The notes beneath the pieces were generated by a model, which was given only the letters and a program-made list of their open reading frames with translations, had not been told where the DNA came from and did not search any database. Of a stretch of DNA of 64,000 nucleotides, positions 1 through 64,000 are shown piece by piece; position 1 is the stretch's first letter, and the number at the start of each line of letters is the position of its first letter. The DNA lies in assembly GCA_034509925.1 (NCBI GenBank), contig CM067527.1:5452501-5516500 (forward strand). The letters are read 5' to 3'. The translations under genes were made by a program, and so were the position numbers. This DNA is from Hirudinaria manillensis (Eukaryota > Annelida > Clitellata > Hirudinida > Hirudinidae).

Positions 1-237
1 CCAATGCAGTTAATAGTGGAAGAGATTGTGAAGGTAATACAAATGGAACATACAAAATTATACAATTCCTGTTAAAATGTCTGTTGCTTTAAGGTGCCAC
101 AGAAGAATTGCAGGCATGCAACTGAATGTATGGCCTTTGCAGTTTGTTTAACAAGACATTTGAAATAATTATAAAAAGAACCAATTGCAAGTCCTGTTCA
201 ATATAGTACATAAAATGCGTATTGCAAAACTCAATCT

Positions 238-1149
238 CTAGCTGAAAATGCCAAAGATTAGACCCAAGCAAAAGGATCCAGACAGGTAAATGTGGTTCCT
301 ACTGTGATATTTCATCTGCAACATACAAACATCAGCTTATGTAATTCAATAGAAATCAAATAAACAAATTCCAATACGGTATTGGCGATACCTTTTCGAT
401 CAAAGATGGAAGCTTTTTCGAGAAATCTTGCTTCACTTTCTTTTGAGTTTGAGTTACTTTTGCTTGAATGGCTTTCCAGTTAATTTGAACCAATCCTTGA
501 CTCTGAGCCAACTGTTAAGAAATGAATAATCTACAAATCATTCTTCAAATGCTGAAAACATGACAATAATGTTACGAAATTCAATGAATGGCTCAATAAT
601 AGCTTATTAAAAAAGTAACAATCTGACTTATACATTACAAAAAAAATAGAATTGCTTTAAATAAATAAGATTCTCTGGCTTTACATGCAGCCACCGATAA
701 AGGAGCAAATGTTTTTGAATATTCGAAATACCCATAAGCCAACCATAACTGTAAATAAGAACCTGCAACATAATTATACTTCCTCCAACTGCAACAAGAA
801 CAATTCTTCCAATCTTTCCTGCCACATACCCAGTAAGCCTGGTGATAGAATTTTTTAAATAATAATTTGAAATTATTGGGATAATAGAATCGAAGTCTGC
901 TAACCATCCTGAAATGCCACCTACTACTATTTGCTTAGTTGGTGAGGATGAGCATATATCACCCCAAACATTCTCTATGATAGCAGGATTATCAGGACAC
1001 AACATATGTACAGTCCTCGTCACTAGACTTAAATCTATATCGACGTCTGGTTTGTCAACCTGTACATCCTCCTCCTTTTGGTCTGCAAACACACAAATAT
1101 ATAATAAACGTTAATAAATTAACATTTCTAAAGTCTTGCCTGAGGTCAT
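238..1149 (-). CDS. FUNDC1: FUN14 domain-containing protein (FUNDC1/2-like)
   Basis: FUN14 proteins are outer mitochondrial membrane proteins; FUNDC1 is a hypoxia-linked mitophagy receptor that binds LC3. Five exons read on the minus strand: 1149-1140, 1082-905, 838-763, 511-392 and 315-238, giving about 153 residues with all phases consistent. The FUN14 core is clear: GGISGW, then GYVAGKIGR, then AVGGS followed by a hydrophobic segment, then the amphipathic QINWKAIQ, and a C-terminal LSGSFCLGLIFG segment that matches the last FUN14 helix. The first intron starts with GC (1139-1138, context CAG/GCAAGA), a normal GC-AG type. The start is uncertain: the ATG at 1149 is the first in this frame, but the frame stays open upstream to an acceptor-like site near 1195, so an earlier coding exon is possible. 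No LC3-interacting motif can be assigned, because the N-terminus is not fixed. FUNDC1 and FUNDC2 cannot be told apart here. Confidence 0.85.
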
Positions 1150-1195
1150 CTGGCCTGTATACAGAGATGGAGTTTCAGCCGAATATATAACGTCT

Positions 1196-2857
1196 GAAAA
1201 ATAAAAAAATCATAAGAAATAAATCATACAAAAATATATATTCTTCGCAAAATGGGCAATCCATTGAAGTTAAACGGTTAAATCTCACAATCAAATTTAG
1301 ATATATCCAATAAAGGAAAAACCATAACCTTACGGGCTGTTCCTCCAATATAAATTACTTCGGTGAGAGACAAGATAAACACAAATAGATTTGGTATTCC
1401 AAAAGTATTTAATAATAAATAACTTAAAAAGTTATTCACACTTTAGAAAATAATTTTTAACACAATTTTTACACGATTTTAATGATACTAAAATTATTTT
1501 GGCAGAGAAATAATCTCATGAAATTTTTTTATGTATATTTGATGACATAAAAATTTTCAGAAACAATGGGGTATGAGAGGAAGCAGCTGAGTTAGTCTGA
1601 GTTGGAGGTAATAAAGTCATCCATCTGCATTTCAACTTCCAAGGCTACTATGTTAATGAGGAAGGAAATATTAAAAATTGCAGGGACAAGAGAGAATAAA
1701 TCCGCCTTAGGATTGGGCTACTTGAGACCCTTTTTTTGTTTCTCGTTAAACCGGGGGTAGGCAAAACAGTTTGCCATTAGGACATTTCAGTATTTTGAGA
1801 AGGCACGCCAGGCCGAATTGCTAATCAACTGGTATGAGGGGAAGATGGGATTGTCGTATGCTGGAGTTATTGTCGATATAGTGCAGCAGCTCTAGGCAAC
1901 ATCCAATAACAAAATGTCGGAAGACACCAATTTAGATTTCAAAGCTTGACAACTTATATTTATTCAGCGAAACCTAATGATAAACTTTGACAACGGAAGC
2001 CTTCATATATTATTACATCTGGGGCAATTTAACCAGCAAATAACTTAAGAATTAATATTTTATTGAAGAATTGATGAAAGTGCCAATTGTTTTTATTCCA
2101 CAGCCTGGATTGTCGCTGCCATTAACATTAAGATTACTTCAAATACTTGGATCCCACTTCTAGTGCAAGAGATTATGTTTTAAAAATTTATTTCTTAAAA
2201 ACTACAAAAATTACATGTATGGAAGTCTTGCGTCCGTTATTTTGGACCAGCAAAACATCAATTTGCTTTTTCCGGGAGTGCTTTGTGCTTCATCATGTCA
2301 GTACTGAAAAATATTTTTGGGAAATTTAAATATTTCTTAAACATAAGCAATTTCAAGGATGCCTTATGATAACATAATATTCTATTAAATAAACATTATT
2401 TGTTAAAAGCAAATATGCAGTATCTTTGAGCATTTGTACATGAATGTGTTTGTTGACCAGTTTGCCCAGCCAGTAGTGAAATTAATGATCTTTTCAACAG
2501 TACATGAGCTCAATTTATATGTCAGATTGAAATGATGATGCATTATTATAACTAACACATCATAATCATTATCATTGTTAATGATGATATGATTGCACCA
2601 ACAAGTGCTCACCTTTCACTTAAAGCATGCATGGCGTTCATTTCTAAGCTATTTATTGCTATGTCTTTATCGCAACCAATAGTCATAATTTTTCCAAGTT
2701 GTACGTGATTACAACTGACTTTTTTCTTTAACAACTAATTAGTACATAAAATACTACGAGATCAAATAAAAATATAAATGAAAATATTTTTTTTAAAAGA
2801 AAAATTCATAAAATTTTCAGACTTTAATCTATCTTAATAACTGCTTAGAATCGAAAC
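1196..2857. other. Intergenic, no assigned gene
   Basis: AT-rich DNA between the divergent FUN14 and dispanin genes. One coding-like stretch on the plus strand, 1761-1895, is preceded by a possible acceptor (TAG at 1758-1760) and encodes 44 residues rich in charged and hydrophobic positions before a stop. I do not recognise the product and see no partner exon. An acceptor-like TTTTCAG near 2820 lies just upstream of the dispanin start, suggesting a 5' UTR exon. Confidence 0.5.
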
Positions 2858-3476
2858 ATGACGGATGCAAACATCTCAGAACTCGTGCTCAATCCTCAAC
2901 CACTTATGAAACAACCCAACAAATATGCCGCTCAAACTATGCATATGGTTCAACCAGTTGCCAATCAATCATTTTATGCGCAAAGTGGATTACACGTGAA
3001 CTTCGCCGGAGCCATATTGTTGTCTTGTTTCGTCTACTGGTGTTGTGGAGCTGTCTTTGGACTTATTGCTTTCATATTAGCTCGTAAGTTGCTTTAAATT
3101 ACACCTATTACTTAATTTAAATTGACATTGATCTCAATAGCTATTGCCAATATCATAATTTTGACTTTTGATTGGAATAGATGTTATTCAACTAGTTGAA
3201 TCATCTTTTAATTAATTACTTTTATCATCTTAGTATTCAATAATAATTTAGTAATTAATACTTGATAAAGTACCAAAATCATTTACAATAAAAATCTTTG
3301 AAACAGTGGTGGGTCAGTCCTCAGCTTCCAATGGCGACGTTCAATCTGCAAGACCCTTGTTGATCAGTTCTTATGTCATGTCGGCTATTGGCATCGTATC
3401 TGGCATCATTTTGATCGTCATTCTTTCTCTTTTTATTGGCTTTGCTGCCGAAGTATGCTCTCCTGATAATTGTTGA
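2858..3476 (+). CDS. Dispanin/CD225-like two-TM protein, copy A
   Basis: Two exons, 2858-3083 and 3307-3476, give about 131 residues. A hydrophilic N-terminus of about 50 residues precedes a first membrane segment with the double-cysteine pattern FVYWCCGAVFGLIAFI, a loop containing GDVQSARPL, and a second segment SSYVMSAIGIVSGIILIVI. That layout (IFITM-type intramembrane helix, short polar loop with a GD and a basic residue, then a TM helix ending near the C-terminus) is the CD225/dispanin fold, which includes IFITM proteins, PRRT and TMEM91-like proteins. The vicinal cysteines are likely palmitoylation sites by analogy. An acceptor-like CAG about 40 bases before the ATG suggests a 5' UTR intron. 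The intron splits the domain at the same place as in copy B. Function in this organism is unknown; an antiviral role should not be assumed outside vertebrate IFITMs. Confidence 0.72.
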
Positions 3477-4004
3477 TCGCTCAGACAAATTTTTCGTAAT
3501 TCTGATTTCGAGAAATTGTTTACGTTTTGTAAATTCTTCTGAAATAAAATGGATGTTCTTTTTGTTTTGAGATTTCGTTGAGTTGGATGAGATGAGAGCA
3601 ATTAATTACAAGGATGTCCAGCGCAATGACTTCATTTTTTCCTCAGTTACCATCCATTAAGGAGATTCGTGAGATTTTGTCGTTTATTTCTTTAATAATT
3701 CAACTAAAATTATGTTGAAAATTTTATTCGAAAGAAATAAATTTATCGAGGTTTATTTGCAACATTTTATTGTCCAAAATTCAACGGGGTTGCAGATTTC
3801 ATACAAATATTAATTAGATACATATTTATAACAATTAAAATATTTATTTTGTTCAAGATTTGTTAAAAACAAAAGATTGTTGACAAAAAGATTGAGGTAC
3901 TTTGACAAGGTGTATTTATGCGCATGAAATAGTAGACCGCATTACATATACCTGGATCTATTACAGGTGTAACATGTTTTCGATTTAACAACGGGCAAGT
4001 AGCT

Positions 4005-5014
4005 ATGCAAAAGCAACAGCATCTAACCCTCGTGGGATATTCGGCGGCTCCCGTCAAGGGAGAAGGAATTCATGGCACGATTTCAACACAAAAAGTCGAT
4101 TTCAACATTCCTATAATCATCTCATGTTTCGTATATTGGTGCTTTTGCCCGGTATTGGGCTTAATCTCCTTTATCATTGCAGGTGAGTTAAATATTGCAA
4201 TGGTTTCATTGATGCAAAAGATGAGAATTATTGTCAGATTTGCCATTAAAATGTTGATTAATTTTTCAAAAGTAAGACTTCTTTCTAACTACAAGTGGTT
4301 CATCTCTTTTAGAAGGTACTTTCTAAGCATCTGCTTTTCTAATGGTACATGAGAATTAAACTTTTAACAACTTGCAACAAATAATTAATTAAATAAGTAT
4401 CTAATACATAAAAAAGAACGTAACATTTAGGCTCTATTCCCTGGGTAATGTTTACATTTTGATCTCTCAAAGTTGTATCATTATTTTGACCATAATATGT
4501 CAATTTCGAAAAAGTATATATAATATTTAATAAGGTATACATTATTTAATAAAATTTCAGTTGCTTTTGCATAGTCAGGATGATTTTCTTTAATATTATT
4601 CAATATTATGATTTTGATTTCTATCGTAATTAAATAATTAATAATGAAAGACATTTAAATGCATTTCTACAATAACAATGATAATAATAATGGTTGTTAA
4701 TATTATATAATGGTTATTATATAATTAGCATTATATAATAATAATAATGATAATAAGCCATTAATAATAAAGATGCTGTCCTTATAATAATGTCAGTGAT
4801 GATCCTATTTTCAGCCGTTGGAAAATGGGGGACATCTGATGGTTATTCAGAGAGATTACGAGCAGCTTCTTTGTACCTCAGCCTGGCAGGATATTTGTGC
4901 GGGGTCATCCTCATCAGTGTAATCTTGATCGTGGCCTTCGCCCACAGGGGAAGTGATATTTACGTCAGACCACCCGGAGAAGAGTCGGGAAAGTATTGGA
5001 TTTCCCAAGCATGA
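4005..5014 (+). CDS. Dispanin/CD225-like two-TM protein, copy B
   Basis: Two exons, 4005-4182 and 4815-5014, give about 125 residues. It shares layout and intron position with the gene just upstream: a polar N-terminus, the segment ISCFVYWCFCPVLGLISFII, a loop with SDGYSERLRAAS, a second TM segment LAGYLCGVILISVILIVAF, then a longer polar tail ending in SGKYWISQA. Copy A instead ends eight residues after its second segment. The two genes are 0.5 kb apart on the same strand, so a local tandem duplication is the simplest reading; sequence between them has diverged and only the membrane core is clearly alike. The ATG at 4005 follows a possible acceptor (TAG at 4000-4002), so 5' UTR splicing is likely here as well. 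CD225-family membership is less obvious than for copy A because the second helix is more divergent. Confidence 0.65.
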
Positions 5015-6561
5015 AAGACTAAAAAAAAACTCTCAACAATAATCCTTCGACAGCTTCAGCGATCGGTTTTTTTATAACTATATTTTATAAGGGTTGGGAA
5101 AGAAGAGGATAGGGCCTTGGCATCCCCGTGATGTATGAAGAACCAAATTTATAATAGAATCTCCCTGGCGAACATTCCATCCTCTCCAGGTCGATTATTA
5201 GTTTAGGCTCCAACGTGCCAAAGGTGCCTCTGAAGATTATTTTTAAACGGTTGAACCATAGTTCACATTTTTGTTTGATTTCGATCCTTTAACTGTTTTA
5301 TTTTGTTCACAAAACAAAAATTAACATACTTTTTTGCCTTTGTTGTATTATAATTTCGGATTATTGACCCTGTTTTTTGAAAGTGGGTCTTGATGTGAGT
5401 CATACTTAAAAATGGTTTCGAAGTTGTTGCTTAGAGGTCCAGGTATCTGGAAGTGAAGTAGCTGCAAGAGACACATTCACCTTCTCTGGTTCAATTTTAT
5501 TTATTTCAATCTCAAAAGGGGGATCAGTAGTATACATTTGTAAGAACAGTGTTAATTAATAACGCAAAGATATTTCGTACGACAATTTAAAACGTAAGAT
5601 GTCTACAAAGTAATAGAACAAGATTTATCCTGTGTCCAGATATCCTTCCTAGGATTATGCCTGCAAAAAAATGTTATAAATGATTTAATTAAATATACTG
5701 AAAATACTTACTATAATTGTATGACTACAATTGCAATCATTAAAAGAAGAAATGCATTACTTTAATTATTACATATATTAACTAAAGATTCAGACAGCTA
5801 TTCCGTTATAAAGAACTCTATTATCCTAAAACTTCATTGAAAGTCCTCAGAATACCAACCCAATCTGTTCATGTGTAACTTGAATTATATTTTTCCATAT
5901 TTAAACCCGCATATTCGCATGTGAGATATTGGACCGGTATGGAGTAAGGGGTAGGGGATCCAGGGGTTGAATTTGAGAGCCGAAGCAATGAAGGCTTTAT
6001 ATATCAATGTCAGTGAGGACTATTGCAATACCCCGAATGACGTTTTAGATTAATTATCAAGCATTTGTCGGAATATTTGTTTAAGATTACATATATATAA
6101 CGACTTCATTGAATATATCATTGAATATGCCATTGGATATATCGTTGAATATGTCATTGGATATATCGTTGAATGTATCATTGAATATGCCATTGGATAT
6201 ATCGTTGAATGTATCATTGAATATGCCCTTGGATATATCGTTGAATGTATCATTGAATATCTTCTGCAAAGTCCCACGAAAATGAAGACCAACAGTATCG
6301 TTATCATGGACGCAATTCTTGCACGTCTTGCTTGGAGTCCGCCACGCTGATGTTGTGGACGGCTGCAGGTTCTGCACGATTTTGTGCAGTTTTGTTTAAA
6401 TAAGTTATTATTCAGTGAATTTAATAGAATAAATGATCATCAATTCAATTCAGAATGCCGTGAGATAAACTGACGCATAATTGCTAGGATAGGATGAACT
6501 TTTTAATGTCTACGAGGGAAATGCTTGGAAATGGATTTATTGGCTCAAAATTAAACGAATT
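5015..6561. other. Intergenic between dispanin B and alpha2delta
   Basis: Contains the 3' flank of dispanin B, a 12-bp minisatellite at 6109-6260, and the promoter-proximal region of the alpha2delta gene. No other gene is supported. Confidence 0.5.
6109..6260. repeat. 12-bp minisatellite with 36-bp higher-order pattern
   Basis: About 12.7 copies of a 12-base unit of the form TTGAATATATCA. Variant units (TTGAATATGCCA, TTGGATATATCG) recur in order, giving a 36-base higher-order period. It lies about 300 bases upstream of the alpha2delta start. Because 12 is a multiple of 3, it keeps frames open on the minus strand, which creates spurious ORFs. Confidence 0.9.
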
Positions 6562-9500
6562 ATGAAGTGCCAGGCTGCCAGTTCTATTCTTGTATTCGCT
6601 CATCTTTTGTGGATTTGTCGTTGTCAGTTGAATTTAAACTTGAATGCGTGAGTTATTCCTTATTCTTTTCGCTAATAGATAATAGATTTAACATTTATTT
6701 CTTGCTCCATTATAGCGGATAATCCTATTACATAAAATATTAATAAATAAAATTTTATTCCTTCAAATCTTTTCTTTGCTTCAAAACATTGAGATCGAAT
6801 GTGATAAAAGAAATTGGAGAAATGATAAGGAGAAATTTAAAAGACTGATAGCGAATGAAATTTCATTTTTCATTTCAACACCCAGATTGAGTTTTGAACA
6901 TCATTTAAAACAAATAACCTCCTTTTTAAATGAAAATTACGCCTATTATGAATCAAGGGCACTGCTTTTACCATTATGCCATTTATCAACATTACACCTC
7001 TTACGACCACTATTTACAATGTCAATCAAGTACATTATGAAATCAACATTAATATCTTGTTACACTTATAATATAATATGCACAATATATACATTGTTAA
7101 TACAGACATTAGAAACATGTTTGAAGAATGAGATGGTATGAGTATATGCTGCACTACGACCACAATTCTTGAATAACTAAAAAATATTTAAAAAAAACAT
7201 TTCAAGTAATTGCAGACTATAAATGCGCAGTCATTTGATGTTCCAGTTAATAATATTATTATAGCAGGACTTTAAGATTTTACTTTTAAATGTTGGTTTA
7301 ATTGGTTAATTTCTTTAATTGGCACAGCATTCAGTATTGGGCAGACGAATTTGGGAAGAACATTCTCGAAAGAACATCAAAAGCCGCTGCTGTTCTGGAC
7401 ATAAGAACGGTCAAACATTCAAGTCATATTTGCTTCTTTCCATTGAAATTTCTTGTCATTTACGAACAAGCGGTTCGAGCGGTAAATCATTTTGAATCAG
7501 AAACTGAATTGAAAAGAGGGTCTTCTGCTGTGATGCAGACAACAATGCTGATGATGATGATGACGACGACGATGATTTTCATAACAGACAGTCGTCATTA
7601 TCATCAACAGCAGCAGCATTGTTGTGGAATCACGTAATAAATGTAAATAAATGTCTTAACCGCACACACAGATAAACAGCGCTCAAAATCAAAAGTCTTG
7701 TTCATGTTTTGCAACTTTTCCAGTCAACAATACTTAACTTCGTAACAGGATTATTTGCTGATGGACGTCAAAGTCAACAAAATCGATGGAAGCGAGATGT
7801 TGAATGAACTTAAGGGCAAGTTGGAACACATGCTGGGCAAGAAGGTCCAATCTGTCCACGTGAGATGATTATTTAGAAATTAAAACTAATTAATTCAGAA
7901 CTAGTTTCAATTAAATATTTAAATGATATTAACAATTCAATAATTTAATTTTATTAATCTGCTTCAATTCAGTTGAAATGGAAAGCGTGAAAAGCAATTA
8001 CTTGAGTATTCACTAGTGAATGGACTTTGTGTCGGACGCCTGCGTACAACGACCGTTGTGCAACGGGTTGCTGTCCTGCAATCGTGGACTTTAGGACTGC
8101 CTGTTATTCTATGCGATGATGACGATGACTTTGTGACGGCGACGACGATGATAATGATGATAATATGATTTACGACGATGATAATGATGATAATATGATT
8201 TACTCAGTTGTTCACTCGCGGATGAATTAATTCCCCTTCGGAAGAATTGTTCCATTTCGAGATGTCACAAATATACGTCAATGAAAGATTAAAAATTAAT
8301 AATCAGAATAATTCTTAAATATTTCTTTGTTTCTCTTAGCTTGGTTTGTATTCTACAAATCTATTTTAGTCGGTTTGTTGTAAATTTTTAATTAAGGATA
8401 TAATTTGTTATTATTACTTTATGGACGTTACGAGGGATATTCTGATATTTATTGAAAACATAAACACAATATTAGATCAGTGGGACCAACTAGTAACATG
8501 AAATAACTGTAATTATTACCATATTATTCATGAAGAAATTAAAATTAAATATTTATTTTCAGAATCTGGTCAGAGTCGCAGAAAAAGCATTCACAAGGCA
8601 CACGTTCGATAAACAGATACAAGTGATCCTATATTTGATTCTCATTTAAATTTCGACTTGTGTATTTATTGAGATTAATTATTCAAACTTAAAACCACAA
8701 AAATATAAATAACACTATTGAACTTTACTATTAGGCAGAATGAGGCTCTAAGGTTACGACAGTAGCACGAGTTTTGGACGGTTATCTGAAGGAATGCGGC
8801 ACATTATTATGGTTCAAATGTTTATTTATTTATACCATAATTATATTTTCACTTAGTAATATTTAAATAGATTTCTGGAGAAAAATGGACTAAAATAAAC
8901 AAAATTGAACGCGAATGAAAAGTCCATTTGACGTTGTTCAGAGGCATTTCAATGATTGAAGATTATTATGACAGCGGTCATAAAGTCTGTCTAGTATTAT
9001 AAAAGAATCCTTATTTAATAAGCGATTGCACAATTTTGTCGTGAAAGTTAATCTTAACAGACAAGGGATTAATGAAACCTCTTAGCTGCATGAAGGAAGG
9101 ACGAAAGCATTTAAATCATTTTTGGATAATTCAAGAGAAATGGTTCATCTCTGGAAAAGAGATGTTATCAGATTTAGGAGTTATTGATCCATAGAAGCAC
9201 GAATTACACATCGTGAAGATATTAAAGAAGAAATGAATTCTTTCACTTGAAGCTTCAGGGAAAGATGCTCTTCGATTGAATGGACGTAATCTGATCTTTT
9301 AGTCAGTCTGTGATATGCCAATAACTTCGGAGATGCGCATTTGAAGGTTTAGTAAGCAACAGCCTAAGCCTTTCTCGATCGATGCAGACAAATAGGTCCG
9401 ATTTAACGAACGGTGGTGAATTTTGTCTTTTTTTTTCTGCTCATGTAAATTTAATTTGTGAGGTCCATTAGGCTTTCAAATATTGGCTTGGTGCCGGAGA

Positions 9501-12500
9501 ACTACCCGTTCATATTTCAAATGAAAGTTTGGAAATGGATCCATCACTGTTTGAACTGTTACATTTAGTACGAAAGAAGAATTCATCAAAATATGTCGAA
9601 ACGTATAATATCTCCTACCTTTTTAAGGCGTAATTCCGAAGCGACAATGTTATCTTTCTTCCTTTAAGAAGATACTTTCTTCAACCACATCTCGAAAGTT
9701 CAAAAGCTACTCTTCCCATAGAAAAATTTCAATCATCCGATTGAAAATGTACCTGGATTGCTTAGAAATGGAATATTTTCCATTGTCATTTAATATTCTG
9801 GCTTTTCAGAAACTGGAAAAACTCTGAGCGAAACCTGGGAATAATTTGAAAGGCAATACCAGATTGAAAACCTATTCGTAAACGCACTTCAAAAGAGATG
9901 CGGTTGCGCACATTGTTAACTTTACTTTTTGTTTATAGTTTAAAATCTTCTTTTATCGGAAATAATAAAAAAAAAATATACTTTAAATCCACGTGGTGGC
10001 TCTAGGGTTTCAATTTTTTTTAACATTTTGCTTTTGATCATAAATTTTAAAAAGTTCTTGTCTATAATTTTTGAAACTGATGTCTTCTAACGGCTAATGA
10101 ACTTCTACGCATAATTGTAATAATTGATTTAGAACCCATACATAATAATAAACACATTTGTAATTAAAAAACCGTGATTGTCGTTTTCTTACATTTAGTA
10201 AGAGGGTGTTGTTAAAGACGCTTATTTGTACAATTTGATACCATTCGAAAAGGCAGGCAAAATTTTAACCGAAACAAGTCTCATTGTTTATAACTTAATT
10301 TTCGGAAATAGAAAACAATTTTAAAGGCCCATAAACATCGAGGTGGAAGTTGAAAGATAAAAACATTTTACAGTTTCGATACTACAATTCGAAGAAGTTG
10401 AACACGTCAGAATTCGAGCTCGTTCACGAAGAGCGCTTCAACAACATTCCAGTCAATCTGACACACAGCACAGTACACGTTCCCACGAACGTATACAACG
10501 AATGTAATCACAGGTTCTCTATTTGAAAATGATTTTTTTTAAAATCCAGCTACCGCTTGCAGCTGCCGTCATCCTCAACGGGGTGGCATGGAGTAATTCC
10601 CTCAACGCTGCCTTTGTCGAGAACCACTTAAATGACCCCACCCTTACCTGGCAATACTTCTGCAGTGCCAGCGGTTTCCTCAGGAGCTATCCAGGTATTT
10701 GTCGATTTATTTGACCTTCGATCTTTTCCTCACGGAAAGTTTCATTCAAGGTACAAAGTGGAGGACAAACCTTTATACCGATGAAACAGGTGTCGACACC
10801 TTTGACTGCAGGGTTCGCGACTGGTATAACCAAAAGAACCGAGTAAAATATTCGTAGCCGCCATAACAAAATAGATTGATTGCATGTTGAACAGGTATTT
10901 ACAAGCAGCTGCTTATCCAAAAGATTTGGTAGTTCTTTTGGACTCCTCGGGAAGCATGAGGGGTCTGAGGATTCAAATTGCGAGGGCAACCGTCGAAAAA
11001 CTTTTGGACACTTTGAACGATGACGACTTTTTCAATATCATTCAGGTTCATTAAAATTGCATTGGGAAATGTCAATTAATTATCTCAGCCAACTAATAAA
11101 TTACCTCATATAGTATTCAGACACTCCGAAATACATCAATTCCTGCTTTAATGGAACTTTGATCCAAGCAACTGACAGCAATAAAATCGTAGGTTTATAA
11201 ATTTTATTCATGCGTGTTGGAGAATTGATTTTCGAATTCCAACGCTTTCAGAAAGCCAAAGCAGCTTTGACGGAAGTGAAAACACAAGGGATTGCTCATT
11301 TGAATCTGGCTCTTATCGAAGCATTCGAACTTTTCACTAGTGTAAACACCATCCGTTCTTTAGCTTCTTCTACTTGATGCTTAAGCAATAAAATGTTGAC
11401 AGATGGAAGGATACAAGAGAGGAGCTATGTGCAACAAAGCCATCATGATCGTAACTGACGGTGCCGTCCAAAACTACGAAGAGGTTTTTGCAAAGTACAA
11501 CCCTCCGCGCAAAAATGTTCGATCGGTTTTTCTCTGAAGATATTCGTGCCAATAATTACATAGGATTACTTTATTAATTACATACATTGACGCATGGAAT
11601 AATTTGTTTATATTACTGAAGGCAATTCTAAAAGCAATTGTAGGGATAATAATGATAATACATTAATTAGTACCGATATGATTGTAATAGTTATTGCAAT
11701 CATAATAACAAAAGCAGCAATAATTATAATAAGAATAACATTAAATAATAATAATACGTTGTTGCTTTGGGCAGATAAGAGTATTCACTTATCTCATTGG
11801 TCGTGAAGTCGGGGATTCGAGAGATGTTCGATCGATGGCTTGCAAAAACAATGGTGAATCACTTCGTAATTCGTAAACAAATATTAATTTATAATATAAT
11901 AATTTATTTTAAAAAGTTAAATTAATTATTCACATTTAGACTGGCCGATTAAAATTAATTTGTTTAAAACTTTAATAAGAAATATATTTCTCGTTGAAAA
12001 ATCTTGCTTGGAAACAAGGTGTTGGCTGATTTGTTTGACACCCAACGATTTCTCAAACGTTCTCTGTTCTTCAAATAAGCAATCCTTTCTTTACTAGGCA
12101 GACCAATTCCTATTTTTATTTAACCGCTCTGAATATTCATGGATTGAATCAATGGAGCTAATGATTTCATTGCAGGAAGTTTCTCTCATATCACGAGTCT
12201 TGCAGACGTACACGAACACGTTCAAGTATGATGAACAATAAATATTAATTAGAAGAAATGTTAATTAATTAAATAAATTAACTTTTACCAGGAATACATT
12301 CACGTCATCAGTAGGCCAATGATTATCAGCAGGGCCAACCACACGAGTTGGACAAATGTCTATTCGGATAGTCACAGCCCAGTCAGATATCGAATCAATT
12401 TAATTTACATTTGATTTCATTTATAAATCTATATTTAAGTTTATATATTTAAGTATATATTGGAGTATTACCAAAATGCATTAGCAAATCGATCTTTCAA

Positions 12501-15500
12501 AACATTCTTAATCTAAATCTAGCAACACGATTTTAAAAATAAATAAATTTATATTATCCTTCTTCTCAGCATTTGCCAGTAAAATCTCTTCGTTTGTTTA
12601 AAAACGCGTAACAAATTGATAGATTTGTACAAAATTGAATCGAAGCACATTCTTACTTAAAGGGTCTGGACATGATGACCACCATATCAAAACCAGTTTT
12701 CGACATTCGTAAAGAAACTGTAAGCGTATAAAATGGCTATTTGCTTCTTTAAAAGAAAATAATTTTTTATTCCTCCAATAAATTGAAGAAAATCTAATTA
12801 TTAAATTTAAATTATTTGAAAAACTAAATTGATGTTTAAAGTGATTTATTCAAGAAATTAAATTTAATTACATAAAAATTAAATATATTAAATAATAATT
12901 AACTATTCAGACAAATCAAGGCATCCTCCTTGGTGTTGTGGGAACTGATATTCCACTGACGGAAATGACGAAACTCATCTCAACTTACAAAGTAATTGCG
13001 CATTTATATTAAGACTTTAAATTACCACGTTATCATGCATAAATTACATTTTTTAAAATTTATTTTGTTATTTTAATTTTTAAAGTAATTGTGTTGAAAT
13101 TACTGCATCATTTATCATTTAAAACTACTTTATAATGTCAATACATCATTTATATCAAAATGAGTAATTTCTGAGCGAGCATTGCCACAACTTTGCTGGC
13201 AAATTCAATGTGAAGTTAATTAATCAAATAATACGAATAATTGTTTTAAATTTTGCCGTATAACGTTCGTAAGAGATTGCATGAACAATATACAAATTGA
13301 TATCAGATCGGAGTTAATGGATATTCATACGCCATAACGTCAAATGGATATGCTCTCTTCCATCCACGTCTCAAACCCAGGGTGCGTTTTTAATTTCCTA
13401 GTATTTAATATATATACATACTACATATTTATATAATATATACTATATATTATTGTAATAACCCAGGGTCCTCAAACTAATTATAGAAGGGCAGGTTTAT
13501 TGAAAGTTGTCAGATGGCTTGGAAGATGTAAAATGCTTAATTGATTAAGTCTTGAAATCTGCTGTTTCTATTACTCTCGCTCTACTTTCCGATATAAATC
13601 CATTTGTCAAAGGTACATAACCAAAGAGTCTGAATAGCACCAATTTAATTCTCAAATTATATTGCCACTAAATTTAATTAATTATTAAAATAATTAATCG
13701 GCAATATAATTTTAAATATTATTCAATTTATTGGATCTAGGGATCCAACACTGCCCCCTCCTTAAATCTGTTCGTCCCGAACAGACATCTATTCCCATTT
13801 TCATTTTTACTCTCGGAATAGGATCCGATCTTCCAACAATCTCATGGCTGCAAATCCCAGATCCATTTGCTTTGTCATCTTCTGGGATTTCTGTCTCCTC
13901 CCTTTTACTTCTGCGTCCCGCAAGTTTCAGCCGCGGAACATCGCCATTTCTATGCACACTCTCCTGCTCCACGATGTCGCCAGATCCCAGACTCTCCTCA
14001 GGATCACCTGCTCCACTTTCCATGCTAGGCACTCTCCTGAAATCCCGAGCACTCCCTTCTGTTAGCCTGTGGGATTGCCGGTGGATCATGTGGAGTTGTT
14101 GGTGCAGCTCGAGGAGTTACTGATGAGTCACGTGGAGTTGCCGGTGGAGCACACGGATTTGATGGTGGAACAAGTAGAGTCTACAGAACAGCCCATGGAT
14201 TTACCAGCGGATGTTTCGGCTCCATTGGAAATAACAGAAGGGAGTGCTCGGGATTTCATAACAGATAATATATATTCATGTGATAAATACTAGATTTTTT
14301 TGAGAAAGTTTCTTGAAGAGTTGAATAATTTCCCAGTCCGCCATTTTTTGTTATTTAATGCTATCCGTGACGAATTTAGCAATTAAAAACGAGCAATGGG
14401 TCTACTAATCAAGGAAATCTTTTGACAGCAACCAAATCTGTCGGATTCTGAGGGAGCATTCAACGCCGTTGACCTTTCTGACCTTGAACCGCTGGACGTC
14501 GAGAAGAGGGTGAGTGGAATCAACTTTTGGAAAGTTCAAGGACTTAATATTAATTAGTTAATTAATTAATTGGAGACTATTTGTCTCAGCTACGCAACAG
14601 TATGATCGATAGAAAAACCGATTCTTTGAAACTGAAGTCATTCGTTACCTTTGACGAAGGAGTGAGTTTTGTTCTCTTAATGTTCTGTTTTATCTTTCTT
14701 TTTAATGCTTGAAGAAATTCAATTATTTCATAATTTCATAATTTCCCAAACAACAGAGGAGAGCAAGGTTGAGGGACAGCATTTATTTCTTTGCAGGCAT
14801 CGAAGATACTCCATTCAGGTTTCTTTTTAAATTAGCAATTTCACCCTAACAAAAAGTTAATTTATTCGCATTACATTTTAATAATCTAATCAAGTGTGGG
14901 TATTTCCCTGCCCGAAGAATACGGTTTGTTCTCAATCGACGGAAAGCGAAATGTTTCATTGGCAGGTTTGTAAAATAATTAATTATTTATTATTAATTAA
15001 TTTGTAAAAAAAATAATCAATTAATAACATTCACAAATTATAGCTTTTTTTTGGTGTTTTTCAATTTTTGAAGACGTTATGAGATGGAAATTATGTGAAA
15101 CACTTTAAGTGACTTTGAACTTCAAATTTAATGTCATTAATCATCAAAAATAAATTGTATTTAATAATGCTTCCTTGTTAATTTAATCGGGTAATTTAAA
15201 ATCTATTTCCAAGAAAACCACTCCATTTTTTCAGATATCTCGGCCCTCAGCAGCGGTGACATCATCATCGCACCTTGGTTTGCATTCGAACCGAAAAGAA
15301 TTCAATCATTGATTAACAAAATAATAATATTATTATTATTATTAACACTATGTAATTGGTTTTAATATTAACAGGAATTATTGCAAAGGATTGAAACCAG
15401 ATCCAAAACTGGGTCCACTGGGTGCCATGTTGAAAATTATTAACGAAACTAAACACGACTATGGCTTCTTAAAACGAAACAAATGTTCGTCGAAATTATC

Positions 15501-18500
15501 CTTCCTACCTTTTATTAGCAATAATCTAATTTAAATTCCAAATAGAATCATAATATGAAATATAATTGTAAAACATCATAACGTAATAATAATAATATTT
15601 AATAATAATAATAATATTTAATAAATATTAATAATAATATTTACTTAGAATAAAGTTATATTAATTCATTATCAATTCCTGCAGGTGACATCGAATTACT
15701 GGAAAGTTTTGTATTCGATGCCGAAGCAACGAGGGGAGCGACGGCGAGTTGGGTCAAGGAAAACCACGAAGAATCATTTGGCGATAATCTCTCCAAGTAT
15801 TTCAGATTTATTTTTTAGGAAGAAAATTCTTAAATTAAAATAATAATAATAATAATAATAATAACAGCATAAAAACAAATAATGTTATTATCGCCATTAA
15901 TATTATTAGCAGGAACGATATAGAGCTGGTCTTTATAGGCACCAAGGGAGGATTGACTCGATACATGATCTTAAGTGAACAACTTACAGATCCGTGAGTT
16001 TGTTTTGAATCGTTTTTCAATAATTCTCGCGTCAATTTAAAATATTTAATTATTAATAATTAACGCATATTTAACTGTTAATATAAAGTATTTATAAAAT
16101 AAGTGGCTCATAAATATCAAAATACATAATGTAAGGAAATGTACACGTATATGTACGAATCGAATCCACATTAAAGTAGGTCAAATGATTCTAGTTTCTT
16201 AATTAAGCGCAACCTGGGTTTTTTATTTTAATTTCTCGTTAATATAATTAATATAATTAATTATCTACAATTCGTCTCATTCTGTGATCATAATCAGAGA
16301 TTTTCTGAGAACAAACACGTCGACGATGGAGGAACTTTATTATCAAAGATCCAGTGACAACGGAGAAGATGTCTTTACGTTCTCAGTTCCCCTTCAACCA
16401 GGTAAATGATATTTATTATTACATTATTTATTAATTAGTTAATCAATATTTATTATTATATTATTTATTAATTGGTTAATCAATATTTATTATTATATTA
16501 TTTATTAATTGGTTAATCAATATTTATTATTACATTATTATAATAAATATCTTTCATTTGCCCAAAACATACATCGTAATAAATTTGACCTGCAAAAATA
16601 TTGTTTCCAGCAAAAAGCAGGAAGGACATGAGCGGATGTGTCGTCACTGCAAGTACTCCAATCGCTGTCACCGACGGCGACAAAAGTGCAGTCGCTGCTG
16701 TCGTCGGACTGCAAATGAAGTATTCATATTTTGCCGAATTGTTTAGAAACGCTGCTAGGAAGTTTCCGTCATCATTCAACACTGGCAACCACATCGGTGT
16801 CAACTACACGTGCGATCATCAGGTAAATTAGACATTATTAATTATCTTACATTATTCCTTATACTTTAAAAGTTATTTGGGGATTATAGTCCCATCCCTA
16901 AATTATAATCTACCATCAAAATGTTGCAATCATATACTTTATATATTCACACAATTAACAAAAGGTAATAAAAAATTCAAATATTTTATGCATAAATTAT
17001 GCACATCAGCATTATTATTCTATTATTCTTGAAGGATTTGAATTGTTACCTCTTGGATGAAAATGGATTTGTCATCTATTCTGAGAATCCTCGGGATGTG
17101 AGTATCGTCAGCTATCGGTTTGTAGTTGAAGATGAATTTAGAACAATTTTAATTTAAAACATTTATAATTTAAAACATTTTTAATTTAAAACATTTTTAA
17201 TTCTTTTGCATGTTGAATTAAAAACAGGTTGGTCAATTCTTTGGTTCCCTTGATGGCATGGCATCATTCTTAGAGGAAGTGGTCATCGACGAATCTGATG
17301 ACTTCCAAATTGGAAAATCCCACGTCACGAGATTTTTGAAAAAGTTTTAATTTTTTTATTTACCTTTCAGTTTATCGGGTTGATTGAATCGTTAAATATT
17401 TCATTAATGGCAATTTAATTAATGTTTTCAAGTATTTATGACATTTGAAGCAACAATTTTGGACTATTTTGGACTAAATACTTTAAGAACTTAAAATCTA
17501 AATAAAAACATTCGCTTAAATATAATATTTATTATAATATCTAAATTCCTATGAAACCGAACTGACTTACACCGTTTTTATTTATTAACACGTTGAATGT
17601 CCTCAGATTGCAAATGATTGACAACAGAGCCTCCTGTGATGTGGTCGATGGTTATGGATCTTCAAGTTCTAATCTTTTACCAGGGGTTGGAATTTTAATA
17701 GAATTAATATTTTCTTTGCTGCGACAGATGTGATTGATCTGATTGATCTGATTGATGCGATTGACGTGATTGAAGCTGCAAGTTGATTTTGACGTGCTTG
17801 GGAGTTCATTCGATTGGCTGGTTGTTGAGTCGTCGAGAGGTTGTAACTGGAGACGTGCTCGGGAACAAACTTCTGCCTTCATTGGATTTTGTTTCCTAGA
17901 TTTCAATTTCCTCCAAACGTGCCAATCTACTTTTAAATTAAAACATAATTTTATGCAATTCTTCTTCCTCTTAAAGATTAATTCGTATTATTTCACCTCT
18001 TTATTCTATTTTTATGTGAAAAGAGATACATTTAGAAGTTGTTTAATTAATAAACATCACGTCAACATACTGCATTCTCGCGGATAACGCACAGTTTTTA
18101 ATGTATAAATGTATAAAAAGAATTGCATAAAACAAGCAGATGACAGGCACAATGGAGCATGTAATAAGCATCAAAATAAATATTTTTCCATTTGTTAAAA
18201 ATATGTATTCATTAGTCATGAATAATTTAAAATCTAAAACATCAGGATGTAGATAAAGTGGAAATAATGTGACGATATTTTCAGACACAAAAAAAAGTGA
18301 TGTTCGCATTTATAAACATTAATTTATGAAATATATGATTTAATTTGTGAAATATATTCAAATATATTCCATAAATTCAACTATTTCCTTCTCCATTTCA
18401 GCAATTTAGCTTCCTTCTATCGTGGATAACGAACATCATCAACGAGATATTCATGCCAGTTTCTTGACAATTTTATTTTTATTATTAAATTTTATTTTTA

Positions 18501-20379
18501 AATTAAAATGTTTTTTTTCTTTTACAAAAAATAACTTTATTTTCAACCACAGATTTTTACTTCAAATTGATTTTTCTTCAATTTGGAAAAACTTGGCGGG
18601 AGGTAATTTTTATGCACGTTCTTTTGTGCATTGATTCTTATTTTAAAATATAACGTAAATATAAAGTTTAATATAAATATAAATACCTACTTTTATGAAT
18701 TTAATACATGTTTGTTTTCCTTGCAAATTCTTAAACTTTGAACCGAGTTGCAACACGATGAATTTCTGGCTCATGATTCATTATAAATTAGCAAGTCACG
18801 TTTGATTAACAATAATTATATTTTAATCATCAAATATATATATTTATTTATTAATTAATTATTATGTAATAACTAGTAAGAATTATAAATGCAGTCAATA
18901 ATATAATAATTATAATTGCATTATTATAATAATAATTAATTATTTTAGCAACTGACGAAATGTACGAGATCCCACCGACGACGTCCGGCATAGATTACGA
19001 AGTTTACTACGAAGGTTTGGACATGAACGACAGTGCAGTTAAACTGGCGATGGTCGAATGTGCCAAACTTGAAATCACCGTCGGATCTAACGAAAAGGTT
19101 TTGCTTTTACAAAATGTCTCGCAAATAATTGCTTTGAAGAGCTGAATGTGCAAAGAAAACATTTGAAATATCCATTTTCTAAACATTTCGTATATAAATT
19201 GTCCTATAATTGTTTCAATTCATATAATATTTCACATTAAATATGATTTTGAATTTGAAAATTTTTTAAATGAATTTGTTTCAAGATGTTGAATTGCATG
19301 AAAGAAGTTCAAAAGTCTTACAAGAGGTTGCCAGAAAAGAGACTTTGTACGCGCATATTCACGTATTACATGGCCAAGTACAGCGAACTTCCGGTTTCAG
19401 GTTCGGCCATTCGATGTCAAGAAACTTGTACGAGGTACGTCATCATTAATTATGTTAATAATTTATTAATAACAAGTCAGGCTGTTAATAAGTTAATAAT
19501 TCATTAATAATAAGTCTATAATTTCCGGCAGCATTGTCGGGTTGTTAGAAATAATTTACTGGTTAAATTGCTAAAAATTGTTCTTTAAAAAAATTAAAAT
19601 TAAAATTAGCTCCTTCAGCGTCAATCACGTGGCTGGAACGAACCTCATGCTTTTCGTGGTGGACGTCAGCTGTAATTGCAAGAATGAAAAAATGTTCAGC
19701 TTTGAATCGCAAGAAATCTATTATATCCTTCCAGTGCCTGTAATTCCAAGCAAAACATGCAAAACAGTGTTGTTGCACTTAGATACCAATGTCCTAAACT
19801 TCAATAACGTATGATCATTTATAACAAAAGATAAATAAATTTTAATAGCAGTAAACATCGTTCTGTAGGTTTGCTATTCAACAGAATATGTTGGATTCTT
19901 GACGAGAAACGTGGGTTTTCGTGTAGCCAGCCTGGCTTTTTTTTTAAATCTGCGTTCAATATTATCAGAATTAAATTAATAAATATATAAAGATGTTATA
20001 TTATCAGAATCATTGCTCGATATTTAAACCGGACTCTTATGTATGTTTGTAAATAATGCAAAATACTTATTTAATTTATTATTCCTTAAATGGACACACA
20101 TAACCAATCCTTTCTCTGCCAAAAAATGCAAAGCGAAGTGTCCAGAAAACGCCCCGATCAGTGCTTCCCTTATCATCCCATGGTTGGTTTGATTTCAAAT
20201 AAATTTTAAATTTCATTAATATTAATATTTAATAGAATTTAATATTTAATAGCATTTTTATTTTTTATTATTAGGAGAAAACCGAGTGTGGTTCAAGCAA
20301 TTCCCTACTTGCATCGAAACGTCTCACTCTGATGATGATGATGATGATGATCCTCATTTCTACATTATATTTCAGATAA
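6562..20379 (+). CDS. CACNA2D3: Voltage-gated calcium channel alpha2delta subunit (CACNA2D3/4-like)
   Basis: Auxiliary extracellular subunit that promotes surface trafficking of CaV channels. About 28 small exons encode roughly 1,000 residues. Exon 1 (6562-6647) is a signal peptide. Exons 7328-7409, 7749-7860, 8563-8622, 10374-10503, 10563-10694 and 10751 onward give the VWA_N domain in unbroken phase. The VWA domain has the MIDAS motif DSSGS near 10938-10952 and a TDGA loop near 11457. Later exons cover the Cache-like VGCC_alpha2 region; the terminal part has [15 protein letters not shown] and [12 protein letters not shown]. The hydrophobic C-terminus, where alpha2deltas have a GPI signal or TM, is encoded by an ATG microsatellite (stop 20377-20379). 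The closest recalled match throughout is vertebrate alpha2delta-3 over alpha2delta-1. The intron at 19723-20099 is AT-AC U12-type. One junction, near 18455, keeps frame only with a GC donor. A 1.1-kb intron holds an LTR fragment. Confidence 0.9.
13454..13750 (-). repeat. Single LTR (297 bp) of the intronic element
   Basis: Bounded by TG at 13454 and CA at 13750 in the plus orientation. A polypurine tract (read on the minus strand) immediately abuts the 13750 end, which fixes the orientation of the element. No partner LTR is present in the window. Confidence 0.6.
13454..14257 (-). mobile_element. LTR retrotransposon 3' fragment, internally inverted
   Basis: Inserted in an alpha2delta intron. 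Read on the minus strand, a polyprotein-like open stretch (14089 to about 13760, highly charged, ending with a TDLRRGQCW-type tail) runs into a polypurine tract (GGAGGGGGCAG) and then an LTR-like sequence beginning TGTTGGATCC. In window coordinates that LTR spans 13454-13750, with TG...CA ends. There is no second LTR, primer site, integrase core or reverse transcriptase, so the copy is 5' truncated. A perfect 26-base inverted repeat (14039-14064 and 14232-14257) flanks about 170 bases whose coding sense lies on the plus strand, consistent with a 5' inversion or fold-back. The superfamily cannot be set; the tail resembles Ty3/gypsy-like elements. Confidence 0.65.
19723..20099 (+). other. U12-type AT-AC intron in the alpha2delta gene
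   Basis: The donor is ATATCCTT at 19723-19730, an exact minor-spliceosome 5' site. A TTCCTTAAA branch-site match lies at 20082-20090, and the intron ends in AC at 20098-20099. Removing it joins a partial codon T to AT, giving Tyr-Asn in the order EIYYNQS, which agrees with EIRYNES at the same place in vertebrate alpha2delta-3 (recalled). No GT-AG pair nearby gives an equivalent join. Confidence 0.88.
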
Positions 20380-20470
20380 TTTCTAATCACTTCATCGTCG
20401 TCGTCGTCATCGCTGCCACTATCATCATCATCATCACCATCGTCATCATCATCATCATCATCATCATCAT
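20327..20470. repeat. GAT/ATC microsatellites at the alpha2delta 3' end
   Basis: A (GAT)n run at 20329-20351 forms part of the last alpha2delta exon. A second, inverted-sense run of ATC/GTC triplets at about 20395-20470 lies in the 3' UTR. The opposed GAT and ATC tracts could pair as a hairpin in the transcript. Confidence 0.85.
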
Positions 20471-21386
20471 GTTTCTAAATGTCTGCCATCGAAGTATGTA
20501 GTTTCTTGGAGAAACGATTGTTTGCATATCGTGCAATGAGTGAGGCAATAAAAAGTATTTATTTTAAAATAAATTAATTCAACTGGAAATCTTCAATTAT
20601 TCAACTTTATGATTTTATGATGTTATTTATGTATATTTATTTATATATAAGTTATTTATACATACTCAATGATTATAAGTTATTTCTCTGAAATTAAATC
20701 GATCCAGGTCACTTGAACTATAAAATAGACGATTTATGGTTGAGTGTTAGTTACGAGTGGACCTGATTATGTACTATAAACAGTATATGTAATATACATA
20801 ATATATAAGGTGTACAATTTTATAGATGTATAGCATACATTGTATACATTGTATACCGAGTCAGAGGGGATCACTGACTTTCTGCCATAGACAACTTTAA
20901 CTATGATTTATCAGAAAAATCTACCACGAAAGAAAATATAAAAATAAATTATTTTTACAAATTACAATTGCATAATGCTTACTTAATTACATTTAAATTA
21001 AAAATTGTTGTCCAATCATCCGAAGTAAATTACATTTTAACGAGTCTTAAATTTCCTCGTCTTTTGTTTATAAATATTTTTGGAATAAAAGTACTTTTTT
21101 TTAAATTATAAAACTGATTATGTCCAATAAATACGAAACTCTCTAAAACTGCTAACGAAACTGAGATTGTTGCAATATTAAATTCTTTAATTTAAATACA
21201 AGTTATTTATTTTAAAAAATGATGTGAAATTTTAAATATATATATATACGTAAAATTCATACGCATATATAAAATTAAATTTTAGAAGTATATGATGCGA
21301 TTTAAATCTTCTGGTGAGTCTTGTGTCTTACAAGCAATTCTATACTCGAAAGCATTTAAAAGCTTGTATCTCATTTTACGCAAAAT
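20380..21386. other. Intergenic and 3' UTR, AT-rich
   Basis: 3' flank of the alpha2delta gene and 5' flank of the RPB12-like gene. AATAAA-like motifs occur (for example near 20547). No gene or RNA is recognised. Confidence 0.5.
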
Positions 21387-21608
21387 ATGGAACGTGGCAC
21401 ATCACAACGTCACCGAAGAGAAGATAAAGCTTTTGATCCACTTCAGGAAAACATGGATTTACTAAACAAAGCTTCTTTGTATTATTGCGAAAGTTGCAAA
21501 GCAGAACGTTTGCTACCATCAGAAGCAGTAGTCAGATGTCTTGAATGCTCGGCTTGCATTTTCTACAAGAAACCAGTGAAAATTTGTCGCGTCATGAATT
21601 GCAGATAA
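21387..21608 (+). CDS. RPB12/RPABC4-like zinc-ribbon subunit (POLR2K-like), intronless
   Basis: RPB12 (POLR2K) is the smallest zinc-ribbon subunit shared by RNA polymerases I, II and III. The 73-residue product has a charged 28-residue N-terminus and then YYCESCKAERLL...RCLECSACIFYKKP...MNCR. The CxxC-x14-CxxC spacing, the RC.EC signature, the YKK motif and the C-terminal Arg all follow the recalled POLR2K pattern (YICGEC...IRCRECG..IMYKK...DAR). Deviations are notable: RECGYR has become LECSAC, with an extra Cys, and the N-terminus is longer than in the roughly 58-residue human protein. It is intronless in an intron-rich region, so it may be a diverged retrocopy, though with the frame intact and zinc ligands kept. 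It sits between alpha2delta and TUBGCP6 on the same strand. Confidence 0.65.
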   Translation: MERGTSQRHRREDKAFDPLQENMDLLNKASLYYCESCKAERLLPSEAVVRCLECSACIFYKKPVKICRVMNCR

Positions 21609-22425
21609 ATAAAATTTTCAACTTGAGTTTTTAACGAACTAAAACTGAACCAATTGTGTTATATCGACAATTTGAGATTCGGGGATTGAAGTAAGATTTA
21701 GCGCCGTAAATTGATCTAATTAGTAATCAAATCTGGGACAATTTGGGAAGCAATTCATAGGACACTTAGTAGAAAGCTGTAGCCTTTAAATGGTTGCCGG
21801 TTATTTGAACTCCTGATGTTGTGTCATTTTTTTGAGCGATAACACAACATATTCTGGTAGCAAATCCCATGAGAGCGACTAAAATGATGGGCTGAAGTCG
21901 GCTCTGCATAAGTTAAGCTCCTAATGTGATTTTTTATATCTTGGGAATATTATATTTCCTCGCTTTTTGACAAAAATCTGTAGTACCACAAGAAAATCAA
22001 ATTAGGAATGCGTTAGCCATAGTTTATTGGCTGAGTAAATGAGACTTAAAAAATAGTTTGTATTATCTCAAGTGCCTTTTATATTCCTCGGACATCTGAA
22101 TATAACTTGAAATATTTTGAAAGTGAATTCCCTGCAAGGAAGTAAATCATTGAAGTGGAATTATTAACGAGATTGTCAATAATAAAGAAATTATGACTAA
22201 AAAATAAATTTTCCTCTAACTAAATTGCTTTTAATGAGAACAAGTTTCACATTTAGTTTCAATTTTCATTGTTTAGATTCAACTTGTTTTGCCCGCCATA
22301 TTTCTTGTTTACTTTAGATGTTTTTTGCCAATAGAATATTAAGATGCCCACGACATTGTTGTCTTCATAAACATTTTGACAATATTTGATGCATTGCATT
22401 ACGCTGGTTCAACATTTGATGTACA
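21609..22425. other. Intergenic, no gene seen
   Basis: AT-rich spacer between the RPB12-like gene and TUBGCP6. It should contain the TUBGCP6 promoter; no clear element stands out. Confidence 0.4.
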
Positions 22426-25400
22426 ATGGTAGTAGAAGAGAGCATATACAATCTAATAAGTGATTTATGCAATCATCACCTGAATGACGGACGAAAAAAA
22501 TCGCACAAAAAGCATTTGTCAAAATTGAGGTCTATGTCTTATGAAGCGTTGTTTCTTTTCCTAAACGCTAAAAAGTTGGTTCTTTGTCATTTTATATGTT
22601 GTGAGTGCCTTCATACACAACCTGATCTATAATATTTGTAAACTCTACTTGATTACTCTTCTAGAGTGCAGAAAACCTCACTAAACAGCTATGAAAAGTT
22701 GTTATGTCACATATCAGATTTAAAAATGAAGGGGTTCGATAGAATCTCAGATGCACTGGGTTTGATGGTTGAACAAATCATTGAAAAGACTGGTAAATTT
22801 CAATTGATAATTATTTTAACTGGCTTTATGATCTCTTTTTAATCATTTAATTAAGCACTTATTTTTGACTGTTTAAATCTTTAGGGAATGATAATGATGC
22901 ACTGCAAAACACCTTCGCGTTGCTGATTTGCCTGTTCAATTCTGGAGAAACTGAAAGTCCCAAGTTTGAGGTTGAATGTTATTGAATTAATTGATTTGTT
23001 GTATTAATTAATTTTTCTCTGCTTAATAAAATGAATGATGACAAGCCCAGAAATACAAACCCCCCTTCTCAAAATCCAACACTTTTCTAAGATCTATTCA
23101 ATGCTCAGGCCCCAACGTATACAATAAAATTCCTAGTATTATAACTCAGCATTCCAGCTTATATGCCTTTAAACGTCACTTAAAAAATTTCATAATCAAT
23201 TCACCACTCCACCACTAATCCTTTTTTCAATATCCGACTTATTCTTGATATATTATTTATGTACTATGTATCACATTTATTATATAATTTATGTCGTAAA
23301 CGGTTGGCCACCCAGCGGGATGTAAATCCCTTCTGGCCTACTGATGTTATATTAAGTTCATGTGCTTTTTTTTTCATTGGATAAAGAATGTATTTACATT
23401 AAAAAAAAATGATGACAACAACAACAACATAATGATTGCGATGGAAAAAAAAGCAGTGATGATTGCCAAAGGTTGCCCGAACAGAACATTGTTCTTGCTG
23501 GACTCGTGAATTAATTGCAATTCTGTTGTTGTAATTATTATCATTCATCCGATGAATTTCGGTGAATTTTAATGGATATCATTGACAACAGTTTGCAGAG
23601 AATTTGAGGACCTCCAGCAAGTTCCCAAGCGAGTCGCAGAGAAGCTTTGTCTACCCTTGTTTTGATGAGAATGATTTCGTCATGGACGATCAGTTTCTGA
23701 AATTGCCATCTCTAAAGGTTTCATTCGACTGTTTACAATTCAAATTCTTGTGACATTTGAAAAACGTATGCTTGCATTGGTTAATTTTAGAATTAGTTGA
23801 CTTTGCATCAGAAATATGAGCTTAGAAAACATAGTTCTTTGTTTCATAATCTCAGTTATTTTTGTTTAATTCTCAGCATTCCATGATTGTTGTCATCAAC
23901 GTCTAAGATTTCATTGAAATGTCAAAACAAAAACCATTGAAAGTTTTTATTTTCACAGCAATTTGAAGAAGAACCTTTGAAGAGCCACAAAAACTTCCAT
24001 GAAGTTCTTGGTTTTGATTTTGAAAGAATCGACAGTTCATATTTAAAAGTAGGCCCAAAGTAACGTGTTTGTATAAATTTATAATTAATAATTATAAATT
24101 ATAAATATATAAATTAATAATTTGGAATTAATTTCAACAATTAATATTAATTAATTAATTCAACTCATTGCTGCAATGAATGGATGCTTAATCAGAGCAA
24201 ACCATGTTGATTGTAACATGCATATTTTATGTTCAATATCTTTCAATATCTTTTTAAATAAATGAGATTGATTTGCAACTTCATCAACATTGAAGTTTCC
24301 ACATGTGTTTAAGGTGGCCTCAGGAACCAATTAATGTTACATTTCTGTGGATTGGTGGATTGTCATCCCACTTTAGGAACATTTGTTTGGCATTTGTTGC
24401 TATTAAAGAAACAAATATTTAACAATCATATTATAATATTTAGTAGAATACAAATTGCAGCCATATAATTAAAATTATATTATTAATCATCTTTAGATCA
24501 GTGAGAACAACAACAACAATGATGATGATGATGATGATGATAGGATGATAAGTGATGGTTGTGAATGTTCCACAACCTCCAATGGTTCAAACATTTGGCA
24601 AGAAGTTCTTCAGTGTGAAAGAAAGAATAAAAGATTCACCTGGGAGGAAGTGGGGAGGTGATGATGATGATGATGGTGATGATGATAATGATGATGATGA
24701 CGATGATGATACTAGCCTTTATTATGTTAGGGGTTGTTCGGTCGGTTGTGCGGCTTGTTATGATTTTTGTTTCTGAATAATTAATAAATAATTTAAAAGT
24801 ATTTTTAAGTTACTAATTTTTATATTACTCGTGAAATTTAAAATAATTTATTCAAATGGACTGGCATTAATAATATTTAACAGAGTAATAAGTGAGGCTT
24901 TGTAGTTCAATAGAGTTTATAGTTGTCAACAGTTTTATGTCTTAAACGATAAGCAGTTTGAATGTTTGTTAACATTAAACAGGAAGAACCCTCCTTTGGA
25001 GCTGCCATTTCTAACCGAATGCAAAGATGCAACGAGACGCGTCCTCGAGTCGTCAAATTTGCCGCTTTTGATTTACGACGAGACGAGGGTCCCGTCGAGA
25101 TTCGAGGAGTTAGCAGACGACGTTGTGTGCATCCTTTTTGGGATTCCTTCCAAGTTGTTTTCGTGGCCAACTGCTGTCTGTAATGGAGTGGTGAGGAGAA
25201 CTTTGAATAATCACTTGTTAGAAATATTATTATGGTATGTAATACTATATTGGTAAGATATTGGTATTATTCTTAATTACAAGTTGATACTTGGAATTAA
25301 TTTAAAAATACTATTAATTATTAATTATATTCACAAATTATGTATTGCTGACAGCCATGGACTTGTTATTCGAGCAATGTTTTAGACCATTTTGTAATTT

Positions 25401-28400
25401 ATTTATAACACTTATTTCTAATCAGGGCACTGAGCAGTGCAAAATTCTTGCAAACTCTTGCAAAGAATTCATTGAGGTCGGATCTGCCTTTAACGAACTG
25501 ACACAACTTTGTAATTCATTGAAAATGCATGGTGAGTTTATAAGAGAAATGAAGATAAAATGATAACTGTTTAAAATGAAAAATTGTTTATTAGTTGGAA
25601 TAAAACAATGGAAATTCAATGTTGTTATGTATTTTTTGTTTCTTTATCCTTTAAAGTCATAAAACATTTTAAATCAATAAACCTGATATCAATTTAATAT
25701 TAATATAATAATAATAATAATATGTAATATTAATATTCAAATTAATAGTTAAATTAATAAATCATCAAATGGAAATGTCAAAGGTCCCCTGTATGCCTCG
25801 TTATGTGAAGCAATACATTCCTACCTCGTGTTGTACAGCAGCATCATCCTGTCTTTGAAGCAACACTGTTCATCTCTTCTTGAAGTCTCCTTCAAGTACA
25901 GGGGCCTCTTTAGGCAGTTAAGGTTGCATTTATGTCTTAATTCATTTTTGCATTATAATTATTCTCTTTTGTTTTAACATTAATATATTAATAATATATA
26001 AATAGTAGAATACATTAATAGTTATATGTGTAGAATATATTAATATTCTACACATATAACATAATCCCATGTAGTATTACCATTGATATGTTTGCTGAAA
26101 TTGTGGTAATTAATATTAATAATATATTTTACATGTATGTTATAGTCCTTTATTATTATTATCTTTTCTGAAATTGTGATAATCAAGGATTTCTTGTAAT
26201 TTTTCAGGTTTCTTGCTCGTTTGTTTAGATTTGAGTCTCTCAATGGTTCAACAAGTCCTCCAAAGGTTGCTTCTCTTTTCATGTGATTCTCGTATTTTTA
26301 TTTTGTTTCATAATTTGCATTCAAATACAGGAAAATACTTAAAATAAAACTCTAAAAAGCGAGCAACCCCCTTGTTCATTACAGAGTTCCTTGTTGTTGT
26401 CTTACTTGTATGAAAAGTGCATAGAGGTGGAAGATGATGATGATGATCTTTATCTGCTCCTCCTGCACCTATTCAGAAGTGTTTGCAGACCTTACTTGAA
26501 GTTAGTCAATTGTTCAAACTTTGGTCACTCATCATGTAATTGATTGTTTTCTTGCCCTTTCAAATAAAATCAAATCAATAAAGACAATATTTATGATGGC
26601 ATAAATCTGGATCGCAAGATTGTCAAGGCCCTTTTGTTTTTTTATGAAGTATTCTTGACATTCTCAATGAATTGTTTACTGAGCCTCCAGTTGGAAATTG
26701 TTGTCAAATAAATATTTTGATTTAAGTTTAATATTAGTTAAAATAATAATGTACTTAATGATTTAAAAGACATTTTACTGTTAATAGTCCTATATTACTA
26801 TTAATACTCATTAGTCATTGTGGGAAATGATTGGAATTTTTTTAAATTTACAACTTTATGGCTTTCTTTAATCACAAACAAAATTCTGTGCTTAGAAATT
26901 CTATGCTTTGTTGTTTGCATTTTACATTTAAAAGTAAAGCCAAGCGTTGAACTTAAATCCCTTTGACATGGATGCGTTCTATGCTTTCAGAATGTTGGAG
27001 GTTTGGATATATTTGGGTAGGAATCAAACCGAAGAGGAACGATTTATTGTCAATCTGAACTCCAAAGCTCTTTCTTCCAGAGGTTGCCATCACGCATTTG
27101 TATTCAATTACAAAATAATTTTAAAATAATTTGTACACGGAATTTGGCTTCGACGTTTTATGCAGACGAGAGGTTTTGGATCGACGGAGTTGCTCATGCC
27201 GACCTTCCTTGCTTCCTCGATGACGTCGAGCAGACGATAATCGACTGCGGCAAATCCATCAACCTGCTGAGGACAACCTGCATGACACAGGTCTGTATTT
27301 TAGTCTTTCTTTCATTTGTGGGCCCAGAGGTTTTTATATCTTTACTTTGCGGTCAATTGAGGGACTTTGAAGTTCATTGAGTACTTCAATTCAAGTTTGG
27401 AAAAGCTAGGAGAGCCATTCTATGCTTGATCATGGAGATTTCCTTGAATGTTTTCTTAAGAAGGAGATTGAATGCTAATTACCATTCATCAATGGCTCCT
27501 GCTTTGTTTTGTGAGGATGCTAAGATCTCAAAGATTACTTTTTACCTTAACTTTTAATGCTGTTGGGTTGCTGCTTTCATTGGTGTGCATGAGTATATAT
27601 ACAATAATATAGTACCAGTAACATAATTTGCTTATAATCAACACAACCGTTTGCCTACAATTGGATTGATATAATATTACCGATGATTTTATTTGAACAG
27701 CTCTCATCATCCACACCTGCAATCTGTTCCCAGCACCCTCCTCTTAGTCTTATGCTTACAAAGTCATCATTGAAAAGTTATCGAACCTTGCATAGGAATT
27801 ACGCCGACAAATTTCTCGAACGATTCGCAGCCTCGGGATCAGCGGACGTTTCATCGACAGATCCTCTCGAGGTCTGTTTGTCGAATCTTTCAGAGCAAGA
27901 GGCCCAGGTGCTTCCTCCACCGACCACAAAAGAAATTGATTCCGAAAAGGTCACCTCAGGCAACTTGAGTGGCAGTTTGGATGCAGTTGAACAAACATTT
28001 CCAAGTCATATTGAAACAATTGCACTAGAACAAACAGAACAACAACCAACAATAGATGCAGTGGCAGTCAACAATAACAATGTACCTCCTGTTCTTGATG
28101 ACCACCACATCCATGTGAATGAAAGATCGATGCATGCTTACATCCCTCACAGGAAACAAATTGAAGGAAGTCACGTGACCCTAGAGTCAGAGCCAGTTGG
28201 AGCTTATGCAAATTCACCTGGAATGTGCAGGCCTCACATAAAATCAGTACATGGAGCCCATCCTTCTATGCACTCCATTGGCTTTACATTGAGGAATTTC
28301 AGTCCTGGGAAGGATGAAGCTGTAACTTTGGCATCCCCATGCAGCGGTTGTGATGATGGTGTGTCTATTACTTGTACTGAAGTGGACAATAAGGAATTAT

Positions 28401-29662
28401 GCAGTTATGATCAATATAAAAGTGTGTCAAAAATTGGTTCCAATGATACATTAGCATCAAGTGGTTACTCTTCATCTGTCATTGGCTCAGAAATATTCAT
28501 GAACCTGGAGACCAATATTTTTGCTGCAGCATCAAAGGGCATTGAAGACCATGAAAAGATTTTGGATCTATGTCGTGATATTAAAGGTACTCCACTGTGT
28601 ATCTGGATCAAAGAGAGTTTGATATTCTCAATCTCCGTGCAATCCAGTCTAGTTAACCAAGAACTGATGAATTATTTTCTCAATGTTGTCCACATTCAGC
28701 AATACTTTGATGTGCTCCAGAAATATATTATGTTGCAGGATGCACAGTTTGCCTCAGAACTTGTGGAGAGGTTGAGCTTAGGTTTCTATGCAAGCAACGA
28801 GTCCAACTGCTCGCATCTTCGCAAGGAGATCTTTAGTCCATCGCATCTAAACTCCATCCTGCAATGTGCTCTCGCAAGCACGTCTAGTCCAAATGCCGAG
28901 CTCATCTCTAAATTATCGTTTGTCATGTCAGATGATTCTCTGAAATCAACTCCTGACTTGCTTAGCTGCCTTAGTCTTACATTAGCGGTAGAATGGCCGG
29001 CCTGCATTGTCGTGCAGAAGAGGCATCTTAGCTTGTATAAGTCCCTATTCTCATTTCTCTTTAAGCTAAAAAGGGTGCTTTGGTATGTCAATGAGATATT
29101 TCTGAGGTTGAAGAGGGATGCCTCTATTTTCCTCAGAGGCCAGCAACACAACAAGCAATTTCAGCAACTCCACCTCTTCCGACACAACATGCAACACTTT
29201 GTGAGGTCAATCCATGATTATGTCAGCAATCAAGTATTGACAGTGTCTTGGCAGGAGTTTCATGAGAAAACGACCTTCTCGAATGATTCTGAATTCACAA
29301 AAATGAAAGGAATTGGAAATGTGGACGAACTGATTGGACTCCATACGAAGTTTGTCGAGGAATGCCTCTCCAGATGTCTTTTGGATGACAAGTCTTCATC
29401 TATTATGTCCATCGTTGATGCTCTCTTTAATCACATTATTTTGTTCCAATCTCAGCTTAAATCTGATTCTTGGATGTCCATGGAAGGAGAAATCAATGGA
29501 GGGTCTGACCATGTTTTTCATCCCAAGTTCAAAGTCCTTTATGACACTCACAAAAAGTTTCAAGAAGCTTGCGGATTCTTGGGTAGAATCCTATTCAAAT
29601 TAGAATCAAAGTCTCACAGACCTCACCTTTCTGAACTGTTGATGCGACTTAAATTTAACTAA
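22426..29662 (+). CDS. TUBGCP6: Gamma-tubulin complex component 6 (GCP6)
   Basis: GCP6 is a structural subunit of the gamma-tubulin ring complex, which nucleates microtubules at centrosomes. Exons include 22426-22574, 22665-22792, about 22885-22970, about 23595-23717, about 23959-24047, 24497-24657, about 24985-25190, about 25427-25531, about 25781-25920, 26208-26264, 26385-26500, 26991-27082, 27166-27290 and a single 1,962-base last exon (27701-29662), for about 1,180 residues. GCP6-specific matches (recalled) are the N-terminal YEALF segment, IWQEVLQ...WEEVG, CGKSINLL before the insert region, and in the C-terminal GRIP2 half PDLLSCLSL, QLHLFRHNMQHFV, VSWQEF and the terminal LLMRLKFN. It is shorter than human GCP6 (about 1,800 residues) because the long central repeat insert is reduced. 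A 5'-truncated LINE sits in the third intron. One exon carries an Asn/Asp tract encoded by a microsatellite. Confidence 0.9.
23045..23407 (+). mobile_element. 5'-truncated non-LTR retrotransposon (LINE) 3' end
   Basis: Open from 23048 to a stop at 23216-23218, encoding the typical C-terminal end of LINE reverse transcriptase proteins (SGPNVYNKIPSII then SSLYAFKRHLKNFI). A 3' UTR and a short poly-A end follow. Perfect 11-base direct repeats AATGATGACAA flank it at 23034-23044 and 23408-23418, the target-site duplication expected from target-primed reverse transcription. The clade is uncertain (CR1/Jockey-like by the tail motif). It lies in sense orientation within a TUBGCP6 intron. Confidence 0.85.
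24512..24710. repeat. AAC/GAT microsatellites spanning a TUBGCP6 exon and its donor
   Basis: Within exon 24497-24657, AAC and GAT triplets encode five Asn followed by seven Asp. At the exon end, the donor GTGATG (24658) is itself the first part of a second GAT run that continues to about 24710. Repeat-length change could therefore alter both the protein tract and the start of the intron. Confidence 0.8.
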
Positions 29663-29987
29663 CACCTCATCTGCTGGAAAGATATTTGACCATTTTAATG
29701 ATTTGACATTAAACAAGTCGGTACAGAATGAATTATTTGCTAAATTTTCATATTTCAAGTGTAATAGATTTTTTTTTAATAAGAAAAATTGGGTGTTCAA
29801 AGATTGAAATATGTCAGGAATTTTACATTTTATGAGAGCTATTCGGATTCCATTCTAAAGTATTGCAACGCTTTGTGCTATATTGATTAATACCTTTGTC
29901 TTGGAACATTGACTGCCAAGAGGCTGCACAGGTGATGTTTGCTTTGTAAGTTGACTATTCAAGTTTCCTGTCATAACGAAAACCCTC
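29663..29987. other. TUBGCP6 3' flank
   Basis: Probable 3' UTR or flank, interrupted at 29988 by the LTR element. The 5-base target sequence CCCTC is at 29983-29987 and is repeated after the element. Confidence 0.5.
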
Positions 29988-30163
29988 TGTTGTGGATAGT
30001 GTAATAATATTGTAAGAATTTATTGTTACTTAAGTTTATTATGATAATATTCAGAATCTTTTTGAGGTTAGTGCAATGGCACATTCTTAGTAATAAAGTA
30101 GCTTAGTATCTCCAATTCCCAAAGTAGTCCTTAATTATATAGCAAGTAATTCAAGATACAACA
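29988..30163 (+). repeat. 5' LTR
   Basis: TG...CA ended, with a poly-A signal AATAAA at 30094-30099. No strong TATA box is evident, but AT-rich segments such as TTATTATGATAATATT lie upstream of the AATAAA. Confidence 0.93.
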
Positions 30164-30164
30164 T

Positions 30165-30178
30165 TGGCGACGAGGATG
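30165..30178 (+). other. Primer-binding site, tRNA-Ser(GCU) type
   Basis: TGGCGACGAGGATG begins one base after the 5' LTR. Its complement matches the terminal ATCCTCGTCG plus CCA of tRNA-Ser(GCU) over 14 bases (recalled tRNA sequence). The last three bases are also the start codon of the internal ORF. Confidence 0.85.
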
Positions 30179-31351
30179 ACTAACGCTCAAAAACTATCGG
30201 TAGCAGAGATGTTCCTGTCCTATCAGGAAGAAAGAGAACAGAGATTGAAACAAGAGCGCGAAGAAAGAGAACAGAGAGAGGAGCAAAGAGATCAAGAACG
30301 GTGGCTGACAATAATCAAGATGTTCAGCGCAGATACCGTGATTGCACCTATCCCTGTCCACTGCGATGCGTGGAGGGAGGACGTAGGGAGTAAGAATGCT
30401 CCACTTGCTCTAGCGGGCGAGGCCCGAGTTGAACCAAAGATGGTCAAGGTCAGCACAGACACCGTGGCTGCACCTATTCCTGTCCATTGCGATACATGGA
30501 AGGAAGAAGAAGGGAGTAAGGATACTCCAGTTGATGTAGCGGGCGAGGCCCAAGAAGAATCCGTGATATACAAGGTCATCGCAGAGACCTTGGTGGCAAC
30601 TACTCCTGTCCACTGCGATGCGTGGAAGGAGGAAGAGGAAAGGATTAATGTTGATCCTGCTGAGAGAATGAACGAGCTCCAGGATGAACCAGGGAAGACA
30701 GTCGAGGCTGATCCAGTCGTAGCTGAAGATAGGTCAGCATTTGGGGATTCTCGAGACTTCCCTAGCAAAGAAGTCCGGAACCCATTGCCTCAGGAGAAGG
30801 AGGAAGCAGAGGGTTGCTGCAGTAATCACACTGGCCAAGAACGGGACAATGTAGATGGCAGTGTTGCATTAATAGGCAGCAAGTGGATGAGTAGAGTTCC
30901 AAGGAGATCTTACTCAGTCCATGAACAAGGCGATTCAATCGGTCGAAATGGGGGCAAACGAAGGAGGTTTCATTCATGTGTTCCATCTCACTCTCCTTCT
31001 CCAAGTTACGATAGAGAATCAAGGTCAAAGAGTTATCACAGACGATACAGGAGTAAATCGTGGTCAGGAAACCATGATAGATGTAGATCCGACAAATACG
31101 ATGATAGGAGGAGAAACAGTAGGAAGTCCGTGTTAAGGATGAATAGGCATGCTGATAATAAGGAAGGACAAATTGAGAAGTCAGCAAAACAGAGGGAATG
31201 GTGTTGTCCATTCGACAGAGGCAAGTCGGTGGTAGAGGAACACTCCCAAGAAGATGCAATGCCAAAACCAGTAAAAAGATCCATACGCCATCGCAGTCCG
31301 CTTAAGCGTCTCGTGATCGACACAAGCAAGAAGATCTATAATTATATATGA
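30176..31351 (+). CDS. Single ORF of the LTR element: coiled coil, repeats, SR-like tail
   Basis: 391 residues, starting at the ATG that overlaps the primer-binding site and stopping at the polypurine tract, so the ORF fills the interior. Residues about 15-45 are a highly charged coiled coil built from EREQR-type heptads. Three degenerate repeats of about 42 residues follow (near 30335, 30460 and 30586), each with the core PVHCDAWKE. Then comes an acidic linker, and from about residue 245 a basic Ser/Arg-rich domain with RSKSYHRRYRSKSW-like sequence. The charged N-terminal coil recalls the start of some animal Ty3/gypsy gag proteins, but there is no capsid major-homology region, CCHC knuckle or enzyme motif. 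The SR-like tail could replace a nucleocapsid in binding RNA (inference). Function is otherwise unknown. Confidence 0.8.
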   Translation: MTNAQKLSVAEMFLSYQEEREQRLKQEREEREQREEQRDQERWLTIIKMFSADTVIAPIPVHCDAWREDVGSKNAPLALAGEARVEPKMVKVSTDTVAAPIPVHCDTWKEEEGSKDTPVDVAGEAQEESVIYKVIAETLVATTPVHCDAWKEEEERINVDPAERMNELQDEPGKTVEADPVVAEDRSAFGDSRDFPSKEVRNPLPQEKEEAEGCCSNHTGQERDNVDGSVALIGSKWMSRVPRRSYSVHEQGDSIGRNGGKRRRFHSCVPSHSPSPSYDRESRSKSYHRRYRSKSWSGNHDRCRSDKYDDRRRNSRKSVLRMNRHADNKEGQIEKSAKQREWCCPFDRGKSVVEEHSQEDAMPKPVKRSIRHRSPLKRLVIDTSKKIYNYI

Positions 31352-31359
31352 GGGGGAGG
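31350..31359 (+). other. Polypurine tract
   Basis: GAGGGGGAGG directly before the 3' LTR, the expected plus-strand primer site. It overlaps the ORF stop codon TGA (31349-31351). Confidence 0.9.
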
Positions 31360-31535
31360 TGTTGTGGATAGTGTAATAATATTGTAAGAATTTATTATTA
31401 CTTAAGTTTATTATGATAATATTCAGAATCTTTTTGAGGTTAGTGCAACGACACATTCTTAGTAATAAAGTAGCTTAGTATCTCCAATTCCCAAAGTAGT
31501 CCTTAATTATATAGCAAGTAATTCAAGATACAACA
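31360..31535 (+). repeat. 3' LTR
   Basis: 176 bases, differing from the 5' LTR at three positions: one in the TTATTG/TTATTA segment and two in GCAATGGCAC/GCAACGACAC. Confidence 0.93.
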
Positions 31536-31766
31536 CCCTCCATGGCCTAAATTGATCATAAAAAGAAATTAACTGAAAACCTTATCCAAAATGTGGCCAC
31601 AATTTGAGTCCAGGGTTTTAAAAGGCTTGGAGGACAAAAATATTTTAGGATGGGCTAGGGTGTTATAAATAAAAAACATTTTCAATCTCATTTTTTTAAA
31701 ATTTCCTAGAGTTTGTTGGTGTAATCGAATGCCAAAAGCGCTACCTTTATTATTTACTACTATGGA

Positions 31767-34700
31767 TTAAAAATATTCCGATTCGTTTTCTGACGCAGAA
31801 TTCCTCTTTTCTTCATCGAGTTGAGCCGCTTCCAGTGACAAGTCGGTGGCGTCTGGAAATGATTAATTTACAAAATGGTCTACAATTGATCATGTTATGA
31901 AATCAATGTTTTACGAATTGGTCTACATAAAAAAACCTTATTTTTTTACCTGTTTTGAATGCCAAGTACGCGAGCAAAGACACGAAAGGGAATGCCGAGG
32001 CACTGAAATAAACAAACATGACGTTTGAACGAAGTGCATTGATGATGGTGATTGGGAGGACGGTGCCAAATTCTCCATAATAATCTGAACTGGTATCTCT
32101 AGTAACAGTAGTAGCTCTAGGTGCTGAAAATAAATATTTATTCAGGAGAGCAGTCGAAAGTCGATTAACGAAAGTTTTAACCTCTCTTGCAATGGAACTT
32201 ATTGTATGAAACAAAACCAGCACGACAATGGCAAGAATAGCCCTCGTAAAAGTTCACGCACACCGAAGTCCTGGGATTGCAAGCGTTTAGTTTCGAGCAT
32301 TCGTTCAAATCTGAAAATAAGTTCCTTTGCTTATCAGGCTTGGCCATTGTTTATTCTTCAAAGAAATCGTAGATTCGTTTTTAAAGGTTTTATAGGATGG
32401 TCTAAAAAGTGAAATTTCTATTTTTAACCTGCTGCTAGTTAGATTCAATCGGGTAAGAATTAAATGAATTATGCTGAAATATTATTTATATGATACCTTC
32501 GCAAGCGTATTGCGTCGTGTGATTTTTGAGAATTAGTCCGCTTCTGCAAGAACACTTGTATGAGCCTACAGTATTGGTGCAAATGGAACGATTCCCACAT
32601 TTGTGTGTTTTTGCAGAGCATTCGTCCATATCTTATCAAACAAAGAAATATTGCAGAGTTAAAATTTCAATTTAAAAAATTGGCAATAATAAACAACATT
32701 TACCTTAAAATTTTCACTTCAGGAAAATATTTAGTGTTTATGTACAACAATAATAACAATAGCATACGAAAATTAATATAATTCATAGATACGTTTGAAA
32801 TGCAAATAATGCTATGATGATAACAAAAAAAACCTCTGCACTGATTATTATGCCTTTGAAACCCTGTGATGCACTCGCAGACAAAAGAGCCATAATTGTT
32901 CCTACACACTGCTTTGGCATCTCTAATGGTATTACAGACATTATTTACGCATTCATCTATGTCTGCAATCGTTGGTATTTTAGTGATTGCTAAGAAAATA
33001 TCATAACGTATCACAAGATAATTACTGTGTTTGTCAAAAAAAATTAATAATCACGCTTGTATTCATTGGTACACATTGTATTTCTCTATTAAGATGGACT
33101 CAGCACTATTTACATATCGTGAATTGACATTAGAAGGAAAAAGTATTTTTGCGAACTAAGATTACGAACGAGGTACGAAAAGTTATTACTAAATAATGGA
33201 AAGTATCAATGAAGCGATCCGAGTAAAAATGAAATTATATTTAAATCACTTAAAAAAAATGCTCTTGATAGAAGGCTTCCATAAAGCAAATAATATCCAT
33301 ATAGCATAATTTTAATTCAAGTATGGCATGTTGGAATATCCTCGCCTGAAAAACACTTTTGCGAACCACTACGACAATCCAGAGTTAAAGGATGGGATAG
33401 CTTTAAAGTAGGCTAGGAGTAGGTTTATCCTGGATATCCGCTAAAAACTGATCAAGTTCTTCTCCTTGAGCTGCTTCTTCTTTAAAAAAATTCCTTTAGC
33501 CTAGGCAACAGTTTTGTTCATTTGTTCTGCTTACTGGGCGGAGGGCGCAGGATATGACATATATGTTAAGAAGAAGTGTAGCGTAATTTTCAATATTAAG
33601 AATAGAACTTCACACCCCAAGATACATTAGAAATGAGGCGGTAGAAGAAAAAAAAGAGACTCTCCAGAGTTTATAGTGTAGTTACTACTTATCTGATCCG
33701 GCGGATGGAGCAGTTATCAAAGGCAAAAGAACTGAGACTATTCTAAAACCTATTTGAAGCAAATGGACTGCAGTAGGAGCTCATTGAGTTACAAGTGAAT
33801 GACTTCCTTAGGGTCAAGTTTAAAGAAGGGCCTGTATGCTTATATCAGTTTTTACCAAAGGAAGAATTGCCAAATGTGAACATGTTTGCATCATGGTATC
33901 TTTCAATCTTTGGAACGACATACCCATGTGAACAAACATTTTCAAGAATGGAATACGTGAAGAACGGCTTGAGGACAAATCTATCAGATGAAAATCTCAA
34001 ATCACTGTCGCTGTTAGGGACAGATTTGTAGCTGCATAACCTTGTTCGAGGTTTTATTGATTCAATAACATTGGTTTATTACCACAGTAAATTGATAACA
34101 AGACCGTCGCCAGTGAATTTATTTCTTAAATCAATATGGTGTTTCTCTCAAGCAAGTAAAATTATTTTAAAAACCTTTGCAGTGCTCATCGAGCCCTTCG
34201 TGCCACATCGTGCAATCACATACGTAAGATCCTTCTGTATTCAAGCACACAGAGAATGTAGAATTGCAGTCATGAAGGTTTGATGAACATTCGTTAATAT
34301 CTGATATAAATAAAATCAGATATAATGACAACGTACTATACGTGTGATATGATACGAATCATGATTCCAATTGCTTTCTTTTGGACATTGAAACGAATTG
34401 CAACAAAAATGCTTTTGGAGTTAAGATCGTGGCCTCAGGTTAGTATAGTACGTCTTTAGTATAAATGAACTTTGATTTACATAAAAGTTTTCCTATGCAA
34501 TCTAACAAGGGCGAAAAATCGTGTTTTAGAATGAGTATGTCATGGTATGAGGTTTGCGTTCTTGATGTCCATCACATCCTAAAAGGGCAACAATTTCATT
34601 ATTTTTATTTCAATATTTTCGAACCTTTGCAGGAGTACTCGTCTTTCCTTTGAAATCCTTTGTAACAATTGCAGGAATAGGAACCCACTAAGTTCATGCA

Positions 34701-37700
34701 CCAAGTCGATTGTATATCGCATATATTTTGAACCTCATCGCACTCATTTTTATCTGACGGAAAACCAAGAATTTAAACCTTAAAAGGGAAATCACAAACA
34801 TATCACAAGATATTAAGATTTCCTAATTCCGTACCTAGAAAAGTGACACAGTAGAAACTCTATTATTTATCCCTTTCGATAATCTTGGATTTTCAGTGAC
34901 AGGAAGTAGGGTAGGATTAGAAGCCAGAGTTAAGGTTAAGGTTAAGGTCTGGTTTGTTGTGTATAGAGATCATCAACTATGGGTTGAATTTTGTCTGTCA
35001 CTTTTCCAACATTTCTTAATCTTAGTCAAAACGTGAAGGGGACAGAAATTTTATTAACACAGTAGAATGGAATGTAATGCTGCACATCACAATACAAATA
35101 ATATACAATATAAATAACATGTAATTATGTAATATAAATGTTGTATTTTATAAATGTGCAATAGGAAGGCTCAGTTACCTCTGGAAATCAAAACGTTAGT
35201 CGAAATATGTGTTTTACTATCTCCATCAACGACCTAACCTCGACATGTTGACAAATCCTGTTTGTAGAATCCGGGCTTACAAGAGCATCGAAATGAACCC
35301 ACAAAATTGAGACAAATGCTTCCGTTTCCTTGACAAGAGTCGGGGATTTCGTTGCATTCGTCAATATCTGATATGTTGATTATTTAATATATCATTTAAT
35401 ATCATTCAACGTTGATTTACAACTGAATTGCTTGTAATTCGATTTATTTGCAATGGAAATGTTTTACGTTAACGTAAAATATCTTTATCGCACGGCTAAA
35501 CTTGCGAGGCTTTATTTTGCAATTAACCGCCATTAATTCATCGGATTCAATTCATTTCTTTTGCGGTGGCAAAAATAACGATTTAAAATAATTTATTATT
35601 AAGTGATATCCCTAATAACAAAAGTGAATCACATTTGCTTTGAAATAAAATTCGAACGTGTGCTTAACCTCGGCATTTGTAATTGAGAAACTTCCTGAAC
35701 CCATTTAAGCATTCGCACGTTACATCGCCATCCACATCCGTACATGAACTGCTGTTCTTGTCGCATCTGTCGTTCGTTTTGCAATCGAGCCCTTCAACTA
35801 AAGTTATAAACGAGCAAGTGCCATTCGTTAAACTCTCGTTTACATCATCACCACCATCATCATCATCAAATATTGTCCTCAAGTTGACCTTTCCCGATAC
35901 TTGGCAAGCCGATAAATCGGACGCCCCACCAAACCATTCTTTGGTCAGTTAGGAGAACATTCCTTTTAAGATTTGCACTTGATACATATTAAAGCAACAA
36001 TCAATTAATAGAAAACTTAAAGTAATGGTGTATGTGTGCAATAGCCACTGCTTCTAGTTCCACTAGTTTTAGTTCCTACTAACCATGTTTACTTAGGCCT
36101 ATCTCAAATTCATTATAAGCACTAAACTCACCGTAGCAATAGGAAGGTTCATAGGTTTTACGGCAGGTGCAGTACGAATAGGAATATATAGACGTATTCA
36201 CGGCCTCGCATGTGTAGTCGCCACATCCGCCATTATTAACCTTGCAATCTAGGAAAGCGAAAAAGATTTGTTGAAATATTTCAAATCTCCTGAACGTAAA
36301 AAATAATGGGTTACTTCTGATTGTACAAGGAATTCCCATGAAACCCTCGTCGCACTTTTTGCAGTGTCTTGCATTGAGCCAACATTTGTAATTAATAGTG
36401 TCGTTCGGAATTGTAGCAGCTTGAAAGCAAAAAATAGCATGTGTTCAAAGCATTTAGTTAAATTATCGCATATGGTTCAGCGGATTAAATTTAATTTCAC
36501 GTATCAGTGGAATTAATATAAGGGCCATATTATGTAGTTCTCAAGTCATATTCCACCAATCCGTTTTCAGGTTTGGATTTTAAATCCGATTATGAGGTGG
36601 TCAGGTCATTAATCTTTCAAGTGAGAACATCTGCATCTCGCTTTAACTTTCGCAGCCTCTACATCCAAAGCTGGCATCTCGTAAACTTCTGCAGCATTGC
36701 TGCCCGAAGTCTCCAGCAACAATATTAATCTTCGTTCTCTACCAAATCGATGACAGATCTTAAGATCATGCCACCGTAAACCGAACAATGAAGCTTTAAG
36801 TTTTCAATCACAATGACTCTGATTAGCATGAAAGAACTTGCAATGGTTTAAAAGTATTTTTAAATGATGTGTACCTATATGATACAGGGCAAAGTATATA
36901 GAAGTTCCACAAGCTAGTCGTGGAAAGCACGTATCCTCGCAGTACTTAGCATGTCGAGGTATTAGTTCTGACAAATCGTTCAAACATTGATATGAACTAT
37001 CATTCTACAAAGAAAATTAAGTCTTATTAACGCATAATTATTCGGGCACTCATAGAATAAATAGAAGTTACTCTGATGATCAAGTAGGGGATGGACAAAC
37101 TCATGCAATATTTAAAAGAATTCACTAATTTCCCTGTTTTCCTGGTACTATTCGATACGTATTCGTAACATCCATAATACATTTCCGAATAAATGGCTGA
37201 AATATATATAAATATAAACATAAATATAATATATAATATATATATAGAAATAGAAATATATTTTCAGACTGTTTTGTACTATTAGGAAATGGTTTATGGT
37301 CGCCAACCTTCTCCATAAATACTGAAATTCAATAGTTTATTACGTTCTTTACTGGTGACTTCCACAAAACGACCAGCTCTGTTGCAGATGCCGGTAAAAG
37401 TGTTCAACTCAACGTTGTCTTCCGATGTACAAGGAGATTTTCTTCCATGTGGAGAAATACGTCTCACGAACACTTCATTGGTTATTACACCTGTTAATAG
37501 TTAACATAATTTTAGCGAAAACTTAATGGCATTAAAATCTGCATGATGTGCGTGAAAAGTTGCTTACGTTTATAATAAAGTTTCGCTGTTACGTTCACAA
37601 TGTAGTATACGCTCTTCAAATCGATTATCACGAAAGTATCGAATTCGAGATGTCTAAAATCTTGGAGAAATAAGTCTACTATTAATTTTGTTCCATTCAA

Positions 37701-37793
37701 ATCGAGAACGGCAGTCTTTGGAGATTTTAAAAGTGATTCTGCTGCATGTTGATAATTCAAATTGTGAAGTGTTAAAAACAGTAAAAATATCAT
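31767..37793 (-). CDS. Multi-EGF single-pass membrane protein
   Basis: The N-terminal exon (37793-37568) begins with a signal-like [18 protein letters not shown]. Cysteine-bearing exons of no family I recognise follow (about 37490-37310, 37200-37115, 37012-36885 and 36415-36315). EGF-like exons at about 36250-36140 and 35797-35670 come next, then six calcium-binding EGF exons starting DIDEC, DKNEC, DINEC, DIDEC, DMDEC and DLNEC (about 35366-35237, 34756-34628, 34302-34178, 32971-32835, 32627-32498 and 32311-32184). Nearly all EGFs are single exons with phase-1 boundaries, allowing in-frame skipping. Exon 32123-31950 encodes a TM segment ([20 protein letters not shown] and on), and exon 31852-31767 a 28-residue acidic cytoplasmic tail. 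It is probably an adhesion or signalling receptor. No named orthologue can be given: the EGF block resembles fibulin, EMR or fibrillin modules only generically. A hAT relic lies in the intron at 33-34 kb. Confidence 0.75.
33777..34031 (+). pseudogene. hAT transposase C-terminal relic (GTF2IRD2/ZBED5-like)
   Basis: An open stretch of about 85 codons encodes the C-terminal dimerisation part of hAT transposases: a conserved [19 protein letters not shown] core, then [16 protein letters not shown]. This pattern matches hAT proteins of the GTF2IRD2/ZBED5 type. Upstream DNA (about 33420-33776) looks like decayed transposase with stops, and no DDE catalytic region or terminal inverted repeats were found. 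It is antisense to the EGF-receptor gene, inside an intron. Confidence 0.75.
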
Positions 37794-39181
37794 GTTGATA
37801 GCTTTGAAACATCTTTAATCTGTTGTCACTTTGACGTAATCGATGCAAAGATTAGAAAATCAAATATTTCTCATTTCACTTTCAAGCCTCAATGTTGCAT
37901 TCCTTCACTCAGTGTTTTTTTTCGGGGGGGGGGGGGGTCCCCACGGAGAAAAGACGGTTCCCCCTCCGGAGAAATACAAATCAACCAAGAATCAAATTCG
38001 GAAATATCTCGTTTGTGAACTTTAGAGTTCGAGTTAACATTTTAAAATAAATTGAATGACACCATAAACCTTGATTTACTGTATGATCATAAGCAATGCT
38101 TAATAAGACTAATAAGATTTCTTCGAGAATTAATTTTTTTTAGTTTCTGAGATTGTGTTTTAATGTGTATTTATGATTTTAATCAAAAAAATCCTTTTTC
38201 TTAAAACGTCAGATCACTTGATTGCTCCATAAAGGACATGCACGAGAGGAAGGGGGTTGAGCCAAAAGTTTGCGGGCAAGGAAAAAAAAAGCTTTGCCAA
38301 AATATGATTTCCAAAAATTCCAAGTCTAATAAATTAATTGGGCAAGAAAATTTTTATTAGTTTTGTGACAAAATGCGAATTTCTGCACGAGAGAGTTCAA
38401 TTCAAAAGTTGATTTTTTGCGAATAAGAGGTTGGATTTTATGGATGACACTCTTAATGTTGATACTTCCTTACGAAACTCTAAAATGCTCCATGGATCAA
38501 AGTCTGAAAGAAAGCCTGCTTTCACAAGACTGAGATTCTTTAATTAAGGTATCAAACGAAGTCTTAAAATTTAGGAATGGCTCTCTATTTCCAATGCTCG
38601 TATATCTTATTAACAAACTTTTAAATTGATAATTAAGAGACTTTATTGCAATTAGCAGGGGCCAAAGCAATGCATCGGTAGCCTTGTTTCACATGATTTT
38701 ATTTCATTTTTCATTTTGCAATACCACTATTTAAAACTCCCCTCTCATGAATAATTGTCTTCGAATAGGTCACTGCTATTGGTCAGCCCATAATCCCTCA
38801 TTCACAAATGGCCTTCGGTCGGTGATATCATGGGGAATATCAATAAATTTAAAGAAACAATAATTTGTTAACTTTTTGTTTTGTTTAATATTTATATTTA
38901 TTTGTTGATTAAATTACGTATTTCAAAGTCAGTTTTTGATGTTGCAAGGTTTTTTTTTGTGAGTGTTGAGTTTGTTTACTGCGAGGGTTTGTTTTTAAAA
39001 ATTTATTCACCGCCCGAATATATTTATACGTTTATATTTCAAATATTGTTTAATTGCTTTGGTGATCGCTCGTCCGCTTTACCAAAACTACATTAAACAA
39101 ACTTCTGTAAACTTCACCACAAATAGATTTTTAGTTGATACAATTATTGGATTGGACATCCGAAGATATTAGATCAGAAAA
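37794..39181. other. Divergent intergenic region with a G14 tract
   Basis: Separates the EGF-receptor gene (-) from MTR4 (+), head to head. A run of 14 G at 37924-37937, about 130 bases upstream of the EGF-gene start, is the longest G homopolymer seen in the window. No gene is seen in the remainder. Confidence 0.6.
37924..37937. repeat. G14 homopolymer
   Basis: Fourteen consecutive G on the plus strand (C14 on the sense strand of the EGF-receptor gene), about 130 bases upstream of its start. A GGTCCCC segment and a CCCCCTCCGG segment follow. Confidence 0.95.
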
Positions 39182-42100
39182 ATGTCGGCTAACGCAACAG
39201 AACCTTTACCCGAAACCACAAAAAAGAGGTAATTATCCACTTTTTTGTGCATTTTGAAGGCATTATAAATAGCATGATTGATATAAGTTTCATCTTACAA
39301 TATTGAACCATTTTTGTGGTAGCTCTCATTTCTGATTATTGAGACATACTTTATGGTTCTTTGTGGTGTTCAACATTTTTGGCATTGTAAATTTATAAAG
39401 ATTCTCACGCAATGTTTAGCATGAATTAAGTTAAGTGAATACTTCTTTATATTTTCTCCCAAATTGACATTTTACAATTATTTTAAAATAAAGAGCTCAT
39501 TCAGTAAATGAAGAAAGTGCATCTAAGAAGCTTAAAAAAGACGACAAAAGGTTTTTCACTGAAACATTCTGAATACAATAACAATCTAAAGACGTATAAC
39601 TTTCATCATGTCACATGGCGTCAAAAGTGAACTTAAATATCACGACATGCTTGACTTTAATTTGTTATCTAATAACTTAATTTTTCAATAAAATTGTCAT
39701 TAAATTGTGTTTATTGTAGCACATCCAATGCCATTAAAATCTACCACCTGGATACTTCGGGAGATTGTTTGCACCACGTCGCTGTTCCTCCTGGAATTAG
39801 TTATACCCCTCTGAAGATGAGCAATGCAGGAACTCCTGCAAAAGAATATGATTTTATTCTGGACTCCTTCCAAAGGGAAGCCATTTTATGCCTGGAAAAT
39901 AATCATTCGGTCCTCGTATCCGCTCACACGTCTGCCGGGAAAACCGTCGTGGCCGAGTCGGTATTTTATTTTTATTTTTTGCGTGCTCTAAATGCAATTT
40001 AATGATTTTGCATGTGCGAATCGTAATAAATCGTAATTGTTTTCTGATTCATTTCTAGCTGTTACTAAGTAAATAATAACTTAATTATTTTGACTTTTTT
40101 TTAACAATCATCGAATGTATACTTAAATCAAACATTCCCCAAACTCCTGGAAATAGGTATGCAGTGGCCATGTCTTTGAAAAGTAAGCAGAGAGTCATTT
40201 ATACGACTCCAATAAAAGCCCTGAGCAATCAAAAGTACAGGGAGTTGTACAACGAATTCAACGACGTCGGTCTCATAACGGGAGACGTCACCATCAATCC
40301 CACTGCTAGCTGTCTCATCATGACCACCGAAGTTTGTAGTTTCTCGAAAACCGATCGATTTATTTACAGAATGTTTTGATTAAAATTAACGTTAACGAGC
40401 ATAACATGGCGACATGCATTGCAGATCCTTAGAAGCATGCTGTACAGGGGATCGGATATCATCAAAGAAGTCGCTTGGGTCATTTATGATGAGATTCACT
40501 ACATGAGAGACAAAGGTTTTAATTCATACCTAATTGCTTCCTTTTTTTCCAATTTCTCTCATTTAAGCACTTTAATGACTCACTTAACAATTTAAAGACT
40601 CATTATAAATTATTAAATAAGGTTTTAAATTATTAATTTTAATAATTACTGAACTTTAAGATGATAGCATATAAGCTAATGAAAGGTTTAAATTATGATA
40701 TTAACAAATAATAACGAAGATAATAATATTAATATTAATAATTAAAATGTCTCATTAACCCAGAGAGAGGAGTCGTGTGGGAGGAGTCAATTATCTTGCT
40801 TCCCGATCAGATCAGATACGTGTTCTTGTCGGCCACCATCCCGAACGCAAAGCAATTTGCAGAGTGGATCGGTTACATTCACAAGCAGGTCTTAATTTAT
40901 TAACGATTATTTAATTAATTAACAACATAATTAATTATTATCGAGAGTCGATCGGTCCGAATAAATTGACGCGTCGAATGATTTAATGACGATTTCAGCC
41001 ATGCCACGTCATCTCCACGACGTACAGACCGACGCCTCTTCAACATTTCATATTTCCTGCCGGCGCAGAAGGCATTCAGTCGGTCCTCAACGACAAGGTT
41101 TGCGATGAACTCGTTAAATTATTAATTAATTTATTTATTAATTATATTATTTATTTATTATATCGTACGACGATGATCGTATAACTTCCAATCGATCGAT
41201 AATGTGATATATTTGTTTCATAAGGGAATGTTTTCTGAAGAGAACTTTGAGAGGGCAATGTCCGTGTTAAAAGACAAACCAGAAACCAATAGTAAGGAAC
41301 AGAGAGCAAAAGGTGATTTATTCTAAGATCATAATAATAATAATTATTAATAATAATATAATAATAATTAATAATATTATATAATAATAATATCATATTA
41401 TTACTATCATCATCATATTCTCAAGTCCAAAGCTCAATAAGTGACATGATATTTTATCTGAGAAATAATCACACGAATCAATTTGCAGAGGAGTCGAGTT
41501 GTTTCAAAATCGTCAACATGGTCAAGAAGAGGAGCCTGGATCCGGTCATTGTTTTCTGTTTTAGCAGAAAAGAATGCGAATTTTATGCCATGCAGTTCTC
41601 GAAGCTTGATTTCAACTCGGGTATTTTTTATATTTTGCTTTAAAAATATGCAAAGTCATCAAATGGGATTACGACATCAATGACCTTTGATAATTTTGAT
41701 TCTCTTCTTAATGCAGAAGAAGACAAAGCCACCGTGCAGTTGGTGTATGACAGTGCCATCATGACTCTACAGGAGGAAGACCGAGTGTTGCCACAGGTAT
41801 CTAATGATACTATCTTAATCGTTTATAGATCACCTTGTCGGACAGGCCTTGTTTTTAAAACCATGCAGATAACGTCGATTTCTTTGTGGTCATTATGATG
41901 ATGATGATGCTCATGAAGCAATGTAATTCTTTCAGGTCAAACTCATTCTTCCACTGCTCTTGAAAGGCATAGGAATCCATCACTCGGGTTTGTTGCCGAT
42001 CGTCAAGGAAACCATCGAAATTCTTTTCTCAGAAGGTCTCATTAAGGTTGTTTACTGATTTTCTATTGAATTTACTGATTATTTTTATAGGATTTTGTTG

Positions 42101-45100
42101 CCAAATCCATAATTTGAGAATACATTCTGTTTTGAGAGCATTTTAAATAGTTAATATTAACGTGTTAATATTAAATTTTTAATTTTTAAATCGATTAATC
42201 GACAGGCTCTCTGTGCCACGGAAACTTTTGCCATGGGACTGAACATGCCGGCAAGATCCGTTCTTTTCACGAGCGCTTCGAAGTTCGACGGAAAGAACTT
42301 CAGATGGGTTGGTTTTAAAAATTAAAATTCGTAGCATTCCAGGGCTTGGAACATGGGGATGTTATTGAAATTCTATGAAAGCATGAATGACTTTCTAGTT
42401 GTTTTATTATAATTTATGTCATAATTATAATTGTTTTAGTTTGTTAATGTAATCTGAGCATTTGTTTTGGCAATTTTTCATTGCGTTAGGATAAATGGTG
42501 CACTTTAAAATCGGTAATTGTAAACGTAAATCATCGTTTCCAGATAACGTCTGGAGAATACGTACAGATGAGTGGCAGGGCAGGTAGGAGGGGCCTGGAT
42601 GACAAAGGAACCGTCATCCTCATGGTGGACGACTCGATGACTCCCGAAGTCGCCAGAAACATCATAATGGTAGGTGTTTTATATATTTGGTCGTGGTGGT
42701 ATCGAATTGTAAACGAATATGTCTGCATGAATATTCAACAAATGCATGAATATTCTGATATTAAATCAACTGTTTCCAACATCTAATCGCTTATTATTGA
42801 TTATTATTTCTTATTATAATTAATAGGGTCAACCTGACCAGCTGAACAGTGCCTACCACTTGTCTTACAACATGATCCTGAACATGCTGAGAGTTGAAGG
42901 CATCAACCCTGAATATGTCCTTGAGAAATCCTTCTTTCAGTTTCAAAATTATTCTGCCATCCCCAACATCACCGAAAGTAAAACATCATCTGCTTTTAAT
43001 GTTTCTAATTCACAATCGAATGTTCAAATGAACATTTTTATTCTTTTAAATTAAAACGATTAAATTCGTTTTAAACTCCGAGTTTAAAATCTCAAATAAT
43101 TTGTCGATCAGGACTGAAAGACGCAGAGGAGAGATACTCCAATTTCCAGGTGGAAGATGAACTCAACGTCTCGACCTTTGACCTCACGAAGGAAAAACTG
43201 GAAGACAACTTGAAGAGGATGCTGTCCTTCATTCAGAAGCCTCAATATTTGCTGCCGTTCCTTTGTCCGGGAAGACTCGTCAAGGTTTGTATTTAATTTT
43301 GTGATGAATTTAAATTTATGTTAATTTATTTTAATTTGAGTTTATGAATAATGAGTTCAATTGATTACTGATTATTATTAAGTGGTTGAAATTCTGCTAA
43401 TTAATGTTTATTCATCCGTCATCAAAAGTTTACGTTTATCGAGTGGTCTAATTGAAGTGATGTTTTTCTTTCTGTTAATAATTCCTAACGAGTTGATAAT
43501 TGATTTTGGCAGATTTTTAACGATGACACAGACTTTGGATGGGGTGTTGTGATTAATTTCAAGAAGAAGAAGCCAAATAATTCTGCAAGGGTGTGCATGC
43601 ATTTGTTATTTGTTAAGTTTATTCGTCAAGTTTTAAGCAATCATGCGTTTGCATGACACTAGTTATAAGAAGATGATCTTAATAATTCGTTTATAACAGC
43701 CAAAAGGTGACAGCACAGAAGAAGGGATGGGTTTCTATGCTGATGTTCTGCTCAAACTCAAGAAAGATTCTTCATGTTCGGGACAGTTGAGGGACATCAA
43801 ACCCTGCTCAACAATCGAAGAGGAAGGAGATGCTGTGGTGAGCATGGCTTGACATCCTTGAAATTGGCTCAAAATCTGGCCCACAACTATATTTTTTATA
43901 ATTAATTCATCTTTATTTATGTTTGCAGATTGTTCCTGTTTATTTGCTGACCATTCACTCCATCAGCAAAATCCAACTGCACGTTCCCAGTGATCTGAGA
44001 CGATCAGACTCTAAAAATGCTTTGATGGCATCTCTAAAGGTTGGCTTTTAAATTTATTTGTTCATTATTATCAGTAGAGTTGTAATTTGATTGAAATTCT
44101 AATCATGATTGTGATATTTTATCAATGTTATGCCTTTACAGAAGGTTGTGGGCAAGTTTCCTGCTGGACTGCCTCTGTTGGATCCCATCGAGGACATGGG
44201 AATCAAGGAAGAAGCTTTCCTCAAAATTGCAAAGGTTTTAACAGCATTTGAATTCTTAATTTAGAATCCATTACAAAATGTTGTTGCCACAACAACTTAT
44301 TCTTCTTAGTCAACAAAACCTGAAACATTTTGAATTTGAAATTTAGGAGGCCAAAGAACAACAGGACCGATTGAACTCGCATCCGTTCAACAAGAATCCA
44401 AGGAAGAAGGAGATTTATGCACAGTTCTTGGATAGGGAAAAGGTAGGAACATAAATTTACTTTTTATTTCCTATTAACTTTCTTAATATTTCTAAGATTA
44501 ACTGACTCGTTATCTGGAAATAAGAAACATTATTGTTAAAACCTATTATTATTAAAGGGTATTAATAATAATGAAAAATAATAGTGAAATAATAATAATT
44601 ATTATAAGAATAATAAATGAATAAAGTTGAACCTATAATTATATGTGCTCTAATTTAAATATAAATATATTCAGATCCACAAAGAAGTGAAGCAATTGAG
44701 TGCCGAGCTGAAGCAGACGAGATGCCTGTTGAAAATGGAAGAACTGAAGAAGATGAAACGAGTTCTCAAAAGACTCAAGTACATTGATTCAAAGGAAGCC
44801 ATTCAAATGAAAGGCAGGGTTGCCTGTGAAATAAGCAGGTCAGTCACGGCTATTCGGGGACTTTACTGCTACCATAATAACAAAAATAAGAAAATATTAT
44901 TAAAGCTTAAATTAAAATATAAAATGTTAATTACAATTTAATTATAGCGGAGACAACCTGGTCGTGACGGAATTACTATTGAACGGAGTCTTCAATGACA
45001 TGACGCCTGCCGAGTGTTGCTCGCTTCTTAGTTGTTTTGTCTTCCAAGAAAAGGCGCAGGAGATGCCAAAGTTGACCGAGAAACTGTCCAATGCACTGTC

Positions 45101-45722
45101 GCAGCTCAAAGTACGTCGGTTAAAAGTTGCTTAAAAGCATTCGATTTGGCTACAAAATATCATACATTTTGCATGCTCAGGAAACGGCAAGGCAGGTGGC
45201 AGCAGTAAGCAAGGAGATGGAGGTGTTGAAAGACGAAGATGAATACGTGGATTCGTTCAAACCTCACCTCATGGGGGTTGTACTCGAGTGGGCCAAAGGA
45301 ACCTCATTCGTTAAAATAACTCAGATGACCAATATTTACGAGGGTAACGACCAATCTGGCAAATATATATATTTTTTTTTTTATCCATTTACAGAGTATT
45401 GTTCCGTATTCAAAAGTTTATTAGTCTGTTGTATTTAAAACCTTTTACTGCTACTTCAGGCAGCATAATCAGATGCTTGAGGAGATTGGAAGAATTCATA
45501 CGGCAAATGGTTCAAGCTGCAAAAACTATCGGCAACGAGGATCTGGAGAAGAAGTTCACAGAAGGTTTGTTGTCATTACTTTTTAATTAATTTTAACAAT
45601 TTAATGTGTACATCTTCTGGCAGAACATGGTGTAAGAACATGATGTAACATCAGATTTGTTTTTGGTAGGAATACAGTCAATTAAGAGGAATATTGTCTT
45701 CTCTGCAAGCTTGTATCTGTAA
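39182..45722 (+). CDS. MTREX: Exosome RNA helicase MTR4 (SKIV2L2/MTREX)
   Basis: Ski2-like DExH helicase that feeds RNA to the nuclear exosome within TRAMP and NEXT. About 22 exons run from the ATG at 39182 to TAA at 45720-45722, giving about 1,000 residues. Helicase motifs in order: Walker [10 protein letters not shown] (about 39927), [14 protein letters not shown] (40207), DEIHYMRD (40490), SATIPNA (40831), the [13 protein letters not shown] segment (42222) and motif [12 protein letters not shown] (42567). FYADVLL and later exons cover the KOW/arch region, and the C-terminal winged-helix/DSH part ends in [13 protein letters not shown], matching the recalled MTR4 end IKRDIVFAASLYL. Introns are mostly short. 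The N-terminal acidic leader is shorter than in human MTR4. The DEIH form and the arch separate it from SKIV2L. The start is supported by a methionine followed by a lysine-rich leader spliced to [14 protein letters not shown]. Confidence 0.95.
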
Positions 45723-46472
45723 ATTTGTGGAAAATCAACCATATAGACTGTTTATCATTTCTGTTTTATTTACTTAAATAAAGTTTTGGAGTCTTTTGGA
45801 AACAGCAACTGCTTTTAAAAAATTAGCATTGGATAGATGTCACGTAACAGTGAAAAAAAGAAAAAGATTGGTATTTCCAGGCTGAAGTTGCTCAGTAATT
45901 GATAAGGCATGGAGACACACATTTCCCAGATATGTGGTGGAACCTCCACCAATAAACCAGTGCAGCCTTCTGGATAAGCACTGCTAATTTTAGAACAGCA
46001 CGCAAGTCCGGTAACAAAACTCGGGATCAGCTTTCCCCCAAAAAAACTTACCAGTAATCAATTGACAAAATCACAATTCTAAAATTTCCTTCCAAACATT
46101 ATATCCAGTCATTTCCAAATTCAAATCAAAGCTTCAGCAATTCTTAGAATGCCGACTGACAAACGAACCTCCAATGGTTAAACATGTTACAGAACTGATT
46201 AAGAGTTTCAAACGTCCCAGTTCTTGATTAAAAGAACAAAATACATCGTTGCATCATTATAGAGAGCATCCGCATCACTCCCCAGACCTATCCAAACAAA
46301 AGACACCGAATTCCTACTTTTCAACTCATTACCATCAACTGGGCAAAATCAAGACCAAGAATATAAATGCTGCCCAGCCAATAAGTAAAAAACCACATCA
46401 AAACAAAATTTTAATGAAATGTCCATGCTTGATATTTATTAAATTGCTTAATGTTAAAAATTCCGTGACACG
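45723..46472. other. Convergent 3' region of MTR4 and PUF60
   Basis: Tail-to-tail 3' flanks. An AATAAA at 45777-45782 suits the MTR4 poly-A site. No gene is supported in between; a short open frame at 46249-46500 has low-complexity, non-conserved content. Confidence 0.5.
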
Positions 46473-49400
46473 TCAGGCTGTGAAGTCGCTGGCCTCGTAA
46501 AGTTCTTGTTCGTACTGTGCTGCTTGGACCCTCCTTCCTGCAAAGAACCTTCCGTCCAGTGACCTTATGGCTGTTTTGACTCCTTTAAATATTTGAAGAA
46601 ACATTTGTAATTGGAGATAATGCTTCATGTAAATTTGAAAATGCTTATAAATATAAATTAACTAAGGAAGCTGAGTTCCTGCAACTGGCAATAATGGCTT
46701 CACATGCCATGCATCATGTTTGTAACCCGCTTTGCTCTGCAAATAGCTCTGAGAACTGAACTTTATTCTCACAAGTGCTGTCAACTTAGCTATAACATGT
46801 CTTAATCAAATTGACAAGACAAACCTTCAGGATCCTTAAACTCAACAAAAATCTTGACAATGATTGGATCCCCCTCTTCCTCTCCCTGCTTCTCCTGGTA
46901 GATGACCACTCTTTCAACCATTCCAAACTTGCTGCACTCCTCCGTCACTTCTTCTTCGAGATCCTCGTCAACATCTTCGGGTCCCACCATGTTTTTCAGA
47001 ACCATCACTCGAGTCTGTAAAAGACAATGACATGTTAACAGACCTTAGATGGCTTTACATTATTCTCGTTTAAACAATCACTTTGCATTGATTTAGAAAT
47101 CAATCAATAAGTCAACAATAGGACATCACAGTGATTGCAATTCCACCAACCTCCCTCTGTCGAAGAAGTTTTTGCATGACCAAGTGTCTGGCCTGATGTC
47201 CTTTGATTTTGAGATCCTCTTGCTGCTGAAGTGACATTGGTTCTGGCAAGGTCACAATATCTTCATCCTTCTTTAGTGGGATGTCTAAAAAGTATATGCT
47301 CTTGTCAATTATACTACAACATACAAGTTTTAATAATAGCACCATCTTTGCCAAACAAAAGACAATAAAAGTGTTAAGGCACAAAAACCTACTTATTGTG
47401 GATGTTGCTGGCTGAGTTGTAGGTGTGGTAATCATAGGAGGTATGTAAACAGATGGTGGAGGTACAGATGATGCCACCTCAGCACTGAAGCCTGTCAATA
47501 AGTATCAAATAACCTTAATTTCTAATTATTAGTATATAATTCTGTAAATAACCACTAAATTAATTAAATGAATTTTACAAGCAACTTTTGAAAATGAAAC
47601 TTCAAGACCTACCAGTGGTTGTCGTGGCAGGTGATGACAGCGTCGGTATGACGACCGTAGGAGGAGGCATGGCCTTGACCTCCACTATGCCCGGAGCAAC
47701 TGGAACGATGGGCTGAGACAAAAAACATTCAAAACTTGACAAGCCATTCGATCTGGCAAATGTCAAGAAGCTAATGACTCTACACTCACGGTAACTTTTC
47801 CAATGGCTTCGAGTTCTGTAATTTTGGCAGTAACAGCTGCTGCTGCGATGGCACTGGCCATGGGTAGAGAGTTAGAAGAGGAGGCTTGAGTTAAGATGGT
47901 TGGAGGAGTCACAGCCTGGATTCATTTAATTATTAAATGTAACTCTTAGTATAAACTTAATGATGCTGCACCAACACACATCATGTTGCAAATCTAAATG
48001 CACGGAGCCAATTCTTTAGTTAAAATCTATTCTTACTCTTCCGACTCTGAGATGCTTTCCACCCAAGTTGAAGAAATTCATGGCTGCAACAGCGTCGAGA
48101 GCACTCTGAGCCTGGTCGTACTCGATATATCCATACTCTCTAAAGAATGGAAAATGTCGTGCTTCTAAGAAATAACCGTTTTTTACAGGAGAAAAGATAA
48201 CAAATTCACTCACTTGTGCTTCCCAAGTCTCAGAGGATCCGCAGCCAAGTGACAGGATTTTATTTGTCCAAATGCTTCAAAAACACTAAACAAAATCGAA
48301 TCAACATTGTAATTGTCATGCAAACACGGCATTACTTTAGCATAATACACCAACCTTTTGATATCACCCTCAGTTAAATCTGGATGGACAGAAGCTATAT
48401 ATATCCTGTTGTAGGATTTTGATTCTTCAACAATTTTCTCAATGATCGATTGTGCCTGAGGCATATTGCTTGGCCTGCCCACCTTGATGCTGTACCCTGC
48501 AATCATCACTCCATTCATCTGTTCCAGTGATAGAAAAGCAGCCTCTGGAGTCTCATATTCAAGAAAGGCAAATCCCTTGTGATGTTTGCCCACTGTGTCG
48601 TAAGGCATGCTCATGCTCTTTATTGGTCCAAAAGGTAGGAAAGCCTGCCTCACTTCCTCCTCCTTGATGACAAAATTTATGCTCCCAACATATATCCTAG
48701 TTCAGCAAAACCACATTAACAACAAGCAATTCAAAAAAGACAAGACTTCACAAAACTCAGACCTGCACATCAAAGCCAATGCCTGTTGTCTCTGAACGGA
48801 GTTCTGGAGATTTATTGTTTGCTGAAACATAAAAAGTGAAATTTTATTTAATAAGTAGAAATACCAGGTTTCAGCCTACTATGTTGGTGCATATATCGGT
48901 AAAATCTTCAAGACAATTGGTGACATTCAGACATTAATGTCTCTCATAAAGGAAATGCATGTTAAATTAATTCTTAGTTTTATACTGCTATTTCAATTAT
49001 AAATGTTTTAATGGCATGTCAAACTAGACCCTAATTCAAAATAATTAATTTCAATAAACTTAAATCACCTGTTGCTGGTGGGTGATGGTTTGCTTCAACA
49101 GAGCAGCTTTAATTCCCTGTTCACGAGCATACTTTCTGGCATCTTCCAGTTTTTCTCTCTGTCTACTTGTCAACTTTGTAAGGCTATAGGCCTTTTTCTC
49201 CTTAAGGGCCCCTGCTCCAAGAAACACAGAACCAATTTGCTTTTCTTCAGATACATTCAGCTGGAATCCTGAAATAATAATGAAAACTTAAAGTGGTTTT
49301 AAATGCATGAACACAACAAAGGGGAATGCAAATGTCTGTCAAAATAATAATTTAGAATAACTTGATTAAATCAAAGTCATCATAAATGAGGTTAAAGGAG

Positions 49401-50273
49401 TCTTTGGGTAATTAATTGCAATGAAAGAGAGATATGGTCCCCTGTCATCTTCAATGTCACCCTGCATTTATTTTGTAGTATTAGTTTTAAAAAATAAATT
49501 TTGATGCATTCGTTTTAAGGCAGTTTTACAGAGCATAACAATCACTGAGCTGTTCTAAAGACCAAGTGTTTAACACTCCATTCACATGATGATTCCTGCA
49601 ACAAACAATAAATGCCTTATACATGAAACAGGAATGCACAATCTCATCAATTCAACCCATAAAACATCTTTCGAAGACGTCTGAAAAGAAACCGCCGCAA
49701 AGGAGTTCTTGACCATCTGCCAAAAATCTCAAATTTGTTCGTAAAGACTTTTAGAGAGGCAGCCACAATGCTATAGAAAGTTTGATTGCATTACAAATAT
49801 ACATTAGAACAAACTTCACTATAGATCCTCTTCTAGTGAGCAAGGATTCTGAGCCAATCGGGGCTTGGGACGTTTATGCGACCATGGTATTTAATCTACA
49901 AAAGTTTCGTTTTCGCCCCATTTTCACATTTATCAAATGACGTAATGAGCATTCGCATCATCTGATAATCATGAATCTTTCGGATTTGTCTGATAGTATC
50001 TCCAAAGACCTAACACTTTTCTCTCTAGCGTCACAGACGGGCAAATCATTTTTGTGAATGTTTATTCGTACGTAGGAGCCATCTCATATTAAATTTCAAT
50101 CATCAACACCACTTTAAAAAAAGGAACGAAGTACTTTGGTAATGGCACTATTTGAAATCGCCTTTCTTACCGATTGATTGTGGAGAAGGGACCGCCGAAT
50201 CCTTTAATTTAATTTCTTCCAGCGATTGGGCGAAAGAAAAATTAGAAACATTCTCGCCTGTTTCGAATTGCAT
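46473..50273 (-). CDS. PUF60: Poly(U)-binding splicing factor PUF60
   Basis: PUF60 binds polypyrimidine tracts with U2AF and helps recruit U2 snRNP to 3' splice sites. Read on the minus strand: exon 1 (50273-50171) starts MQFETGENV; 49268-49068 and 48822-48763 give the helical leader. The exon group at about 48698-48214 gives RRM1 ([30 protein letters not shown]) and the start of RRM2 ([35 protein letters not shown]); 48139-48034 completes RRM2. An Ala/Pro/Thr-rich linker follows (47918-47395), then [14 protein letters not shown] and the C-terminal UHM with [20 protein letters not shown] and the RXF motif as GRFFAGRR. It ends EASDFTA with stop at 46475-46473. Layout, domain order and terminus agree with human PUF60 (about 560 residues). 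The first codon is the least certain part. Confidence 0.93.
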
Positions 50274-51685
50274 ATTTGATTGTGTGATAAACACGATAAT
50301 GACACAAACACGCAGTCCGGGAGCGTCAAAGACTCTAATTTTCAATAATCGCTATGCATTAAAATTTGTTATTTAAAAAATATTTTTAAAAATATTTACC
50401 TTGAAAAAGTTTAATTATTATTAAAAATTTATTTATTTGTAAAAATATAGAAATTGTCAAATTATATGTTAATGCAAATTTCAATAATTTTATTTATTTT
50501 TAACACTTTATCAAATATACACAAAAAATCTATAAAGTTCAAGGACTACATTAAGTTCCTTCTAAGGAATGATCTCAACATTCGACCGTCAAAATCAAAT
50601 ATCGATTTAGAAAATGGTATTAATTTAAATAACAATCTTAAAGACGCAAAACTTAAAATATCTGATTATTAATATCACTCAATATTCAATTGCTTCATTT
50701 TAATTTATTACTTAGTTTTTCGTGTTAGTAATTTTTAGTCGTTCGTAAACTAATTTTAGAAAGTAAACACAGTTTGAGCATAAAGTGTGTGGATATCATT
50801 TTTTAATTTTATGAAATTTTACTATAAACTGGTTTTGAATATCATCGCATTATTGTTATAAACGATTTCGCCATGATAAAGAGGGCAGTTATTCATCATT
50901 TGTATTAATACGCATATCTTGATTTCTGTCTGGCTTTTCACTGAATGCCTTTCTTCTACATATTCTTCTTTCTGTGGCCACATTAAGTTTTAGGAGAAAA
51001 TTTGGAATGTTTATTTACAAACAGTAACACCCTGAATACGACCTTGCATAACTTTATGTGGCACATACTTTAGTTAATGATCGGAAATGTTCAAAATTAG
51101 TACTATTGCTGTTTTGAATATAGGATTTTCAAAATGTTCCTCATTTTAAGGATGGTGATTCTTTCCTTCTATGCTCTCACGTAAAACTTTAAGATGGAAA
51201 CAATTTAATAAATCCTTGTACACAAACAATCACAGCTTTCCAAATACTTCTTATTCTCTTTATTATATTAACTTTCCAATCTCATCTCCCTAATGAATAA
51301 TAGATTTACCCATGTTTTTTTGTTGTGCCTTTGCAAAGTGATCATAACAAGTCAGTGGAGAAATACAATAATAATAATAGGATAATCAAGAGGAAATCAT
51401 ATGAGGGAGCAAGATATTGGCATAGCAGAATCATCTCTCACAAGCTAATGAGATTTAATTAAAGAAGCTATGAATAATAGCATTAGGATGATTATACCTG
51501 GTTGTGTGAACTTCATTTGGTGTTTTTCAGTTTTTAAGCATCTGCATTTGATTGCATGGAATATAATTATGATGATCTCAAATTTAATGATGTTTTGACA
51601 TTAACATGGAAGTCAATGATTTATTTGTCTTAAAAGCATTGATGGCAAAATTTCTTTCAGCAGCGATTAAGTTGACATATCCTTA
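50274..51685. other. Divergent promoter region, PUF60 / CLC
   Basis: AT-rich 1.4 kb between the head-to-head PUF60 and CLC genes. It should hold both promoters and 5' UTRs; no protein-coding or RNA gene is recognised. Confidence 0.5.
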
Positions 51686-61242
<9,557 letters not shown>

Positions 61243-62153
61243 TTGTCATAAACACCTCATCAGAATGAACAGTCATTTCTGATCCTAAGACATCTGAATG
61301 TGTCATCGATTTGTCAATACGATTGATTATAATTATATTATAATCGTTAGCATTTTGTAAATATTGCAATTAGGACGTCTTCTCGACTTAACGAGTCCGT
61401 CGTGATGTCATTCATTTATTTTTCTTGAGTTTGTCGTTCCTCGCACGACGCAAAATTTCCTTGGGACGAAACGAGCGAATTGGAAACGCTGCTACAGATC
61501 GGTTCATCTGAAGGGTGTTAATTTGCTTTCAGATTGGATTAATTGAAGTTCATTATCAACTCATTTTGCATTTCTGCAAACATACCTCCAATAAATGTTT
61601 TCTCAAATGTCAGTGAACAATCTATCTAATTGGCATCAAGTAGTGCTGTTCAGTGGTGTTCCAAGTGTCAGGATTAGATGTGTCAGTGCTAAGCATTATT
61701 AAGTGAAGCAATTTTCCAATGCGATTTCTTATAACCTGGTCCTTAACACAATAACAATAAGGTTGGGAACTGTTAAGTGTTAAGCTTCCAACATTTGGAT
61801 AATAAAAGGTATTAATTTAAGCATTGTTCAACTTTCAATTTATTATCTACTTTCTTTAGGCTACCAAGTCTAAAAATTAAAAAAATGAAGCAAATGTCCA
61901 ATCACAACAAAAGATTTTGTAGATTACAGATTTATATTTGGTGCTATATACTATAACAGCATGTAATAGATGTTACATGGCTATACATTCATTTTCTTCT
62001 TTGCTATTAAGAGTTGTGACGATATAAAACTTGTACTCAAAGTTTAAAAAAATGGCAAGTTTATTTAAAGTAGAAACAGTATCTTTAATTTCCTCAAATT
62101 TTTCAACAAAGTGAAGCAATCGGATACAAAAACGAAAATCTGGACACTTCGCT
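61243..62153. other. Convergent 3' region of CLC and MS4A-like genes
   Basis: CLC 3' UTR and flank. AATAAA-like signals occur at 61590-61595 and 61800-61805. No other gene is seen. Confidence 0.5.
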
Positions 62154-63646
62154 TCACACCGTCTCGGTTGGATTTTGACAGCACCCGTAGACTCGGCAAC
62201 ATATGCTAGAATTAGCGATAGCCAACCCAGCCTCAACGATTCCAAGAATGGCAAAAATGATGCTAAATGCCCTCTTGGCCTTGCTCTCAGATGTTTCGAC
62301 CAGCTGGAAGTACAAAGGTCATTTGTTAAAATTGACGAAAATTAAAAGTCACATAAAGTTATCAACATCTCGGATTTGATACGGATTTCGGCCTTAGCCT
62401 GAAATCCGCGGAAAATTAATAAAAATAGCCTCCCGCCACCCGAGAGTTGGCTTTTGTGTGATAATTTATCATCGGTGAACACAGAAAACGAGCTAAACTA
62501 ATTTTTTTAGCAGCTGAAGCCATATTTCGTAAATAGTCTATAAAAGAAATGTTCATTGCTATTTTCTAGTGGATTGAAAACTTGTATAACTTAGCAGCTA
62601 ATAGCAATTCCAGAAGTATTAAAAAGGCCAGGGTTTTAAATTTTGATTGGAAGGGGGCTAGTTAGATGAGTGAAGGAAATTTTATCTATTTGTGTGGTTG
62701 GTGGTGACCTTTTGTCCCCGCGTGACTTCGTTAATAGCCAGAATGGTTCGAGAGCATTCACATGTTCGAGAGCGACACTTCAAATTCAAGTTTTAACTCA
62801 CCCAAGGATTTTACAAAATTAAAATAGACTAAATAAAAACTCGAACAAAGTAATTGACATTCGAATGGAATTCTTAATAACTAACTTGGTTATCCGCAAA
62901 TGTCAAAACCACTGGCGTTATCGCAATTCCAATTAAGATTTACGCTACCTGTTTAACTCTTTTAGTTGCAACACATTAGGCAACAAATTATTGACAGTTG
63001 GCCGGTGCGATAGTTTATATTCAGCATTTTACGCGATCTATTATATGTGAGTTGTACTTCACGTAAATTGTTGAAAAGCGATAATGAATATACAAAATTT
63101 AATATTTAGAATAAACAATCGACCCTGGAATGGATATAATTATATAATTTAAATTAGAACAAAGATGAAATTAACCAGGTCTGGGTACGTATAATATTCC
63201 AAGACGTAGTACTGGCAATCAATCACAGCCAGTGAGAAACAGATGCCACACAGTACGGCTGATATCACGGACCATACCAAAAGGCTGACCACCTGATCAT
63301 ATAAACAGCATCAATACAATAATAATATATATTGCATATGTTCATATCACATTATTAATTTATAATTATAATTACATTGGAAATACCATTTACCGAGGAC
63401 ATAATAAATCAATTATTTCATTACCGACGAAAATGGCTAAAATTCAACTACAGTTAATTTTTTAGCACAAATTAAATATAAACAACATCATAATATATAT
63501 TCTGGTTCATTGAGATCAAGGCATAACGAGAGTTCAGAGGTCATTACCTGCGAGGATCTCTTAGGGGTTTTGTAACATTCCCATCCGTACGCGCCAGTGA
63601 TTGCAAACTAGAGAGTGGTAATTGAAATAATAATATAATAATGCCA

Positions 63647-63695
<49 letters not shown>

Positions 63696-63914
63696 TCCAA
63701 ATATATTTATACTCACCGCAATACCAGACCAAATGGCATAACCAGTTACGGACATAAAGCGCCCACAACGACCCGTAATGAGACACAAGGGTAACAAGAC
63801 GGAGCCGAGTATTGTGTACACGAGGCCAATTAAAATCTCTGTCAGTCCAATTAAACCGACTATTTTTCTATCACGAGGTGATAGCGGGTACGATGAATCA
63901 GCAGGGTTCGCCAT
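62154..63914 (-). CDS. MS4A/CD20-like four-transmembrane protein
   Basis: Four exons on the minus strand, 63914-63717, 63607-63548, 63292-63176 and 62303-62154, all in phase 0, give 174 residues. Four membrane segments are evident: KIVGLIGLTEILIGLVYTIL, then SVTGYAIWSGIAFAITGAYG (joined across an intron), VVSLLVWSVISAVLCGICFS and AFSIIFAILGIVEAGLAIA. A short tail with CCRVYGCC follows. The GYxIWSGxxFxxTG pattern at TM2, the G-rich TM1, the loop between TM3 and TM4, and the cysteine-rich end resemble MS4A (CD20) family proteins. These are plasma-membrane or endosomal proteins implicated in calcium flux and chemosensing in vertebrates. Family assignment rests on layout and motif only; claudin or tetraspanin signatures are absent. 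The first intron contains a (TTA)n microsatellite. Confidence 0.65.
63645..63695. repeat. (TTA)n microsatellite
   Basis: About 17 uninterrupted TTA triplets in the first intron of the MS4A-like gene. Confidence 0.9.
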
Positions 63915-64000
63915 TTACTTTAAAATCAAACTAGTAAATCAAATTGATGTGGAATATATTTTAATAACACTTAAATAAATAATATTCACAAGGCAGGGTT

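Follow-up and report, generated by a model that had tools for sequence, protein, structure and literature searches.

Two families of LTR retrotransposons in the genome of Hirudinaria manillensis, here called N1 and N2, both avoid in-frame stop codons in one long open reading frame, and the amino acids that N1 encodes after codon 50 are near-neutral. The N1 copy studied here lies in a window of 64,000 nucleotides (contig CM067527.1, positions 5,452,501 to 5,516,500), whose first base is position 1 in what follows. N1 is best read as an internally deleted derivative of a Ty3/Gypsy-type coding element, A1, which was mobilised in trans and whose frame is kept mainly for the translation of its RNA; we put the probability of this reading at roughly 0.55. 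Non-autonomous LTR elements are common, and N1 itself is ordinary; less so is its evolutionary pattern, in which the frame stays open while the encoded amino acids are unconstrained. To our knowledge, and this is an impression, it has rarely been asked why some of these elements keep a long open frame.

The element and its family

The element occupies positions 29983 to 31540, target-site duplications included, and is itself 1548 bp long with an internal region of 1196 nt. Its features are listed below.

29983-29987, no strand: 5' target-site duplication CCCTC (read from the sequence, flank comparison)
29988-30163, + strand: 5' LTR, 176 nt, TGTTGTGG...ACAACA (LTR self-comparison, genome matches)
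30092-30097, + strand: AATAAA in the LTR, possible polyadenylation signal (read from the sequence)
30165-30178, + strand: primer binding site, 14-nt complement of tRNA-Ser(GCT) plus CCA (tRNA gene in the genome)
30176-31351, + strand: ORF P0001, 391 codons plus TGA (frame kept open across copies)
30176-30325, + strand: gag-derived N-terminus, codons 1-50, charged, coiled-coil-like by eye (A1 gag comparison)
30324-30701, + strand: three tandem 126-nt (42-codon) units (first 86 nt 74-81% alike)
30750-30777, + strand: A1 gag scrap of 28 nt, RDFPSK, codons 193-202 (24/28 identical)
30803-30901, + strand: probable scrap of the C-terminal half of protease, codons 210-242 (A1 and N2 comparison)
30902-31213, + strand: basic Arg/Ser-rich stretch (net charge of codons 241-350 +17)
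31214-31348, + strand: pol C-terminal tail, codons 347-391 (comparison with A1 locus L072)
31350-31359, + strand: polypurine tract GAGGGGGAGG, overlapping the stop codon (same in A1 locus L072)
31360-31535, + strand: 3' LTR (173/176 identical to the 5' LTR)
31536-31540, no strand: 3' target-site duplication CCCTC (read from the sequence, flank comparison)

A preliminary description of the window had reported an intact, young, non-autonomous LTR retrotransposon with all structural hallmarks, and its account of the structure holds for an element that is fairly young. The paired LTRs have TG...CA ends and differ, as described, at three sites (G/A at 30025/31397, T/C at 30077/31449, G/A at 30079/31451), and they are flanked by a 5-bp target duplication. 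The primer site TGGCGACGAGGATG is a perfect complement of the 3' end of tRNA-Ser(GCT) with CCA, for which a matching gene is present in the same genome, and primer site and polypurine tract together are those of an LTR retrotransposon. The ORF is intact, with its ATG inside the primer site and its TGA at 31349-31351, the last two bases of which open the purine tract. The reported lack of pol was borne out as well: a Pfam search of the ORF up to E 1 gave no match, so that capsid, nucleocapsid, protease, reverse transcriptase (RT) and integrase domains are not recognisable in it at that threshold, and the protease scrap and the pol tail are the only pol traces found by comparison with A1. The neighbour was also named correctly, since 27638-29659 on the same strand matches TUBGCP6 structures (E 6e-52, block residues 320-674) and is the last coding block of that gene, with its stop codon ending 325 nt before the 5' LTR.

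At least 40 matches to the window LTR, its own two included, were found at 93-100% identity in the 148-Mb genome (a lower bound, from 190 candidates), so its structure is not due to chance. When the whole genome was searched with the ORF, 132 stretches matched. Both LTRs could be delimited in 17 of the 30 loci fetched for the ORF, and these 17 amount to 14 distinct insertions, since L014, L015 and L016 share flanks and L028 and L029 do likewise. The same-flank copies (the former at C11 2.12-2.17 Mb, the latter on C15 and C1) are either segmental duplications or uncollapsed haplotypes of the assembly. A check proposed in the preliminary description, for multiple full copies with distinct duplications, thus came out positive, as 12 of the 14 insertions have a perfect 5-bp duplication (CCCTC, GTAAT, ATTAT three times, AAAAC, ATTTG, AGCAT, ATTTT, GGAAT, GTTAC, ATAAG). 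One ATTAT duplication, that of L013, sits in a simple repeat, and the duplication of L018 follows a 36-nt extension of the LTR; no target duplication was found at L035, and at L015 there is a match only with two extra bases.

The LTR pairs of N1 copies differ at between 1 of 168 and 13 of 172 sites. In 4 of the 20 loci tested the ORF runs without interruption between primer site and purine tract (L009, 391 codons; L013, 410; L017, 503; L022, 412), and the number of 42-codon repeat units varies between copies. Copies L020 and L023 have a 5-nt frameshift in common and lie between different duplications (AGCAT and ATTTT), which means that a broken frame moved at least twice.

Several loci depart from the usual structure. 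In one LTR variant, an extra 36 nt include the primer site once more and finish, like the normal LTR, with AAGATACAACA or a near match; this variant occurs in both LTRs of L018, in the 5' LTR of L021 and in the single copies L004, L064, L066 and L071. In three of these four single copies a 5-bp duplication (CTAAT, TAGAT, CTTAA) follows directly after the extension, so the new end served as LTR end. Locus L065 consists of an LTR and a primer-site stub within a flanking duplication of about 35 bp rather than 5 bp, unlike the usual product of an integrase. An apparent 17-nt tRNA complement after its LTR was considered as a tRNA footprint and rejected, because the extra bases belong to the duplicated flank of about 35 bp. 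A short N1 copy with an ORF that is stopped after 85 codons (L088, C4:8585650-8586750) is inserted in what appears, by eye, to be a copia-type pol gene.

Descent from A1 and relation to N2

A genome search with the gag part of L049 identified four further loci at 75-94%, which together with L049 make up A1, and many remoter gag-pol ORFs, among them A2 with intact ORFs of 1424-1454 codons at 47%. The domains of A1 were found in separate pieces and comprise DUF7083, a zinc knuckle just under the Pfam cut-off, an aspartyl protease, RVT_1, RNase H and rve; the order, seen across several loci, is RT-RNase H with integrase downstream, as in Ty3/Gypsy elements. A larger pol-bearing relative with a common LTR and primer site, which the preliminary description had suggested looking for, therefore exists in the form of A1, pieced together across several loci. 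Primer site and gag start are common to N1 and the A1 loci L049, L055 and L056. The LTR of N1 copy L013 is identical to that of A1 locus L072 at 152 of 158 positions (up to 96%); the window copy belongs to another subfamily than L013, and its LTR matches that of L072 at 146 of 158 ungapped positions with 18 gap columns. L072 also has the same terminus ATATGAGGGGGAGG and the same purine tract as N1. That the start codon overlaps the primer site and the stop codon the purine tract had been taken as a sign that the element is pared to a minimum. This interpretation has to be given up, because the start lies in the primer site in A1 and A2 and the stop lies in the purine tract in A1, so the layout was inherited.

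None of the five A1 loci examined is intact, each being truncated or interrupted by stops as far as fetched, so the helper of N1 has to be inferred. We infer from the sequence comparisons that A1 or related elements supplied the Gag and Pol that spread N1 in trans. The earlier proposal of mobilisation in trans is thus favoured by the copies with distinct duplications and by the pol-bearing relative, but a present mobiliser was not found among these five loci. A2 was considered as a direct parent of N1 and rejected, as its LTR scores -14 against that of N1, within the range of 200 shuffled sequences (mean -25.2, maximum -10.5). Two A2-type loci with LTRs that are near-identical by eye (L086, C11:5598200-5600000; L087, C3:8114400-8116200) have long pol ORFs of 1310 and 1332 codons and a gag that apparently lacks part of the capsid, in frame; they perhaps represent a class of elements that have pol but depend on capsid supplied by others.

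N2, which comprises L050 and its relatives, has an LTR of its own of about 202 nt; in L050 the two LTRs are identical and flanked by a TACAG duplication. The primer site is of the N1 kind, the ORF has 710 codons, and the stop is followed by a tail that looks pol-like by eye. The N2 and N1 LTRs are related, since they score 24.5 against each other and the shuffled maximum is 4.0. LTR end, primer site and leader of N2 are 87% identical over 47 nt to L079, which has a capsid-bearing gag ORF, and the exact primer-site junction occurs at 49 places in the genome versus one for the reversed control. A relative of N2, L078, is a TRIM-sized mini-element with a 71-codon ORF, in which a gag start is joined directly to a tail that is pol-like by eye. 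Another N2 copy, L058 (C9:7047500-7051500), has no recognisable purine tract before its 3' LTR; nonetheless its LTRs differ at only 1 of 202 sites and its CTAAC duplication is perfect. A 75-bp segment of N1 (window 30792-30866) recurs at 84-87% identity in four N2 loci (for example L050 3958-4031) and contains the protease scrap; otherwise the ORFs of the two families hardly align. This suggests common descent of the segment or its exchange between N1 and N2.

The ORF in the window contains pieces of A1 that follow gag-pol order. Codons 1-50 correspond to the A1 gag start (21/27 amino acids identical; DNA 78.7% over 174 nt), the 28-nt scrap is colinear with A1 gag just before the zinc knuckle (E 1e-4), codons 210-242 match the C-terminal half of the A1 protease (E 0.003), and codons 347-391 match the pol tail of L072 (52% of amino acids over 48; DNA 77.5% over 129 nt). 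The weak protease match is strengthened by N2, whose counterpart is alike at 18 of 30 amino acids and itself matches the A1 protease at E 2e-10. A source of the 42-codon repeats and of the basic Arg/Ser-rich stretch was not found by the ORF search of the whole genome. Capture of a host gene was considered and rejected: the ORF stretches that were followed up turned out to be N1 copies, A1 (codons 1-50) or N2 (codons ~203-243), and none pointed to a host gene. That N1 descends from A1 is, by these matches, nearly certain, and the ORF looks like a single gag-pol frame that has collapsed and drifted.

Alternatively, N1 might have arisen from a spliced subgenomic A1 RNA that was reverse-transcribed, with the gag start joined to the pol tail as in the CERV mRNA discussed below. 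A1 gag and N1 diverge after ATCAAG, where A1 goes on with GTGATC, a possible AG/GT donor that is present in all three A1 copies read (in one of them with ATCGAG); however, the colinear scraps of protease and of gag before the nucleocapsid lie between the supposed ends, deletion and drift are simpler, and no matching acceptor was seen in the A1 stretches read, where the motif used missed the A1 tail. We regard a spliced origin as highly improbable and retain internal deletion of A1 as the origin of N1.

Stop avoidance and amino-acid constraint

Stop gains were counted as distinct sense-to-stop changes in an alignment of the 14 N1 insertions, per one-step route to a stop, a correction that covers one-step neighbours and leaves the mutation spectrum outside it. 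The coding frame gained stops on 8 of 168 routes. Frame 1 gained them on 15 of 147 (Fisher P 0.08 against the coding frame) and frame 2 on 33 of 187 (P 1.8e-4); with these two frames pooled, P is 8.7e-4. No gain in the coding frame is common to two or more copies, versus four and nine in the others, and three other reference copies gave the same picture. Without constraint, the whole tree (length 0.685) should have accumulated about 36 stops (P 1.8e-8 for the 8 observed); if they arose only after insertion, the expected number is about 11. Gaps in multiples of three make up 11 of 12 shared gaps versus 20 of 37 singletons (P 0.036), two gaps first marked as shared being counted as single-copy insertions. 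In N2 the corresponding stop gains are 7 of 346 versus 21 of 313 and 26 of 346 (P 3.6e-4), with none shared versus four and six.

These counts weigh against the possibility that N1 is a plain non-autonomous decay product whose frame is open from youth alone, without selection. Such an origin would agree with LTR pairs that are almost identical in the youngest copies and with an omega near 1 over most of the ORF, but the other two frames of the same copies accumulated many more stops in the same time, the total falls far below the expectation for the tree, and N2 behaves alike. We consider it unlikely.

Constraint on the amino acids was estimated as omega, corrected with the mutation spectrum of the LTRs, in 16 N1 comparisons that have one common reference and are not independent. 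Omega is 0.50 in codons 1-50 (P 7.5e-4), 1.01 in codons 51-346 and 1.01 in the pol tail. As a control, three A1 locus pairs gave 0.16-0.24 in the nucleocapsid-protease-RT-RNase H region, one pair being measured both ways; the gag part (0.73, 177 codons) and the integrase part (0.57, 180 codons) of A1 were both not significant, which leaves the protease-RT region as the basis of the control. Differences between 26 N1 loci and the window copy fall on the three codon positions in numbers of 758, 917 and 836, with no excess at the third. Conservation of the whole N1 ORF as a protein was rejected, as the codon-position, NG86 and spectrum-corrected tests are clear for codons 1-50 only. The preliminary description had the element keep one intact protein; this is true of the frame in the window copy, but clear amino-acid constraint is confined to those 50 codons. 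Disjoint sets of N1 pairs gave an omega of 0.84 and 0.85 (P 0.10 and 0.15) and the uncorrected NG86 medians are 0.70-0.75, which leaves room for a weak constraint on the protein. For N2 omega is 0.93 over the whole ORF and 0.78 after the gag start (P 0.006), which suggests some constraint there; the value of 1.82 for the gag start comes from an alignment that is doubtful because of tandem repeats. With the other frames and the A1 protease-RT region as internal controls, stop avoidance can be separated from amino-acid constraint.

The main rival to a selection on the fate of the RNA is a disordered but useful protein, that is, a working accessory factor, largely disordered and hence tolerant of sequence change, such as one that binds or exports the element's own RNA. 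The open frame, the low omega of codons 1-50 and the N2 value after the gag start would all fit such a protein, as would the change from an acidic repeat block (net charge -15) to the basic stretch behind it; by analogy, CERV of Cer1 is described as needed for export of the genomic RNA (PMC10309623). Against this, omega is about 1.0 in codons 51-346 and in the pol tail, third positions show no excess of differences, the repeat number varies between copies and the frameshifted lineage moved. An accessory protein is accordingly possible, although we think it doubtful.

We thus return to a frame that is kept mainly for translation, since it is almost free of stops and its amino acids are near-neutral after codon 50, a combination that points to selection mainly on N1 RNA being translated to its end. 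N1 RNA driven by the LTR would be packaged in particles of A1 or related helpers, its reverse transcription would be primed by tRNA-Ser(GCU), and the helper integrase would recognise the TGTTGTGG...ACAACA ends and insert the copy. An early stop would harm a genomic RNA that doubles as mRNA, a step that is less certain than packaging, priming and integration. The simplest candidate for the benefit is that an open frame may escape nonsense-mediated decay and the surveillance of long 3' UTRs; retroviruses whose gag and pol are separated by a stop are described as needing protection from nonsense-mediated decay (PMC10309623). The gag coiled coil might have a small role in joining helper particles. 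An absolute need for an open frame is doubtful, because the lineage of L020 and L023 moved with its frameshift. More tentatively, at least two families of non-autonomous LTR elements may keep their frame for openness alone, whether to shield the RNA from nonsense-mediated decay or to give it access to the place of helper-particle assembly. If this is true, the set of surviving parasites is shaped by translation-based surveillance of retrotransposon RNA, and to find a short LTR element with its ORF intact is in itself no evidence for a functional protein. Collapsed gag-pol frames would then be coding-neutral corridors, and their owners a class of LTR parasites that standard annotation would take for protein genes.

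Comparison with known systems

LARDs have a non-coding internal region of over 4 kb, and that of N1 measures 1196 nt. TRIMs have no coding capacity, and N1 has a 391-codon ORF that is kept open. The TR-GAG elements of plants have, like N1, one ORF and no pol; they keep a recognisable gag, whereas N1 has only the gag start before the capsid and the scrap before the zinc knuckle.

Several groups of animals are known to have short LTR elements that lack pol (PMC6934838; PMC3286476). TRIMs with repeats of 100-250 nt, a primer site and a purine tract are described from an ant, taeniid cestodes, the honey bee and bivalves (PMC6934838), and N1 resembles them as a short non-autonomous LTR element with primer site and purine tract; however, TRIMs are defined there as smaller than 1000 bp, and the N1 copy in the window has 1548 bp. 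Non-autonomous LTR elements of Culex have, like N1, tandem repeats between the LTRs and no pol, and at least one has a tRNA-Ser primer site (PMC3286476). They are presented as lacking coding potential and a master copy (PMC3286476), whereas the N1 repeats are in frame and a master family was found. Among the matches listed in a search of the open-access literature (titles and abstract openings), there was no animal LTR element that combines an open frame with a lack of constraint on it.

The N1 ORF can further be compared, by description, with CERV of the Ty3/Gypsy element Cer1 of C. elegans, whose Gag begins with a predicted coiled coil (PMC10309623). CERV has N-terminal peptides in common with Gag, and another exon, read in the frame of the polyprotein, supplies its C-terminal half (PMC10309623), so that CERV and the N1 ORF both join a gag start to a C-terminal part of the polyprotein frame; in contrast, CERV is spliced within the autonomous Cer1, and N1 is a separate integrated element. 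The scheme of mobilisation proposed for N1 and A1 is that of ETn/MusD in the mouse, where a non-autonomous LTR element is reported to be spread by a coding relative, its likely ancestor, and to be more numerous than that relative (PMC6466679). The two pairs differ in host and in element clade, and ETn is described as having no coding capacity (PMC6466679), whereas N1 has one open frame that runs through its internal region.
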